From: Oscillospiraceae bacterium
GTDB taxonomy: Bacteria; Bacillota; Clostridia; UMGS1810
Reading direction: 5' to 3'
Assembly (NCBI GenBank): GCA_015069095.1
Contig: SVJH01000013.1
Location: 1-60,402, forward strand
DNA: 60,402 bases
A program made the position numbers and the translations under genes. This document shows, in pieces, positions 1 through 60,402 of the stretch; positions within the stretch are counted from its first letter, which is position 1, and each line of letters opens with the position of its first letter. The notes beneath the pieces were generated by a model, which did not search any database, was not told where the DNA came from, and worked only from the letters and a program-made list of their open reading frames with translations.

Positions 1-112
1 ATTTTCAAATGATTTTTTTTATTTCGCTTCTGCGGATTTCGCTTTTTTCATCGTCAAGTTCATTTAGTTTTGAATCTAAATGAAGGTCTGCAATATGCAT
101 TATTTTAGCCAA
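1..112 (-). CDS. Metallophosphoesterase, DNA repair exonuclease (SbcD/YhaO-like), N-terminus, probable frameshift
   Basis: Only the first ~35 codons lie in the window. From a TTG at 110-112 (GGGGTGA ribosome binding site at 117-123) the peptide reads MAKIMHIADLHLDSK, the first metal-binding motif (DxH) of calcineurin-like phosphoesterases such as YhaO/SbcD; the ATG at 98-100 is an alternative start. The gene follows prmC directly in the same operon. In the frame as given, translation stops at TGA (positions 4-6) just after a run of eight A residues (T8 at 13-20 on the plus strand). Removing one A restores I-K-K-S-F-E-N, which resembles the family. This may be a true frameshift, slippage, or a sequencing error. 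The family call rests on a short peptide. Confidence 0.6.
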
Positions 113-116
113 AAAA

Positions 117-953
117 TCACCCCACAAAACGAGCCGTTACAATTCTTGGAAGTCCGGCGTAGTCATTTTTTACTTCTATATCGGTAAAGTTATCTTTTAA
201 AATTTCTTTTAGTGCATCGCCCTGATTAAAACCTATTTCAAAAAAGATATATCCGCCTTTTTTCAAAATATATTTTGCATCGGATGCAATTTTTCTGTAA
301 AACATAAGCCCGTCGCATCCGCCATCAAGTGCAAGATGAGGTTCAAAGTCTTTTACATCGCTATCGAGTGTTTTAATTACGTCTGTTTCGATATACGGCG
401 GATTTGAAACAACAACATCAAATTTTTTGTTTAGTTTTTCTGTTTCTGATAAAACATCAAGTTTTAAAAAAGTAACGTCATCATTTTTTAAAATGTTTTT
501 TGCATTCTTTTTTGCAACTAAGAGTGCGCCGTCTGAAATATCAACACCCACTAAAGATGAATTTTTAAGATAATACTTAAGTGATACTGCAATCGCACCG
601 CTTCCTGTACAAAGGTCAAGAATTTCATCTTTTTTAATGTCGGCGTTTATTATTTCTTCTACTAAAAGTTCTGTTTCCCATCTTGGAACAAGTACGTTTT
701 TATCAACATAAAACATAAGCGACATAAATTCTTTTTCGCCCGTTATATATGCAACGCTCTCTTTGTTTTCGCGTCTTTTGACATATGATGCAAACCTTTT
801 TAAGTCTTCTTTTTTCATTATGTCATCTTTATGGACTAAAAGATATATTTCATCGCACGAAAGCACGTTTTTTAAAAGTGCGTCTGCATCAGATCGCCCT
901 ATTTTTAAAACAGCAATATCTCTTATTTCTTTTATCGTTTTACCACTTGTCAT
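117..953 (-). CDS. prmC: Peptide chain release factor N5-glutamine methyltransferase
   Basis: Transfers a methyl group from S-adenosylmethionine to the Gln of the GGQ motif in release factors RF1 and RF2, which is needed for efficient peptide release. The 278-residue length is normal. A helical N-terminal domain is followed by a Rossmann methyltransferase fold with the SAM-binding loop DLCTGSGAIAVSL near residue 115 and the substrate-Gln signature SNPPY near residue 185. The ATG at 951-953 overlaps the 3' end of the DUF1385 gene by 14 bp, and the metallophosphoesterase begins 4 bp after its stop, so the three are translationally coupled. PrmC next to a DUF1385 protein is a common clostridial arrangement. 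Confidence 0.95.
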   Translation of the reverse strand: MTSGKTIKEIRDIAVLKIGRSDADALLKNVLSCDEIYLLVHKDDIMKKEDLKRFASYVKRRENKESVAYITGEKEFMSLMFYVDKNVLVPRWETELLVEEIINADIKKDEILDLCTGSGAIAVSLKYYLKNSSLVGVDISDGALLVAKKNAKNILKNDDVTFLKLDVLSETEKLNKKFDVVVSNPPYIETDVIKTLDSDVKDFEPHLALDGGCDGLMFYRKIASDAKYILKKGGYIFFEIGFNQGDALKEILKDNFTDIEVKNDYAGLPRIVTARFVG

Positions 954-1893
954 CTTCTTTATTCCCGGTAATTACATTTTTTATTGCTTCTATTGCAACT
1001 TCAAGTTGCGAATCATCTGGCTCTCTTGTTGTTAAATACTGAAGATAAAGCCCCGGTTTTGTAAGAAGGCGAACAAATTTATTTTCGCTTTTTCCTGCAA
1101 ATTTAATAATTTCATAAGAAACACCTGCAACAAAAGGCAAAAGAAGAAGTCTGTATAAAAGTCTTAAATAAACGTTTTCCCATCTTAAAAACGAGAAACA
1201 AATAATACTTATAACCATAACAATCAAAAGAAAGTTTGTTCCGCATCTTGGGTGAAGACGTGAATATTTTCTTGCATTTTCAACTGTAAGTTCTTCGCCA
1301 TGTTCGTACATTGCAATAGTTTTATGCTCTGCGCCGTGATATTCAAACACTCTTTGAATATCTTTCATTCTTGAAACAAGAATAATGTATGTCATAAAAA
1401 TAAGTATTCTTACAATACCTTCAGATGCACTTAAAATTACCTGATTTTCGGTAAAGTTTTTAATCCATCCTACAAGAATTGTAGGAAGAAGCATAAATAG
1501 ACCTATCGAAAATATAAGTGATAAAAACACCGAAAAATAAATTACAATGTCTTTAACTTTATCGCCGAATTTATTATCAAGCCATTTTTCAAAACGGCTC
1601 ATGCTTTCTTCGCCGTCATCAAGTTCTATCTGGTCGGCAGAAAACATAAGGCATTTTACGCCTGTTATCATTGATTCAAAAAATGATATTACCCCGCGAA
1701 GTATTGGTAATTTTAAAAATTTATATTTATTTAAAACAGATGATACTTCTTTTTTATCTGTAATAATTTCGCCGTTTGCTTTTCTTACGCACGTTGCAAT
1801 CATTTTAGGTCCGCGCATCATAACACCTTCCATAACAGCCTGACCGCCGATGCTTGTTTTATGAAGTGCGCAATTTTGTTTTTCTTTTTTCAT
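940..1893 (-). CDS. DUF1385 family integral membrane protein
   Basis: Function unknown. The 317-residue protein shows the family hallmark GGQAVMEGVMMRGP near residue 16. About four hydrophobic segments follow: one pair around residues 120-170, then a pair around 225-270. Between them lies the conserved cytoplasmic stretch YHGAEHKTI, and later RLHPRCGTNF. The ATG at 1891-1893 has an ideal AGGAGG site. It is the second gene of the operon that starts at the lipoprotein and leads into prmC. Conserved His, Glu and Cys residues could bind metal or cofactor, but this is only inference. Confidence 0.9.
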   Translation of the reverse strand: MKKEKQNCALHKTSIGGQAVMEGVMMRGPKMIATCVRKANGEIITDKKEVSSVLNKYKFLKLPILRGVISFFESMITGVKCLMFSADQIELDDGEESMSRFEKWLDNKFGDKVKDIVIYFSVFLSLIFSIGLFMLLPTILVGWIKNFTENQVILSASEGIVRILIFMTYIILVSRMKDIQRVFEYHGAEHKTIAMYEHGEELTVENARKYSRLHPRCGTNFLLIVMVISIICFSFLRWENVYLRLLYRLLLLPFVAGVSYEIIKFAGKSENKFVRLLTKPGLYLQYLTTREPDDSQLEVAIEAIKNVITGNKEDDKW

Positions 1894-1912
1894 ATGCTAT
1901 TCCTCCTTGCGT

Positions 1913-2305
1913 TTAGTTTTCAAAAGTTGTTCCGTTTGCATTTTCAAACAATTCTTCAAGTTCTTTTCTTATTTCTTCTTTTCTTGGATCGCCGTCACTT
2001 AGTGAGTTAAATTCGTCTATTTTACTTACAATATCATCGCCTGATTCTATATTTACAGGGCCGTTGCCTTCGTTTAAAGTTTCTGTTTCGTTTTTTGGTG
2101 CTTCTTCTGTTTGTGCTGTTTCATTTTCATCAGGTGCTTTTTCAATAAGCCCTTCATAGATGTCTTCTTCTTTTATTTCATCTTTTTTTGTTTCCTCAGT
2201 TTTCGCTTGTGTGTTTTCTTTTTTTGTCTCGTCCTTTTTGCATGATGCAAAACTAAAAACTAAAACAGCTGCCAACATTAAACATATTATTTTATTACAT
2301 TTCAT
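1913..2305 (-). CDS. Small acidic lipoprotein
   Basis: A 130-residue exported protein. The N-terminus MKCNKIICLMLAAVLVFSFASC is a type II signal peptide with lipobox FASC; Cys22 would be lipidated after cleavage and anchor the protein to the outer face of the membrane. The rest is low-complexity and rich in Lys, Glu and Thr, with no fold I recognise. It is the first gene of the minus-strand operon, 19 bp before the DUF1385 gene, with an AAGGAG ribosome binding site. The acidic tail could be a spacer or a partner-binding segment. Confidence 0.85.
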   Translation of the reverse strand: MKCNKIICLMLAAVLVFSFASCKKDETKKENTQAKTEETKKDEIKEEDIYEGLIEKAPDENETAQTEEAPKNETETLNEGNGPVNIESGDDIVSKIDEFNSLSDGDPRKEEIRKELEELFENANGTTFEN

Positions 2306-2342
2306 TAGTATTATCTCCTTAAATATAAATGGGTTACATTAT

Positions 2343-2371
2343 ATTATAATACATTTTACTTGAAAATTCAA
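2343..2371 (-). promoter_or_regulatory. Sigma-A promoter of the lipoprotein-DUF1385-prmC operon
   Basis: Minus-strand TTGAAT (2366-2371), 17 bp spacer, TATAAT (2343-2348). It lies about 38 bp upstream of the lipoprotein start, in the divergent gap shared with lonB. Confidence 0.8.
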
Positions 2372-2446
2372 TATAAATTGTTGCATACAGAATAAATTTA
2401 AATCAAAACGGAAAAATATAGTCATGATTAAAACGGAGTGATGAAA

Positions 2447-4117
2447 ATGAATACATTTATAGCGGTAACACAACTTATTTTTACAGTCGTTATCGGACTG
2501 TATTTTTTAATGCAGATTTTAGATACAAAATCGGCAGATAGTGCGCTTAAAGCAGAAAGCAAAAAGGAACTTGAAAAAATATCAAAACTTGAAAAAATAT
2601 CACTTACAAAACCACTTTCGGAAATTACAAGGCCGACATCTGCAAACGAAATAATAGGTCAAAATGACGGCATAAAAGCATTAACGTGCGCAATTTGTTC
2701 TAAAAATCCAAAACACGTTATTATTTACGGACCGTGCGGAGTTGGTAAAACTGCGGCGGCAAGGGTTATACTTGAAAAAGCCAAAAAAATGGGGATATCT
2801 CCGTTTAAAAGCGATGCAAAATTTATTGAAGCAGATGCCACAACTATGAGGTCGGACGAGCGAAGCATTGCAGACCCACTAATCGGAAGCGTGCACGACC
2901 CTATTTATCAGGGGGCATCATTTTACGGCTCGCTTGGTATTCCGCAAATTAAACTTGGAGCTGTATCAAAAGCGCACGGAGGAGTTCTTTTTTTAGACGA
3001 AATAGGCGAACTTAGTACTATGCAACTTAACCGACTGTTAAAAGTTCTTGAAGATTCACGCGTGTTTTTTGAAAGTGCTTACTACTCATCGGAAGATAAA
3101 AATATTCCGCCTCACATTCACAAAATTTTTAAAGAAGGTTATCCTGCAGATTTTAGGCTAATTGGTGCAACAACACGCTCGCCTGAGGAAATTCCAGACG
3201 CGGTGCGTTCAAGATGCACAGAAATCTTTTTTAATCCACTGACAAGAAACGATATTTGCCGTATTGTAAAAAATGCCATTTTAAAAAGCGGTTTTTTGAT
3301 GGAAGAAGGCGGCGAAAACCTTATTTCGCTTTATGCAAAAAACGGACGTGATGCAGTAAATATTGTTGAAATGTGTATAAATCTTGTTGAAGTTGAAGCA
3401 CGAGATAAAATAACGCTTACCGATATTGAATGGGTTGTGCAATCGCAAAAGTATTTTCCTATATATTTTGAAGCACCAAATCAAAGCCAGAAAGAAGGCA
3501 AAGAAGGCGTTGTAAATGCACTTTGTGTTACATCGTTTTTTCAGGGTGCAGTTATGGAAATTGAATGTACAATTAAAAAGTGCGATAACAAAAACGGCTC
3601 AGTAAAAATTACGGGAATTATTACAGAACAGGACATAGAATACAAAAACGGACACTATAAAAAGCCGAGTGATGTGAAAAATTCTGTAGAAAATGCCATA
3701 ACTGTAATAAAAAGTATTGCAAATTTTGAAATTTGTGATTATAATATCCATATAAACTTTCCGGGATTTGTTCCCGTAGACGGTCCTTCTGCAGGTGCGG
3801 CAATATTTTTGGCGATATATTCTGCCTTTTATAAAAAGCGTGTTTTGCCATCTGTTGCCATAACCGGAGAACTTTCTATACACGGACTTATTAAAAGAGT
3901 CGGCGGTGTTTATGAAAAAATAGAAGCAGCCAAAAAGATGGGGATTAAAAAGGTTATTATACCTTGTGAAAACTATCTTGAGTCGCATAAAGTATCGGAT
4001 ATTGAAATAGTGCCCGTAAATAATGTTTTCGATATTATAAAAGAATGTTTTCCAAAAGAAGGAGATTTGCATAGGTATGACGAAAATGTCATAAGGTCAG
4101 CAAAAAAAAGTGATTAA
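2447..4117 (+). CDS. lonB: ATP-dependent protease LonB
   Basis: Membrane-anchored AAA+ serine protease. In Bacillus the orthologue acts in the forespore, so this gene suggests a spore-forming lineage. An N-terminal membrane helix (about residues 7-25) is followed by Walker A GPCGVGKT near residue 95 (the usual second Pro is Cys) and Walker B VLFLDEIGEL. The C-terminal Lon protease domain has the catalytic Ser in DGPSAGAA and the Lys in LIKRVGGVYEKI. The protein matches Bacillus LonB along its length. The frame is open from a GTG at 2438, but the ATG at 2447 sits 8 bp after GGAG (2435-2438), so I use it (556 residues). Confidence 0.93.
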   Translation: MNTFIAVTQLIFTVVIGLYFLMQILDTKSADSALKAESKKELEKISKLEKISLTKPLSEITRPTSANEIIGQNDGIKALTCAICSKNPKHVIIYGPCGVGKTAAARVILEKAKKMGISPFKSDAKFIEADATTMRSDERSIADPLIGSVHDPIYQGASFYGSLGIPQIKLGAVSKAHGGVLFLDEIGELSTMQLNRLLKVLEDSRVFFESAYYSSEDKNIPPHIHKIFKEGYPADFRLIGATTRSPEEIPDAVRSRCTEIFFNPLTRNDICRIVKNAILKSGFLMEEGGENLISLYAKNGRDAVNIVEMCINLVEVEARDKITLTDIEWVVQSQKYFPIYFEAPNQSQKEGKEGVVNALCVTSFFQGAVMEIECTIKKCDNKNGSVKITGIITEQDIEYKNGHYKKPSDVKNSVENAITVIKSIANFEICDYNIHINFPGFVPVDGPSAGAAIFLAIYSAFYKKRVLPSVAITGELSIHGLIKRVGGVYEKIEAAKKMGIKKVIIPCENYLESHKVSDIEIVPVNNVFDIIKECFPKEGDLHRYDENVIRSAKKSD

Positions 4118-4182
4118 AAAGCAACTTTGTTGTTTCAAGGTTGTTTTTGTGGGTATATTTTCATTGTATGGAGGTGAAGTAA

Positions 4183-4413
4183 ATGACAGATAAAGTAAAA
4201 ACAATTATCGCAGACCAACTTGGTGTTAATGTAAACGATATTACTATGGATGCTTCTTTTATAGATGATTTGGGCGCTGATTCGCTTGATATGGTAGAAC
4301 TTATTATGGCAATGGAAGAGGAATTTAATTTTGAACTTCCTGAAGAAGATGCAGAAAAAATTTCAACTGTTGGTGAAGCAATCGAATACATCAAAGCAAA
4401 TGTAGTAGAATAA
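4183..4413 (+). CDS. acpP: Acyl carrier protein
   Basis: Carries growing fatty acyl chains on a 4'-phosphopantetheine arm in type II fatty acid synthesis. The 76-residue acidic protein has the attachment motif [10 protein letters not shown] with the modified Ser at residue 34. The ATG follows a perfect GGAGG site by 7 bp. A 9-bp hairpin lies just downstream and rnc follows, an acpP-rnc order seen widely in Bacillota. No other fatty-acid genes are in the window. Confidence 0.97.
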
Positions 4414-4427
4414 TATTTGCATATTCT

Positions 4428-4449
4428 AAGGGTGGCCAAAGCCACCCTT
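4428..4449 (+). terminator. Hairpin between acpP and rnc, probable partial terminator
   Basis: Perfect 9-bp stem (AAGGGTGGC / GCCACCCTT) with loop CAAA. The following tract TAAGTATTTTT is only moderately U-rich, so it may act as an attenuator or an mRNA stabiliser that keeps acpP expressed above rnc. Confidence 0.65.
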
Positions 4450-4473
4450 TAAGTATTTTTAAGGAGTAAGATT

Positions 4474-5178
4474 ATGAAAGAACTTGAAAAAAACATTGGT
4501 TATTCTTTTAAAGATAAATCTATTTTAAAAACTGCGCTTACTCACAAATCAATATTAAATGAAACAGAAAATGCCGTATGCAATGAACGACTTGAATTTT
4601 TGGGAGATTCTGTACTTGGATTTGTTGTTGCTGATTATCTTTACAAAAATTATCCTGAAAAAGACGAAGGCATTATGACAAGAGCAAGAGCGTATGTTGT
4701 TTGTGAAAAAGGGCTTGATGTTATTGCCAAAGAGTGGGAAATTTCTGACGATATCATTTTAAGTTATGGCGAAGAAAAAATGGGCGGAAGGCATCGTGCT
4801 TCAATTCTTTCAGATGCCGTTGAATCGATTATTGCGGCAATTTATATAGACGGCGGATTTGATGAGGCAAAAAGAGTTATTCTTAAATTTTTTGCAGATA
4901 AAATTGACAGATTTATTAGTGGTTTATCTAATACTGCGAATTTTGACTACAAAACAAATTTACAGGAACTTTGCCAGTCAAGAGGCTTAAAACCTATTTA
5001 TCGTTTAGTTGGTGAAAGAGGCCCTGCTCATGCAAAAATTTACACCTGTGAAGTAGAAGTTAACGGCACTATTTACAAAGCAGAAGAAGACACGTCAAAG
5101 AAAAAAGCAGAGCAAAAAGCGGCGGCAAATGCTTTTAAAATACTTTCAAAGGAAGTAAATAAGGATGACACACTATAA
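4474..5178 (+). CDS. rnc: Ribonuclease III
   Basis: Endonuclease that cleaves double-stranded RNA during rRNA and mRNA processing. 234 residues, normal length. The RNase III signature NERLEFLGDSVLG (residues 37-49) carries the catalytic acidic residues, and a second acidic cluster, SDAVESIIAAIY, lies near residue 110. A double-stranded RNA binding domain occupies roughly residues 158-228, ending in the KKKAEQKAAANA helix. AAGGAG precedes the ATG. The last 14 bp overlap the radical SAM gene. Confidence 0.96.
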   Translation: MKELEKNIGYSFKDKSILKTALTHKSILNETENAVCNERLEFLGDSVLGFVVADYLYKNYPEKDEGIMTRARAYVVCEKGLDVIAKEWEISDDIILSYGEEKMGGRHRASILSDAVESIIAAIYIDGGFDEAKRVILKFFADKIDRFISGLSNTANFDYKTNLQELCQSRGLKPIYRLVGERGPAHAKIYTCEVEVNGTIYKAEEDTSKKKAEQKAAANAFKILSKEVNKDDTL

Positions 5179-6151
5179 TATTCCCGTGTTTGTTCCGCAT
5201 CTTGGTTGTCCGCACGATTGTGTTTTTTGCAATCAGAAAAAAATAACGGGAACAAAAAAGCCGTTTGAGTGCGATATGGCGGTACAAACAATCGAAGAAA
5301 ATTTAAAAACGATAAGTAAAAATGATGATAAATACGTTGAAATTGCATTTTTTGGCGGTAGTTTTACGGCTATTGAAGATGAAATTTTTAAAAAACTTTG
5401 TCTTATCGGGAAAAAATACATAGATGAAAAAAAGGTTGATGCACTGCGATGTTCAACACGTCCCGACTGCATAGATGAGGACAAACTGAGATTTATGAAA
5501 GAATGCGGTTTTAAAACGATTGAACTCGGCGTTCAGTCAACAGATGAAACGGTGCTTTTAAAAAGCGGAAGAGGCCACACAAAAGAAGATGTATTTTTAG
5601 CATCACGCCTTATTAAAGAAAGTGGTATTGATTTGGGACTACAAATGATGATAGGGCTTCCTTTTGATACAGAGGAAAAAACGCTTGACACGGCGAAAGA
5701 TTTAATTAGTCTAAATCCATCGTGCGTTAGGGTTTATCCTACTTTAACATTAGAGGGAACACGTCTTTTTGATATGTATAAAGAAGGCGAATATACTCCG
5801 TGGAGTTTAGATAGATGTATTCCCGTTTTGGCAAAAGTTTTAAATATGTTTTACGAAAATAACATAAACGTAGTACGAGTAGGACTGCAAACTACCGACG
5901 AAATAAACGAAAACACTGTAATTGGGCCTTATCACGCATCGATAAGGGAACTTGCAGAGAGCGAAATTTACAAAAACAAAATAGAAAAACTTTTTTTAAA
6001 AGACGGTTTAACCGTTTTTGTTAACGACAAAGAAATTTCAAAAGCAATCGGCAACAAAAAATCAAACATCACATACTTTAAAGAAAAATACGGAATAAAC
6101 ATTAAAATATGTAAAAATCCGCTTGTTAAAAAGGGTGAGGTAAAGGTATGA
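5165..6151 (+). CDS. Elp3-like radical SAM protein
   Basis: A 328-residue radical S-adenosylmethionine protein. The [4Fe-4S] motif is C-x3-C-x2-C in GCPHDCVFCNQ near residue 17. FFGGSFTAI and later TIELGVQSTD and LGLQMMIGLP follow the pattern of the Elp3/YhcC-like TIM barrel. It lacks the GNAT acetyltransferase domain of true Elp3. In many Clostridia a protein of this type lies between rnc and smc; here rnc precedes it (14-bp overlap) and dgt follows (4-bp overlap). The substrate is unknown; tRNA wobble modification is the usual guess for the family. Confidence 0.85.
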   Translation: MTHYNIPVFVPHLGCPHDCVFCNQKKITGTKKPFECDMAVQTIEENLKTISKNDDKYVEIAFFGGSFTAIEDEIFKKLCLIGKKYIDEKKVDALRCSTRPDCIDEDKLRFMKECGFKTIELGVQSTDETVLLKSGRGHTKEDVFLASRLIKESGIDLGLQMMIGLPFDTEEKTLDTAKDLISLNPSCVRVYPTLTLEGTRLFDMYKEGEYTPWSLDRCIPVLAKVLNMFYENNINVVRVGLQTTDEINENTVIGPYHASIRELAESEIYKNKIEKLFLKDGLTVFVNDKEISKAIGNKKSNITYFKEKYGINIKICKNPLVKKGEVKV

Positions 6152-7137
6152 CTTACAGAGAATTGATTGAAAAAAACGAATACAAAATATTTGGAAAAAA
6201 TGCGTTTTTTTCAGACAAATCAAAAGGCAGGGAGCATTTTGAAGAAAAATGCCCTATAAGGACAGACTTTTCGCGTGATAAAGACAGAATTGTTCACTCA
6301 AAGGCGTTTCGTCGTTTAAAACACAAAACACAGGTTTTTATTTCGCCAAATAACGACCATTTCAGAACGCGTCTTACACACACGCTTGAAGTATCACAGA
6401 TTGCAACAACAATATCAAAAGCGCTTATGCTAAATACCGATCTTACAGAGGCAATATCGCTTGGACACGACCTCGGGCACACACCTTTTGGACATATGGG
6501 CGAAAGGGCTCTTAAAAAAGTCAACCCACACGGATTTAACCACTATGAGCAAAGCATAAGAGTTGTTGATGTACTTGAAAAAGACGGAAAAGGTCTTAAT
6601 CTTACATATGAAGTAAAAGATGGTATTTTAAATCACACAGGAAGCGGCAGGGCTAAAACTTTTGAAGGCCAGATTATTAAATATGCCGACAGAATTGCGT
6701 ATCTTAATCACGATATTGACGATGCTATAAGAGCGTCTATTTTAAAAGTTGAAGATATCCCCGAAAAATACCTCAAAACGCTCGGATACGCACATTCTGA
6801 AAGAATAAACACACTTATTTTAGACCTTATAAACTACACAAACAACAATGATAAAGTCGGCATGACAAAAGAGATAGAAGATGCTATGATGGGGCTTAGA
6901 GCATTTCTTTTTGATTCTGTTTACAAACTTGTTGCAGAAGAAGAAATTAAAGTTAATTTTGTAATCGAAAAAATGTACGAATACTATCTTAAAAATGTCG
7001 ACCTTCTGCCTTCTGAGTTTAAAAATCTTCTTGAAAATGACGATAAAAACACAGTTGTATGCGACTATCTTGCAAGTATGACAGACAGTTATATTACCGA
7101 TAAATTTAACGAGATTTTTCTTCCTAAAACATGGTGA
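6148..7137 (+). CDS. dgt: Deoxyguanosinetriphosphate triphosphohydrolase
   Basis: HD-domain enzyme that splits dGTP into deoxyguanosine and triphosphate and so influences dNTP pools. 329 residues. The metal ligands are visible: His in RLTHTLEVSQIA and the HD pair in LGHDLGHTPFGH. The N-terminal motif RTDFSRDKDRIVHSKAFRRL is typical of the bacterial dGTPase family. ATGA overlap with the radical SAM gene indicates coupled translation. It precedes dnaG, as in many Clostridia. Confidence 0.93.
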   Translation: MTYRELIEKNEYKIFGKNAFFSDKSKGREHFEEKCPIRTDFSRDKDRIVHSKAFRRLKHKTQVFISPNNDHFRTRLTHTLEVSQIATTISKALMLNTDLTEAISLGHDLGHTPFGHMGERALKKVNPHGFNHYEQSIRVVDVLEKDGKGLNLTYEVKDGILNHTGSGRAKTFEGQIIKYADRIAYLNHDIDDAIRASILKVEDIPEKYLKTLGYAHSERINTLILDLINYTNNNDKVGMTKEIEDAMMGLRAFLFDSVYKLVAEEEIKVNFVIEKMYEYYLKNVDLLPSEFKNLLENDDKNTVVCDYLASMTDSYITDKFNEIFLPKTW

Positions 7138-7253
7138 TTTATAGAAATTGCGAAATTTTGTATATTAAAGAAGGATTTTTTTAAAAAAAGTCGAATAAAA
7201 GTAAAGTACAGCGATAAAAAATCGCAAGTTATTTAGGAAAATGGTGATAGAAA

Positions 7254-8999
7254 ATGCCTCTATACCCTGAATATATTATTCAAGAGGTAATAGACAAAAA
7301 CGACATTGTTGATGTTGTTTCAAAGCAGGTAAGACTTAAAAAAAGCGGCGCAAATTATATGGGACTTTGCCCGTTTCATAACGAAAAAACACCGTCGTTT
7401 TCAGTTTCGCCTACAAAAGGCATTTTTCATTGTTTTGGATGCGGAGTTGGCGGTTCGGTTATAAATTTTGTTATGAAAACTGAAAACCTTACTTTTACAG
7501 AAGCCGTAAAAGAACTTGCCGCAAGAGCAAATATTGTGCTTCCGCAAATAAACGGATACGATTCTAACAAAGAAAAAGAGATACGCGACCAAAAAGAAAT
7601 TTTATTTAACATAAACGAAAAAGCGGCATCTTTTTACTTTTCATATCTTTCAAAAGATGAAGGAAAAGTGGCAGTTGAGTATTTTAAAGAGCGAAAACTT
7701 GACGGAAAATGTGCAAAACTTTTCTATCTTGGATATTCGCCAAACGAAAAAAGAAAACTTTTTGACTATCTTGTTGGCGAAGGTTTTTCTGAAAGCGACA
7801 TTTTAAAAGCAGGACTTATCACCAAGCACGAAAACGGCGATTATTACGATAAATTCCGTGGCAGAGTTATGTTTCCGATTTTTAATGTAAACGATAAAAT
7901 AATCGGTTTTGGTGCAAGACGAATTGACGAAAACGTTATGCCAAAATATTTAAACTCGCCCGAAACACTTGTATATAATAAAAGTAAAAATCTTTATGCA
8001 CTTAATCTTGCAAAAAAATCTAAAAAAGATTTTGTTATTTTAGTAGAAGGTTATATGGACGTTATTTCACTTATGAGATATGGGTTTTATAACGTAGTTG
8101 CATCGCTCGGAACTGCACTTACGACAGAGCAGGCAAAACTTTTAAAAAGGTATTTTAACGAGGTTGTTATTTCTTACGACAGCGATGAAGCAGGACAAAC
8201 TGCCGCAAGACGTGCTATCGGAATACTTCGCGATGCAGAGATTAAAGCATCGGTTATAAAGGTGGATAACGCCAAAGATACAGACGAATTTATTAAAAAA
8301 TACGGTAGCGACCGTTTTAACCTTATTCTTACAAAAAGAAAAGGCGATATTGCGTATTTAATGGATGTTTTAGGGGAAAAATATAACCTGAAAAATAATG
8401 ACGAAAAGGTTTTATACGTTAATGAACTTATACCATATCTTCAAAAAGTTACAAACAGTGTAGAACTTGATGTTTTGGTAAGCGAAATTTCCGCTAAAAC
8501 TTCAATATCTTCTCAGGCTATTTATCTTCAAATAGGAAAAACAAAAGCAAAACTGACTGACGATTTTAGTCCGAAAGCAACTGTTCCGCACTTTGGTGCA
8601 TCAACAAAGGACAAACTTTCAAGAACACAGGAAATGCTGTTATCACTTCTTATAAATGAGCCTAAACTTCTTGTAAAGGCAGAAAGTATTTTAGAAGATG
8701 ACCTTTTTGACGATGAACTTTTAAAGAAACTTTTTACAACTTTAAAAGAGAAAAAAGATCACGATATAGATGCATCATACCTTATGACAGCGTTTGAGGA
8801 AGAAGATGTTGCAAAAATTACTAAAATTATAAGCATCGACACACGCTGTGAAGATACTTTAAAAGCGGTTAAAGACTATGTTTTATCCATAAAGGAAGAA
8901 AAACGACGCATAGAAATTGATAAACTTGTCAAACAGGGCGACATAAACGCTCTTAATGAAATATTTAAAAACAATCAGAAAGGAGAGATAAGATTATGA
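7254..8999 (+). CDS. dnaG: DNA primase
   Basis: Makes the RNA primers for lagging-strand DNA synthesis. 581 residues. The CHC2 zinc finger uses C39, H42, C60 and C63 ([11 protein letters not shown] ... HCFGCG). A Toprim catalytic core follows, with [10 protein letters not shown] and the metal-binding SYDSDEAG. The C-terminal part would bind the DnaB helicase. The ATG at 7254 follows GGTGAT. The gene overlaps rpoD by 4 bp. The 116-bp gap before it holds a small hairpin (GCGAT/ATCGC near 7212-7226) but no promoter I can defend. Confidence 0.97.
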
Positions 9000-10087
9000 G
9001 TGAAGAAACAAAAAGTACTTCTCTTGCCAAAAAAACCATAATCAGAGAACTTGTTGAGGCAGGTCAGAAAAAAGGCGTTTTAACATTCAAAGAAGTAATC
9101 GATGCTCTTTCCGAAATAGATTTAGACGCAAAACAAATTGATAAAATCTACGAAACACTTGAAAAAATGGGAGTAGAGCTTGTTGAAGATTTAGACAAGG
9201 AACTTAATGAAATTCAGTCTCAAAACGAAGAGATTGACCTTTCTATTCCTGAAGGTGTAGGTCTTGATGACCCGGTTAGAATGTACCTTAAAGAAATAGG
9301 TAAAGTTCCGCTTCTTAGTGCAGACGAAGAAGTTGAACTTGCTGAAAGAATGGCAAACGGCGACGAAATGGCTAAAAAACGTCTTTCTGAAGCAAATCTA
9401 AGACTTGTTGTAAGTATTGCAAAACGATACGTTGGACGCGGAATGCTTTTCCTTGACCTTATTCAGGAAGGTAACTTAGGTCTTATTAAAGCGGTTGAAA
9501 AATTTGACTGTACAAAAGGTTTTAAATTTTCAACATACGCTACATGGTGGATAAGACAAGCCATAACACGTGCAATCGCCGACCAGGCAAGAACTATAAG
9601 AATTCCTGTTCATATGGTGGAAACAATAAACAAACTTATAAGAGTATCACGTCAACTTCTTCAGGAACTTGGCAGAGAACCAAGAGTTGAAGAAATTGCA
9701 AAAGAAATGAATATGAGCGAAGAAAGAGTAAGGGAAATTATGAAAATCGCTCAGGAACCTGTATCGCTTGAAACACCTATCGGCGAAGAAGAAGACAGCA
9801 TCTTAGGAGATTTTATTCCGGATTCAGATGCTCCTGCACCAAGTGATATGGCAGCATTTATGCTACTTAAGGAACAACTTACAGATGTGCTTAAATCTTT
9901 AACTCAAAGAGAAGAAAAAGTACTTCGCTTAAGATTTGGACTTGATGACGGAAGACCAAGAACACTCGAAGAAGTTGGTAAAGAATTTGATGTTACAAGA
10001 GAAAGAATACGTCAGATTGAAGCCAAAGCACTTAGAAAATTAAGACATCCTTCAAGAAGCAGAAAACTTAAAGATTTTCTTGAATAA
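8996..10087 (+). CDS. rpoD: RNA polymerase primary sigma factor
   Basis: Housekeeping sigma-70 (SigA), which directs RNA polymerase to the TTGACA/TATAAT promoters seen across this window. 363 residues: region 1.1 in the first ~80 residues, region 1.2 [18 protein letters not shown], region 2 with [19 protein letters not shown] and [16 protein letters not shown], region 3, and region 4 with [26 protein letters not shown] precedes the ATG, which overlaps the dnaG stop. rpsU is not next to this operon. Confidence 0.98.
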
Positions 10088-10094
10088 TGTAAAA

Positions 10095-10121
10095 AAGGCA
10101 TTTCAGTTTCTGGAATGCCTT
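10095..10121 (+). terminator. Intrinsic terminator of the dnaG-rpoD operon
   Basis: Twelve-bp stem (AAGGCATTTCAG / CTGGAATGCCTT, one G-U pair) with a TTT loop, 7 bp after the rpoD stop. The downstream tract (AATTTATAT) is A/T rich rather than pure U. Confidence 0.75.
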
Positions 10122-10146
10122 AATTTATATAAAAAAGGTGATTATT

Positions 10147-12066
10147 ATGCATATTTTTTCTATAATGGATTTGTATCCTGACCATTTAGATGAAATTGTA
10201 GAGGATATAAAAAATCAATACGAAAAAGGGATTTCAACTTGCGTGCTTTTTAGTTTTTTACTTGCGCCGGAAGGCACTCCATGTGCCGATAAGGTAGGCA
10301 AATATCTTGAAAAATACAAAATTTTCAGCGATAAATTAAACAGTATGGGATTAAAATGCGGTGTTCTTGTTCAGTCTACAATCGGACACGGCGGAGTTTT
10401 TGCATCGGAAACACCATTTACAAAATACACAAATTTTAAAGATGGAACTGTTACACAATGGCCTTGCCCTAAAGACGAGGGCTTTAAAGAATACTTAAAA
10501 GATGCTTTTAAACGTATTGCAGAGCATAACCCCGCATTTATTATGCTTGATGACGATTTTCGCCTTATAGGACGCAGCGGAAAAGGCTGTGTATGCGAAA
10601 AACATATGGCAGATTTTGAAAAACGCATTGGAAGAAAGTACGAAAGAGAAGAACTTTGGGATATAATCGAAAAAAATCCGTGTGGAAAAGAAGCAAAAGC
10701 GTTTATCGAAACTCAGCGCGATTCGCTTTTAGACTGCGCAAAGGCAATGCGTGAAGGTATTGATATGGTAGATCCAAAAATTCCGGGCGCATTTTGTTGT
10801 GTTGGAAACTGGACTGAATTTGGTGCTGATATTGCAAAAATTATGGCGGGAAAGGACAACGAAGTCATACTTAGAATTCACAACGGAAATTACACACCAC
10901 TTGGCGCAAGAAACCTTAGCAAATATGCATATCGTGCATCTGTACAAATAAATATGGTAAAAGACAAAGTAGACGTTGTTTTAGCAGAAGCCGACACTTG
11001 CCCAAGAAACCGATATTCTACAAGTGCGCAGTCGCTTCATACACATTTCACATCTACACTGCTTGAAGGTGCATCCGGGGCGAAACATTTTATTACAAGA
11101 CGCTACTACGAACCTGAAAGCGGTGTTGCTTACAGAAAAATTCTTGCAAAAAATGCAAAATTTTACAAAGAACTTGCCCGCATTGTTCCGCATCTTAACT
11201 GGATAGGTTGCAAAATGCCTCTTACAAAATTTAACGAATATGCATTTTTAAATCATGGATGGGACGGAACAGAGGGCTGGAGTACAAATGTGCTTGAACG
11301 ATTCGGGTTTCCTATTTACTTTAGCGAAAGAGACGGCGGAGCGGCATTTTTAGCAGAAGATGCTGACAAAAAATTTAGTGATGATGAGATTTTAAATCTT
11401 TTAAAAGAAACACTTGTTTTATCATCAAACACAGCCGAAAACCTTATAAAACGAGGATTTGGTGCTTATCTTGGCATTGATGTAAGAGAGTGGAAAGGAA
11501 AGGTGCCTACAATCGAAATGTTTGATGACAAAGGCGCAATGTGTACTGTTCAGGTTGGAACAAAAGAACTTGTAATAGTGGGCGATGATGTAAAAATCTA
11601 CTCAAAAGTATGTCATTCGCTTGACAATACAAACTTTACATATCTTTTCCCTGGCACAACATTTTATAAAAATAAACTTGGCGGAAATGTTATTGTTTTT
11701 TGCGGAACACCTGTAACGACGTTCCATTATGCTACTGCGTTTTCTTTCCTTAATCAGTCAAGAAAAAAACAGATGGCTAAAATTTTAAAAGAAACAGGAA
11801 ACCTTCCGCTTTACTACGATAGCGACGAAGAAATGTATTTAAAATGTGCTAAGTATGACGGCGATAAACTTTTTGTTGCAATGTTCAGCATGGGATTTGA
11901 CATAATAGAAGAAATTAACCTTAAAACAGAAAAAGATGTTAAAAATGTTAAAATGCTTACATGCGACGGAACATATAAAGAATGTGAATTTGAAAAACGA
12001 GATGGCGGAATTATTGTAAAAGAAATAATGTACACGTTAAACCCTGTAATACTTATACTGGAGTAA
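10147..12066 (+). CDS. Unrecognised protein, possibly a glycoside-hydrolase-like TIM barrel
   Basis: 639 residues from the ATG at 10147, 6 bp after GGTG; an in-frame GTG at 10138 is too close to that site. No signal peptide or membrane segment, so it is probably cytoplasmic. The first ~370 residues alternate hydrophobic strands and helices in a barrel-like pattern. Acidic clusters, MLDDDFRLIG near residue 140 and VVLAEADTCPRN near residue 280, could be catalytic. The C-terminal third is beta-rich. This recalls clan-A glycosidases of the beta-galactosidase type, but I recognise no specific family motif. It stands alone between rpoD and repeat DNA and is probably an accessory gene. Confidence 0.5.
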   Translation: MHIFSIMDLYPDHLDEIVEDIKNQYEKGISTCVLFSFLLAPEGTPCADKVGKYLEKYKIFSDKLNSMGLKCGVLVQSTIGHGGVFASETPFTKYTNFKDGTVTQWPCPKDEGFKEYLKDAFKRIAEHNPAFIMLDDDFRLIGRSGKGCVCEKHMADFEKRIGRKYEREELWDIIEKNPCGKEAKAFIETQRDSLLDCAKAMREGIDMVDPKIPGAFCCVGNWTEFGADIAKIMAGKDNEVILRIHNGNYTPLGARNLSKYAYRASVQINMVKDKVDVVLAEADTCPRNRYSTSAQSLHTHFTSTLLEGASGAKHFITRRYYEPESGVAYRKILAKNAKFYKELARIVPHLNWIGCKMPLTKFNEYAFLNHGWDGTEGWSTNVLERFGFPIYFSERDGGAAFLAEDADKKFSDDEILNLLKETLVLSSNTAENLIKRGFGAYLGIDVREWKGKVPTIEMFDDKGAMCTVQVGTKELVIVGDDVKIYSKVCHSLDNTNFTYLFPGTTFYKNKLGGNVIVFCGTPVTTFHYATAFSFLNQSRKKQMAKILKETGNLPLYYDSDEEMYLKCAKYDGDKLFVAMFSMGFDIIEEINLKTEKDVKNVKMLTCDGTYKECEFEKRDGGIIVKEIMYTLNPVILILE

Positions 12067-12137
12067 AAGAAAGACACTTAAGTGTTGATGTTGGGGATTT
12101 TTTAAAAAGGCTTTCCTTGTGCAAATGAAGGCTAAAG

Positions 12138-12168
12138 CGGGACGTCGTTTCGCGCCGTCCCCTACAAT
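12138..12168. repeat. Dispersed palindromic repeat, copy 1
   Basis: A 31-bp block beginning CGGGACGTCGTTTCGCGCC and ending CCCTACAAT. It is repeated exactly at 57274-57304. GGGACG and CGTCCC can pair as a hairpin. A second hairpin follows (GGAAGGGA/TCTCTTCC near 12178-12197). This 185-bp gap holds no gene. Confidence 0.85.
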
Positions 12169-12225
12169 TCTTATTTTGGAAGGGATAAATCTCTTCCTTA
12201 CATTGATAATTTGTTGTTTATCGTA

Positions 12226-12249
12226 TGGGATGGGCTTTGCTCATCCCGT
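12226..12249. terminator. Hairpin between converging genes
   Basis: Nine-bp stem GGGATGGGC / GCTCATCCC (one G-U pair) with a TTT loop, followed by GTTTTCATTTTATT on the plus strand. It could end transcription of the 10147 gene; the convergent Cys-rich gene ends 3 bp away. Confidence 0.5.
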
Positions 12250-12251
12250 TT

Positions 12252-12431
12252 TCATTTTATTCCTATCATTTTCTTTTCTTCTTCGCTGAGGCAAAGTTTT
12301 AAATAGTCGCATTCATCACAACAGCATTCAATTCTGTTTCCGTTTTCGTCAAAGTGCGCTCCGTTTCCAAGGCAGTCTTTACCTTCGTTTCCGGGTGTTA
12401 GTTTTATTCCCGTTACGTCTATGATTTCCAT
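12252..12431 (-). CDS. Cys-rich microprotein (59 residues)
   Basis: Starts MEIIDVTGIKLTPG at the ATG 12429-12431, 8 bp after a perfect GGAGG; the frame is open further upstream but runs through a terminator. The protein has six Cys residues: one in KDCLGNG, then the cluster ECCCDEC and later LC. The spacing suggests a small metal-binding or redox fold. I do not recognise a family. An intrinsic terminator (12454-12477) ends 5 bp before its ribosome binding site, so expression would need read-through or release of that terminator, or a promoter I do not see. Confidence 0.7.
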   Translation of the reverse strand: MEIIDVTGIKLTPGNEGKDCLGNGAHFDENGNRIECCCDECDYLKLCLSEEEKKMIGIK

Positions 12432-12447
12432 ACAAGTTTCCTCCAAA

Positions 12448-12649
12448 TAAAAAATGCGCCCACCGAAGCAGACGCATAAAAAACGCAAACCCCGATAGTC
12501 GCCAAACTAATTGAGTACGACAAGAACAATCTGTATCATCCCAACTGGAATTTGCATTTTTATCAAATTCATAAATGAATGATACAAAAATAAACTCATC
12601 TTTAATAGTAAAGAAAAGTCCTTGTCAATTTATATTCAATTAGTTTGGC
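12448..12649 (-). ncRNA. Candidate structured non-coding RNA (~200 nt), family unknown
   Basis: Minus-strand RNA predicted to start at 12649, exactly 7 nt after a near-consensus -10 box, and to end in the terminator at 12454-12477. Helices: a closing 14-bp stem of perfect repeats (12636-12649 with 12501-12514); a 9-bp stem (12618-12626 with 12519-12527, one G-U pair that only forms in the minus-strand RNA); a 6-bp side hairpin (12599-12604 / 12609-12614); an 8-bp stem (12579-12586 / 12532-12539); and a 7-bp tip (12564-12570 / 12548-12554). It could be a 6S-like RNA, a new regulatory RNA, or a riboswitch for the downstream Cys-rich gene. I see no consensus of a known class. Confidence 0.6.
12454..12477 (-). 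terminator. Intrinsic terminator of the structured RNA
   Basis: On the minus strand a 10-bp stem (ATGCGTCTGC / GTGGGCGCAT) with a UUCG tetraloop is followed by TTTTTATTT. It is directly upstream of the GGAGG of the Cys-rich gene. Confidence 0.88.
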
Positions 12650-12655
12650 ATAATC

Positions 12656-12684
12656 ATTTTACTATAAAAAGGCTAATTTGTCAA
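12656..12684 (-). promoter_or_regulatory. Sigma-A promoter of the structured RNA
   Basis: Minus-strand TTGACA (12679-12684), 17 bp, TAAAAT (12656-12661). The predicted start, 12649, is the first base of the closing helix of the RNA. A weaker TTGACA lies inside the RNA at 12623-12628. Confidence 0.82.
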
Positions 12685-12686
12685 AT

Positions 12687-12714
12687 AAAAAAGGCACTCA
12701 TTTTGAGTGCCTTT
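12687..12714 (-). terminator. Intrinsic terminator of rny
   Basis: Eleven-bp perfect stem (AAAGGCACTCA / TGAGTGCCTTT, TTT/AAA loop) 9 bp after the rny stop, followed on the minus strand by a T-rich tract that runs into the next promoter. Confidence 0.88.
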
Positions 12715-12722
12715 ATCTTTTT

Positions 12723-14267
12723 TTATTTTGCGTATTCTACGCTTCTTGTTTCTCTGATAACGTTAACTTTAATCTGACCCGGATATTCAAGTTCGCTTTC
12801 AATACGTTTTACGATTTCTCTTGCAACAACGATTGTTTCGTCTTCTTTAACGTTTTCAGGTTTAACCATAATTCTAATTTCACGTCCTGCCTGAATAGCA
12901 AACGATTTTTCAACTCCGTCGAATGAGTTTGCAATTTCTTCAAGTTTTTCAAGACGTTTAATATAAGTTTCAATGTTTTCTCTTCTTGCGCCAGGTCTTG
13001 CAGCACTAATAGCATCACAAGCCTGAACAATGCAAGCAATAATTGTAGTTGGCTCTGTATCGCCGTGATGCGATGCAATAGCATTTATAACTTCCGCGCC
13101 TTCGCGATGTTTTTTAGCAATATCAACACCGAGGTCAACGTGAGAACCTTCGATTTCGTGGTCCATAGCTTTACCGATATCGTGTAGAAGTCCTGCTCTT
13201 TTTGCTGTTTTAATGTCAACACCAAGTTCGCCAGCCATAATACCGGAAAGATGAGATACTTCAATTGCGTGTTTAAGCACGTTCTGCCCGTAACTTGTAC
13301 GGAATCTTAGTTTACCTAAAAGTCTAATTATTTCAGGATGTAATCCGTGAACACCTGTTTCAAATGTAGCCTGTTCACCTTCCTGTTTAATAATTGCTTC
13401 AACTTCTTTTCTTGATTTTTCAACGACTTCTTCAATTCTTGCAGGATGAATTCTGCCGTCTGAAATAAGTTTTTCAAGTGATACTCTTGCAATTTCACGT
13501 CTTATAGGATCAAATCCAGAAAGAACAACTGCTTCCGGAGTATCGTCAATAATTAAATCAATACCTGTAAGTGTTTCAAGAGTTCTGATGTTTCTTCCTT
13601 CTCTACCGATAATTCTTCCCTTCATTTCATCGTTAGGAAGAGCAACAACTGAAACTGTTGCTTCAGCAACATGGTCTGCAGCACATTTCTGAATAGCATT
13701 TGTGATAATTGCTTTTGCTTTTTTATCGGCTTCGTCTTTTGCCTGATCAACAATGTCTTTAATCATAATAGCAGATTCGTGTCTAACCTCTGCTTCTATG
13801 TTTTTAAGCAAATATTCTTTTGCTTCTTCAACAGAAAGACCGGAAATTTTTTCAAGTAATTCTGTTTGCTTTTTGTTAATTTCGGCTGTTTCTTCAGTTA
13901 AAACATCAAGTTCTTTAAGTTTTTGATTTAATTTTTCTTCTTTTTTGTCTAACGCATCTGTTTTTTTGTCCAAATTATTTTCTTTTTGCTCAATTCTTCT
14001 TTCTTGTCGGTTTATTTCGTTTCTTCGATCTTTAATTTCTCTGTCGAGTTCAGCGCGGCCTTTATGAAGTTCTTCTTTAGCAGCTAAAACTGCTTCTTTT
14101 TTCTTTGTATCTGCTTCTTTTTCGGCTTTTTTAATTATTTCATCAGCTCGTTTTTCGGCAACGCCAAGTTTACCCTCAGCAACAAATTTTCTGTATATCA
14201 TACCTATTGCAAAGCCTAAAATCAATGCACCTGCGGCTATTGCAACGGCTATATAAATGTTAATCAA
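12723..14267 (-). CDS. rny: Ribonuclease Y
   Basis: Membrane-anchored endoribonuclease that initiates mRNA decay in Bacillota. One N-terminal transmembrane helix ([20 protein letters not shown]), a long coiled coil to about residue 200, a KH RNA-binding domain ([15 protein letters not shown]), and an HD domain with [12 protein letters not shown] and ASHHGDTEP. No ATG is available. The TTG at 14265-14267 lies 9 bp after AAAGGGGG, whereas the upstream TTG at 14274 abuts that site, so I choose the former (514 residues). Confidence 0.95.
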
Positions 14268-14394
14268 AGATACCAACCCCCTTTCTAAAATTTTCGGAAA
14301 ATCCGATTTATAAATTTAGATAATAGGGACAAAAATAACAAGTAAATCACTTATGTTTGCATAATTTATTAAAATTACACAAATATACACTATT

Positions 14395-14423
14395 ATTTTA
14401 TAACAATTTTAACAATATGTCAA
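14395..14423 (-). promoter_or_regulatory. Sigma-A promoter of rny
   Basis: Minus-strand TTGACA (14418-14423), 17 bp, TAAAAT (14395-14400), giving a leader of about 120 nt. Confidence 0.78.
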
Positions 14424-14457
14424 TTGATTTTTTCATTTTTTTGTATTTTTTGTATCG

Positions 14458-14486
14458 TTGACTTGATGTCTTAAATGTGCTATAAT
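14458..14486 (+). promoter_or_regulatory. Sigma-A promoter of pyk
   Basis: TTGACT (14458-14463), 17 bp, TATAAT (14481-14486), about 45 bp before the pyk start. Confidence 0.88.
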
Positions 14487-14538
14487 AAAGCCGATTTTTT
14501 ATTTTTTATTACATATATACTTTTAAGGAGGTCAAAAA

Positions 14539-15957
14539 ATGAAAAAAACAAAAATAATTTGTACAATCGGTCCTGCGTGTTCAGACAAAGAGATATTAAA
14601 ACAAATGATGCTTTCGGGTATGAATGTTGCAAGATTTAACTTTTCGCACGGTACTTATGCTGAGCACGAAGAAAGAATGAACCTCTTTAAACAGGTCAGA
14701 GAAGAGCTTAATATTCCAGCGGGAATGCTTCTTGATACAAAAGGCCCTGAATACAGAATAAAAACGTTTGAAAACGGAAAAATATTTTTAAATGACGGTG
14801 ATAAATTCACTCTTACAACAAACGAAATTATCGGAAACGAAAAAATGGTTTCTGTATCGTACAAAGATATGGCAAAGGAAATGCAAATCGGCGACAGAGT
14901 GCTTATAAACAATGGACTTATAGTGCTTGAAGTTGAAGACAAAAACGATACTGATATTTTTTGCAAAGTAATTTGCGGAGGAGAACTTTCAAACAGAAAA
15001 AGTATGAGTTTTCCAAATAAAGTTTTAAATCAGGTTTATCTTAGCGAGCAGGATAAATCGGACATACTTTTCGGTATAAAAATGGACGTTGACTATATTG
15101 CGTGTTCATTTGTATCGTGCAAACAAGATATTATTGATGTTAAAAATTTTGTTGAAGAAAACGGCGGCGATGATATAGACATTATTGCAAAAATCGAAAA
15201 TCGTTCAGGCGTTGACAACATAGAAGAAATCCTTGAAGAATGCCACGGAATAATGATTGCAAGGGGCGATATGGGTGTTGAAATTCCATACGAGGAGCTT
15301 CCTTCTATCCAGAAAAAACTTATAACAACTTGCAGAATTAAAGGAAAAAGAGTAATCACAGCAACAGAAATGCTTGAATCAATGATAAATAATGTTCGAC
15401 CTACAAGAGCAGAAATATCTGACGTTGCAAATGCTGTATACGACGGAACAAGTGCACTGATGTTATCTGGCGAAACTGCGGCTGGGAAATATCCCGTTGA
15501 AGCAGTTAAGGCAATGAGTAAAATTGCAGAGCAAACTGAAAAAAACATACATTACAAAAAAAGATTTTTAAATTATAATTTTGAAATAAAAGATTTAAAC
15601 GATGCTATTTCGCACTCAACGTGCTCACTTGCAATGGATACAGATGCAAAAGTAATTGTTGTGTGCTCAAGAAGCGGAAGAACGGCAAGAATGGTATCAC
15701 GTTTTCGTTGCCCGATACCGATTATAGGAATGACAACAAGTGAAAAGGCAACACGAAAACTTTCGCTTTCGTGGGGTGTAACACCTGTACTTACTGAGGA
15801 ATATCAGTCAACAGACGTAATGTTTTACCACGCAATGCTAAAGGCAAAAGAACTTGGCTTTGCACAAAAAGATGACAATATCATCATAACAGGCGGTATA
15901 CCGTACGGAACAACAAGAAATACAAATATAATAAAAATTGAAACTATGACAAAATAA
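14539..15957 (+). CDS. pyk: Pyruvate kinase
   Basis: Last step of glycolysis: phosphoenolpyruvate plus ADP to pyruvate plus ATP, in the cytoplasm. 472 residues, the standard A/B/C-domain form without the extra C-terminal PEP-utilising domain of many Bacilli. It opens with KTKIICTIGPAC and has NFSHGTYAEH, the active-site stretch IIAKIENRSGVDNI, MIARGDMGVEIP and GKRVITATEMLESM. AAGGAGG precedes the ATG. Monocistronic, with its own promoter and strong terminator. Confidence 0.97.
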   Translation: MKKTKIICTIGPACSDKEILKQMMLSGMNVARFNFSHGTYAEHEERMNLFKQVREELNIPAGMLLDTKGPEYRIKTFENGKIFLNDGDKFTLTTNEIIGNEKMVSVSYKDMAKEMQIGDRVLINNGLIVLEVEDKNDTDIFCKVICGGELSNRKSMSFPNKVLNQVYLSEQDKSDILFGIKMDVDYIACSFVSCKQDIIDVKNFVEENGGDDIDIIAKIENRSGVDNIEEILEECHGIMIARGDMGVEIPYEELPSIQKKLITTCRIKGKRVITATEMLESMINNVRPTRAEISDVANAVYDGTSALMLSGETAAGKYPVEAVKAMSKIAEQTEKNIHYKKRFLNYNFEIKDLNDAISHSTCSLAMDTDAKVIVVCSRSGRTARMVSRFRCPIPIIGMTTSEKATRKLSLSWGVTPVLTEEYQSTDVMFYHAMLKAKELGFAQKDDNIIITGGIPYGTTRNTNIIKIETMTK

Positions 15958-15973
15958 GAAATTTTCATAACTA

Positions 15974-16008
15974 AAAAACCCAAGTAATTCAAAGTTACTT
16001 GGGTTTTT
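15974..16008. terminator. Bidirectional intrinsic terminator after pyk
   Basis: Stem of up to 14 bp with core ACCCAAGTAA / TTACTTGGGT, flanked by A5 and T5, so it can serve both pyk and the convergent yigZ. Confidence 0.9.
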
Positions 16009-16057
16009 GTTGTATTTTAATGATTTATCATTTGCCTGCTAAGGCAATTTTATTTGC

Positions 16058-16672
16058 TTAAATTTTATCGTGATATATTTCTTTTTCTGTTTCTATTTTG
16101 ATGCTTACGCCAAATTCGTCTGCAAATGCACTTTTTGTATTTTCCAAAGATGTTTTGGGCGTAATAACATATATGACTGCTTTGTCGGTATATGCAATTT
16201 CATCCAAAATGGCTTTTTGTTTTTTTACGATGTGTTTTATTTTTTCAAGATACTGATAATCCGAAGTTATTTTAAGGATTATGCATTTTTCTTTTTCGCT
16301 TACTCCTGCGTTTTCTATTGCGCATTTTGCAGCAAGTGAATACGCCCTTATAAGACCGCCTACACCAAGGAGTGTTCCTCCAAAATACCTTGTAACAACA
16401 CAAACTACATCTGTTATGTTTTCTTTTTCAAGTAAATCAAGTACAGGAAATCCGCCGGTTTTTGACGGTTCGCCATCATCCGAGTATTTTTTTGTTCCGT
16501 TTTTTAAAATGTAGGCATACACGTTGTGTCTTGCATCAAAATGCTCTTTTTTAATAGTATCTATAAAATACTTTGCATCTTCTTCGTTTTCAACGTGCGT
16601 AATATGAGCAATAAACCTTGATTTTTTCTCTACTATTTCTGCTGTTGCTTTTTTATTTACCGATATATACAA
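16058..16672 (-). CDS. YigZ/IMPACT (UPF0029) family protein
   Basis: 204 residues. The N-terminal UPF0029 domain carries the hallmark stretches KKSRFIAHI, DARHNVYAYI, YSDDGEPSKTGGFP and VVTRYFGGTLLGVGGLIRAY; a ferredoxin-like C-terminal domain (about residues 138-198) follows. Relatives include bacterial YigZ and eukaryotic IMPACT, a modulator of translation control. The bacterial role is not settled. The ATG at 16670-16672 follows AAGAGG. It lies 13 bp after the phage-type repressor gene on the same strand and may be co-transcribed with it. Confidence 0.9.
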   Translation of the reverse strand: MYISVNKKATAEIVEKKSRFIAHITHVENEEDAKYFIDTIKKEHFDARHNVYAYILKNGTKKYSDDGEPSKTGGFPVLDLLEKENITDVVCVVTRYFGGTLLGVGGLIRAYSLAAKCAIENAGVSEKEKCIILKITSDYQYLEKIKHIVKKQKAILDEIAYTDKAVIYVITPKTSLENTKSAFADEFGVSIKIETEKEIYHDKI

Positions 16673-16685
16673 ATTTATTACCTCT

Positions 16686-17423
16686 TTATTTATTAAATAT
16701 AATTACACCGTTTTCATCAACAGTTCCTTTTCCTATAACACGACCGCAAACTGTAATTTCATCACCGTCTTTAAAATGTATTGGTGCATATTCTGGATTT
16801 TCACTTATAAGCGCATCTTTTCCAAGCCTTTTAACATATGATTCGCCGTTCTTTACAAAAATTCCTATTTCATTATATTCAATTTTATTTGTTTTTTCAA
16901 CAAACAAAATATCACCGTCATTATAAAGCGGAATCATACTGTTACCTTTTACAGATACTGTAAAGTCTGCATTATCGGGAATATCGCACGCTTTTACAAC
17001 ATCATAGTCGCTGCTTGTAAGAAGCATACCATTACCTGCAGATGCACCGATTACATAATGATTTATACTGCGAAGATTATGGTAAATGGTGTGTTTTGTT
17101 TCGTTAATTCTTTTTTGTTCTGCGTCAATTACCGCATTTACAGTGTGTCTTCCGTATGTATCAAGCGTATTATACTTTGCAAGAAGCATTTCCTCCTCTT
17201 TAGAAATGCTTTTTTTTGTTACGTTTAAAATATCGTAAATTTCGCATCCTAAAACTTTGCATATAGAAACAAGCGTTTGAATTTTAGGGTCTTTTGTCTG
17301 ACCGCTAAGAATTTTATCAAGTGTTCCTTTTGGTACTCCTGACATATCGGCAAGTTTTTGAGTGGTACACTTTTTCTCTTTTTTAATATTTAAAATTTCG
17401 TCAACATTGATAATTGTTGCCAT
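16686..17423 (-). CDS. XRE/S24 autocleavable repressor (CI/LexA-like)
   Basis: 245 residues from the ATG at 17421-17423 (GAGGTGAT site). An N-terminal XRE helix-turn-helix (TQKLADMSGVPKGTLDKILSG, residues 21-41) and a C-terminal S24 peptidase domain. All parts of the self-cleavage machinery are visible: Ala129-Gly130 cleavage site in GASAGNG, catalytic Ser162 in GNSMIP, and Lys198 in SYVKRL. The family represses prophage genes until RecA-stimulated cleavage after DNA damage. It is divergent from the phage-structural operon, across a region with three operators, so it is the probable master switch of that module. Confidence 0.9.
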   Translation of the reverse strand: MATIINVDEILNIKKEKKCTTQKLADMSGVPKGTLDKILSGQTKDPKIQTLVSICKVLGCEIYDILNVTKKSISKEEEMLLAKYNTLDTYGRHTVNAVIDAEQKRINETKHTIYHNLRSINHYVIGASAGNGMLLTSSDYDVVKACDIPDNADFTVSVKGNSMIPLYNDGDILFVEKTNKIEYNEIGIFVKNGESYVKRLGKDALISENPEYAPIHFKDGDEITVCGRVIGKGTVDENGVIIFNK

Positions 17424-17443
17424 TTTTATCACCTCATAACGAC

Positions 17444-17472
17444 ATTATACTACATATTTCGACGAATGTCAA
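17444..17472 (-). promoter_or_regulatory. Sigma-A promoter of the S24 repressor
   Basis: Minus-strand TTGACA (17467-17472), 17 bp, TATAAT (17444-17449); consensus quality. Operator 1 lies 10 bp upstream of the -35 box. Confidence 0.88.
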
Positions 17473-17482
17473 TCAAAAATTG

Positions 17483-17568
17483 TCCGTTAACGGAAAAATA
17501 TATCAAAAAATGTATTGACAAATTGCCATTAACGGAGTAATATTGTAAATGAAATATCCGTTGACGGA
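17483..17568. promoter_or_regulatory. Three operator palindromes between repressor and phage operon
   Basis: TCCGTTAACGGA (17483-17494, perfect palindrome), GCCATTAACGGA (17525-17536) and TCCGTTGACGGA (17557-17568). Centre spacings are 42 and 32 bp. The second sits in the spacer of the rightward promoter and the third just downstream of its -10, as expected for repression. I see no other copy of the motif in the window. Confidence 0.82.
17515..17543 (+). promoter_or_regulatory. Rightward promoter of the phage-like operon
   Basis: TTGACA (17515-17520), 17 bp, TAATAT (17538-17543). Operator 2 lies within the spacer. The leader to the first gene is about 200 nt and very A/T rich, with no ORF I can support. 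Confidence 0.8.
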
Positions 17569-17749
17569 TAAAAACAAAACAAAAAATTTTAAAAACTTGC
17601 CGTTTTTTCCGAATTTTTTGTGTTTTAATATAAATGTGCCCCGGTGAAAATAAAAAACACATCCACAAAAAACGGTTTGTTTTACAATTTTTGTTTTCCG
17701 AAAAAAATAATAAAAATCAAAAATTTGATTGCGTTGAGGGAGGTAAAGT

Positions 17750-18121
17750 ATGGACATTAGTTGTCTTTCTCAGCTTAATTATCTTGATAAAGAAATAAGA
17801 ATGCTGACAGATAAAATTAACAAATTAAATGAGAGAAAATCGAAAAAAGGTATTGGTTTTGATGCTGAATGCGAAGACGAAATTGTGTATCTTACAGATT
17901 TAATTAAAAACAGACGTAAAAAGTGCCTTCTTGACCAAAGAAGAATTGAAAATTTTATAAGCACAATATCAGACAGCCAGATGCGAATGATTATTTCATT
18001 AAGATATATAAATGGTCTTTCATGGCAACAGGTTGCTTTTGAAATGGGCGAATTTGACGAAAGTTATCCAAGAAAAAAGCATAACAAATTTTTAAAAGAT
18101 TTACAAAGGAGAGTAAGCTAA
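17750..18121 (+). CDS. Phage sigma-like transcription activator (Xpf/ArpU-type)
   Basis: 123 residues. The N-terminal half is a charged coiled coil. The C-terminal half, SQMRMIISLRYINGLSWQQVAFEMG, resembles sigma-70 region 4 (DNA-binding helix-turn-helix). Proteins of this size and layout (ArpU, Xpf of PBSX) activate late genes of Gram-positive prophages. A GGGAGG site precedes the ATG. It is the first gene under the rightward promoter and just upstream of the terminase genes, the position of Xpf in PBSX. It lacks region 2, so it is unlikely to be a complete sigma factor. Confidence 0.7.
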   Translation: MDISCLSQLNYLDKEIRMLTDKINKLNERKSKKGIGFDAECEDEIVYLTDLIKNRRKKCLLDQRRIENFISTISDSQMRMIISLRYINGLSWQQVAFEMGEFDESYPRKKHNKFLKDLQRRVS

Positions 18122-18122
18122 G

Positions 18123-18488
18123 ATGAAAATTGATTCACAGTTGATGGAAAAATTATGGAATGACTATAAAATTACAAAAAACTATAACGGTGTTGCTAAA
18201 AAACATGGTGTATCGGTTTATATGGTAAAAAAATCGGTGGAGCATTTTAGTAAAAATGATGACAAAGACGATGTTATTAAATACATTGATACAAAAAAGA
18301 AAGATGCTTGCGATTTTATAAGTAAATGTATGCTTATTATGTCAGACAACGACAAACTTGAAAAGGCATCTATCAACCAGATTGCTTCTGCTATGGGAAT
18401 TGTAATTGAAAAGTTTACAAAGAATTTATCTAAAGATGACGGTGTATTTTTAGACGAAATTATAAGGGCGGTTCAAAAAATTGAATAA
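18123..18488 (+). CDS. Probable phage terminase small subunit
   Basis: 121 residues. The N-terminus has a helix-turn-helix pattern (YNGVAKKHGVSVYMVKKSVEH, about residues 21-41), followed by helical segments. The call rests mainly on position: 1 bp after the activator gene and overlapping the terminase large subunit by 8 bp, where the DNA-recognition subunit is normally encoded. GGAGAG precedes the ATG. Confidence 0.6.
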   Translation: MKIDSQLMEKLWNDYKITKNYNGVAKKHGVSVYMVKKSVEHFSKNDDKDDVIKYIDTKKKDACDFISKCMLIMSDNDKLEKASINQIASAMGIVIEKFTKNLSKDDGVFLDEIIRAVQKIE

Positions 18489-19725
18489 AGAGATTTTTTC
18501 TAAAAAACAAAAAGAGTTTATATCAGTTTTCAAAAACGGCTCTTTAAAAAGAATAAATCTTTTAGAAGGAAGCGTAAGAAGCGGTAAAACGTATATAAGT
18601 TTAGTTGTATGGTCGCTTTACGTTGCAACAAAACCTAAAGATGCTATCTTTTTTATGGCAGGAAAGACGCTTGGTACACTAAAAAGAAACTGTCTTGACC
18701 TTTTAGAGAGTATGCTTGGAAAGAATGTGTTTACGTATTCGTTATCCAAAAAAGAAGCAATACTTTTTGGAAGAAAAGTTTACCTTGAAGGTGCAAACGA
18801 CAAACGAAGCGAGAGTAAAATCCGCGGTCTTACTCTTGACGGTGCATATCTTGACGAACTTACTTTATTTGATGAGGATTTTTTCTCAATGCTCCTTTCG
18901 CGTCTTTCAAAAAAAGGAGCAAAACTTATTGCGACAACAAATCCTGACAACCCTAATCACTGGCTCAATCAGAATTACATTTTAAGAAAAGACAAACTTG
19001 ATATGCTCATTATGAAATTCTTAATTGACGATAACATTTTCCTTGATAAAAAATACGTTGAAAACCTAAAAAAAGAGTACACCGGTGCATTTTACGATAG
19101 GTTTATTCTTGGAAAATGGAAAGCGGCAGACGGTGTTATTTATCCTGAATTTGCAAATGAAAGTGAAAAATTTATAGTGGATGAAGTAGACAAAAACGAT
19201 ATTGCTTTTGCAACTGTCGGTGTTGATTTTGGCGGAAACAAAAGTGCTCATGCGTTTGTATGCACAGGAATATTAAAGGGATTTAAAGGCGTTGTTGTAC
19301 TTGATGAGTTTTATCTTAAGGAAAAAGTTACATCGCAAAGGCTTGAGAGCGAATTTGTAAATTTTATAAAGCGTATAAAGAAAAACTACAATGTATGCGA
19401 TATTTACTGCGACAGTGCTGAAACAACGCTTATTTCATCTTTTAGTGCAAGAGCATATGCCGAGGGACTTTGTGTGGATGTAAGAAATGCTAAAAAAGGG
19501 AAAATAACACAAAGAATACAGTTTTTTAATATTCTTTTATCAAACGGTGCATTTTTTATTCACAGAAAATGCAAAAACGTATGCAGTGCACTATCTGAAG
19601 CGGTGTGGGATGCTGCATCCGATATGCGACTTGATGACGGCACGGTAAATGTAGACAGCCTTGATGCGCTTGAATACTCGTGCGAGGAATATATGAAAGA
19701 TATAATCTGTGTTTTAAGTAATTAA
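18481..19725 (+). CDS. Phage terminase large subunit (PBSX type)
   Basis: The DNA-packaging motor and nuclease. 414 residues from a TTG start. Walker A GSVRSGKT (residues 30-37) and Walker B GAYLDEL (near 121) make the ATPase; FIATTNPDN-like LIATTNPDNPNHW is the coupling motif. The RNase H-like nuclease domain starts at VGVDFGGNKSAHAF (near residue 245) and has a second acidic motif, DIYCDSAE. It matches the PBSX/XtmB family, whose member in Bacillus packages host DNA. All motifs are intact. Confidence 0.9.
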   Translation: MNKEIFSKKQKEFISVFKNGSLKRINLLEGSVRSGKTYISLVVWSLYVATKPKDAIFFMAGKTLGTLKRNCLDLLESMLGKNVFTYSLSKKEAILFGRKVYLEGANDKRSESKIRGLTLDGAYLDELTLFDEDFFSMLLSRLSKKGAKLIATTNPDNPNHWLNQNYILRKDKLDMLIMKFLIDDNIFLDKKYVENLKKEYTGAFYDRFILGKWKAADGVIYPEFANESEKFIVDEVDKNDIAFATVGVDFGGNKSAHAFVCTGILKGFKGVVVLDEFYLKEKVTSQRLESEFVNFIKRIKKNYNVCDIYCDSAETTLISSFSARAYAEGLCVDVRNAKKGKITQRIQFFNILLSNGAFFIHRKCKNVCSALSEAVWDAASDMRLDDGTVNVDSLDALEYSCEEYMKDIICVLSN

Positions 19726-19739
19726 GAAAGGAAACTAAA

Positions 19740-21065
19740 ATGAAGAATTTTTTCAGAAAAATGGGATATGAAACTGTGCCGGACGAGTTTTATTATCAGA
19801 TAGATAAATGGCTTGGCTGGTATAAAGGAAAAGTTGCAAGTTTTCACAGTTATAATCAGTATAACGGAAAAAAACTTATTGCAAGAGAAAGGGCAACCCT
19901 ATCTTCTGCAAAAAAGGTGTGCGAAGACTGGGCAAACCTTATTTTAAATGAAAAGATGGAAATAAACATACCAAATGAAGATATAAAAAAATATATTGAA
20001 AAAGTGCTTTTTGACAACAATTTCAAGGTGTGTGCAAACCGTCTTACAGAACTTGCTTTTGCACTTGGTACAGGTGCATTTGTAGAATATATAGACAATG
20101 GGAAAATTGTAATCGACTATATAGGTGCAAATATGATTTATCCTCTCTCGTGGGAAAATGGCAGGATTTATGAGTGCGCTTTTGCAAGTGAAAAGGTAGT
20201 CGATAAAAGGCGTGTTACTTATGTGAATATGCATATTTTAGAAGATGGAAAATACAAAATCGTAAATAAAATGTTTGATAAAAAAACTGGCGATGAAATA
20301 GAACTTCCAAAGGGCATTATGCCTTTTTACTACACAAACAGTTCTACTGCGTTTTTTCAGATTATAACGCCAAATATCGTAAACAATGTAGATTTTGAAA
20401 ATCCGATGGGAATTTCCGTTTTTGCAAATTCAATTGATGTCCTAAAAGGTATTGACCTTATTTTTGACAGTTATCAGAATGAATTTAGGCTTGGTAAAAA
20501 AAGAATTATTGTGCCCGTTACAATGGCGCAAATGATGAGCGATAAATCAGGACTTACACCTGTTTTTGACGATAACGATACCGAGTTTTATGCAATTAAG
20601 GCAAATGACGGGATAAATGATATTAAAGAAATAAATATGACGCTTCGCTCAGATGAGCACGAAACGGCACTTAAAAGATGTTTAAATCTTTTAAGTTTAA
20701 AATGCGGTCTTGGGTCATCAAGATACGACATTGACAAATCAGGTTTAAAAACTGCAACAGAGGTTATAAGTGAGAAAAGTGAACTTTATGAAAATCTTAA
20801 AAAGCATCAACTTGTAATGGAAAAAGCAATTTGCGACCTTGTGTATGCAATTTGTACTCTATCAGGTATAAAGTGCGATTTTGAAGTAAGTGTTTACTTT
20901 GATGACAGCATTATTGAAGATACAGGTGCTATTGCAAAAAGAATGCTTACAGAATATAAAAGCGGAGTTATAGATGATGTTGAATATTTTATGAAGGTTT
21001 ATAACCTTACAGAAGAAGCAGCAATAGAAAAAAGCGAAAAAATAAACGCAAGAATACTTAAATAA
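19740..21065 (+). CDS. Phage portal protein
   Basis: 441 residues, of the SPP1 gp6-like clostridial portal group. The dodecameric portal ring sits at one capsid vertex and is the channel for DNA entry and exit. Evidence is the N-terminal stretch with KWLGWYKGKVASFH, the central FENPMGISVFANSIDVLKGID, and the late GLKTATEVISEKSELYEN, together with its position directly after the terminase. AAAGGAA precedes the ATG. The gap after it (21066-21135) holds a weak GC-rich hairpin near 21075-21092. Confidence 0.85.
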   Translation: MKNFFRKMGYETVPDEFYYQIDKWLGWYKGKVASFHSYNQYNGKKLIARERATLSSAKKVCEDWANLILNEKMEINIPNEDIKKYIEKVLFDNNFKVCANRLTELAFALGTGAFVEYIDNGKIVIDYIGANMIYPLSWENGRIYECAFASEKVVDKRRVTYVNMHILEDGKYKIVNKMFDKKTGDEIELPKGIMPFYYTNSSTAFFQIITPNIVNNVDFENPMGISVFANSIDVLKGIDLIFDSYQNEFRLGKKRIIVPVTMAQMMSDKSGLTPVFDDNDTEFYAIKANDGINDIKEINMTLRSDEHETALKRCLNLLSLKCGLGSSRYDIDKSGLKTATEVISEKSELYENLKKHQLVMEKAICDLVYAICTLSGIKCDFEVSVYFDDSIIEDTGAIAKRMLTEYKSGVIDDVEYFMKVYNLTEEAAIEKSEKINARILK

Positions 21066-21135
21066 CCCTTTTTTAAGGCGGGGTAATGCCTTTTTATATA
21101 TAACAGTCGACGGACTTTAAACGGAAGGAGAACAT

Positions 21136-21660
21136 ATGTTTAACGAAAATGAAAATCTAAATGAAAAACAAAATGACGCAATTTTAGATATCACTTTGAA
21201 GAAAGAAAAAGAGCAACCAAGAAGTTTTACCCAACAAGAAGTAGATGAAATAGTAAAAAACCGTCTTGCAAGGGCTCTTAAAAATATGCCTTCAAAGGAG
21301 GAATTTTTAGATTTTGAAAATCTGAAAAAGAAAAATGAAGAAAATGAATCGGTTATAGAAAAACTTAAAGCAGAATCTGAGATAAATATGCAAAGGCTGC
21401 TCACTTATGAGCGATATGAAATGGTAAATAAAAAGGGCATTGATAAAAAATTCAAAGATTATGCAGTGTTTGAGGCGGAAAAGCTTATAAATGATGATGT
21501 GAGTTTTGATATGGCACTCGATATAGTCATAGAAAATAACGAATTTCTTATAAACAATTCGCCTCTTAAAACCGGTATAAGTCAGGGCTCAGTGGGAACA
21601 GGAATTTCGAGCCTTGAAGAAAGTTTTTATAAAAGAAATCCAAGTTTAAGAGAATTATAG
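21136..21660 (+). CDS. Phage capsid scaffolding protein (DUF4355-like)
   Basis: 174 residues, mostly helical with a predicted coiled coil and a typical scaffold motif, RSFTQQEVDEIVKNRLARAL, near residue 29. It lies between portal and major capsid, as scaffolds do. It would guide capsid assembly and then leave; no separate prohead protease gene is present. GGAGG-like AAGGAG precedes the ATG. The C-terminus ends with SLEESFYKRNPSLREL, probably the capsid-binding tail. Confidence 0.8.
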   Translation: MFNENENLNEKQNDAILDITLKKEKEQPRSFTQQEVDEIVKNRLARALKNMPSKEEFLDFENLKKKNEENESVIEKLKAESEINMQRLLTYERYEMVNKKGIDKKFKDYAVFEAEKLINDDVSFDMALDIVIENNEFLINNSPLKTGISQGSVGTGISSLEESFYKRNPSLREL

Positions 21661-21674
21661 GAGGAATTAAAATA

Positions 21675-22526
21675 ATGGCACATTTATTACAGGATAAATA
21701 TTCAAAACTAATTGATAAAAAATTACAGGCAACTTTAGTTACAAAAAGCGGATTTATTTTTAATGACCACTGCGAAGGCGATGCAGCCGGTGGTAAAGTT
21801 AAAATTCCCGTTCGTTCAACAGATGTTGTTGTAGGCGATTACGACAAAACAAACGGTATGGATTTGTCTTCCGGTTCAACATCATATATCGACCTTGATT
21901 TAAACTATGACAAAGCAGTAAACGAAATCATTGACGGTTACGACAAAAATGCAGTTCCTGATGATATCGTTGCAGAAAGACTTGACAGTGCTGGCTATGC
22001 TCTTGGTGTTGCAGAAGATACTATTTCCATAAAAGCACTTGAAAACGAAGGTACAGTTTATGAAGATACAAGCGAAGTTACAGTTGAAAATGTTTACGAT
22101 ACAATTGTAAGTTTAAGAACTAAACTTTCAGAAAAAAATGTACCTACAAATGACAGATGGATTATTGTATCACCAAAAGTTTACGGACTTCTTCTTAAAG
22201 ATACAACAAACTTTATCCGTCAGGGCGAACTTTCAGAAAACCTTATTGCAAACGGTGCGGTAGGCCGTATTGCAGGATTTAACGTATTTGAAAGTTCACT
22301 TCTTGCAAACGAAGATGAAAGCACACAGGAAGGAAAAACAGTTACAACAGAAATGATTGTGGGACATCCTTTATGGTGCCACAGAGTTGAAGCCTGGAGC
22401 GTTCCTGTTGGCGTAAAAGACCTTACAAACACATATATCGGTGCGTGCGCAGTACAGGGAAGAAAAATCTTCGGTGTTAAAATTTCAAACAAAGATGCAG
22501 TTATTGTAAAAAGATTTGAAGCGTAA
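21675..22526 (+). CDS. Phage major capsid protein
   Basis: 283 residues, probably of HK97 fold. It begins MAHLLQDKYSKLIDKKLQATL and contains GGKVKIPVRSTDVVVGDY, IDGYDKNAVPDDIVAERLDSAG and the later AVQGRKIFGVKISNKDAVIVKRFEA. The length matches capsids of clostridial PBSX-like prophages that use a separate scaffold and no protease. A GGAGG site precedes the ATG. The region uses more frequent codons than neighbouring phage genes, consistent with high expression. Confidence 0.87.
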   Translation: MAHLLQDKYSKLIDKKLQATLVTKSGFIFNDHCEGDAAGGKVKIPVRSTDVVVGDYDKTNGMDLSSGSTSYIDLDLNYDKAVNEIIDGYDKNAVPDDIVAERLDSAGYALGVAEDTISIKALENEGTVYEDTSEVTVENVYDTIVSLRTKLSEKNVPTNDRWIIVSPKVYGLLLKDTTNFIRQGELSENLIANGAVGRIAGFNVFESSLLANEDESTQEGKTVTTEMIVGHPLWCHRVEAWSVPVGVKDLTNTYIGACAVQGRKIFGVKISNKDAVIVKRFEA

Positions 22527-22557
22527 GAAATATTGTATATAAAAGGAGATGATTTTT

Positions 22558-22881
22558 ATTATTGACTTTGATTATTACAAAAACAATTTTTTAGGTACTT
22601 TAGTTCCATGCGATAAGTTTTATCACATTGAAAAAAAGGCGTGTGTATATGTAAAAAATGCAATATTAAATAAAAACTCCGACATAACAGAGGTTAAAGA
22701 TGCCGTATGTGCGGTTTGCGAACTTATTTATAACGAAGAAAAAAGAAACGGAATAAAAAGCGAAAATAACGATGGATACGCTGTTACATATTTTGATAAT
22801 CCATCTTTTACACAAAAGGTAAATGATGTAATAACTATTTATCTTGCAACTACGGGTCTTATGTACTGCGCAATAGGTTGA
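22558..22881 (+). CDS. Phage head-tail connector protein, probable ATT start
   Basis: About 108 residues. The frame contains an ATG at 22549, but it abuts GGAG (22545-22548) with no spacing, so ribosomes cannot use it well. The next in-frame candidates are ATT codons at 22558 and 22561, 9-12 bp after GGAG, giving MIDFDYYKNNFLGTL. The sequence KSENNDGYAVTYFDN resembles adaptor proteins of clostridial prophages that join portal and tail. It is followed 14 bp later by the next connector gene. Confidence 0.65.
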   Translation: MIDFDYYKNNFLGTLVPCDKFYHIEKKACVYVKNAILNKNSDITEVKDAVCAVCELIYNEEKRNGIKSENNDGYAVTYFDNPSFTQKVNDVITIYLATTGLMYCAIG

Positions 22882-22895
22882 AGGAGAAGTAAAAA

Positions 22896-23180
22896 ATGAT
22901 AGTACTGTTTAAGAAAAAAGATACAGGATATGAAAAACATATTTTTTATGACACTTCCATTTATGTATGCGACGGTATAGACGAAAAAGATAACGGATTT
23001 TACAAAAACAGAAGTGTAACCATAAGGATTTTTGACGTAGGAGATACCAAAATTGCGCCTGAAGACAAGGTCGAATTTGCAAGTGGTCTTACATCTCCTA
23101 CAAAGGAAGCCTATACAGTTATGAAAGTTTTTGACAATAAAAAAGGCATAAATCCTCATGTAAGGATTGAAGTAAAATGA
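22896..23180 (+). CDS. Phage head-closure/connector-region protein
   Basis: 94 residues, beta-rich, no motif I can name. Its position between the connector and the HK97-gp10-like gene fits a head-closure or stopper protein. GAAGGAGA precedes the ATG, and the stop overlaps the next start (ATGA). Function is inferred from gene order only. Confidence 0.6.
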   Translation: MIVLFKKKDTGYEKHIFYDTSIYVCDGIDEKDNGFYKNRSVTIRIFDVGDTKIAPEDKVEFASGLTSPTKEAYTVMKVFDNKKGINPHVRIEVK

Positions 23181-23503
23181 TAATAAAAAAAACATCGCTT
23201 ATTCCAAAAAATATACTGTTTTCTTCGTTTGGATTTGGAATTTTGCAGATGACGTTTGATAATTTGATTATTAAAAAATGCGAACCGTATATTCCAAAAA
23301 AGACGGGGAATTTAATAAGAAGTGCTGTGCCTTTTAACGGATATGTTATGTGGAGCGCGCCTTATGCAAAAAAACAGTATTACACACATAAAGGAAAGGG
23401 ACTAAGAGGACCTTTTTGGGTTGAAAGAATGTGGGCAGATACGAAAAAAGAAATTATGAATAATCTTAAAGGAGTTATAAATGATAGCAGAAAGCGTAGT
23501 TAA
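23177..23503 (+). CDS. Phage minor head-tail joining protein (HK97 gp10-like)
   Basis: 108 residues. Features such as YIPKKTGNLIRSAV and MWSAPYAKKQYYTHKGKG resemble the minor capsid/tail-completion group. The first 4 bp overlap the previous gene and the last 23 bp overlap the next, which is tight coupling typical of phage morphogenesis genes. Confidence 0.65.
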   Translation: MIIKKTSLIPKNILFSSFGFGILQMTFDNLIIKKCEPYIPKKTGNLIRSAVPFNGYVMWSAPYAKKQYYTHKGKGLRGPFWVERMWADTKKEIMNNLKGVINDSRKRS

Positions 23504-23888
23504 TTTTTTACAAAAGTGTCCGCATATAAAAGGCGGAGTGGTATCGCTTGATTTTTTGACATCAAAACCTGAAAATTATGCGGTTGAAACATCGCCTGCA
23601 TCTGTTATTTTAAAAACGTACACAGACGGCTCGTGTCTTAAACAGTTTTCGTTTGTTTTTGCATCAAGACAGTATTTCGGAGATGAAATAAATACCGAAA
23701 ATCATAAGTTTTACGAGGACTTATCAAACTGGTTTAAAAAATGCACAGACGAAAAAAATCTGCCACATCTTGATGGGGGCAAAACAAGTCAGAGCATAGA
23801 AACTTTAAATGGCTCATATGTGTACGAAACAGCGACAAACACTGCAAGATATCAGGTGCAGTGCAGATTAGTTTATTTTGAAAAATAA
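23481..23888 (+). CDS. Phage tail terminator-like minor capsid protein
   Basis: 135 residues, alpha/beta, with LYFEK-like end RLVYFEK and a central FVFASRQYFGDEINTENHKFYEDLSNWF that resembles clostridial minor capsid/tail terminator proteins. It begins inside the previous gene behind AAAGGAG. It is followed by the tail tube gene, as expected for a terminator that caps the tail. Confidence 0.65.
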   Translation: MIAESVVNFLQKCPHIKGGVVSLDFLTSKPENYAVETSPASVILKTYTDGSCLKQFSFVFASRQYFGDEINTENHKFYEDLSNWFKKCTDEKNLPHLDGGKTSQSIETLNGSYVYETATNTARYQVQCRLVYFEK

Positions 23889-23902
23889 GAAGGGAGAATA
23901 TG

Positions 23903-24400
23903 ATGGGAACTTTAGTTAAAAGAAGCGACAAAGTAGCATTTTACGGCGTAAAAAACGGCGAAAATGTTACATATAAAAGAATGAGAGGATTTACTGATAT
24001 GTCAATCAGTAAAAATCCTAAAGAATATACAAGAAAATACATTGACGAACAGTTTGAACAAAGTGATGTTGTAGGCTTTAGTCCTTCAATTTCATTTACT
24101 TTTGATTCGTTTTTGGACGACGATGTTCAAAACGATATTTTAAATATTTCCGAAAATGAACTTCTTGGTCAGGAAGCAGTAAGAGAAATCATTATTGTTG
24201 ATTTGAAAAGACAAAAAGACGAAGGTTTTTATGCAGTAAAAAGAACGTTCTCGGTTATTGTGGAAAGCGAAGGAAATTCAGACGAAGCATATCAGATGTC
24301 GGGAACATTTAAAGTTAAAGGCGAAAAAGAATTCGGAACTGCTACATCGGGCGATGACTGGGAAAGTCTTACATTTACAAAAGATGCAGACAAAATTTAA
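23903..24400 (+). CDS. Phage major tail (tube) protein
   Basis: 165 residues. Two ATGs occur in tandem (23900 and 23903); the second has the better spacing from AGGGAG. The sequence opens MGTLVKRSDKVAFYGVK and contains RMRGFTDMSISKNPKEYTRKYIDE and a C-terminal TFKVKGEKEFGTAT, typical of tube proteins of long-tailed phages in Gram-positives. Position between terminator and Gp15 supports the call. Confidence 0.75.
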   Translation: MGTLVKRSDKVAFYGVKNGENVTYKRMRGFTDMSISKNPKEYTRKYIDEQFEQSDVVGFSPSISFTFDSFLDDDVQNDILNISENELLGQEAVREIIIVDLKRQKDEGFYAVKRTFSVIVESEGNSDEAYQMSGTFKVKGEKEFGTATSGDDWESLTFTKDADKI

Positions 24401-24413
24401 GGTGTGATTTAAT

Positions 24414-24971
24414 ATGGATATTTTAACATCGCCGCTTCCTTGTGCGGTAAAGTGCGGCAATAAATTTTATAAAATAAATACAGATTTTAGAGTGTGGATA
24501 GAAATAGAAAATATATTCTGGGACGATAGTATTAAAAAAAGCGAAAAACTTGCAAAAGTACTTTTTCTCGCATACAAAACCCTTCCGCCAACAATAGAAG
24601 ATGCGCTTGGGGCAATTATGAGTTTTTACCTTATGGGAAATGGTAAAACCCAAAACAAAAGGAGCGCAAAAAAAGTAAAAAGGCTTTATTCATTTAAGGA
24701 AGATGCACCATATATTTACAGTGCATTTTTAAAAGAATATAGCATAGACCTTACAAAAACAGATCTTCATTGGTGGCAGTTTATATCGCTTTTTAAATCA
24801 CTTGGCGATGACAACAAAATTTGCCGTATAATACGATGGCGTGCGATGGATACTGAAAATATCAAAAACAAAGAAGAAAAGAAATTCGTAAGAAAAATGA
24901 AGCACTTGTACAGACTTGAGTGTGAACAAAATGACGATGATTTAATATACGCACTTGAGGGTTTGTTTTAA
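24414..24971 (+). CDS. Phage Gp15 family tail-assembly protein
   Basis: 185 residues. The motif YSFKEDAPYIYSAFLKEY ... DLHWWQFISLFKSL is the hallmark of the Gp15 family encoded just upstream of tape-measure genes. It probably acts as a tail-assembly chaperone. There is no sign of a -1 frameshift product of the gpG/gpGT kind. A 13-bp hairpin follows. Confidence 0.82.
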   Translation: MDILTSPLPCAVKCGNKFYKINTDFRVWIEIENIFWDDSIKKSEKLAKVLFLAYKTLPPTIEDALGAIMSFYLMGNGKTQNKRSAKKVKRLYSFKEDAPYIYSAFLKEYSIDLTKTDLHWWQFISLFKSLGDDNKICRIIRWRAMDTENIKNKEEKKFVRKMKHLYRLECEQNDDDLIYALEGLF

Positions 24972-24972
24972 T

Positions 24973-25003
24973 TTTATATGCCGCATCTTTTGCGGCATAT
25001 AAA
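24973..25003 (+). terminator. Strong hairpin between Gp15 and tape-measure genes
   Basis: Thirteen-bp perfect stem (TTTATATGCCGCA / TGCGGCATATAAA) with loop TCTTT. No U tract follows on the plus strand, so it may set mRNA stability or partial termination rather than full stop. Confidence 0.6.
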
Positions 25004-25030
25004 AATTATTTAAAAAGGGAGTGATTATTT

Positions 25031-26254
25031 TTGAATTATGACGGCGAAATTGTAATTGGCACAAAAGTAGATACCGAAGGACTTGAAAAAGGAATTGATG
25101 ACGTTGAAAATCTTTTAAAGGACGGAAAAGTATTTAAAAGAGTAGGAAAAGACGAAATGGGAAACGCCCTTGTCGACGGCATAAGTGTTGCTATAAAGGA
25201 AAGCTCGACAGAACTTAGCAAGGAAGTTATAAACGCTTTTAGTGCGCTTGAACTTAAAAAGAAAATGAACGTTGTAAGTGAAGAAGAATATTATAAAGAA
25301 CTTGAAAAATTGCGTGATAATTATCTTGAAAAAGGCACTGCTGACTGGTGGAAATACACTGTTGAAATTGTAAGATATGAAAATGAAGTTGTTGAAAATC
25401 AAAAAAAGAATATTGAAAAACTAACCGAAGAAATATCAAAAAATATAGAAGATAAATTTTCTGATGTGGCGCAAAATGTCGATACTGTTATGAAAAAAAG
25501 CGTATCGGAATACGAAAGCAAAATAAAAGCCATAAATAAAAACGAAGAAAAAATGAAAGATAAACTTTCATCCTATGGCGGAATTTATGCAACTGCAACA
25601 TTTAAAACAGGCGACAAAGAAAAAAGTTATCTTGAAGACGGTGTGTGGAAAAGAAAATCTCCCGATATTACAATCGTTGACGTAAACGATTTGAAGGGCG
25701 AAATAAAAGTTTTAAATGAATATGAAAGCGTGCTTAAATCCATTTTTGAAAATAAAAACATTTCCAAAGAATTTTTTGATTCGTTTAAAAATCTTGGTGT
25801 TGAAGACGGAATAAAAATTGCAAAAAGCATTCTTTCGCTCAGCGATGATGCTCAAAAAGAGTATATGTCTTTGTGGAACAGTAAAAATGATGCAGCAGAT
25901 AGTGTATCATCCTTTATGTACAACGAAGACAGAATTTTGGCAAAAAATGAACTCAGCAGCAAATTAAAAGAGGCATTCGGAAGCGTTGATGAAACATTTT
26001 TATCGGAAGAAGGACAAAAATGGGCATCGTCGTTTGGCGATTCATTCAAAGATAAAATATCTGAAACAATGGATAGCGTTAAAAGTATTATTTCTGAAAA
26101 AATATCAGAGATTGAATATTCAATAAATTTAGATACCGAAAAAAACGGCAATACGCTTGTGTATAATCTTTACGGCGCGGGCGAGAGTGTGTCGGAAAAA
26201 CTAAAAAGTGCAAAAGCATTTTCTGAACTTGAAAAATTAAGGGGTGGATACTAA
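25031..26254 (+). CDS. Short tape-measure-like tail protein
   Basis: 407 residues from a TTG behind GGGAGTGAT. The N-terminus NYDGEIVIGTKVDTEGLEKGIDD is the usual start of tape-measure proteins. The rest is long helix and coiled coil with no clear transmembrane stretch. Tape measures are commonly 600 to over 1000 residues; at roughly 1.5 angstrom per residue this one would set a tail of about 60 nm. It may be a naturally short or a shortened form. It overlaps the next gene by 1 bp. Confidence 0.7.
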   Translation: MNYDGEIVIGTKVDTEGLEKGIDDVENLLKDGKVFKRVGKDEMGNALVDGISVAIKESSTELSKEVINAFSALELKKKMNVVSEEEYYKELEKLRDNYLEKGTADWWKYTVEIVRYENEVVENQKKNIEKLTEEISKNIEDKFSDVAQNVDTVMKKSVSEYESKIKAINKNEEKMKDKLSSYGGIYATATFKTGDKEKSYLEDGVWKRKSPDITIVDVNDLKGEIKVLNEYESVLKSIFENKNISKEFFDSFKNLGVEDGIKIAKSILSLSDDAQKEYMSLWNSKNDAADSVSSFMYNEDRILAKNELSSKLKEAFGSVDETFLSEEGQKWASSFGDSFKDKISETMDSVKSIISEKISEIEYSINLDTEKNGNTLVYNLYGAGESVSEKLKSAKAFSELEKLRGGY

Positions 26255-27102
26255 TGCATTTGATATACGAAAACAAATACGGCATTGTAAGTATGGGAAA
26301 CACATCGGACAGATGGCGTATTATTGATATAAAAGGACTTAATCTTACAGACAAAACTTACAGCGTTATAAGATATGCCGCATTTGGCGGTCAGGAAACA
26401 GTTTATACGTCATCAGACGCCAGAATTATTACTGTTTCGGGCGATGTTTACAGCGAAAATCTTAAAGAAGAAATGGAAAGAGCGCTAAGAATTTTTAATG
26501 AAGAAGGCTCGCTTTCTGTAATATCAAAAGATAAACAACGTCTTATAAAATGCTCAAGAATAACATTTAACGAAGTAGAAAGAATGGGCTCGTATTTAAA
26601 ATTCACATTGCAGTTTATTTGCGATAATCCTTACTTTTTTGACCTCTTCCCTACCGTTACAGGCGTTTTTGATACAACGGGACTTTTAAAAACATCTTTT
26701 ACGCTTCCGTGTACTTTTTCAACAAGAAACAACAAAAGATATATTGTAAATCAGGGAGATATAAATACTGAACCGATATTTAAAATTTATCTTCAAAATG
26801 AAGCAGAACTTCAGCAGGGCGATGAACGCGGATATAAAATTACAAATCTTACAACCAACCAGATGATATGGCTTAAATATCAACTTTGTGAGGGCGAGGT
26901 TGTTACGATAGATATTCCCGGAAGAAGCATTGAAAGTAATATATACGGAAATATAATCATAAACATTTCTGACGATACTTTTTTAAACGATTTTACGCTT
27001 CAAAAAGGCGAAAATCTTATAAGTGTTTTAAATTACAATGCAAATGAAACAGTAAAGGTTGAATGTATTTACGACAATATGTACGTAGAGGCGGTGTATT
27101 AA
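26254..27102 (+). CDS. Phage distal tail protein (Dit-like)
   Basis: 282 residues. The pattern NTSDRWRIIDIKGLNLTD followed by SVIRYAAFGGQETVYTSSDARII and FNEVERMGSYLKFTLQFICDNPYF is typical of the Dit family that forms the hub at the tail tip. It starts in the TAATG of the tape-measure gene and ends directly before the Gp37-like gene. Confidence 0.82.
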   Translation: MHLIYENKYGIVSMGNTSDRWRIIDIKGLNLTDKTYSVIRYAAFGGQETVYTSSDARIITVSGDVYSENLKEEMERALRIFNEEGSLSVISKDKQRLIKCSRITFNEVERMGSYLKFTLQFICDNPYFFDLFPTVTGVFDTTGLLKTSFTLPCTFSTRNNKRYIVNQGDINTEPIFKIYLQNEAELQQGDERGYKITNLTTNQMIWLKYQLCEGEVVTIDIPGRSIESNIYGNIIINISDDTFLNDFTLQKGENLISVLNYNANETVKVECIYDNMYVEAVY

Positions 27103-28038
27103 ATGGATGATATACGTTTTTACGATTTTGACTTTAATCTATTAAATATTGAAAACAAGGCAAGTTATATAAACTGGACAATAAAATACAATGGTATAGG
27201 TACATTTGAAGCACACTTCCCTATAAAAAGCAAAATTTTAAAAACTGCTCTTGAAACCGATTATTTAATTGCTGTTCAGGGAGAAAATCAGGCAATAATA
27301 ACGGGCAAACAGGCAAATGAAAAACTTGTTTTATACGGAAGAACTCCAAACTGGCTTTTGACAAAAAGGGTAACACCAAAGTTTTCAAAAATAACGGGTA
27401 CACCGGAGGAAATATCAAGAAACATTGTTGAAGATGCATTTAGTGATGTTGAAAATTTTAAAACAGAAAAGTATGAAAACAGTTTTGAAAAGATAAATTT
27501 TTGGAGAAATGTGTATAATCCTACCGAAAAAGTTGTAAAAGAGTGTTTAGACAGAATTGGTGCAGGGCACATGGTAATTGCTGATGTAAAAAACAAAAAC
27601 TGGATTTACAAAATGCAGATGGGAAAGGTGCGCGACCTTATTATTTCATCAACCAATAAAAATGCGTATAACGAAACGTATACAGAGGATTTTCAGGACC
27701 ATGTAAACGGCGGATGGTATGAAAGTTATGCAGAAGATGACTCAGGCAGCAGTCAGTGGATGTACATAGAATCCGATAAAGAGGGAATTTACAAATGGAT
27801 TGGAGTTTTAGGCGGGCAGAGCGAGAGCGAGGCAAAAGACAGCCTTAACTCAAGAGAGTGGGAAAAGGAAATTTCGCTTGAAACAAAAGATGTAAAATAC
27901 AAAAAAGATTATTTTCTTGGCGATACCGTTAAACTTAAAGTGTGCTTCGGTAACTTTAAAACGACTATTTCAAAAAAAGTAAAAGGTGTTAAGATGGAAT
28001 ACGAAAACGGTATTTATACAGAAAATCCGATATTTTAA
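27103..28038 (+). CDS. Siphovirus Gp37-like tail protein
   Basis: 311 residues. MDDIRFYDFDFNLLNIENKASYINWTIKY and FEAHFPIKSKI match the ReqiPepy6 Gp37-like group encoded next to Dit. The GRTPNWLLTKRVTPKF stretch and YFLGDTVKLK near the end fit as well. It probably is a tail-hub or tail-associated component. The ATG directly follows the Dit stop. Confidence 0.75.
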   Translation: MDDIRFYDFDFNLLNIENKASYINWTIKYNGIGTFEAHFPIKSKILKTALETDYLIAVQGENQAIITGKQANEKLVLYGRTPNWLLTKRVTPKFSKITGTPEEISRNIVEDAFSDVENFKTEKYENSFEKINFWRNVYNPTEKVVKECLDRIGAGHMVIADVKNKNWIYKMQMGKVRDLIISSTNKNAYNETYTEDFQDHVNGGWYESYAEDDSGSSQWMYIESDKEGIYKWIGVLGGQSESEAKDSLNSREWEKEISLETKDVKYKKDYFLGDTVKLKVCFGNFKTTISKKVKGVKMEYENGIYTENPIF

Positions 28039-28058
28039 TTTTATGAAAGGATGATAAA

Positions 28059-28904
28059 ATGGGATATACTTACAGTTTTTCAGACGATGAAATATATGGT
28101 GCAAAAGATATAAACGATATTACAAAAAGACTTGTAACATCCGGTATTGAAGATGATTTTTCAGATGGAACGCCATACAACATAGGCAGGCTTAATATAA
28201 TATCGCAAAATATAGCAACAGAAGGCGTTGTTCCTGAAGATAACACATCGCTTAAAGTTGAGTATTTGGAAGAAGGAAAAATTAAAATCAATAAAGGTTG
28301 TGCTTTTTTAGAAAGCGGAAAAACATTTACAGTAGACGAAGAAGGAGTAATTTTGGATTTTTCGCCGACTGCTTTAAATTACGTTTACATAGAAGATAAC
28401 GATACGCTTTCAAAAATTATACCGCGCGCAAGTAACGAACTTCCCTTGGGATATGACTATCTTCTTTTGGCAACGGTGTCGACAAAAGGCGTTGTAACTG
28501 ACAAAAGAACGTTTGCAAAAGGAAAACTTCCTGGGTATATGAGCGACTTTAATACACCGAAAAGATTTACCGTAAATGTTGAAGATGAAGGCGAAATAGA
28601 AGTTGACATCGGAAGAAGCGATGCTAATTTTATTATGATTACAGAAAAGTATGACGACCTTACTTCAAACCCTTACGATTCTTTTGGTGTATGGAATAAG
28701 TTTGATGGTGAGTATCTTTATACAACAGGAAATATGAAAGGTGTAAGACGTGGTGATGGCGGTTTTTATTTAAGACCATATGGTACACAAAGTTATGTTC
28801 TTAAAGTTACTGTAGCCATTGAAGGAACAACGATGAAAGTTAATGTAACAAGAGCAGTGGAGGTTTCAAGAATAAAAACAAGGTTTGAAATTACAGTTAT
28901 GTAA
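28059..28904 (+). CDS. Last gene of the phage module, probable baseplate/receptor-binding protein
   Basis: 281 residues; begins MGYTYSFSDDEIYGAKDINDITKRLV. Beta-rich with no collagen repeats, long fibre, or enzyme motif. Proteins with a similar N-terminus follow Gp37-like genes in clostridial prophages and probably decorate the tail tip. AAAGGAT precedes the ATG. No holin or endolysin follows; the next gene is cellular with its own promoter. Confidence 0.6.
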   Translation: MGYTYSFSDDEIYGAKDINDITKRLVTSGIEDDFSDGTPYNIGRLNIISQNIATEGVVPEDNTSLKVEYLEEGKIKINKGCAFLESGKTFTVDEEGVILDFSPTALNYVYIEDNDTLSKIIPRASNELPLGYDYLLLATVSTKGVVTDKRTFAKGKLPGYMSDFNTPKRFTVNVEDEGEIEVDIGRSDANFIMITEKYDDLTSNPYDSFGVWNKFDGEYLYTTGNMKGVRRGDGGFYLRPYGTQSYVLKVTVAIEGTTMKVNVTRAVEVSRIKTRFEITVM

Positions 28905-28918
28905 CATTCAATTTTTTA

Positions 28919-28947
28919 TTGACTACTTTTTCAAAAAATAATATAAT
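28919..28947 (+). promoter_or_regulatory. Sigma-A promoter of the cytidylate-kinase-like gene
   Basis: TTGACT (28919-28924), 17 bp, TATAAT (28942-28947), starting only 14 bp after the last phage-type gene. It marks the right edge of the phage module. Confidence 0.85.
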
Positions 28948-28969
28948 AAAAGAAAAAGGGGTAATTTTC

Positions 28970-29584
28970 ATGCAGAAAAAAATCATCACAATAAGCAGAC
29001 AGTTTGCATGCGGAGGAAAAGAAATAGGAAAACTTGTTGCCAAAAAGTTAAATATAGATTTTTATGATAAAGAACTTCTTGCGATAGTTGCAAAAAAGAG
29101 CGGGTATGCTATTGAATTTTTAGAAGAAACGGGCGAATATGTAAATGCAAGTCTTTTGTTTAACGTTGCAACAAGTGCAATGGTAGGACATCGTCAGTTT
29201 GTGCAAAATCACGAAATGCCTCTTTCTGATAAAGTTTATGTGGCGCAGCATAACATAATAAAAGAACTCGCCGAAAAAGGCCCTTGTGTAATAATCGGAC
29301 GTGGTGCAGACAGCATACTTAAAGACAGAGATGACGTGTTTAATGTGTTTATCTGTGCTGATATGGATTTTAGAAAAGAACGCGCATTAAAATATCACAA
29401 AATGGAAGAAAAAAACCTTGAAAAAGAAATATTAAAGCGTGATAAAAAACGTGCAGCGCATTACAATCACTACTCCGACGGCACGTGGGGCGATGCAAGA
29501 AATTACCACTTAACACTAAACAGTTCAGTTTTTGGAATTGAAAAGTGTGCTGATATAATTTGTAATTTAATACAGGATATGTAA
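28970..29584 (+). CDS. Cytidylate kinase-like family protein
   Basis: 204 residues from the ATG at 28970 behind AAGGGG. It begins QKKIITISRQFACGGKEIGKLVAKKL: a P-loop-like nucleotide-kinase start in which the classical GKS/T is replaced by GGKEIG, the mark of the cytidylate kinase-like family (Cytidylate_kin2). GPCVIIGRGADSIL and RALKYHKMEEKNLEKEILKRDKKRAAHYNHY (lid region) agree. A role in nucleotide phosphorylation is likely but unproven; it differs from canonical Cmk. Own promoter and terminator. Confidence 0.85.
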   Translation: MQKKIITISRQFACGGKEIGKLVAKKLNIDFYDKELLAIVAKKSGYAIEFLEETGEYVNASLLFNVATSAMVGHRQFVQNHEMPLSDKVYVAQHNIIKELAEKGPCVIIGRGADSILKDRDDVFNVFICADMDFRKERALKYHKMEEKNLEKEILKRDKKRAAHYNHYSDGTWGDARNYHLTLNSSVFGIEKCADIICNLIQDM

Positions 29585-29590
29585 AAAAAC

Positions 29591-29622
29591 AAAACTATGA
29601 TAATTTTATTTATCATAGTTTT
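29591..29622 (+). terminator. Intrinsic terminator after the cytidylate-kinase-like gene
   Basis: Thirteen-bp A/T-rich stem (AAAACTATGATAA / TTATCATAGTTTT) with a 6-nt loop and a T tail. Confidence 0.88.
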
Positions 29623-29705
29623 TTTGTTGAAAAAATACACAAAAAATTACATAAAATTTTGTTGAATTTTTACGTCAAATTTATGCGTATTTATATTAAA
29701 TTTTA

Positions 29706-29734
29706 TTGACACATTTCGCGTTTTGTGGTATAAT
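29706..29734 (+). promoter_or_regulatory. Sigma-A promoter of the pyrimidine operon
   Basis: TTGACA (29706-29711), 17 bp, TATAAT (29729-29734). The leader is only about 25 nt, too short for a PyrR-type attenuator, and no hairpin or upstream peptide is visible in it. Confidence 0.9.
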
Positions 29735-29766
29735 ATGTTAGGTTGTTAAGAAAGGAGCGTAAATAA

Positions 29767-31041
29767 ATGAGTTTAGTACTACAAAACGGTAACGTATTCG
29801 TTAAAGACAGATTTGTTAAAACTAACGTATTTATTTGTGATGGTATTGTTGTTTCTATTTCCAATGATACTCCGCTTGACACTGATACTGTTTTTGATAT
29901 GGATAACTATTTTATTTTTCCCGGTTTTATTGATGTTCATACACATCTTAGAGAACCGGGATTTTTTTATAAGGAAACGGTAGAAAGCGGTACAAAAGCT
30001 GCAGCACACGGAGGATTTACGTCAATTTGCTCGATGCCGAATTTAAATCCTGTGCCTGACAGCGTGGAAAACATTAACAAACAACTTGATATAATAAAAA
30101 AAGATGCGCTCATTAACGTTTACCCTTATGGCTCAATTACAAAGGGCGAGGCGGGAAATGAACTTTCCGATATTTTCAAAATGCGAAACAGCGCAATTGC
30201 ATACTCTGATGACGGTCGTGGCGTTCAGTCGGACGATATGATGGAAAAGGCAATGGAAGAAGTAAAAAAAGTAAATAAAATTCTTGCAGCGCACTGTGAG
30301 GTGAATGACCTTTTAAACGGTGGTTACATTCACGATGGAGAGTATGCGCGCCTTCACAATCACAAAGGAATATGCTCAGAAAGTGAATATGCGCAGATTG
30401 CAAGAGATATTGAACTTGCTAAAAAAACTGGTGTAAAGTATCACGTTTGCCACATTTCAACAAAAGAGAGCGTTGAACTTATAAGGCAGGCAAAAAAAGA
30501 CGGTGTAGATATAACGTGCGAAACCGGTCCGCACTATCTTGTGTTTGACGATATGGATTTACAAGAAGACGGAAGATTTAAAATGAATCCTCCGATTCGC
30601 TCGAAAGAAGATAAAAAAGCACTTATTGAAGGAATAATAGACGGTACAATCGATATGATTGCAACAGACCACGCACCACATAGTGCAGAAGAAAAGTCGA
30701 AAGGGCTTGAAAAAAGCAATATGGGTGTTGTAGGACTTGAAACGTCTTTTGGTGTAATGTATACACACTTTGTTAAAACGGGAATAATTACGCTTGAAAA
30801 ACTTGTAAAGCTTTTAAATACAAATGCAAAAAAACGTTTTGGTATAGGAACTGAAATAAAAGTTGGCGATAAGGCTGACATAACAGTTTTTGATTTAAAC
30901 GAAGAATATAAAGTAAATCCCGATGAGTTTTTGTCTAAGGGCAAAAGCACTCCGTTTGAAGGGATGAATCTTTACGGTAAATGTAAAATGACAATTTGTA
31001 ACGGGAGGATAATATGGAACGAAATTTTAACAGAAAATTAG
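29767..31041 (+). CDS. pyrC: Dihydroorotase
   Basis: Cyclises carbamoyl aspartate to dihydroorotate, step 3 of pyrimidine synthesis. 424 residues, a type I amidohydrolase. The zinc ligands appear in DVHTHLREPG, AAHCEVND, CHISTKES and ATDHAPHS. AAAGGAG precedes the ATG. First gene of the pyr operon; its last 28 bp overlap carA. Confidence 0.95.
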   Translation: MSLVLQNGNVFVKDRFVKTNVFICDGIVVSISNDTPLDTDTVFDMDNYFIFPGFIDVHTHLREPGFFYKETVESGTKAAAHGGFTSICSMPNLNPVPDSVENINKQLDIIKKDALINVYPYGSITKGEAGNELSDIFKMRNSAIAYSDDGRGVQSDDMMEKAMEEVKKVNKILAAHCEVNDLLNGGYIHDGEYARLHNHKGICSESEYAQIARDIELAKKTGVKYHVCHISTKESVELIRQAKKDGVDITCETGPHYLVFDDMDLQEDGRFKMNPPIRSKEDKKALIEGIIDGTIDMIATDHAPHSAEEKSKGLEKSNMGVVGLETSFGVMYTHFVKTGIITLEKLVKLLNTNAKKRFGIGTEIKVGDKADITVFDLNEEYKVNPDEFLSKGKSTPFEGMNLYGKCKMTICNGRIIWNEILTEN

Positions 31042-32117
31042 TATTGGAAGACGGCAGCGAATATTATGGGTATGCGTTCGGTGCAAAAGTCGATAAAGTG
31101 TTGGAACTTGTTTTTAACACCTCAATGGTTGGATATCAGGAAGTTATATCAGACTTAACTTATGCAAATCAAATGGTTGTTATGACATACCCGATTATTG
31201 GAAGTTATGGTATAATAGACGAAGATATGGAAACAAAATCACCTGTTGCAGGCGGTCTTGTTGTAAGAGATTACAACGACAATCCTTCAAATTTCAGATA
31301 TACAAAAACACTTTCTGAAATACTTGAAGAAAACAACATCCCTGGAATATGGGGACTTGATACAAGAAAACTTACAAGAAATCTTCGTGATACAGGAACA
31401 AAAAAAGTTTATATCACAGATGCATCAACTCCAAAGGAAGAAGCACTTAAAATTATAGAAACAACACCTATAGAGCATGATGCCGTACAAAAATTAAGTT
31501 GTACAAAAAGATGGTACTCAAGAACAACAAATCCAAAATACAATGTTGTAATTGTTGACTGCGGTGTTAAAACAAGCCTTGTAAAAAGCATAAATAAATC
31601 AGGCTGTAACGTAACAGTTGTTCCTTACAACACAAGCGCAGACGAAATTTTAGGTATGCATCCTGACGGACTTCTTCTTTCTGACGGCCCTTCAGACCCG
31701 CACGATGCACAGGTTGTAATTGACCTTGTAAAAGAACTTAAAGGACGTCTTCCAATTTGCGGTGTAGGACTTGGACATCAGATAATAGGTCTTGCATACG
31801 GTGCAACAACAAGCAAATTAAAATTTGGACACAGAGGTTCAAATCATCCGATAAAAGATACAAGTACAGGAAAAATTATGATTCAATCTCAAAACCACGG
31901 TTATGTGATTGATAAAGACAGCGTAGAAAATACAGACCTTACAATTACACATATAAACATTTTAGATGGCACAATCGAAGGCGTTGAATGTAAAAAAGAC
32001 AATGTATTTTCAGTTCAGTATGAACCTGAAGATATCTTGGATGTAAAAGACACACAAAACACATACATTTTTGGAAAATTTATAAACATCATGAAGGAGG
32101 TAAAAGACAATGCCTAA
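31014..32117 (+). CDS. carA: Carbamoyl phosphate synthase small subunit with a degenerate glutaminase site
   Basis: Normally hydrolyses glutamine and passes ammonia to CarB. 367 residues, normal length: the CarA N-terminal domain (residues 1-150, [16 protein letters not shown]) and a class I amidotransferase domain. The nucleophile elbow, normally GICLGHQ, reads GVGLGHQ, so Gly252 replaces the catalytic Cys. The catalytic HPE reads EPE: Glu337 replaces His, while Glu339 is kept. Fold-level motifs ([11 protein letters not shown]) remain and the gene is intact and in-operon, so the subunit is probably structural or regulatory and the enzyme ammonia-dependent, as in mammalian CPS1. GGGAGG precedes the ATG; it overlaps carB by 8 bp. 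Confidence 0.93.
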
Positions 32118-35100
32118 AAGAACCGATATTAAAAAAGTACTTGTTATAGGAAGCGGTCCTATCGTAATCGGACAGGCTGCTGAATTTGACTACGCCGGTA
32201 CACAGGCGTGTCTTGCACTTAAAGAAGAAGGATATGAAGTTATACTTGTAAACTCAAACCCTGCAACAATTATGACAGATACATCTATTGCAGATAAAGT
32301 TTATATGGAACCTTTAACACTTGAATATGTTGCAAAAATTTTAAGATATGAACGTCCTGATGCTATTGTTCCGGGAATTGGCGGACAAACAGGACTTAAC
32401 CTTGCAATGCAACTTGAAAAGAAAGGTATACTTCATGAGTGTCAGGTTGAACTTTTAGGTACAAGCAGTGAAAGTATTGAAAGAGCAGAAGACAGAGAAC
32501 TGTTTAAAGAACTTTGTAAAAGCCTTGGCGAACCTGTACTTCCTTCAATCATCACATACTCTATTGAAGACGGTATAAAAGCCGCTGAAGAAATAGGATA
32601 CCCTGTTGTACTTCGTCCTGCGTTCACTCTTGGCGGAACAGGTGGCGGATTTGCCGATAACGAAGAAGAACTTAAAGAAATTATGAAAAATGCTCTTAAA
32701 CTTTCTCCTGTAAATCAGGTTCTTGTTGAAAAGAGCATAAAAGGATACAAAGAAATTGAATTTGAAGTAATGCGTGATGCAAATGATACTGCAATTACAA
32801 TCTGTTCTATGGAAAACGTTGACCCTGTTGGTATTCACACAGGCGACTCAATAGTTGTTGCACCAAGCCAGACTCTTGCAAGTAAAGAGTATAATATGCT
32901 AAGAGAAAGTGCACTTAAAATTATAAGAGAACTTAAAATTGCAGGCGGATGTAACGTACAGTTTGCACTTGACCCTCAGTCATTTGATTACTACTTAATC
33001 GAAGTTAACCCAAGGGTTTCACGTTCAAGTGCACTTGCATCAAAAGCAAGCGGATACCCTATTGCAAGAGTAACTGCAAAAGTTGCTGTAGGTATGAATC
33101 TTGATGAAATTATGCTTGCAAATACACCTGCGTCATTTGAACCTTCACTTGACTATGTTGTTGCAAAAGTTGCGCGCTTCCCGTTTGATAAATTTGCCGA
33201 TGCAAACAACAAACTTAGCACACAGATGAAAGCAACAGGCGAAGTTATGAGCATAGGAAGAACGCTTGAAGAATGTTTCTTAAAAGCAGTTCGCTCACTT
33301 GAAATCGGTGTTTGCCACATCTATATGAAAAAATTTGACAACATGGATACAAACGAAATGTTAACATATATCAAAGACGGCACAGACGACAGACTCTATG
33401 CTATCGGCGAACTTATAAGACGAGGCGTAGATATTGGTGTTATCTGTAATGCTACACAGATTGATATGCTGTTCCTTGACAAAATCAAAAATATTATCGA
33501 CTATGAAACAGTAGTTAAAAACAATAAATTTGATGAAACAGTTTTGTTTACTGCAAAAAGAATGGGCTTTTCTGATAAATTTATCTCTATGCTATGGGAA
33601 GCATCAGAAGATGAAGTATATTCTTTCAGAAAAGAAAAGAAAATGTTCCCTGTATACAAAATGATTGATACCTGTGCAAGTGAGTTTAAAAGTTATATTC
33701 CATACCTTTACTCAACTTATGAAGAAGAAAACGAATCGGTTGTAAGCGATAAAAAGAAAATTATCGTTCTTGGTTCAGGACCAATCAGAATCGGTCAGGG
33801 TGTTGAATTTGACTACTCAACAGTTCATGCAGTTACAACAATCAAAAATGCAGGATATGAATCAATTATCATAAACAACAATCCAGAAACAGTTTCAACA
33901 GACTATACAACAAGCGACAAACTTTACTTTGAACCTTTAACTGTTGAAGATGTTATGAACATTGTTGAACTTGAAAAACCGATGGGTGTTATAGCATCAC
34001 TTGGCGGACAGACTGCAATCAACCTTGCAGAACCGCTTATGAAACGCGGTGTTAAAATCATCGGTACAGATGTTGAAGCAATTGAAAAAGCAGAAAACAG
34101 AGATTCATTCGAAAAAATTATGAATGAACTTAAAATACCTCAGCCAAAAGGAAGAGCCGTTACAAAAATCGAAGACGGTGTTAATGCAGCTAAAGAGATT
34201 GGCTACCCTGTACTTGTAAGACCAAGTTACGTTCTTGGCGGACGTGCAATGCAGATTGTTGCTGATGAAAAGGCGCTTAGACATTACCTTAGAACTGCCG
34301 TTGAAATAGACGAAGATAAACCTGTACTTGTTGATAAATACATCGTTGGTAAAGAAGTTGAAGTTGACGCAGTTTGCGATGGTAAGTCGGTATTTATTCC
34401 TGGTATTATGGAACACGTTGAAAGAACAGGCGTTCACTCAGGCGACTCAATCAGCGTATATCCTTCGTTTAGTATTTCACAAAAAGTAAAAGATACAATC
34501 ATAGATTACACAAAACGTTTGGGACTTGGAATTGGAATTGTCGGACTTTATAACATTCAGTTTATCGTTGATGCAAAAGAAGATGTTTATGTTATTGAAG
34601 TAAACCCAAGATCATCAAGAACAGTACCATTTTTATCTAAATCAACAGGATATTCTCTTGCAGATATTGCAACACTTGCAATTCTTGGAAAAAGTCTTGA
34701 AGAACAGGGAATAACAGAAATTTATCCAAAAGAAAAAGATAAATGGTATGTAAAAGTGCCTGCGTTCTCATTCTCAAAACTAAGAGGTCTTGACGCTTAT
34801 CTTTCTCCTGAAATGAAATCAACAGGCGAAGCAATAGGCTACGATAAAAAACTTACAAGAGCACTTTATAAAGCACTTCAGTCATCTGGAATGCACGTTG
34901 TAAATTATGGCACGATTTTTGTTACAATTGCCGATAAAGACAAAGAAGAAGCACTTCCGCTTGTAAAAAGATTTTACGAACTTGGATTTAATATCGAAGC
35001 AACAAAAGGAACTGCTGCTTTCCTTAAAAAACACGGCATAAGAACAAAAGAAAGAGCAAAAATAAGAGAAGGCAATGAAGAAATACTTGAATCAATCAGA

Positions 35101-35289
35101 AAAGGTTATGTAAGTTACGTTATCAACACCCGTGAAATCAACAGCGTAAACGGTGAAAGCGACGGATATAAAATAAGACAGTGCGCAGTTGAAAACAACG
35201 TAACAATGTTTACAGCGCTTGATACTGTAAAAGTACTTCTTGATGTTTTGGAAGAAACAACAATTACAATTTCTACAATAGATTCCTAA
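32110..35289 (+). CDS. carB: Carbamoyl phosphate synthase large subunit
   Basis: Makes carbamoyl phosphate from bicarbonate, ammonia and two ATP. 1059 residues, normal length: two homologous ATP-grasp halves, each opening with a GSGPI nucleotide-binding turn ([18 protein letters not shown] and [17 protein letters not shown]), metal-binding loops [15 protein letters not shown] and [15 protein letters not shown], an oligomerisation domain between, and a C-terminal MGS-like allosteric domain (about 930-1059). AAGGAGG lies inside carA. All expected motifs are present, so only the glutaminase partner looks impaired. Confidence 0.97.
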
Positions 35290-35306
35290 TTGAAAGGATG
35301 AAAAAA

Positions 35307-36041
35307 TTGAAACAGTCTTTATTTAAGATTTGCGAAAATATATGCATTGCAAAAGATATTTATAAAATGGTGCTTGAGGGCGATACATCAGCCCTTGTAG
35401 CACCGGGACAGTTTATCAATATAAAAATTGACGGCTTGTTTTTAAGACGACCTATTTCTGTTTGTGATTACGATGATAAAACAATCACAATTATCTACAA
35501 GGTTGTAGGACGTGGCACAGAAAAAATGAAAGATATGAAACCAAATGAAGAACTTGATATTTTAACAGGTCTTGGTAATGGTTTTGACATATCAAATACA
35601 GATAAAAAAGCACTTTTAATCGGCGGCGGAGTTGGTACTCCTCCAATGTATAACCTTGCAAAAGAGTTAATAAAAAAAGGAAAAGACGTAACAGTTATTT
35701 TAGGTTTTGCATCAAAAGAAGACGTTTTTTACGAAGAAGAATTTAAAAAACTTGGTTCGAGTGTTTTTGTTGCAACAAATGACGGAACATATGGTACAAA
35801 AGGCTTTGTAACAGATGTTATGAAAAATATAGAAGGATATGATTATTTTTATACCTGTGGACCTGAGCCGATGCTAAAAGCAGTTTACAATGCAACAAAC
35901 ACAAGTGGCGAACTTAGTTTTGAAGAAAGAATGGGCTGCGGATTTGGTGCTTGTATGGGATGCTCATGCAAAACAAAATACGGCAACAAACGTATTTGTA
36001 AAGATGGTCCTGTGCTTAAAAAGGAGGAAATTATATGGTAG
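35307..36041 (+). CDS. pyrK: Dihydroorotate dehydrogenase B electron transfer subunit
   Basis: FAD and [2Fe-2S] subunit that passes electrons from PyrD to NAD+. 244 residues from TTG at 35307, 9 bp after AAAGGA; an in-frame ATG at 35298 abuts that site. The flavin domain has RRPISVCDYD, the NAD domain LLIGGGVGTPPMYNLA, and the C-terminus the cluster motif GCGFGACMGCSCKT ... RICKDGP. It overlaps pyrD by 7 bp. Confidence 0.94.
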   Translation: MKQSLFKICENICIAKDIYKMVLEGDTSALVAPGQFINIKIDGLFLRRPISVCDYDDKTITIIYKVVGRGTEKMKDMKPNEELDILTGLGNGFDISNTDKKALLIGGGVGTPPMYNLAKELIKKGKDVTVILGFASKEDVFYEEEFKKLGSSVFVATNDGTYGTKGFVTDVMKNIEGYDYFYTCGPEPMLKAVYNATNTSGELSFEERMGCGFGACMGCSCKTKYGNKRICKDGPVLKKEEIIW

Positions 36042-36946
36042 ATTTGACAACGACACTATCTGGTATAAAACTTGATAATCCAATAATTCCTGCAAGCGGC
36101 ACATTTGGATTTGGCTATGAATTTGCCGAAATTTACGATATAAACATACTTGGTTCGTTTTCGTTTAAAGGTACAACAAAAGATGCAAGATTCGGTAATG
36201 CTCTTCCAAGAATTGCAGAGTGCGAAAGCGGTATGATAAACAGCGTAGGACTTCAGAATCCGGGCATTGAAAAAGTTATAAGCGAAGAACTTCCTCGCCT
36301 TAGAAAATGCTTTAACAAGCCCGTTGTTGCAAACATCAGTGGATTTAGTATAGATGAATATGTATACTGCTGCGAGAAAATAGATAAAGAAGACGGTGTC
36401 GGAATTATCGAAGTAAACGTAAGTTGTCCAAACGTTCACAACGGCGGTATGGCATTTGGAACAGACCCTAAAAACGTTTATGATGTAACAAAAGCAGTTA
36501 AAGAAGTTACAACAAAGCCTGTTTATATTAAACTAAGCCCTAACGTTACTGATATCGTTTCTATTGCTAAAGCGGCAGAAGATGCAGGCGCTGACGGTAT
36601 TAGTTTGATTAACACAATGCTTGGAATGAAAATAGATTTAAAAACAAAAAAACCTGTTATTGCAAATAAAATGGGTGGTTTTTCAGGAAGAGCAATCTTC
36701 CCCGTTGCAGTAAGAATGGTGTATCAGGTGTACGATGCGGTTAAAATTCCAATCATCGGAATGGGCGGAGTTGCAACGGCAGAGGATGTTATTGAAATGA
36801 TGCTTGCAGGTGCATCGGCGGTGCAGGTTGGAGCGGAAAACCTTGTTAACCCGTATGCTTGTAAGGATATAATTGAAAATCTTCCGAAAGTTATGGAAAA
36901 ATATGGAATAGAAAAATTAAGTGATATTATAGGAGGCGCACACTAA
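36035..36946 (+). CDS. pyrD: Dihydroorotate dehydrogenase B catalytic subunit
   Basis: Oxidises dihydroorotate to orotate using FMN. 303 residues, class 1B, which uses NAD+ through PyrK and suits an anaerobe. The catalytic Cys lies in EVNVSCPNVHNGG; FMN-binding NKMGGFSGRAIFPVAVRMVYQV and PIIGMGGVATAEDVIEM are clear. AAGGAGG precedes the ATG. The stop overlaps pyrF by 1 bp. Confidence 0.97.
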   Translation: MVDLTTTLSGIKLDNPIIPASGTFGFGYEFAEIYDINILGSFSFKGTTKDARFGNALPRIAECESGMINSVGLQNPGIEKVISEELPRLRKCFNKPVVANISGFSIDEYVYCCEKIDKEDGVGIIEVNVSCPNVHNGGMAFGTDPKNVYDVTKAVKEVTTKPVYIKLSPNVTDIVSIAKAAEDAGADGISLINTMLGMKIDLKTKKPVIANKMGGFSGRAIFPVAVRMVYQVYDAVKIPIIGMGGVATAEDVIEMMLAGASAVQVGAENLVNPYACKDIIENLPKVMEKYGIEKLSDIIGGAH

Positions 36947-37644
36947 TGGGTAAAGATGTTATAATTGCTTGCGATTTTAACGGCAAAAAAGAAGTTTTTG
37001 ATTTTCTTGATAAATTTACAGAAGAAAAACCGTATTTAAAAATTGGTATGGAACTTTTCTATGCAGAAGGTCCTGAAATTGTAAGAGAAATTAAAAAAAG
37101 AGGACATAAAATTTTCCTTGACCTTAAACTTCACGATATTCCAAACACAGTTATGAAAGCAATGAAAGTTTTATCTAACCTTGATGTTGATATGTGTAAT
37201 CTTCATGCAGCAGGTACTATTGCTATGATGGAAGCGGCTATTAAAGGTCTTACAAGAGAAGATGGCACAAGACCTATGCTTATTGCTGTAACTCAGCTTA
37301 CATCTACAAGTCAGGAAAGAATGCAGGAAGAACTTTTAATAAACGAAAAGATTGAAGATGTTGTTGTTAAATATGCTGAAAACGCAAAAGTGGCAGGACT
37401 TGACGGTATTGTATGTTCTCCGCTTGAAGCAGCATTTGTTAAAGAAAACTGTGGAAAAGAGTTTATTACAGTTACACCAGGTGTACGTTTTGCAGATGGC
37501 GAAGTTGGCGATCAGGTTAGAATTACAACGCCAGAAAAAGCAAAAGAAATCGGCTCTGACTATATTGTTGTTGGGCGTCCTATTACTCAGGCAGAGGACC
37601 CTGTTGCGGCATATAGACGCTGCGTAGCCGAATTTGTTGGCTAA
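36946..37644 (+). CDS. pyrF: Orotidine 5'-phosphate decarboxylase
   Basis: Last step to UMP. 232 residues, the short type 1 form. IIACDFNGKKE at the N-terminus and the catalytic DLKLHDIPNTV (Lys and Asp) near residue 60 identify it; VTPGVRFADGEVGDQVRITTP is the phosphate-binding region. Starts in the TAATG of pyrD. A 305-bp gap of repeat hairpins follows before pyrE. Confidence 0.97.
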   Translation: MGKDVIIACDFNGKKEVFDFLDKFTEEKPYLKIGMELFYAEGPEIVREIKKRGHKIFLDLKLHDIPNTVMKAMKVLSNLDVDMCNLHAAGTIAMMEAAIKGLTREDGTRPMLIAVTQLTSTSQERMQEELLINEKIEDVVVKYAENAKVAGLDGIVCSPLEAAFVKENCGKEFITVTPGVRFADGEVGDQVRITTPEKAKEIGSDYIVVGRPITQAEDPVAAYRRCVAEFVG

Positions 37645-37679
37645 AAAAGGCAATTTTTCCGAAATACCGCGTTGAGTCG

Positions 37680-37708
37680 CTTGTAAATACACAAAGTATT
37701 AACTTCGC
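37680..37708. repeat. Dispersed repeat module, copy 1
   Basis: A 29-bp block (CTTGTAAATACACAAAGTAT...CTTCGC) that recurs with two differences at 40127-40155. It is followed by a CTTGCCTTTTT/AAAAAGGCAAG hairpin at 37779-37802, which is terminator-like. Confidence 0.75.
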
Positions 37709-37810
37709 TCCTCGCCTTGTCTTTCGAAAAAATTTCTCTTTTTATGATTTTTTTAGGGGCGTTGCCTCTATAACCCCACTTGCCTTTTTGAAAAAAGGCA
37801 AGGCGAAAAA

Positions 37811-37925
37811 CTTACATAAGCAAAAACATACGTTTTTGCAATGGTAAATTAAAAATAACACTTTGCAAAACTTAAGTTTTGCATACGAAAGTTTTTTGTG
37901 TTACTTTTTTTCAAAAAAGTAACGA
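37811..37925. repeat. Hairpin-rich direct repeat, copy upstream of pyrE
   Basis: About 113 bp with three consecutive palindromes: GCAAAAAC/GTTTTTGC, TGCAAAACTTAAGTTTTGCA (37864-37883, perfect) and GTTACTTTTTT/AAAAAAGTAAC (37900-37923). A close copy lies at 38643-38756 on the other side of pyrE, and the first ~30 bp recur at 52592-52621. The rest of the 37645-37949 gap shows nothing else I can name. Confidence 0.9.
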
Positions 37926-37949
37926 ATATTTACTTGAGGAGATATAAAA

Positions 37950-38579
37950 ATGGAAAAACTAATTGCAAAAGATTTATTATCAATAGGTGCAGTATTTTTA
38001 AGACCTGAACAGCCTTTTACATGGGCAAGCGGTATAAAAAGCCCTATTTACTGTGATAACAGACTAATACTTACAGCACCAAAAGCAAGAGTCGATGTAG
38101 AAAGTGCACTTGCAAAAACAATAAAAGAAAACTACCCTGACTGCGAAGTTCTAATGGGCACATCGACAGCAGGTATCGCTCATGCTGCAATCACAGCACA
38201 TCTTATGGACCTTCCTATGGGCTATGTAAGAGGCGGTGCTAAAGACCACGGACGTGGCAATCAAATTGAAGGTAAACTTGAAAAAGGTCAGAAAGTTGTA
38301 GTTGTAGAAGACCTTATCTCTACAGGCGGAAGTGTTATTGAAGTTGTAAACGTACTTAGAGAAGCAGGTGCCGAAGTTCTTGGTATTGTAAGCATATTTA
38401 CATACGGCATGAAAAAAGGTCTTGAAAGATTAGCTGATGCAAACGTTAAAAACATCAGTTTAACTAACTTTGACGTAATTACAAAAGTTGCGGCAGAAGA
38501 AGGATATATAAAAGAAGAAGATATCGAAAGACTTATTGCTTTTAGAAATAACCCTTCTGACGAAAGCTGGATAAAATAG
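37950..38579 (+). CDS. pyrE: Orotate phosphoribosyltransferase
   Basis: Joins orotate and PRPP to give OMP. 209 residues. The PRPP-binding motif [16 protein letters not shown] and the flexible loop [17 protein letters not shown] with active-site Lys are clear. TGAGGAGA precedes the ATG. It follows pyrF in the operon but is set apart by hairpin repeats on both sides. Confidence 0.96.
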
Positions 38580-38592
38580 TTTTTAATAGTAT

Positions 38593-38609
38593 ATGGGACG
38601 CTGTCCCAT
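38593..38609. terminator. Small hairpin after pyrE
   Basis: Seven-bp stem ATGGGAC / GTCCCAT with loop GCT, 13 bp after the pyrE stop. No U tract, so a repeat-associated hairpin is as likely as a terminator. Confidence 0.4.
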
Positions 38610-38642
38610 GCCCTTGAGGCCTTTGAAAAGGCTTGACCGAAA

Positions 38643-38756
38643 CTTACATAAGCAAAAACATACGTTTTTGCAAGGGAAAAATAAAAAAGATACTTTGCAA
38701 AACGTAGTTTTGCATACTAAAGTTTTTTGTGTTACTTTTTTTCAAAAAAGTAACGA
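38643..38756. repeat. Hairpin-rich direct repeat, copy downstream of pyrE
   Basis: Second copy of the 37811-37925 element in the same orientation, with small differences in the spacer and in the middle palindrome (TGCAAAACGTAGTTTTGCA, 38696-38714). The last arm GTTACTTTTTT/AAAAAAGTAAC is at 38731-38754, just before the pyrB ribosome binding site. Confidence 0.9.
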
Positions 38757-38778
38757 AAAATACGAAAGGACGATTTTG

Positions 38779-39870
38779 ATGCGTCATTTAATAGATATTT
38801 TAGAACTTACAACAGGTGAAATTGAAGAACTTATAAATGTAGCGGAAGATATTATTGGAAATCCGAAATCATACAGTGAAAAATGCCGTGGCAAAAAACT
38901 TGCAACGCTTTTCTTTGAGCCGTCAACACGTACAAGATTAAGTTTTGAAGCGGCAATGTATGAACTTGGCGGAAATGTACTCGGCTTTTCTGAAGCGAAA
39001 AACTCAAGTGCTGCAAAGGGCGAATGTATATCTGACACTGCAAGAACGGTAAGTTGTTATGCAGATATTATCGCTATGCGCCATCCTGTTGAAGGTGCAC
39101 CGTACGTTGCATCTTTAAAAAGCGATATTCCAATCATCAATGCAGGCGACGGCGGACACAATCATCCGACACAGACACTTACAGACCTTCTTACAATTCA
39201 CAGAGAAAAAGGCACATTTGAAAACCTTACAATAGGTCTGTGTGGCGACCTTAAATACGGAAGAACGGTACATTCTTTAATTCTTGCGATGTCAAGATAC
39301 AAAAACGTTAAGTTTGTGCTCATTTCTCCTGATGAACTTACAATTCCAAGTTATGTTAAAGATGTTCTTGAATCGAAAAACATTGAGCACAAGTATATAA
39401 AAGACCTTGAAGATGCAATGGGCGAACTTGATGTTCTTTATATGACAAGAGTTCAAAGAGAACGTTTTAAAACAGAGGAAGAATATGAAAGATTAAAAAA
39501 TTGCTATATACTTACTGTTGACAAACTTAAAAATGCCAAAGATGACCTTTCAATTATGCATCCGCTTCCAAGAGTGAATGAAATTTCACATGAAATTGAT
39601 GATGACAAACGCGCTTGTTACTTTAAACAGATGCTTTACGGAAAATACATAAGAATGGCACTTATTTTAAAACTTTTAGAAGCTAAAGAAAACGGCGAAG
39701 TAATAAAAGAAAAAGATGTAAAAACAGTAAAAAATGTGTATAAATGCAAAAACCGTCGTTGTATTACAAACAACGAAGAGGGAATTGAAAACATCTTTAA
39801 ACTCGTAGATGAGAAAACAGATCTTTACAGATGTATTTATTGTGAAGCACGAGCAAAAAAAGACCAATAA
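38779..39870 (+). CDS. pyrB: Aspartate carbamoyltransferase fused to a PyrI-type zinc domain
   Basis: Condenses carbamoyl phosphate with aspartate. 363 residues from the ATG at 38779 (AAAGGA site); the open frame upstream runs through repeat DNA. Residues 1-303 form the catalytic chain, with the carbamoyl phosphate motif [13 protein letters not shown] and HPLPRV. After a linker, residues 318-360 carry C323-x4-C328 and C352-x2-C355, the zinc site of the regulatory chain PyrI (CPNSNC...CKYC in E. coli). The nucleotide-binding N-terminal domain of PyrI is missing. The fusion may stabilise the oligomer without ATP/CTP control. Last gene of the pyr operon. Confidence 0.93.
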
Positions 39871-39898
39871 AATAGTTAAAATATAGTAATGTTTTTCG

Positions 39899-39927
39899 TT
39901 GACTTTTTGATGAAAATGTGGTAAAAT
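39899..39927 (+). promoter_or_regulatory. Sigma-A promoter of the purine operon
   Basis: TTGACT (39899-39904), 17 bp, TAAAAT (39922-39927), placed about 25 bp before the riboswitch. A TATAAT at 39933-39938 lacks a good -35 partner. Confidence 0.78.
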
Positions 39928-39949
39928 TTTATTATAATTTGAGGTTTTT

Positions 39950-40056
39950 TGTAACTGGCGGAAAATACGTAAGAATAATATGTTTTTTACGAATAAAAGT
40001 GGATGACCACGAGGAAGCAAAAAGCTTATAGCAAAATGTCGACCGTCTGGGCAGTC
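39950..40056 (+). ncRNA. ZTP (pfl) riboswitch aptamer
   Basis: Binds ZMP/ZTP, the purine intermediate that accumulates when 10-formyltetrahydrofolate is short. The conserved elements are in order: AACTGGCGG (39953-39961), GTGGATGACCACGAGGAAGC (39999-40018) and the pseudoknot segment CCGTCTGGGCA (40043-40053). The last segment shares GGGCA with the left arm of the following terminator, giving the usual transcriptional ON switch. It controls purE and the downstream genes including fhs, which makes 10-formyltetrahydrofolate. Confidence 0.95.
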
Positions 40057-40082
40057 CTATCTTATACAAAATAGGACTGCCC
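40049..40082 (+). terminator. Riboswitch-controlled terminator
   Basis: Twelve-bp stem GGGCAGTCCTAT / ATAGGACTGCCC with a 10-nt loop, then TAATTTATTTT. Ligand binding would sequester GGGCA in the aptamer pseudoknot and prevent the stem. Confidence 0.93.
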
Positions 40083-40126
40083 TAATTTATTTTAGGGTAA
40101 TTTTCCTAAATTGCTTTGTTAGGGCA

Positions 40127-40155
40127 CTTGCAAATACACAAAGTATTAGCTTCGC
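40127..40155. repeat. Dispersed repeat module, copy 2
   Basis: Copy of the block at 37680-37708 with two base differences. The rest of 40083-40311 holds more hairpins: TTTAGG/CCTAAA at 40091-40110 and CTTACTTTTTT/AAAAAAGTAAG at 40235-40260. No gene is visible there; the frame open upstream of purE is repeat sequence. Confidence 0.75.
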
Positions 40156-40311
40156 ACCCTGCCTCGCACTTTAGAAAAATTCCTCTTAAAATAACTTTCA
40201 TAAAGCGTATGCTTTGTGCATGAAAGCTTTTTTGCTTACTTTTTTCTCGAAAAAAGTAAGGTTTTGCTAAGCTTTTTTAAAAGCGTAATTAAAATTAAGG
40301 AGAATAAATTT

Positions 40312-40800
40312 ATGAAAAAAGTAGGAATTATAATGGGAAGCGACTCTGACCTTCCTGTAGTTGAAAAAGCAATAAACACTCTAAAGAATTTTGAAGTACC
40401 ATACGAAGTACACGTTTACTCAGCGCACAGAACACCGATTGAAGCGAGGGATTTTTCAGTAAACGCACGCGAAAACGGTTTTGGTGCAATAATTGCCGCG
40501 GCAGGAAAAGCGGCACATCTTGCAGGTGCAATTGCAGCAAACACAACACTACCTGTAATTGGTATTCCAATTAAATCTTCAACACTTGACGGACTTGATG
40601 CACTACTTTCAACAGTACAGATGCCAAGCGGTATTCCTGTTGCAACAGTAGCAATCGACGGTGCTGAGAACGCAGCACTTCTTGCGATTGAAATTATTGC
40701 AGTAGAAGATAAAGCCCTTGCAGAAAAACTTAACGATGCAAGAAAAAAAGCAAGTGAAAAAGTACTTGCAAAAAACAAAGAAATCGAAGCAAAATATTGA
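40312..40800 (+). CDS. purE: N5-carboxyaminoimidazole ribonucleotide mutase
   Basis: Class I PurE, which converts N5-CAIR to CAIR. 162 residues from the ATG at 40312 behind [24 protein letters not shown] is the family start and [12 protein letters not shown] contains the active-site His. No purK follows, so CAIR formation may use a purK elsewhere. First gene of the ZTP-controlled operon. Confidence 0.97.
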
Positions 40801-40834
40801 TACAAACTAAACACTGAATTTGGGAGGTAACCGG

Positions 40835-42259
40835 ATGGGCGGATTTTTTGGGACTGTCAGCAAGCACGATGCTGTTTTTGATGTGTTTTTCGGAACAGAT
40901 TATCATTCACATTTAGGAACACGCAGAGGCGGTATGGCGGCATTTAATGATGAGATAGGTTTACAGCGTGAAATTCACAGTATAGAAAATTCACCGTTTC
41001 GAACTAAATTTGAAAAGATATTTGATAAAATGCATGGAAACAGTGCAATAGGTTGCATAAGCGACACCGACCCGCAACCGCTGTTATTTCGTTCAAACAT
41101 TGGAATATATGCGATTTGTACAATCGGCATGATAAACAACCAGGAAGAACTTATTAAAAAATATCTTACTTCAACAAACGGACAGTTTGATGCAATGACA
41201 GGCGGAAAAGTAAATATGACAGAACTTGTAGCGGCTCTTATAAACCAGAAAACAAGTTTTGTAGAAGGTATAAAATTTGCTCAGGAAGTTATAGATGGTT
41301 CTGTATCAATCTTAATTCTAAATAATGACGGCTCAATTATTGCCGCAAGAGATAAATTTGGAAGATTACCGATACTTATCGGTAAAAATGATGATGGATA
41401 TTGTGTATCATTTGAATCGTTTGCATACAGAAAACTTGATTATGTAGATGAAAAAGTTTTAGGTCCGGGCGAAATAGTAAAACTTACTTGCGATAAAATG
41501 GAGCAACTTTCCCCACCGGGAGAAAAAATGAAAATTTGCGCGTTTTTGTGGTCATATTACGGATACCCTACATCAGACTACGAAGGTGTTAACGTAGAAA
41601 TGATGCGTTGCAGAAACGGACATATAATGGCACAAAACGATGAAGTTTTAAAAGATGGTACCGAAATTGATTATGTTAGCGGTATGCCGGACTCAGGTAC
41701 ACCTCACGCTATAGGATATGCAAATGAAAGTAAAATTCCGTTTGCGAGACCTTTTATAAAATATACACCAACGTGGATGCGAAGTTTCACACCTTCAAAT
41801 CAGGCAGACAGAAAAAGAGTTGCAAAAATGAAACAAGTACCCGTTGTTGACTTAATTTGCGATAAAAATCTTTTAATCGTTGATGACTCAATAGTGCGTG
41901 GTACTCAACTTAAAGAAACAGTTGACTTTCTTTACGAGAACGGTGCAAAATCAGTTCATATGCGTTCTGCCTGCCCTCCAATAATGTACGGATGTAAATT
42001 CCTTAATTTTTCAAGATCGAATAACGAAATGGAACTTATAGCAAGACGAGTTATTGCAGAACTTGAAGGCGAAGAAGGATTTAACCATATAGAAGAATAC
42101 AGTGATTCCTCAACAGAGAGAGGTAAAAAATTAAGACAGACAATTTGTGATAAGTTTGGGTTTGCATCACTTGACTTCCAGTCGCTTGAAGGAATAGTTA
42201 AGGCGATAGGAATTGACAGAGAAAAACTTTGCACATATTGTTGGAACGGTAAAGAGTAA
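40835..42259 (+). CDS. purF: Amidophosphoribosyltransferase-like protein lacking the nucleophile Cys
   Basis: Canonical PurF begins Met-Cys-Gly; the processed Cys is the glutaminase nucleophile. Here the ATG at 40835 (perfect GGGAGG site) is followed by GGC GGA, giving [12 protein letters not shown], so Gly stands at that place. Other glutaminase motifs are also changed, e.g. [12 protein letters not shown] where HNG is usual. The phosphoribosyltransferase half is intact with the PRPP motif [18 protein letters not shown]. 474 residues. It would make phosphoribosylamine from PRPP and free ammonia. I recall similar MGGFFG proteins annotated as PurF in other anaerobes, so this may be a family trait. 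Confidence 0.88.
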
Positions 42260-42286
42260 AATTTATATACAGGAAGGAATATTATT

Positions 42287-43324
42287 ATGAAAAGTTTTAG
42301 TGAAAGTTATAAAGAAGCAGGCGTTGATATTACAGCCGGCTACAAAGCAGTAGAACTTATGAAAAGCCACATTGCAAAAACACTTACAAAAGGTGCAATG
42401 AGCGATATTGGCGGATTTGGCGGTCTTTTTGAACTTGACCTTACAGGAATTAACAAACCTGTACTTGTTAGCGGTACTGATGGTGTTGGTACAAAACTTA
42501 AAATGGCATTTTTAATGGACAAGCATGATACAGTTGGTATTGACTGTGTTGCTATGTGTGTTAATGATATAATCTGCTGTGGTGCAAAACCATTGTTTTT
42601 CCTTGACTACATCGCAGTTGGCAAAAACTATCCTGAAAAAGTTGCTAAGATTGTTAAAGGCGTAGCAGAAGGATGCGTTCAGTCAGGTGCGGCGCTTATC
42701 GGCGGTGAAACTGCAGAAATGCCTGGATTCTATCCTGTAGATGAATACGACCTTGCAGGATTTAGCGTTGGTGTTGTAGATAAAGACAAAGTTTTAAACA
42801 ACAAAACAATTAAAGAAGGCGACGTTATTGTTGCTCTAAAATCAAGCGGTGTTCACTCAAACGGATTTTCTCTTGTAAGAAAAGTATTTGACGTTGAAAA
42901 TGCGAACATCAAAACACCGATTGCTGAACTTTCAGGAAAATCAATCGGCGAAACACTTTTGACACCTACAAAAATTTATGTAAAAAGTGCTCTTAAAGTG
43001 TTTGATAAAATCACTGTAAAAGCAGTAAGCCATATCACAGGCGGTGGATTCTATGAAAATATTCCAAGAAGCCTTCCTCATGGATTTAGTGCAAAAATTG
43101 AAAGAGACGCAGTAGATGTTCTTCCTATTTTCGATTTAATTGCAAAAACAGGTTCTATTGCAGAACGTGATATGTTCAACACATTCAACATGGGTGTTGG
43201 TATGATTATGGTAGTAAATAAAGAAGATGCAGATAAAACAGTTGAAATTCTAAATGCAAACGGCGAAGATGCATATGTACTTGGCGAAATTGTAAAAGGC
43301 GATGAAGGAGTTATAATATGCTAA
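42287..43324 (+). CDS. purM: Phosphoribosylformylglycinamidine cyclo-ligase
   Basis: AIR synthetase: ATP-dependent ring closure of FGAM. 345 residues with the N-terminal [27 protein letters not shown], the Asp/Gly-rich [11 protein letters not shown] and the C-terminal [19 protein letters not shown] precedes the ATG. Overlaps purN by 7 bp. Confidence 0.97.
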
Positions 43325-43929
43325 CAAACATTGCAGTTTTTGTATCGGGTGGCGGTACAAATCTTCAGGCACTGATAGATGCTAAAACACAAGGAATCAT
43401 CAAAAGCGGAGATATCAAACTTGTTATTTCAAATAATCCTAATGCATATGCGCTAAAAAGAGCGGAAAATGCAGGTATTAAAAGTGTATGCGTAAACAAA
43501 AAGGAATGCGCATCTCAGGCTGAATTTGAAGAAAAACTTGTAAAAGTATTAGAAGAAGAAAACATTGAACTTATAGTTCTTGCGGGCTTTTTGTGTATTT
43601 TAAGTGAGAACTTTACAAAAAAATATGCAAACAGAATTATAAATGTTCATCCGTCGCTTATACCGTCGTTTTGCGGAAAAGGTTTTTACGGACTTAAAGT
43701 GCACGAAGAAGCGCTTAAGTATGGTGTAAAGGTTACAGGTGCAACAGTGCATTTTGTAAACGAAATTCCCGACGGTGGAAAAATAATTATGCAAAAGGCA
43801 GTTGAAATAAAAGAAGGCGACAGTGCCGAAACACTTCAAAGACGTGTTATGGAAGAGGCAGAATGGATTATACTTCCAAAAAGCACAGAGATTGTTTCAA
43901 AACAAATTGCCGATGAGAGGGGAATATAA
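43318..43929 (+). CDS. purN: Phosphoribosylglycinamide formyltransferase
   Basis: Folate-dependent GAR transformylase. 203 residues. [15 protein letters not shown] at the N-terminus binds the phosphate; the catalytic Asn-His are in [12 protein letters not shown], and [17 protein letters not shown] supplies the Asp. GAAGGAG precedes the ATG inside purM. It needs 10-formyltetrahydrofolate, the cofactor made by Fhs at the end of the operon. Confidence 0.96.
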
Positions 43930-43931
43930 AA

Positions 43932-44657
43932 ATGAACGTGTACGAAACTTATGACATGGGAGAACTTATAAATGGTAATCCTTACGTTGGTCGTGGAATT
44001 GTAATAGGCAAAAGTGAAGACGGAAAAAATGCGGTTATAGCATATTTTATAATGGGCAGAAGCGAAAACAGCAGAAACAGAGTTTTTGTTGAAAATGGCG
44101 ATGAAGTTATAATTCATCCGTTTGATGCTTCAAAAGTTGAAGATCCATCGCTTATTATTTATTCGCCAATCAAAGTATTTGAAAATAAAACTATCGTTAC
44201 AAACGGCGACCAGACAGATACAATTTACGATTTTGTTAAAGATGGCAAATCTTTTGAAGAAGCACTCGATACAAGAGAATTTGAACCTGACGGTCCTAAC
44301 TGGACACCAAGAATAAGCGGAATGCTTACATTTAAGGGTAATGATTTTACATACAAAATGAGCATTTTAAAAAGCGCGGATTTAGAAGGAAGCGCTTGTA
44401 ACAGATATACTTTCTCATACAACGCGCTAAATGGTGTTGGTAATTTTATTCACACATACGTTACAGACGGAAACCCTATTCCAACATTTATGGGCGAACC
44501 TGAAAGAGTTAAAATTCCAAATGATATAGACGAATTTAAAGATACAATCTGGAGCAATTTAAATGAAAACAATAAAATTTCAATTTATGTAAGATACATA
44601 AATCTTGAAAACGGAAAAATAGAAAACAGAATGATTAACAAAAACAGAAAGGACTGA
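43932..44657 (+). CDS. purO: IMP cyclohydrolase of the PurO type
   Basis: Closes FAICAR to IMP, the last purine ring step. 241 residues. NPYVGRGIVIGKSEDGKNAV and YFIMGRSENSRNRVF match the archaeal PurO fold rather than the N-terminal domain of bacterial PurH. TYVTDGNPIPTFMGEP is near the C-terminus. It sits 2 bp after purN and 6 bp before a stand-alone AICAR transformylase, so the two halves of bacterial PurH are here two separate genes, one of archaeal type. GAGGGGA precedes the ATG. Confidence 0.88.
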   Translation: MNVYETYDMGELINGNPYVGRGIVIGKSEDGKNAVIAYFIMGRSENSRNRVFVENGDEVIIHPFDASKVEDPSLIIYSPIKVFENKTIVTNGDQTDTIYDFVKDGKSFEEALDTREFEPDGPNWTPRISGMLTFKGNDFTYKMSILKSADLEGSACNRYTFSYNALNGVGNFIHTYVTDGNPIPTFMGEPERVKIPNDIDEFKDTIWSNLNENNKISIYVRYINLENGKIENRMINKNRKD

Positions 44658-44663
44658 TTTTAA

Positions 44664-45848
44664 ATGACAGAATTCGAACTTAAATACGGATGTAATCCTA
44701 ATCAGAAACCGGCAAAAATATTTATGAAAAACGGCAAAAATCTTCCGATTGAAATTTTAAACGGAAAACCGGGTTACATTAACTTTTTAGATGCTTTTAA
44801 CAGCTGGCAGCTTGTTAAAGAAGTAAAAGATGTTTTAGGCGAAACAGTTGCAACATCATTTAAACATGTAAGTCCTACATCTTGTGCAATTGGCAACAAA
44901 ATGAGTGATACTCTTAAAAAAGCATGTTTTGTAGATGATATTGACGGTCTTGACGACTCTCCGCTTGCTTTGGCATATGCAAGAGCGAGAGGAACAGACA
45001 GAATGTCATCTTTTGGCGACTGGATTGCGCTTAGCGATGAATGTGATGAAGTTACAGCACGTCTTATTAAAAGAGAAGTTTCAGACGGTGTTATTGCTCC
45101 TTCTTATTCAAAAGAAGCACTTAAAATTCTTGGCGAAAAAAGAAACGGTAATTACAATATCGTAAAAATCGATAAAGATTATATTCCTGAAGTAGTTGAA
45201 CAGAAAGACGTTTTTGGTATTACTTTTGAACAAGGCAGAAATAACTTTAAAATAGATTATTCACTACTTGAAGAAATTGTTACAAATAATAAAGATATCC
45301 CTGAAAGTGCAAAAAAAGATTTGATTATTGCACTTATCACACTTAAATATACACAGTCAAACTCTGTTTGCTATGCGGCAGACGGCCAGACAATCGGTGT
45401 TGGTGCAGGTCAGCAGTCAAGAATTCACTGCACACGTCTTGCAGGACAAAAAGCAGATAACTGGCACTTAAGACAGCACACAATGGTACTTAACCTTCCA
45501 TTCTTAGACAGCATAAAACGTCCTGACAGAGATAACGTAATTGACCAGTATATTTCAGACGAATGTGAAGATTTACTTGAAGATGGCACATGGCAACAGT
45601 TCTTTACAAGAAAACCAAGAGAATTTACAAAAGGCGAAAAAAGAGCATATCTTTCAAACATTAAAGGTGTATCACTTGCTTCTGATGCTTTCTTCCCATT
45701 TGGCGACAACATTGAAAGAGCATACAAAAGCGGTGTAACATACGTTGCACAGCCGGGCGGCTCAATAAGAGATGACAACGTAATTGACACTTGTAACAAA
45801 TATGGAATGGCAATGGCATTTACAAAAATGAGATTATTCCACCACTAA
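44664..45848 (+). CDS. purH: AICAR transformylase (stand-alone PurH C-terminal domain)
   Basis: Formylates AICAR (ZMP) with 10-formyltetrahydrofolate. 394 residues with no MGS-like cyclohydrolase domain at the N-terminus. The catalytic Lys-His pair is in TSFKHVSPTSCAIG; AYARARGTDRMSSFGDWIAL and YTQSNSVCYAADGQTIGVG are characteristic. ZMP, its substrate, is the ligand of the riboswitch at the head of the operon. AAAGGA precedes the ATG. Confidence 0.95.
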   Translation: MTEFELKYGCNPNQKPAKIFMKNGKNLPIEILNGKPGYINFLDAFNSWQLVKEVKDVLGETVATSFKHVSPTSCAIGNKMSDTLKKACFVDDIDGLDDSPLALAYARARGTDRMSSFGDWIALSDECDEVTARLIKREVSDGVIAPSYSKEALKILGEKRNGNYNIVKIDKDYIPEVVEQKDVFGITFEQGRNNFKIDYSLLEEIVTNNKDIPESAKKDLIIALITLKYTQSNSVCYAADGQTIGVGAGQQSRIHCTRLAGQKADNWHLRQHTMVLNLPFLDSIKRPDRDNVIDQYISDECEDLLEDGTWQQFFTRKPREFTKGEKRAYLSNIKGVSLASDAFFPFGDNIERAYKSGVTYVAQPGGSIRDDNVIDTCNKYGMAMAFTKMRLFHH

Positions 45849-45867
45849 AATTTAAAAGGAGCATAAG

Positions 45868-47127
45868 ATGAACATATTAGTTGTTGGTGGCGGTGGAAGA
45901 GAACACGCCATAATTAAAAAAATAAAAGAAAATAAAAAAGTTAAAAAAATATATGCACTTCCTGGTAACGGCGGTATAGCGCGTGATGCTATATGTGTTG
46001 ATATCGGTGCAAAAGAAATTGATAAAATTACAGAATTTGCTGTAGAAAATAAAATCGATTTTGCAATTGTAGCACCGGACGACCCACTTGTACTTGGATG
46101 TGTTGATGCATTAAATGAAAAAGGTATTAAATGCTTTGGACCTAAGGCAAATGCCGCAATTATTGAAGGAAGCAAGATTTTTTCTAAAAACCTTATGAAA
46201 AAATACAACATTCCAACTGCCCAATACGAAGTATTTGAAAATAAAGAAGATGCACTTAAATATTTAGAAGATGCACCAATTCCGACAGTTATTAAAGCAG
46301 ATGGACTTGCACTTGGAAAAGGCGTTGTTATTGCTATGACACGCGATGAAGCAAAAGATGCTGTAAAATCTATGATGGAAGATAAAATTTTTGGCGAAAG
46401 TGGTTCAAAAATTGTTATTGAAGAATTTTTGGAAGGCCCTGAAGTGAGTGTTTTATCTTTTACAGACGGAAAAACAGTTGTGCCTATGATTTCATCTATG
46501 GACCACAAAAGAGCCCTTGATAACGATGAAGGATTAAACACAGGCGGTATGGGAACAATTGCACCAAATCCATACTATACAAAAGAAATTGCAGATGAGT
46601 GTATGGAAAAAATATTTATTCCTACAATAGACGCAATGAATAAAGAAGGCAGAACTTTTTCAGGTTGCTTGTACTTTGGACTTATGCTTACAAAAGACGG
46701 TCCTAAAGTTATTGAATACAACTGCCGTTTCGGTGATCCTGAAACTCAGGTTGTTCTTCCTCTACTTGAAAGCGACCTACTTGACATAATGCTTGATATT
46801 GCAGACGGAAGACTTTATGCGGATAAAGTTGAGTTTTCTAAAAAAAGTGCGTGCTGCGTAGTTATGGCATCAAATGGATACCCGGGCAAATACGAAACAG
46901 GGTTTAAACTTAACATTCCTGAAGACGTTAATGCTTATGTTGCAGGCGCAAAAATAAAAGAAGGCACTTTAGTAACAAGCGGTGGACGTGTTCTTGGTGT
47001 TACTTGCAAAGCCGATACATTAAAAGAAGCAATAGACAAAGCATATGAAGATGTTAAAAAAGTAAGTTTTGAAAATTCATATTACCGAAAAGATATCGGA
47101 CAAAAAGCACTAAAGATTTTAAACTAA
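45868..47127 (+). CDS. purD: Phosphoribosylamine-glycine ligase
   Basis: GAR synthetase, an ATP-grasp enzyme that consumes the unstable phosphoribosylamine made by PurF. 419 residues. NILVVGGGGREHAII at the N-terminus, PTVIKADGLALGKGVVIA, and IEYNCRFGDPETQVVLPLL (Mg site) identify it. AAAGGAGC precedes the ATG. Confidence 0.97.
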   Translation: MNILVVGGGGREHAIIKKIKENKKVKKIYALPGNGGIARDAICVDIGAKEIDKITEFAVENKIDFAIVAPDDPLVLGCVDALNEKGIKCFGPKANAAIIEGSKIFSKNLMKKYNIPTAQYEVFENKEDALKYLEDAPIPTVIKADGLALGKGVVIAMTRDEAKDAVKSMMEDKIFGESGSKIVIEEFLEGPEVSVLSFTDGKTVVPMISSMDHKRALDNDEGLNTGGMGTIAPNPYYTKEIADECMEKIFIPTIDAMNKEGRTFSGCLYFGLMLTKDGPKVIEYNCRFGDPETQVVLPLLESDLLDIMLDIADGRLYADKVEFSKKSACCVVMASNGYPGKYETGFKLNIPEDVNAYVAGAKIKEGTLVTSGGRVLGVTCKADTLKEAIDKAYEDVKKVSFENSYYRKDIGQKALKILN

Positions 47128-47140
47128 TAAGAGGTGTAAA

Positions 47141-50100
47141 ATGGTATACAGAATATTTGTGGAAAAAAGAAAAGAACTTGCTCACGAAGCAAATTCGCTA
47201 AAAAAAGATATCACATCACTTCTTCAAATTAAAAATGTTGAAGATGTAAGAGTAATCAACCGCTATGATGTTGAAAACATAGAAAAAGATTTGTTTGATT
47301 ACTGCAAAAATACAGTTTTTTCTGAACCGCAACTTGATATAATTTACGACGAATTAAAAACAGAAAGTAATGAAAAAGTATTTGCGGTAGAATTTTTACC
47401 AGGACAGTTTGACCAAAGAGCAGACAGTGCAGCGCAGTGTATTCAGATTATCTCGCAAAAAGAACGTCCAAGCGTAAGAACAGCAAAAGTTTATGTTTTA
47501 AAAGGAAACCTAAGCGAAGACGACGTAAATGCAATTAAAAAATATGTTATTAACCCTGTTGAATGTAGAGAAGCAACACTTGATACTTTCAATACACTTG
47601 AAACAAAATATGATATCCCTGACAGCGTAAAAACACTTGACGGATTTATTGATCTTGATGAGGCAGGTCTTGATAAATTCGTTAAAGATATGGGACTTGC
47701 TATGGACCTTGATGACATTAAATTCTGTCAGAAATATTTTATAGAAGAAAAAAGAAATCCCACAATTACAGAAATCAAAATGATTGATACATACTGGTCT
47801 GACCACTGCCGTCATACTACATTTTCAACAACAATTGATTCTGTTAAATTTGAAGATGAACTTATAGAAAAAGCATATAACGAATATATAGAAACAAGAA
47901 AAGAACTTGGCAGAACAAAACCTATAAACCTTATGGATATTGCTACACTTGCAACAAAATACTTAAGCAAAACAGGTCATCTTGAAAAACTTGATGAATC
48001 TGAAGAAATCAATGCTTGTACAGTAAAAATGCAGGTTGAAATTGATGGTAAAAAAGAAGACTGGCTACTTCTTTTCAAAAATGAAACACACAACCATCCT
48101 ACAGAAATCGAGCCATTTGGTGGCGCGGCAACTTGTATTGGTGGCGCAATAAGAGACCCGCTTTCAGGTCGTTCTTATGTTTATGGTGCTATGCGTGTAA
48201 CAGGTGCGGCAAATCCACTTAAACCTGTTAGTGAAACTTTAAAAGGTAAACTTCCTCAAAGAAAAATCTGTCAGACTGCTGCAGACGGCTACTCATCTTA
48301 TGGTAACCAGATTGGTCTTGCAACAGGTCAGGTAGACGAATTATATCACGATGGATATGCTGCAAAACGTATGGAAATTGGTGCAGTTATTGCTGCAGCA
48401 CCGGCTAAAAACGTTAGACGCGAAAGACCAGAAGATGGCGATGTTGTTATTCTTCTTGGCGGAAGAACAGGCAGAGACGGTCTTGGTGGTGCAACCGGTT
48501 CTTCAAAAAGCCATAATATAGAATCACTTGAAAGTTGTGGCGCAGAAGTTCAAAAAGGTAACGCACCGGAAGAAAGAAAACTTCAAAGACTATTCAGAAA
48601 CGAAGAAGCATCACGTCTTATTAAACGTTGTAACGACTTTGGTGCAGGCGGTGTTTCTGTTGCAATTGGCGAACTTGCAGACGGTCTTGAAATTGACCTT
48701 AACAAAGTTCCTAAAAAATACGAAGGTCTTGACGGAACAGAACTTGCAATCAGCGAATCTCAGGAAAGAATGGCTGTTGTTGTAGAAAAAGAAGATGCAC
48801 AAAGATTCTGTGAGCTTGCAGATAGCGAAAACCTTGAAGCAACAATCGTTGCAACTGTAAAGGCAGAACCAAGACTTGTAATGAAATGGAACGGAAAAAA
48901 TATTGTTGACATTTCAAGAGAATTCTTAAATTCAAACGGTGCAGAAAAACACATTGATATTACTGCATCTGCGCCTGCTTCTTACAAAAAAGAAATTCCA
49001 TCTTCATTTAAAGATGGTATGCTTAAAAATGCAGATGATTTAAACATCTGCTCAAAAAGAGGACTTAGCGAAAAATTTGACTCAACAATCGGTGCTGGTG
49101 GCGTGCTTATGCCATTTGGCGGTAAAAACCAGCTTACACCTGTACAGGCAATGATAAACAAAGTATCAGTTCAGCTTCGTCATACAAACACATGTACATA
49201 TATGGCTTGGGGTTACAATCCGTTTATCGCTGAAAAAAGCCCATATCACAGTGCATATCTTGCAGTTATTGAATCTGTTTCAAAACTTGTTGCACATGGT
49301 GCTAAATTTGAAGATGTATACCTTACATTCCAGGAATACTTTGAAAAACCTCTTAAAGATGCAAAACGTTGGGGAAAACCATTTAGTGCATTACTTGGTG
49401 CATTTATGGCACAAAAAGATTTAAAAATTGCTGCTATTGGTGGTAAAGACTCAATGAGCGGAAGTTTTGAAGATATAGATGTTCCGCCTACACTTGTTTC
49501 TTTTGCAGTTACAACAGGTAACACAAATGAGGTTGTATCTGGCGAATTTAAAGGCGAAAACCACAAAGTTATTCTTATTAAACCTGAGTATAACGAAAAC
49601 GGACTTCCAGATACTAAATCACTTTTAGAGTGCTTTAATAAAGTTTATGCCCTAACAAGTACAGGAAAAGCAAAAGCTGTTTATACACCAACATTTGGCG
49701 GTATTTCAGAAGCAATTATGAAAATGACATTCGGTAACGGCATTGGCTTTGAATTTGACAATAACATTTCATTAAGTGAAATTTTCTCTTACAACTACGG
49801 AAGTTTCATCGTAGAAGTAGACGGCGATGCAGACGGCATAGTTCTTGGTAAAACAACTGCCGATGGAAAAATTACATACAAAGATGAAAGCATCGAAATA
49901 GACGCTATTTTAAAGGTTTACGAAGATAAATTAGAACCTGTTTACAGATGTAATATCGAAACAAGAAATGATAAACCTGAAAAATATGAATACAGTGTTT
50001 CTTCTTGGGCAAAACCAAGATTAAACTTTGCAAAACCAAAAGTTTTAATTCCTGTATTCCCTGGTACAAACTGCGAATACGATACAGAAAAAGTGCTTGC

Positions 50101-50830
50101 CGCGGCAGGTGCAGATCCACATATTTTTGTAATTAAAAACCTTACATCAAAAGCAATTACAGATAGCGTAAATGAATTTGCAGCTTTAACTGGTCAGGCG
50201 CAAATGATATTTATTCCAGGCGGTTTCTCAGGCGGGGACGAACCTGACGGTTCAGGTAAATTCATTACTGCGTTTTTCAGAAATGAAGCAGTAAAAGAAG
50301 CAGTTACAAACCTTCTTGAAGAAAAAGACGGTTTAATGTGCGGTATCTGTAACGGATTCCAGGCACTTATTAAACTTGGACTTGTTCCTTACGGCAAAAT
50401 TATCGATACAGATGAAAATTGCCCTACACTTACATTTAATACAATCAGCCGACATCAGTCGCGCCTTGTAAGAACTCGTATTGCTTCAAATAAATCTCCA
50501 TGGCTTGCAAATACAAATGTTGGCGATGTTTACACAGTGCCGATTTCTCATGGTGAAGGAAGATTTTTAGCGGACGAAAACTTAATAAAAGAACTTGCTA
50601 AAAACGGACAGATTGCTACTCAGTATGTAGACTTAGGCGGCGAACCAACTTACGATATACACTTTAACCCTAATGGTTCAATCAACGCTATCGAAGGTAT
50701 TACATCTCCTGATGGCAGAGTATTTGGTAAAATGGGACACTCAGAAAGAATTGGCGATGGACTTTACAAAAACGTTGACGGCAAGTACGATATGAAGATG
50801 TTTGAAGGTGCAGTTAAGTATTTTAAATAA
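47141..50830 (+). CDS. purL: Phosphoribosylformylglycinamidine synthase, single-chain
   Basis: Converts FGAR to FGAM with ATP and glutamine. 1229 residues, the long form with the PurS-like N-terminal domain, two AIR-synthetase-like modules (SDHCRHTTFST; KNETHNHPTEIEPFGGAATC), and a C-terminal class I glutaminase from about residue 965. Unlike CarA and PurF, its glutaminase looks active: the nucleophile elbow is GICNGFQAL and His and Glu occur in MGHSER. GAGGTG precedes the ATG. Confidence 0.97.
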   Translation: MVYRIFVEKRKELAHEANSLKKDITSLLQIKNVEDVRVINRYDVENIEKDLFDYCKNTVFSEPQLDIIYDELKTESNEKVFAVEFLPGQFDQRADSAAQCIQIISQKERPSVRTAKVYVLKGNLSEDDVNAIKKYVINPVECREATLDTFNTLETKYDIPDSVKTLDGFIDLDEAGLDKFVKDMGLAMDLDDIKFCQKYFIEEKRNPTITEIKMIDTYWSDHCRHTTFSTTIDSVKFEDELIEKAYNEYIETRKELGRTKPINLMDIATLATKYLSKTGHLEKLDESEEINACTVKMQVEIDGKKEDWLLLFKNETHNHPTEIEPFGGAATCIGGAIRDPLSGRSYVYGAMRVTGAANPLKPVSETLKGKLPQRKICQTAADGYSSYGNQIGLATGQVDELYHDGYAAKRMEIGAVIAAAPAKNVRRERPEDGDVVILLGGRTGRDGLGGATGSSKSHNIESLESCGAEVQKGNAPEERKLQRLFRNEEASRLIKRCNDFGAGGVSVAIGELADGLEIDLNKVPKKYEGLDGTELAISESQERMAVVVEKEDAQRFCELADSENLEATIVATVKAEPRLVMKWNGKNIVDISREFLNSNGAEKHIDITASAPASYKKEIPSSFKDGMLKNADDLNICSKRGLSEKFDSTIGAGGVLMPFGGKNQLTPVQAMINKVSVQLRHTNTCTYMAWGYNPFIAEKSPYHSAYLAVIESVSKLVAHGAKFEDVYLTFQEYFEKPLKDAKRWGKPFSALLGAFMAQKDLKIAAIGGKDSMSGSFEDIDVPPTLVSFAVTTGNTNEVVSGEFKGENHKVILIKPEYNENGLPDTKSLLECFNKVYALTSTGKAKAVYTPTFGGISEAIMKMTFGNGIGFEFDNNISLSEIFSYNYGSFIVEVDGDADGIVLGKTTADGKITYKDESIEIDAILKVYEDKLEPVYRCNIETRNDKPEKYEYSVSSWAKPRLNFAKPKVLIPVFPGTNCEYDTEKVLAAAGADPHIFVIKNLTSKAITDSVNEFAALTGQAQMIFIPGGFSGGDEPDGSGKFITAFFRNEAVKEAVTNLLEEKDGLMCGICNGFQALIKLGLVPYGKIIDTDENCPTLTFNTISRHQSRLVRTRIASNKSPWLANTNVGDVYTVPISHGEGRFLADENLIKELAKNGQIATQYVDLGGEPTYDIHFNPNGSINAIEGITSPDGRVFGKMGHSERIGDGLYKNVDGKYDMKMFEGAVKYFK

Positions 50831-50851
50831 TAGATTTAAGGTGAGAGAAAA

Positions 50852-52525
50852 ATGAGTTACAAAAGCGATATTGAAATTGCTCAGAGCGTCAAAATGAAAC
50901 ACATCAAAGAAATTGCACAAACTGCCGGTATTGACGAAAAATATCTTGAGCAATACGGAAATTATAAAGCGAAAGTAGATTTATCAATACTTAATGATAA
51001 ATCTAAAAAGGACGGAAAACTTGTTCTTGTTACTGCAATTACACCAACACCTGCAGGTGAAGGTAAAACAACAACAACAATCGGACTTGCAGACGGGCTT
51101 AGAAAAATAGGAAAAAATACTGTGGTGGCTCTTCGTGAGCCATCGCTTGGACCTGTTTTTGGTGTTAAAGGCGGTGCGGCAGGCGGCGGATACGCACAGG
51201 TTGTTCCAATGGAAGATATTAACCTTCATTTTACAGGAGATTTCCATGCAATCGGTGCAGCAAACAACCTTCTTGCTGCTATGCTTGATAATCATATTTA
51301 TCAGGGAAATGCGCTTAATATCGACCCAAGAAGAATTACATGGAAACGTTGTGTTGATATGAACGATAGACAACTTAGATTTGTTACAGATGGACTTGGC
51401 GGAAGAGTTAACGGCGTTCCAAGAGAAGACGGCTACGATATTACAGTTGCATCTGAAATTATGGCAGTGCTTTGCCTTAGTGAATCTATTTCTGATTTAA
51501 AAGAAAGACTTTCGCGCATAATTGTTGGTTATACTTATCAAAATGAACCGGTTAGCGCAGGCCAACTTAATGCACACGGTGCTATGGCGGCGTTACTTAA
51601 AGATGCAATAAAACCTAACCTTGTACAATCGCTTGAAGGTACACCTGCACTTGTTCACTGCGGACCATTTGCTAATATCGCGCACGGATGCAACAGCGTA
51701 ACAGCAACACGCCTTGCGCTTAAACTTGGCGATTATGCTATTACAGAGGCTGGATTTGGTGCAGACCTTGGTGCTGAAAAGTTCCTTGATATTAAATGCA
51801 GAGTTGCAAACTTAAAACCTGATGCAGTTGTTATTGTTGCAACTGTAAGAGCACTTAAAATGCATGGTGGACTTTTAAAAACAGAACTTGGAAATGAAGA
51901 TTTGGTTGCACTTGAAAAAGGACTTCCAAACCTACTCCGACACGTTTCTAACATCAAAAATGTGTATAAACTTCCAAGCGTTGTTGCTGTTAATAAATTC
52001 CCAACAGACACAGATGCAGAAGTTAATCTTATTATTGAAAAATGCAAAGAACTTGGTGTTAATGTTGTGCTATCAGACGTTTGGGCAAAAGGCGGCGAAG
52101 GCGGAATTGACCTTGCAAATGAAGTTATTAAACTTTGTGAAGAGGAAAATAACTTTACATTTAGCTACGAACTTGATGAAACAATTGAAGAAAAAGTAGA
52201 AAGTATTGTTAAAAAAGTTTATGGTGGCGACGGAGTTGTATTTACACCTGCCGCTAAAAAACAAATTGCAACACTAAACGAACTTGGTTTTGATAAAGTT
52301 CCTGTTTGTATTGCAAAAACACAGTACAGTTTTTCTGATAATGCATCACTACTTGGTGCACCAGAGGGCTTTAAAGTTACTGTGAGAAACGTAAAGGTAA
52401 GCGCAGGTGCAGGATTTATTGTTATACTTACAGGCGATATTATGACAATGCCTGGTCTACCTAAAAAACCTGCTGCAGAAAATATAGACGTTTCTGACGA
52501 TGGCAAAATTACAGGACTATTTTAA
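50852..52525 (+). CDS. fhs: Formate-tetrahydrofolate ligase
   Basis: Makes 10-formyltetrahydrofolate from formate, ATP and tetrahydrofolate. 557 residues; P-loop [20 protein letters not shown] near residue 66, [22 protein letters not shown] and the C-terminal [13 protein letters not shown] are family signatures. It supplies the formyl donor for PurN and the AICAR transformylase upstream, and lies under the ZTP switch that senses shortage of this cofactor. Confidence 0.98.
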
Positions 52526-52528
52526 GCA

Positions 52529-52554
52529 CATACTTTTTTCGGGAAAAAAGTATG
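52529..52554 (+). terminator. Terminator of the purine operon
   Basis: Eleven-bp stem CATACTTTTTT / AAAAAAGTATG 4 bp after the fhs stop. A second hairpin, CCACTTTTT / AAAAAGTGG, follows at about 52565-52584. Confidence 0.7.
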
Positions 52555-52591
52555 CAAAAAAGCCCCACTTTTTAAAAAAAGTGGACAAAAA

Positions 52592-52621
52592 CTTACATAA
52601 GCAAAAACATACGTTTTTGTA
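52592..52621. repeat. Partial third copy of the pyrE-flanking repeat
   Basis: Matches the first 30 bp of the elements at 37811 and 38643 (CTTACATAAGCAAAAACATA...) with one difference at the end. Confidence 0.85.
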
Positions 52622-52635
52622 AGGGATAAAATAAA

Positions 52636-52664
52636 AAGGTACTTTCCAAAATGGAAGGTACCTT
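52636..52664. terminator. Terminator of the XRE regulator gene
   Basis: Twelve-bp stem AAGGTACTTTCC / GGAAGGTACCTT with a 5-nt loop. On the minus strand it is followed by TTTTTATTTTAT. Almost the same hairpin ends the zinc-ribbon gene at 53524-53556. Confidence 0.85.
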
Positions 52665-52905
52665 AATTTTTTAATAATTCTTCAAATGTAGTATTAAAAA
52701 TTTTAGCAAATGCTATTATTTCTATATCCGTTACAAATCTTTTCCCACATTCTATTCTCTGAATGGCGTTTTTATCTATGTCAATTCCTATAAGTTGCAT
52801 TCTGTCAGCAAGTTCCCTTTGCGAAATTTTAATATCACGCCTAAACCTGCTTATATTTTTTCCGCAAACGTTATTTAATCCATCTTTTGTTTTGTTAATA
52901 AACAT
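52663..52905 (-). CDS. XRE-family transcriptional regulator
   Basis: 80 residues from the ATG at 52903-52905 (AAAGGAG site). Almost the whole protein is one helix-turn-helix: ISRFRRDIKISQRELADRMQ, then NAIQRIECGKRFVTDIEIIAFAKIF. No sensing domain. It is divergent from the zinc-ribbon membrane protein across a pair of repeated operators, so it probably regulates itself and that gene. Confidence 0.88.
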   Translation of the reverse strand: MFINKTKDGLNNVCGKNISRFRRDIKISQRELADRMQLIGIDIDKNAIQRIECGKRFVTDIEIIAFAKIFNTTFEELLKN

Positions 52906-52921
52906 AAAATTTTCTCCTTTT

Positions 52922-52993
52922 TGACATTTAGTGCTTGTCAACAACAAAATTATATGCTATAATTAACTAAAATATGACATTTAGTGGATGTCA
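52922..52993. promoter_or_regulatory. Twin operators of the XRE regulator
   Basis: TGACATTTAGTGCTTGTCA (52922-52940) and TGACATTTAGTGGATGTCA (52975-52993), 53 bp apart centre to centre. Each is a TGACA/TGTCA inverted repeat. The first overlaps the -35 of the rightward promoter; the second lies 21 bp before the zinc-ribbon start. Confidence 0.78.
52935..52963 (+). promoter_or_regulatory. Promoter of the zinc-ribbon gene
   Basis: TTGTCA (52935-52940), 17 bp, TATAAT (52958-52963), with the -35 inside operator 1. Confidence 0.75.
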
Positions 52994-53013
52994 ACGAGAG
53001 GGAGAATTATATA

Positions 53014-53519
53014 TGTTATGTAAAAACTGTGGTTTTGAAGCAAAAGAAGGGGCAAAGTATTGTAAGAGTTGTGGCGAAAGATTTTTTCAAGAAGACACAA
53101 CACAGGAAAATGAATTTGTTTATAATGATAACATGTACGAAATAAAGATGCCAAAATCAATATCACCAAAAAGCGGATATGTATTAGGTATGATTATTAG
53201 TGTCATTGTAGTAGTAATTGGAATTTTATATATGGATTGTAAATTTGTTGGACAATCAAATGCAACCATTAGCTCATATGAATCATTTGTAATTACAGGT
53301 AGATCAGTATATGGCGCTGATGCTTATACAGGAATACAAAATGCTTGTGCAGATACAAGTAATAATGTTGTAGCAGTTGGAAATTTACTCGAATCATCAA
53401 TAAAAATGCAAAAAAGTCTTATGAACACAGTATCAAATTCAGTAGGGAGTTTGATTTTGTGTGTTGGTTTAATAAGTTTTTGTTATTTTTTGATAGGTTA
53501 TCAAAAAAGTAAAATGTAA
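53014..53519 (+). CDS. Zinc-ribbon membrane protein
   Basis: 168 residues from the ATG at 53014 behind GGGAGA. An N-terminal zinc ribbon (CKNCGFEAKEGAKYCKSCGE: CxxC...CxxC) is followed by a transmembrane helix (YVLGMIISVIVVVIGILYM), a polar middle with few charged residues, and a second membrane helix near the C-terminus (VGSLILCVGLISFCYFLIGY). Function unknown. It is probably controlled by the divergent XRE protein. Confidence 0.8.
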
Positions 53520-53523
53520 AAAT

Positions 53524-53556
53524 AAAGGTACTTTCCTAAACGGAAGGTACCTTTTT
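53524..53556 (+). terminator. Terminator of the zinc-ribbon gene
   Basis: Thirteen-bp stem AAAGGTACTTTCC / GGAAGGTACCTTT with 5-nt loop and T5. It is near-identical to the hairpin at 52636-52664, so the two-gene unit is bracketed by the same terminator. Confidence 0.92.
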
Positions 53557-53570
53557 AAATTTATCCTTTT

Positions 53571-53628
53571 TGCAAAGCGTATGCTTTGCATATGTAAATT
53601 CTTTGCAAAGCTTTCTTTTAAGAAAGCG
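53571..53628. repeat. Dispersed hairpin repeat, copy 1
   Basis: 58 bp with GCAAAGC/GCTTTGC-type and AAGCTTTCTT/AAGAAAGC hairpins. Recurs at 60220-60277 with one base difference. Followed by a tandem AGAACGTAAT (53651-53670). Confidence 0.88.
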
Positions 53629-53684
53629 TGATTTTGGTTCTTTTTTAAAAAGAACGTAATAGAACGTAATAGAACACAAAAAAG

Positions 53685-53716
53685 AAAAACCTCATTCAAT
53701 TTGAATGAGGTTTTTT
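53685..53716 (-). terminator. Terminator of tRNA-Gly
   Basis: A/T-flanked stem CCTCATTC / GAATGAGG (extended by A5/T5), directly after the tRNA CCA end on the minus strand. Confidence 0.9.
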
Positions 53717-53791
53717 TGGAGCGGAAGACGAGATTCGAACTCGCGACGTTCACCTTGGCAAGGTGACGCTCTACCACTGAGCCACTCCCGC
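53717..53791 (-). tRNA. tRNA-Gly (anticodon GCC)
   Basis: 75 nt on the minus strand with an encoded CCA end. Acceptor GCGGGAG pairs with CTTCCGC, the D arm is GGCTCAGTGGTAGAGC, the anticodon stem-loop is CACCTTGCCAAGGTG with anticodon GCC, and the T arm contains GTTCGAATC. Reads GGC and GGU codons. Confidence 0.97.
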
Positions 53792-53821
53792 ATGCATAAA
53801 TGCTACCCGTTACATTTATGC

Positions 53822-53850
53822 ATTATACCAGTAAAATTTACATTTGTCAA
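53822..53850 (-). promoter_or_regulatory. Promoter of tRNA-Gly
   Basis: Minus-strand TTGACA (53845-53850), 17 bp, TATAAT (53822-53827). An 11-bp inverted repeat, ATGCATAAATG (53792-53802) and CATTTATGCAT (53813-53823), lies between the -10 box and the tRNA. Confidence 0.88.
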
Positions 53851-53861
53851 GTAAGTTTTAA

Positions 53862-53990
53862 TTAAAACTTATTATTTTTTTTATTTTCGCTTTTATTCTC
53901 ATTTTTATTTTCGTTTTTGTTTTGGTTGTTCTGATTATTTAGGTTGTTGTTTTGGTTTTTGTTTTCATTTTTATTCTGGTTGTTATTCAT
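53862..53990 (-). CDS. Asn-rich microprotein (42 residues)
   Basis: Reads MNNNQNKNENKNQNNNLNNQ and continues in the same style; about half the residues are Asn, with Lys, Glu and Gln making up most of the rest. A perfect AAGGAGGTG site lies 8 bp before the ATG, which supports real translation. Short hydrophilic Asn/Gln-rich proteins occur in spore-formers and could be small spore or coat-associated proteins, but I cannot assign a family. It is upstream of the tRNA-Gly gene on the same strand. Confidence 0.7.
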   Translation of the reverse strand: MNNNQNKNENKNQNNNLNNQNNQNKNENKNENKSENKKNNKF

Positions 53991-54049
53991 TTAAAAACAC
54001 CTCCTTGGAAAATTATTGTTTGCTTTTTTTAAAAAAATATGCAACATAC

Positions 54050-54078
54050 TTTACAAAAACTTAAAATTGGTGTATTAT
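54050..54078 (+). promoter_or_regulatory. Probable promoter of the methionine synthase operon
   Basis: TTTACA (54050-54055), 17 bp, TATTAT (54073-54078), 26 bp before the first gene. No SAM or cobalamin riboswitch is visible in the short leader. Confidence 0.6.
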
Positions 54079-54104
54079 CAAAAATATATTAACGGAGTGA
54101 TTTT

Positions 54105-54758
54105 ATGGAAAAAATAAAAAAAGAAGCCTTGATTTATTTAGGCTATAAAAATAATACACCTGATGAAAAAACAAGTCTTGAAATTGACAGATGCATAAAT
54201 GAAATAGCATCATTAAAAAGTGCAAAATACACATACTCGGTTTTTGATATAGAACAAAAAGATGACAATATAAAACTTTGTGGCACAAATCTTATTTTAA
54301 ATTCAAACGATATAAAAAATCATTTAAAATCATCAAAAAAAGTTGCGGTTCTATGCGTAACTCTTGGCAGTCAGGTTGATTTTTTAATAAATAAATATAA
54401 CAAAACAAACCTTTCGTACGCTGTTTTGTTTGATGCGTGTGCAACTGCTTTTGCAGAAGATGTATGCGATATGGCGCAGAAAGAAATAAGCAAAATTGCG
54501 AAGGATGAAGGTTTCAAAATTACTCCTCGTTTTAGTCCCGGATACGGCGATTTTGATATAAAAATCCAAAGCGAAATTGTAAAAATAGCAAATGCGCAAA
54601 AACTTATAAATTTAACTGTAACAAAAGAAAGTGTTATGATTCCAACAAAATCTGTAACGAGTTTAATAGGTTTTTCAACCGAAAATACAGTAAGTTGCGA
54701 AAACAAATGCGCAAAATGCAATATGAATAAAAACTGCATATTTAAAAGGGAGATTTAA
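54105..54758 (+). CDS. Methionine synthase activation domain protein
   Basis: 217 residues. It corresponds to the reactivation domain of cobalamin-dependent methionine synthase, made here as a separate protein. RFSPGYGDFDIKIQSEI and MIPTKSVTSLIGFS are the SAM-binding hallmarks. A Cys-rich tail, CENKCAKCNMNKNC, probably binds a metal or iron-sulfur cluster. It would rescue oxidised cob(II)alamin on MetH by reductive methylation. The stop is followed by metH after 1 bp. Confidence 0.87.
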   Translation: MEKIKKEALIYLGYKNNTPDEKTSLEIDRCINEIASLKSAKYTYSVFDIEQKDDNIKLCGTNLILNSNDIKNHLKSSKKVAVLCVTLGSQVDFLINKYNKTNLSYAVLFDACATAFAEDVCDMAQKEISKIAKDEGFKITPRFSPGYGDFDIKIQSEIVKIANAQKLINLTVTKESVMIPTKSVTSLIGFSTENTVSCENKCAKCNMNKNCIFKREI

Positions 54759-54759
54759 A

Positions 54760-57099
54760 ATGGAAAATTTTATATTTTTAGATGGTGCGCTTGGTACAAT
54801 GCTCCAGAAAAGCGGTCTTAAAATAGGACAGTCGTGCGAAGATTTTTGCATGAAAAACCCGGACATATTAAAAAACATACACAAAATGTATCTTAAAGCC
54901 GGCGCAAACATAATAACTGCAAATACATTTGGCACAAATTCTCTAAAATACGATGGCGACTTAGAAAAAGCAATATCATTTGCAATAAATACAGCCAAAA
55001 GTGCAATAGATGAACTACAAAAAGATGCTCGCGTTGCACTTGATGTAGGCCCGCTTGGACAACTTTTAGAGCCGGTTGGAAATCTGTCATTTGAAAAAGC
55101 ATATGAAGTATTTAAAGAAGTAATGGTAATTGGACAAAACTGCGGTGCTGACATCATTTTAATAGAAACAATGTCAGATATTTACGAGGCAAAATGTGCA
55201 CTTCTTGCTGCTAAAGAAAACACATCTCTTCCTGTTTTTTGCTCAATGACTTTTGACGAAACAAAAAGAACTCTAACTGGCAGTGATGTTAAAACAGTTG
55301 TTGCAGTGCTTGAAGGCTTAAATGCCGATGTAATCGGTTTAAACTGCGGTCAAGGACCGTATCAGTCATTTGAAATAGCAAAAGAATTTGCAAAATATGC
55401 ATCTGTTCCGCTTCTTGTTATGCCAAATGCAGGTATGCCAAAATATGAAAACGGCAAAACAACATATGATATAAACGAAGAAGAATTTGCCAAAAAGATG
55501 CTCGAAATATCAAATCTTGGTGTAAAATATCTTGGTGGATGTTGCGGAACAACACCAACTCATATTGAAAAACTTGTAAAAGTGCACGAAGGCAAAAAAT
55601 ATACATATTCCGGAAAGAAAAATTATTCAGTTATAGCATCAGCATCAAAAGCAGTGGTTGTAGATGAAAAATGCATTGTTATAGGCGAAAGAATTAACCC
55701 TACCGGCAAGAAAAAATTTAAAGAAGCATTAAAAAATAACGATATCGACTATATTTTAAATGAAGCAATCAGCCAGAAAGAACTTGGCGCAGACGTGCTT
55801 GATGTAAATGTTGGCATCCCTGAAATTGACGAAGAGAGCGTTATGGAAAGGGCAATTAAAGAAATTCAGTCAGTAGTTGACCTTCCGCTTCAGATTGACT
55901 CGTCAAACTACAAAACGATTGAAACTGCACTTAGAATATACAACGGAAAACCGATTGTAAACTCAGTAAACGGCAAAAAAAGTTCAATGGAAAAAATCTT
56001 TCCGCTTGTAAAAAAATACGGCGCAATGGTTATAGGTCTTACACTTGACGAAGACGGAATACCAAAAAAATGCGAAGAAAGATTTGAAATTGCAAAAAGA
56101 ATTGTCGAAACTGCAATAAGTTATGGAATTGACAAAAAAGATATAATCATTGACGCTCTAACGCTAACTGCATCTGCCCAGCAGGAAGATGTATTTGAAA
56201 CGCTAAAAACAGTAAAAAAAGTAAGAGATGAACTTAATGTAAAAACAGCGCTTGGAGTATCAAATGTATCTTTTGGACTTCCAAACAGAGAAAAAATAAA
56301 TTCATCGTTTTTGACAATGGCGCTTTACTCAGGACTTAATTTTGCCATAATAAATCCTAAATCAAAAGAAATAATGGACTCCGTATATTCGTACAACGTA
56401 CTTTCTAATATAGATAAGTCTGCAGTGGAATATATAGAAAAGGTAAGCGAAATTAAAAAAGATGAAGAAAAACAAATTGAGCGTGATTTAATCTATCTTA
56501 TAAAAAGCGGTCTTAAAGACGAAAGTGGATTAAAGACAAAAGAAATGCTAAAGTGCCAAATTCTTCCAATGGATATAATCGAAAAAAATATCATTCCTGC
56601 GCTTAATGAAGTAGGAGAAGCATTTGAAAAGGGCACGATGTTTCTTCCGCAACTTATTCAGAGCGCGCAGTGTGCACAAAGTGCATTTTTTGAAATTCAG
56701 TCTGCTTTTGCAAATGAAAATAACAAATCAAAAGGCAAAATCATTATCGCAACCGTAAAAGGCGATGTTCACGACATCGGAAAAAACATAGTAAAACTTC
56801 TTTTGCAAAATTACGGTTATGACGTAATTGACCTTGGGAAAAATGTAGATGAAAATGTAATTTTAGACGTTGCAAAAAAAGAAGACGTAAAACTTGTTGG
56901 ACTTAGCGCACTTATGACAACAACAGTAGAAAATATGGAAAAAACAGTTAAACTTTTAAATAAGGAATTGCCTTTGGTACAAACAATGGTTGGCGGAGCA
57001 GTATTAACGCATGATTATGCAAAAAGCATAAACGCAGATTACTACGCAAAAGATGCCTTAAAAGCCGTAGAAATAGCAAATGAGGTATTTGGAAAATAA
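54760..57099 (+). CDS. metH: Cobalamin-dependent methionine synthase (short form)
   Basis: Transfers the methyl group of 5-methyltetrahydrofolate to homocysteine through cobalamin. 779 residues: homocysteine-binding barrel (residues 1-280, zinc Cys in GLNCGQGP and GGCCGTTP), pterin-binding barrel (about 305-560, VIGERINPTGKKKF, DVNVGIPEID), cap domain (about 565-650) and B12 domain with the cobalt-ligand motif DVHDIGKNIV. The C-terminal activation domain of E. coli MetH is absent and is supplied by the upstream gene. AAGGGAG precedes the ATG. Confidence 0.96.
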   Translation: MENFIFLDGALGTMLQKSGLKIGQSCEDFCMKNPDILKNIHKMYLKAGANIITANTFGTNSLKYDGDLEKAISFAINTAKSAIDELQKDARVALDVGPLGQLLEPVGNLSFEKAYEVFKEVMVIGQNCGADIILIETMSDIYEAKCALLAAKENTSLPVFCSMTFDETKRTLTGSDVKTVVAVLEGLNADVIGLNCGQGPYQSFEIAKEFAKYASVPLLVMPNAGMPKYENGKTTYDINEEEFAKKMLEISNLGVKYLGGCCGTTPTHIEKLVKVHEGKKYTYSGKKNYSVIASASKAVVVDEKCIVIGERINPTGKKKFKEALKNNDIDYILNEAISQKELGADVLDVNVGIPEIDEESVMERAIKEIQSVVDLPLQIDSSNYKTIETALRIYNGKPIVNSVNGKKSSMEKIFPLVKKYGAMVIGLTLDEDGIPKKCEERFEIAKRIVETAISYGIDKKDIIIDALTLTASAQQEDVFETLKTVKKVRDELNVKTALGVSNVSFGLPNREKINSSFLTMALYSGLNFAIINPKSKEIMDSVYSYNVLSNIDKSAVEYIEKVSEIKKDEEKQIERDLIYLIKSGLKDESGLKTKEMLKCQILPMDIIEKNIIPALNEVGEAFEKGTMFLPQLIQSAQCAQSAFFEIQSAFANENNKSKGKIIIATVKGDVHDIGKNIVKLLLQNYGYDVIDLGKNVDENVILDVAKKEDVKLVGLSALMTTTVENMEKTVKLLNKELPLVQTMVGGAVLTHDYAKSINADYYAKDALKAVEIANEVFGK

Positions 57100-57145
57100 A
57101 AAAGCATCGCCTTTAAGTGGGTACGACTTATGGATTTTTGAAAAA

Positions 57146-57269
57146 GGCTCCCTTGCCTAAAGGGAGCTGTCGAGCAAATGCGAGACTGAGGGATTGTGTC
57201 TATAGTAATTTTAATAATTACAATCCCTCCACCACTAAAGTGGTCCCCCTCCCTTTAGGCAAGGGAGGC
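57146..57269. repeat. Large imperfect inverted repeat
   Basis: Left arm GGCTCCCTTGCCTAAAGGGA and right arm TCCCTTTAGGCAAGGGAGGC (57250-57269) are nearly perfect complements of about 20 bp; an inner pair, GAGGGATTGT / ACAATCCCTC, lies near 57188-57229. A related half-element is at 60161-60211. The gap 57100-57427 holds this element, the next repeat and two terminators, and no gene. Confidence 0.88.
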
Positions 57270-57273
57270 TTAA

Positions 57274-57304
57274 CGGGACGTCGTTTCGCGCCGTCCCCTA
57301 CAAT
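57274..57304. repeat. Dispersed palindromic repeat, copy 2
   Basis: Identical over 31 bp to 12138-12168 (CGGGACGTCGTTTCGCGCC...). Confidence 0.9.
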
Positions 57305-57321
57305 ATTCAAACAATAAAATT

Positions 57322-57350
57322 ACCGAGTGATTTATTTTCACTCGGTTTTA
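57322..57350. terminator. Intrinsic terminator after metH
   Basis: Nine-bp stem ACCGAGTGA / TCACTCGGT with 7-nt loop, then TTTATTTTAT. An additional perfect palindrome, ACCCACTTAAGTGGGT, with a T8 tract follows at 57368-57383. Confidence 0.9.
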
Positions 57351-57427
57351 TTTTATCCTTAAGACCAACCCACTTAAGTGGGTGTTTTTTTTGCTTGCTT
57401 TTTTTAAAAAGAACAATTATAAAACGT

Positions 57428-58066
57428 TTACTCAAAATTTAAAGTTCTTAAAGTCTGAAGTTCAATTCCGTTTTGTCCGCTCATTAGTGTGTACTCCATA
57501 TTCGCACCAAAACCAGTCTGTTTCATAAGCGGCATATCAAGTGCGTTGTGAATAAGAATGAAGATATCACTTCTTTTTGCATTTGCACTTCCTAAAAGAT
57601 TTAAATCTTCTAAAAGTCCGTGCGTACTTGCAATTTGCATATACGAATACGGATAAACTCCTCTTGATAAGCATAGCGGTTCATAACCTAAAGCACATAT
57701 TATCATCTTTACTGCCTGCTCGTTAGTAACAGGATTTTCAGGTAAAAATGTTCCGTCGCCCATTCCGTGAATAATTCCAAACTTCTGTGCCATATCAATG
57801 TATCCGCTTGCCCAGTAAGTTGATTTAACATCGTCAAAAACAGTATCAAACGTTCCTATATTGCCATTTCCAAGTGCTGTCATAATAATTTTTGCCATTT
57901 CTGCGCGTGTTACTTCACTTTCAAGATTTAAATTTCCGTTTTCGTCGCCCTCTACAATTTTAAATTTCATAAGTTCATCTAATTTTGCATCAAATTCGCT
58001 ATCTGTTGCAAAAGCAACAGATACTGACATCAATAAACTTAATAATATGCATATAACTTTTTTCAT
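57428..58066 (-). CDS. Secreted SLH-domain protein
   Basis: 212 residues with a signal peptide (MKKVICILLSLLMSVSVAFA). The rest consists of S-layer homology repeats: ESEVTRAEMAKIIMTALG, FDDVKSTYWASGYIDMAQKFGIIHGMGDGTFLPENPVTNEQAVKMI-type second repeat, and a weaker third (ANAKRSDIFILIHNAL). SLH domains bind pyruvylated cell-wall polymers, so it is probably wall-attached, with no extra functional domain. AAGGAGG precedes the ATG. It lies 12 bp after the M56 gene and may be co-transcribed. Confidence 0.87.
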   Translation of the reverse strand: MKKVICILLSLLMSVSVAFATDSEFDAKLDELMKFKIVEGDENGNLNLESEVTRAEMAKIIMTALGNGNIGTFDTVFDDVKSTYWASGYIDMAQKFGIIHGMGDGTFLPENPVTNEQAVKMIICALGYEPLCLSRGVYPYSYMQIASTHGLLEDLNLLGSANAKRSDIFILIHNALDMPLMKQTGFGANMEYTLMSGQNGIELQTLRTLNFE

Positions 58067-58078
58067 TTTGTTTCCTCC

Positions 58079-59650
58079 TTAAATGATCAATGCTTTTCCG
58101 TTTATACCATAACCTCCGGGATAATATCCGCTTATGGTTATCTGATATTTTTCGTTTTTCTCAAATCCGACAAATCTGTAAATTTTTTTATTGCTCATAG
58201 GAAAACTATATCCCCAGCCCTTGTTTGGTCTGTCTATATGACTAATGTAAATATCAGCACTTACACCGTCAAAATCAGTATCGAAGAACAAACTTATTCT
58301 TCCGTTCTCGTCAGGAATAACTGTTACAGAATAAGAAAAATTTTTATCAAACGAATAATTAAACCATGTATGAGATGATTTCAAATTTACAACATCCAAA
58401 GGTGATTTAAATAAAACAGAATTTGAATTTTCGTTTTGGATTATCTTTCCTGTATTCATTTCATTAGTAAATTCTTCTATTATGACATCTCCCGCAAAAT
58501 ACGCTTCCTCGATTAAAATTTCCTCTTCGCTTTTTTCATTATTTTCTTCTTCGTAAATAGCATCAACTTTTTCATTTTCCAGAACTTCATCTTTTATATC
58601 TTCTGTAATTATTTCTTCTATTACTTTTTCGTTCAAATCATCATTTTGTATTTCTTCAACAGATTTTTCAGCCAAAACAGTATTTGAATTTGCTCGTGGC
58701 AAAGGTTTTTGTTTTTCTTTATTTACAATCCCGATTGCTATTCCGTTTAATGTAAAAAACGAAATTAACATTATAAAAGATAAAAAAGACGATATTATGG
58801 TAGTTTTTCGCTTTTTATACATTTTTATAAAACGAAAACGCTTACCTATAATTTTTTTACTGCTTGCCATTGATGTTGTAAGAATTTGTTTTTTATGCGA
58901 GTGTTCAATAAGTTTCAAAATTGTAAAAGCATAGTTCTTTTTGTTTTGATTATCCATATTTTTTGTTACTGATACATCGCATGAAATTTCACACCATAGG
59001 CTTATTTCTTTTGACAAAAAATACACAATTGGATTAAACCAATGCAGACACTTTGCAAACATAACTACCCATTTGATTAAAACATCACATCTTTTTATAT
59101 GTGTCATTTCATGGCGTAAAACATACCTTAATTCTTCATCTGTCATATCTGTTTTCGGAAGATACATTTTAGGGAAAAATACTCCCAAAACAAATGGCGA
59201 TGTTATAATTTCGCTGTTTCTTACGTTTATATAATTTGGCAAATCATCGCAATTTAATTTTTTTGACCTTCTTTTAAGTTTCAATGCAAAAACACCGTAT
59301 TTTGCCATTTTTATAATAAATATTGATACTGAAGTTAATATCCATATTTTTGAATAATCAATCTTTATATTTGGTGCTGATTTTACATTTTCAAAAGAAG
59401 ATACACCGCTTTGTATTTTTTCATATGGTATATATTTTGAAACCGATATGCTTTTTGTTTCTTCTTTTGGCATTGGTATGTTTATTTTTATTGGAATTAC
59501 AAGCACTAAAACTATGCAAAAATACATAAAATAATGCCAAAATGCCGAAAAATACTTTTTTGTAAGAGGCTTTATTAAAGTGAGCAAACAAAAAAATATA
59601 CTTGCAAATATTGAGGAAATAACAATTGCATTAAAAATTCTTTCAAGCAT
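58079..59650 (-). CDS. BlaR1/MecR1-like M56 membrane metallopeptidase
   Basis: 523 residues. Membrane helices at the N-terminus surround a cytoplasmic M56 zinc protease domain with RHEMTHIKRCD (near residue 180) and the downstream zinc ligand region SLWCEISCDVS. Another membrane helix (SFLSFIMLISFFTLNGIAIGIV) leads to an outer part with a Glu/Asn-rich linker and a beta-rich C-terminal domain. This outer domain does not show the penicillin-binding motifs of BlaR1, so the signal is probably not a beta-lactam. AAAGGAG precedes the ATG; 3 bp after the BlaI-like gene. Confidence 0.88.
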   Translation of the reverse strand: MLERIFNAIVISSIFASIFFCLLTLIKPLTKKYFSAFWHYFMYFCIVLVLVIPIKINIPMPKEETKSISVSKYIPYEKIQSGVSSFENVKSAPNIKIDYSKIWILTSVSIFIIKMAKYGVFALKLKRRSKKLNCDDLPNYINVRNSEIITSPFVLGVFFPKMYLPKTDMTDEELRYVLRHEMTHIKRCDVLIKWVVMFAKCLHWFNPIVYFLSKEISLWCEISCDVSVTKNMDNQNKKNYAFTILKLIEHSHKKQILTTSMASSKKIIGKRFRFIKMYKKRKTTIISSFLSFIMLISFFTLNGIAIGIVNKEKQKPLPRANSNTVLAEKSVEEIQNDDLNEKVIEEIITEDIKDEVLENEKVDAIYEEENNEKSEEEILIEEAYFAGDVIIEEFTNEMNTGKIIQNENSNSVLFKSPLDVVNLKSSHTWFNYSFDKNFSYSVTVIPDENGRISLFFDTDFDGVSADIYISHIDRPNKGWGYSFPMSNKKIYRFVGFEKNEKYQITISGYYPGGYGINGKALII

Positions 59651-59653
59651 TTG

Positions 59654-60031
59654 TTACTCCTTTCTACAATCAAATATTGCTTTTAATTCTTTTATATCTT
59701 CGTTTGAAAGTTTTTCGTCTTCAAAAAGCGACATAGCAAAATCCACCACAGAACCGTTATATAAATTTTTTATAAGGTTTTTTGTTTGTGCCTTTTTGTA
59801 AGAAGAGGAAGAAATAAGCGGTGTATAGTAGTATGTATTGCCTATTTTTTCGCTTTTTAAAGCACCTTTTTCAACAAGACGCGTCAAAAATGTTGAAATG
59901 GTTGTCCGTTTCCAGTTTTTGTGTGCTACTTTTTCGCCGATAGCCTGCGAATTAAGGCTTTTATTTGCCTTCCACAAAACTTTCATTATAACAAGTTCTG
60001 CATCGCCAATGCTGATATTTTCTATCGACAT
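59654..60031 (-). CDS. BlaI/MecI/CopY-family repressor
   Basis: 125 residues, a winged-helix repressor: ISIGDAELVIMKVLWKANKS, then TTISTFLTRLVEKGALKSEKIGNTYYYTPL, ending in a dimerisation helix pair. In the family, the partner M56 sensor cleaves or causes cleavage of the repressor. GGAGGTG precedes the ATG. Two palindromes of the BlaI type overlap and follow its promoter, so the operon is autoregulated. Confidence 0.92.
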   Translation of the reverse strand: MSIENISIGDAELVIMKVLWKANKSLNSQAIGEKVAHKNWKRTTISTFLTRLVEKGALKSEKIGNTYYYTPLISSSSYKKAQTKNLIKNLYNGSVVDFAMSLFEDEKLSNEDIKELKAIFDCRKE

Positions 60032-60053
60032 AATATCACCTCCGTTTTGCGTT

Positions 60054-60088
60054 CTACAATTGTAGTCAATATCATTCTACACTTGTAG
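60054..60088. promoter_or_regulatory. Two BlaI-type operators
   Basis: CTACAATTGTAG (60054-60065, perfect palindrome) and CTACACTTGTAG (60077-60088), 23 bp centre to centre. They fit the TACA-N2-TGTA core bound by BlaI/MecI. Confidence 0.88.
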
Positions 60089-60102
60089 TCGCGTTTTGTC
60101 AA
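60074..60102 (-). promoter_or_regulatory. Promoter of the BlaI-M56-SLH operon
   Basis: Minus-strand TTGACA (60097-60102), 17 bp, TAGAAT (60074-60079). The second operator covers the -10 box. Confidence 0.8.
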
Positions 60103-60131
60103 GTATTTTTTAAAAAATAATATTATACATA

Positions 60132-60160
60132 CAAAAAAGGCATCTCATATGAGATGCCTT
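60132..60160 (-). terminator. Terminator, probably of the glutamate synthase gene
   Basis: Perfect 24-bp palindrome AAGGCATCTCAT / ATGAGATGCCTT, followed on the minus strand by a T6 tract. Confidence 0.85.
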
Positions 60161-60211
60161 AAATCCCTCCGTCAGTCTGCGACTGACACCTCCCTTTAGA
60201 TAAGGGAAGCG
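60161..60211. repeat. Half-copy of the large inverted repeat
   Basis: On the minus strand this reads like the left arm of 57146-57269 (CTCCCTT..AAAGGGAG, then ..GACTGA..GAGGGATT), with differences and one arm only. Confidence 0.7.
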
Positions 60212-60219
60212 AAAATAGG

Positions 60220-60277
60220 TGCAAAGCGTATGCTTTGCATATGTAAATTCTTTGCCAAGCTTTCTTTTAAGAAAGCG
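60220..60277. repeat. Dispersed hairpin repeat, copy 2
   Basis: Same 58-bp element as 53571-53628 with one substitution. A GTTACTTTT/AAAAGTAAC hairpin follows at about 60286-60304, similar to the pyrE-flanking repeats. Confidence 0.88.
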
Positions 60278-60313
60278 GGTTTTGGTTACTTTTACAAAAG
60301 TAACATATATATT

Positions 60314-60402
60314 TTACTTACTTTTCAAATACTCATCAATTGCTTTTGCACTTTTTTTGCCTGCGCCCATTGCAAGAATAACTGTAGCCGCACCTGTTAC
60401 CG
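60314..60402 (-). CDS. Glutamate synthase small subunit-like, C-terminus only
   Basis: The last 29 codons before TAA read VTGAATVILAMGAGKKSAKAID then EYLKSK. The motif GAATVILAMGAGKKSA is the C-terminal FAD-binding end of glutamate synthase small subunit (GltD/GltA) and related NADPH-dependent flavoproteins. The rest lies beyond the window. If this is glutamate synthase, it links to nitrogen handling, but the call rests on a short segment. Confidence 0.7.
   Translation of the reverse strand, partial: VTGAATVILAMGAGKKSAKAIDEYLKSK

Follow-up and report, generated by a model that had tools for sequence, protein, structure and literature searches.

Background

Gene transfer agents (GTAs) of the RcGTA type in Alphaproteobacteria are vertically inherited, siphovirus-like head-tail gene clusters, which are under purifying selection and lack integration and replication genes. 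To our knowledge, GTAs are well documented in only a few lineages and are rare outside Alphaproteobacteria. The first GTA of gut Clostridia is the podovirus-like FpGTA of Faecalibacterium, published in 2026 (Borodovich et al. 2026, PMC12946183). GTA-like packaging of host fragments of 4.6-8.9 kb is also reported from gut Clostridia, where the operon is mostly not identified (PMC12946183). A small terminase (TerS) without the N-terminal DNA-binding domain has been proposed as a marker of GTAs, and this is true of RcGTA (PMC6854486).

The window analysed here is a stretch of 60,402 nucleotides from an Oscillospiraceae bacterium. It carries a 12-kb head-tail module next to yigZ, which is probably a domesticated, vertically inherited siphovirus module producing DNA-filled particles for its host, i.e., a GTA-like element. 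All genomes used are metagenome assemblies.

Gene content and boundaries of the module

The module (16686-28904) consists of 17 open frames, all intact and positioned as the initial annotation had them, and is 95% coding. Its GC content is 33.2%, compared with 35.0% for the remaining window. Pfam and PHROGs matches identify the S24 repressor, a sigma-region-4-like regulator (phrog_36), the large terminase subunit (TerL), SPP1-type portal, scaffold, major capsid, head-tail adaptor, minor capsid, tail completion, major tail, Gp15, Dit, and Gp37-like proteins. For TerS, conn2, the tape measure, and the last gene, such matches are weak or absent, and these four are named by position, relatives, and models. 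The features are as follows.

16686..17432, minus strand: repressor, Cro/CI-type HTH and S24 peptidase (Pfam HTH_26/HTH_3, Peptidase_S24 5e-22, phrog_4)
17483..17494, no strand: putative operator 1, perfect palindrome TCCGTTAACGGA (sequence)
17515..17543, plus strand: structural-operon promoter, consensus-like TTGACA-N17-TAATAT (sequence)
17525..17536, no strand: putative operator 2, GCCATTAACGGA, within the promoter spacer (sequence)
17557..17568, no strand: putative operator 3, TCCGTTGACGGA (sequence)
17750..18121, plus strand: sigma-region-4-like late activator (phrog_36 4e-18; weak Sigma70_r4_2; conserved in G003, G008, and G379)
18123..18488, plus strand: TerS, predicted N-terminal HTH and helical oligomerisation part (position, relatives, AlphaFold model)
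18481..19725, plus strand: TerL, Walker and nuclease motifs intact (Terminase_6N 2e-14, phrog_2 6e-46; motifs invariant)
19740..21065, plus strand: portal, SPP1 Gp6 type (PF05133 2e-19, phrog_533 7e-106)
21136..21660, plus strand: scaffolding protein (phrog_2303 1e-5; conserved in relatives)
21675..22526, plus strand: major capsid protein (phrog_267 5e-38; identity to G003/G008 73-74%)
22549..22881, plus strand: head-tail adaptor (phrog_541 1e-16)
22896..23180, plus strand: second connector-like protein, conn2 (weak DUF6751/phrog_3366; position conserved)
23177..23503, plus strand: minor capsid protein (Minor_capsid_2 3e-9)
23481..23888, plus strand: tail completion protein (phrog_3266 3e-38)
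23900..24400, plus strand: major tail (tube) protein (phrog_3099, phrog_820; alignment A5)
24414..24971, plus strand: Gp15-family tail assembly protein (PF06854 3e-47)
25031..26254, plus strand: short tape measure, 407 aa (position; alignment A4; homology to part of the contig 8 prophage tape measure)
26254..27102, plus strand: Dit, distal tail protein (SPP1_Dit, phrog_33)
27103..28038, plus strand: Gp37-like baseplate/tail protein (Sipho_Gp37 1e-12, phrog_538)
28059..28904, plus strand: tail-fibre/receptor-binding-like protein (position and model; no family match)

With all 17 frames accounted for, none encodes an integrase, excisionase, transposase, replication protein, protease, holin, or endolysin. 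The absence of integration, replication, prohead protease, and lysis genes claimed earlier is thus confirmed on every module frame. Flanking att repeats, named in the initial annotation as evidence against domestication, were sought among the direct and inverted repeats near the module. The only matches were short, AT-rich and due to chance, with none convincing, and site-specific integration is rejected. Between the end of the last gene (28904) and the start of a TTGACT...TATAAT-like promoter (28919) lie 14 bp, as noted before. The cytidylate-kinase-like gene, initially started at TTG 28919, probably starts at ATG 28970. A defence-system reading of unnamed proteins was also considered and dropped, PADLOC matches being marginal only.

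For the last protein, Foldseek weakly matches the model (pLDDT 71) to tail fibre and receptor-binding proteins of phages. In the AlphaFold model of the window TerS, an N-terminal HTH is predicted (pLDDT 79-95). Therefore the proposed GTA marker, absence of this DNA-binding domain, is not seen in the window. TerS proteins without the HTH are found in G003 (81 aa) and in genus g217 (87-91 aa).

Regulation

The window repressor has an SAGNG cleavage site and a Ser/Lys dyad, as seen in the alignment with the repressor of G008. The operator CCGTTAACGG is common to the window genus and genus g4, as it recurs between the repressor and activator genes of G008, and the repressor/operator switch is kept across the two genera. 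G003 has lost the repressor together with the operators, and in G008 neither the cleavage site nor the catalytic Lys is present in the repressor. In the 2-Mb genome there are five sites with the operator pattern: three in the repressor/activator gap and two inside genes. Because the only two further sites are intragenic, the genome-wide operator search gives no lysis operon elsewhere under the same repressor, and a regulon beyond the module is rejected.

Conservation next to yigZ

An alignment-based scan of the genome collection returned G003 and G008 and, apart from these, only two phage-like loci, both distant; a scan with the single capsid protein had no matches. G003 and G008 are two species of another genus, g4. 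Both have the module beside yigZ with the same genes, order, and orientation as in the window (G003 differs in gene set by the repressor loss only), likewise without integration, excision, and replication genes. The yigZ-interval comparison proposed in the initial annotation thus supports its view. The two g4 species are syntenic on both flanks of the module. Between the window genus and g4, the right flanks differ and the left side shares yigZ only.

Within g4, module proteins are on average 59% identical (TerL 77, portal 75, capsid 83), and flanking genes 68% (52-87). Conservation among the module genes is highest for TerL, portal, and capsid. Here pN is far below pS, and synonymous sites (dS) are saturated between the yigZ-linked copies, indicating the purifying selection on structural genes that was predicted for a domesticated module. 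In the host rny tree, g1, g2, and g4 group together (100/99), and in the module trees the window, G003, and G008 form a clade (100/100 for tail genes; 93/97 for TerL and portal). These comparisons indicate that divergence between the two g4 species is about equal in the module and in the surrounding chromosome, and that host and module trees agree. The module thus appears to be fixed in the chromosome and vertically inherited at a conserved yigZ site in two genera, and lost or absent in the related genus g2. Presence in close relatives, expected from the initial annotation, therefore holds for g4 and fails for g2. Of the relatives, one has lost the repressor, and structural frames are intact. 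These two points agree in part with the refuting conditions of the initial annotation, but neither outweighs the case for domestication. Overall, the domestication first suggested is supported because the same genes occupy the same site in another genus, with flank-like divergence, purifying selection, and no att repeat or integrase.

A related Mu-like prophage in the same genome

A complete Mu-like prophage on contig 8 of the same genome is a second relative. It has homologous TerL, portal, capsid, connectors, tube, Gp15, Dit, Gp37-like, and fibre proteins, with 57-68% identity to the module in TerL, portal, capsid, and tube. Unlike the module, it encodes a Mu-type transposase, an AAA ATPase, an extra head-region gene, a 1261-aa tape measure (compared with 407 aa), and a Peptidase_M15_3 lysin. 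The integrase or transposase and replication genes of an autonomous temperate phage are lacking in the module, in contrast to this prophage, which falls outside the clade of the window, G003, and G008.

Comparable modules in other Clostridia

The design recurs independently in other genera. In genus g217, a module is found in all nine species and lies next to recD2 in all six with a readable flank. Its dN/dS is mostly 0.04-0.1, with dS about 1, unsaturated and equal to that of recD2. Genus g70 has a module in six of eight species with partly shared flanks. In these genera and in G025, G183, G311, G326, and G190, gene order is the same or nearly so, the tape measure is short, neighbours are housekeeping genes, and no integrase or replication gene is seen. 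They differ from the window module in some points: holin and amidase or lysozyme genes close several of them, the HTH is missing from TerS in g217, and Gp15 precedes the capsid gene in g70. In contig L202 a 451-aa tape measure occurs together with a phage replication O gene; on its account a short tape measure alone was dropped as a mark of domestication. The faecal record MT836120 (13 kb; six-frame ORFs only) matches in the portal and has an 875-aa frame where the record is cut off, which adds nothing to the comparison.

We tentatively raise the possibility that such modules form a class-wide Clostridia family of siphovirus-type GTAs, undescribed so far. It would comprise compact modules (12-16 kb; tape measures of about 350-460 aa) in several bacterial families, each module at its own fixed site (yigZ, recD2, and others). 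It could explain the operon-less GTA-like packaging in gut Clostridia, and some members may be catalogued as viruses under short viral contigs.

Possible function and alternative explanations

GTA function of the module is likely. A repressor dimer on the three palindromic operators would block the TTGACA-17-TAATAT promoter. In this species, DNA damage would lead to RecA-assisted self-cleavage of the repressor, and the sigma-like activator would then start late-operon transcription. TerS/TerL and the SPP1-type portal may fill small scaffold-built heads in headful fashion. The heads would take any host DNA because there is no competing replicating phage genome. They would be joined to a tail some 60 nm long (407 residues at about 0.15 nm each), whose terminal fibre-like protein may target kin cells. 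Release would rely on a lysis function encoded elsewhere; no lysis gene is in the cluster, and in a genome-wide search for one family, Amidase_2, it was absent from G000 and G003. The host benefit would be DNA delivery or, alternatively, killing.

The latter corresponds to a domesticated PBSX-type particle, DNA-filled but non-injecting, which benefits its host by killing kin without immunity. PBSX is described as tailocin-like and not injecting (PMC12946183). The order of repressor, sigma-like activator, and terminase is that of PBSX, the tape measure has no hydrophobic segment by hydropathy, and the C-terminal part of the fibre-like last protein diverges faster than its start. However, a contractile sheath and a lysis cassette are both absent. 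Moreover, a killer needs no conserved packaging motor and capsid, yet TerL, portal, and capsid are the most constrained genes, and this explanation is unlikely.

The missing integration, replication, and lysis genes and the empty genus g2 could also suggest an ordinary prophage remnant before decay, inserted twice independently next to yigZ. This is very improbable: two genera share site, orientation, and gene set, divergence is chromosome-like with module trees matching host trees, and every structural frame is still intact despite that divergence. Hardly credible is the view that a resident phage, for instance the contig 8 Mu-like prophage, mobilises the module as a satellite or helper-dependent element. 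That prophage encodes homologous structural proteins (identities given above) and its lysin could provide release, but the module has no integrase or replication gene, and satellites change sites while the module stays at one. In addition, g4 has the module, and searches with capsid and TerL gave no further related phage in that genus.

Several observations count against the GTA reading. The predicted DNA-binding HTH of TerS, unlike the RcGTA small terminase (PMC6854486), calls for caution. The cluster has no lysis gene, genus g2 has no module, the repressor is lost in G003 and altered in G008, only yigZ is shared between the genera, synonymous sites of the yigZ-linked copies are saturated, and a short tape measure also occurs in at least one contig with a replication gene, L202. 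If siphovirus-type modules do stand at fixed sites across clostridial genera, such particles would be common and ancient in gut bacteria. The modules are defined loci with repressor and operators, which could be induced or deleted to ask whether and why bacteria keep such particles.

Comparison with known systems

PBSX of Bacillus subtilis is, like the module, a chromosomal defective phage with the order repressor, sigma-like activator, terminase. This order is the part of the initial "PBSX-like" label that stands. No sheath family is found among the 17 module proteins, and the module has no holin or endolysin genes of its own and a very short tape measure. Because sheath and lysis cassette are missing, membership in the PBSX family is ruled out.

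Compared by description only, the module resembles RcGTA as a siphovirus-like head-tail cluster with vertical inheritance, purifying selection, and no integration or replication genes. It differs in being found in another bacterial class, in its S24-type repressor control, and in having a scaffold with no prohead protease seen; the TerS HTH is kept in the module and absent in RcGTA (PMC6854486). FpGTA, also compared by description only, has an operon of about 10 kb with TerS, TerL, portal, scaffold, and capsid across a clostridial genus, and its main operon is without lysis genes as in the window (PMC12946183). FpGTA is podovirus-like, with baseplate, fibre, and lysis genes in a second operon (PMC12946183), whereas the window module has a complete set of siphovirus tail genes, including tape measure, tube, Dit, and fibre, within a single operon.

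Gene content of the module and of a complete relative

The initial annotation described an intact head-tail cluster at 16686-28904, and this description holds: 17 unbroken frames span 95% of the 12.2 kb. As also proposed, none of these frames is a gene of integration, excision, or replication, and none encodes a prohead protease or a lysis protein. The last module gene stops 14 bp short of a TTGACT...TATAAT-like promoter, which belongs to the cellular gene that follows. No att-like repeats were found around the module. Family searches assign the minus-strand gene to the Cro/CI-type S24 repressors and, among the genes divergent from it, identify a sigma-region-4-like regulator, followed by packaging and head proteins (TerL, SPP1-type portal, scaffold, major capsid, head-tail adaptor, and minor capsid) and tail proteins (tail completion, tail tube, Gp15, Dit, and a Gp37-like protein). 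Position, relatives, and models give the names of the remaining four: TerS, a connector, the tape measure, and the final gene.

The Mu-like prophage on contig 8 of the same genome is a complete phage of the same structural family, and exposes what the module next to yigZ is without. It has a Mu-type transposase (Mu-transpos_C, HTH_Tnp_Mu_2) with an AAA ATPase, an additional 498-aa head-region protein, a tape measure of 1261 aa, and a lysin (Peptidase_M15_3). It is a transposable phage resident in a clostridium, its head-tail genes are homologous to those of the module, and it occupies about 9-38 kb (loci L061, L017, and L018). Two further proteins are encoded 3' of its fibre gene: a second tail-tube-like protein, 361 aa in length and much extended at its C-terminus, and a papain-like protease bearing an S-layer homology domain.

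Elsewhere in the window, a ZMP/ZTP riboswitch (39941-40059) precedes a run of purine synthesis genes, and a small HTH_3 regulator (52666-52947) lies near tRNA-Gly (53717-53791) with no phage genes alongside.

Conservation within the family

The module is present in three of the 16 family genomes, which are the whole order in the collection searched. The copies compared are from two MAGs of genus g4, G003 (SIG443, SVJU01000015.1) and G008 (SUG37, JALEIO010000094.1). In the comparison of related genomes that the initial annotation proposed, both adjoin yigZ in the same orientation and gene order. Protein lengths are nearly equal in the window, G003, and G008 (capsid, 283/283/283; Dit, 282/281/281; last-gene product, 281/281/280; tape measure, 407/391/402). 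Between the window and g4, yigZ is the only common neighbour and the right flanks are not alike. Between G003 and G008, synteny extends beyond the module on both sides. Their module proteins, on average 59% identical (TerL 77, portal 75, capsid 83), have diverged about as much as their flanking chromosomal proteins, which average 68% (range 52-87). Synonymous change has reached saturation, and far fewer nonsynonymous sites have changed.

The window copy groups with G003 and G008 in the concatenated tail-gene tree (support 100/100) and in the TerL and portal tree (93/97). In both, G003 and G008 are sisters and the homologous contig 8 prophage falls outside. The rny tree groups the window's genus g1 with g2 and g4 (100/99). 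In g2 the module is absent and yigZ has other neighbours. The simplest history is a single gain in the g1/g2/g4 ancestor, then loss in g2.

Regulation and packaging

The gap between repressor and activator (317 bp) holds three 12-bp palindromes and a promoter:
17483, palindrome 1, TCCGTTAACGGA
17515-17543, promoter TTGACA-17-TAATAT, directed into the structural operon
17525, palindrome 2, GCCATTAACGGA, within the promoter spacer
17557, palindrome 3, TCCGTTGACGGA

Across the genome (2.06 Mb) the palindrome pattern has five sites, these three and two within unrelated genes. In the 60-kb window, with two mismatches allowed, the three matches are not above chance (20 of 100 shuffles reach three), and the case for operators comes from clustering in one gap and from conservation. 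In the equivalent gap of G008, of another genus, ACCGTTAACGGT lies directly downstream of TTGACA-17-TAGTAT. G003 has neither the repressor gene nor an operator of this kind. The window repressor has features of the self-cleaving type (SAGNG, Ser, and Lys). In the G008 repressor the cleavage site is gone and Arg replaces the Lys, so we infer SOS control for the window species only.

TerL has invariant Walker and nuclease residues, and the SPP1-type portal is consistent with headful packaging. Headful packaging is the mode from which RcGTA, the alphaproteobacterial gene transfer agent (GTA), is thought to derive (PMC7947584). A proposed marker of GTA-type TerS is the lack of an N-terminal DNA-binding domain (HTH) (PMC6854486). 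The predicted structure of the window TerS has a confident N-terminal HTH, and by alignment that of G008 probably has one too, while TerS of G003 (81 aa) and of g217, another clostridial genus (87-91 aa), begins downstream of this region. The window copy thus lacks the GTA-type form that close relatives have.

Compact modules in other Clostridia

A tape-measure profile search found short-tape-measure modules in several other clostridial families. Maps of six (G379, G326, G183, G311, G190, and G025) show the same gene order with housekeeping genes on either side, and no integrase or replication gene was seen in them. The G377 module (L277, contig 41) is partly deleted, keeping capsid to Dit beside a CorC-like gene and missing TerL and portal.

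In g217, the tape measure is found in all nine species, and recD2 comes next after the module in every one of the six species whose contig includes that flank. Intact copies are 80-83% (TerL) and 84-92% (capsid) identical to G379. In the pair G404/G407 (dS about 1), the dN/dS values are TerL 0.050, portal 0.036, capsid 0.040, and tape measure 0.094; the neighbouring recD2 has 0.047. The g217 modules (loci L279, L305, L308, L309, L310, and L307), one in each of the nine species, are compact head-tail modules that mostly include lysis genes and whose TerS has no HTH. As GTA candidates they rank above the window module. Genus g70 has a related module with Gp15 relocated in six of eight species, and some species pairs share flanks (e.g., YabP-YabQ genes). 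In this rearranged but still compact form (loci L285-L289), the tape measures of the copies read are 568-658 aa long.

Several IMG/VR contigs of 9-15 kb are organised alike, among them the short L197, L198, L200, L201, and L203. Upstream in L203, a 376-aa secreted-looking protein stands where phage genes would be, so some of these contigs may be bacterial chromosome instead of virus. Another contig of this organisation, L202, has a replication O gene of phage type, so a short tail alone is no proof of domestication.

Probable function and comparison with known systems

We consider the module very probably domesticated. That GTA-like packaging and transfer is also its selected function seems likely, with less assurance; the main rival explanation is that the module serves for killing. 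We call the module GTA-like and not a proven GTA because packaging and transfer, the defining properties, are predicted from sequence and one proposed marker, TerS, does not hold for the window copy.

A 2026 paper reported that gut Ruminococcaceae, Oscillospiraceae, and Christensenellaceae package host fragments of 4.6-8.9 kb in GTA-like fashion, an operon being recovered in Faecalibacterium only (FpGTA) (PMC12946183). A search of open-access literature turned up no clostridial GTA of siphovirus type. FpGTA differs from the module in being described as podovirus-like and as carrying its fibre and lysis functions on a second operon (PMC12946183).
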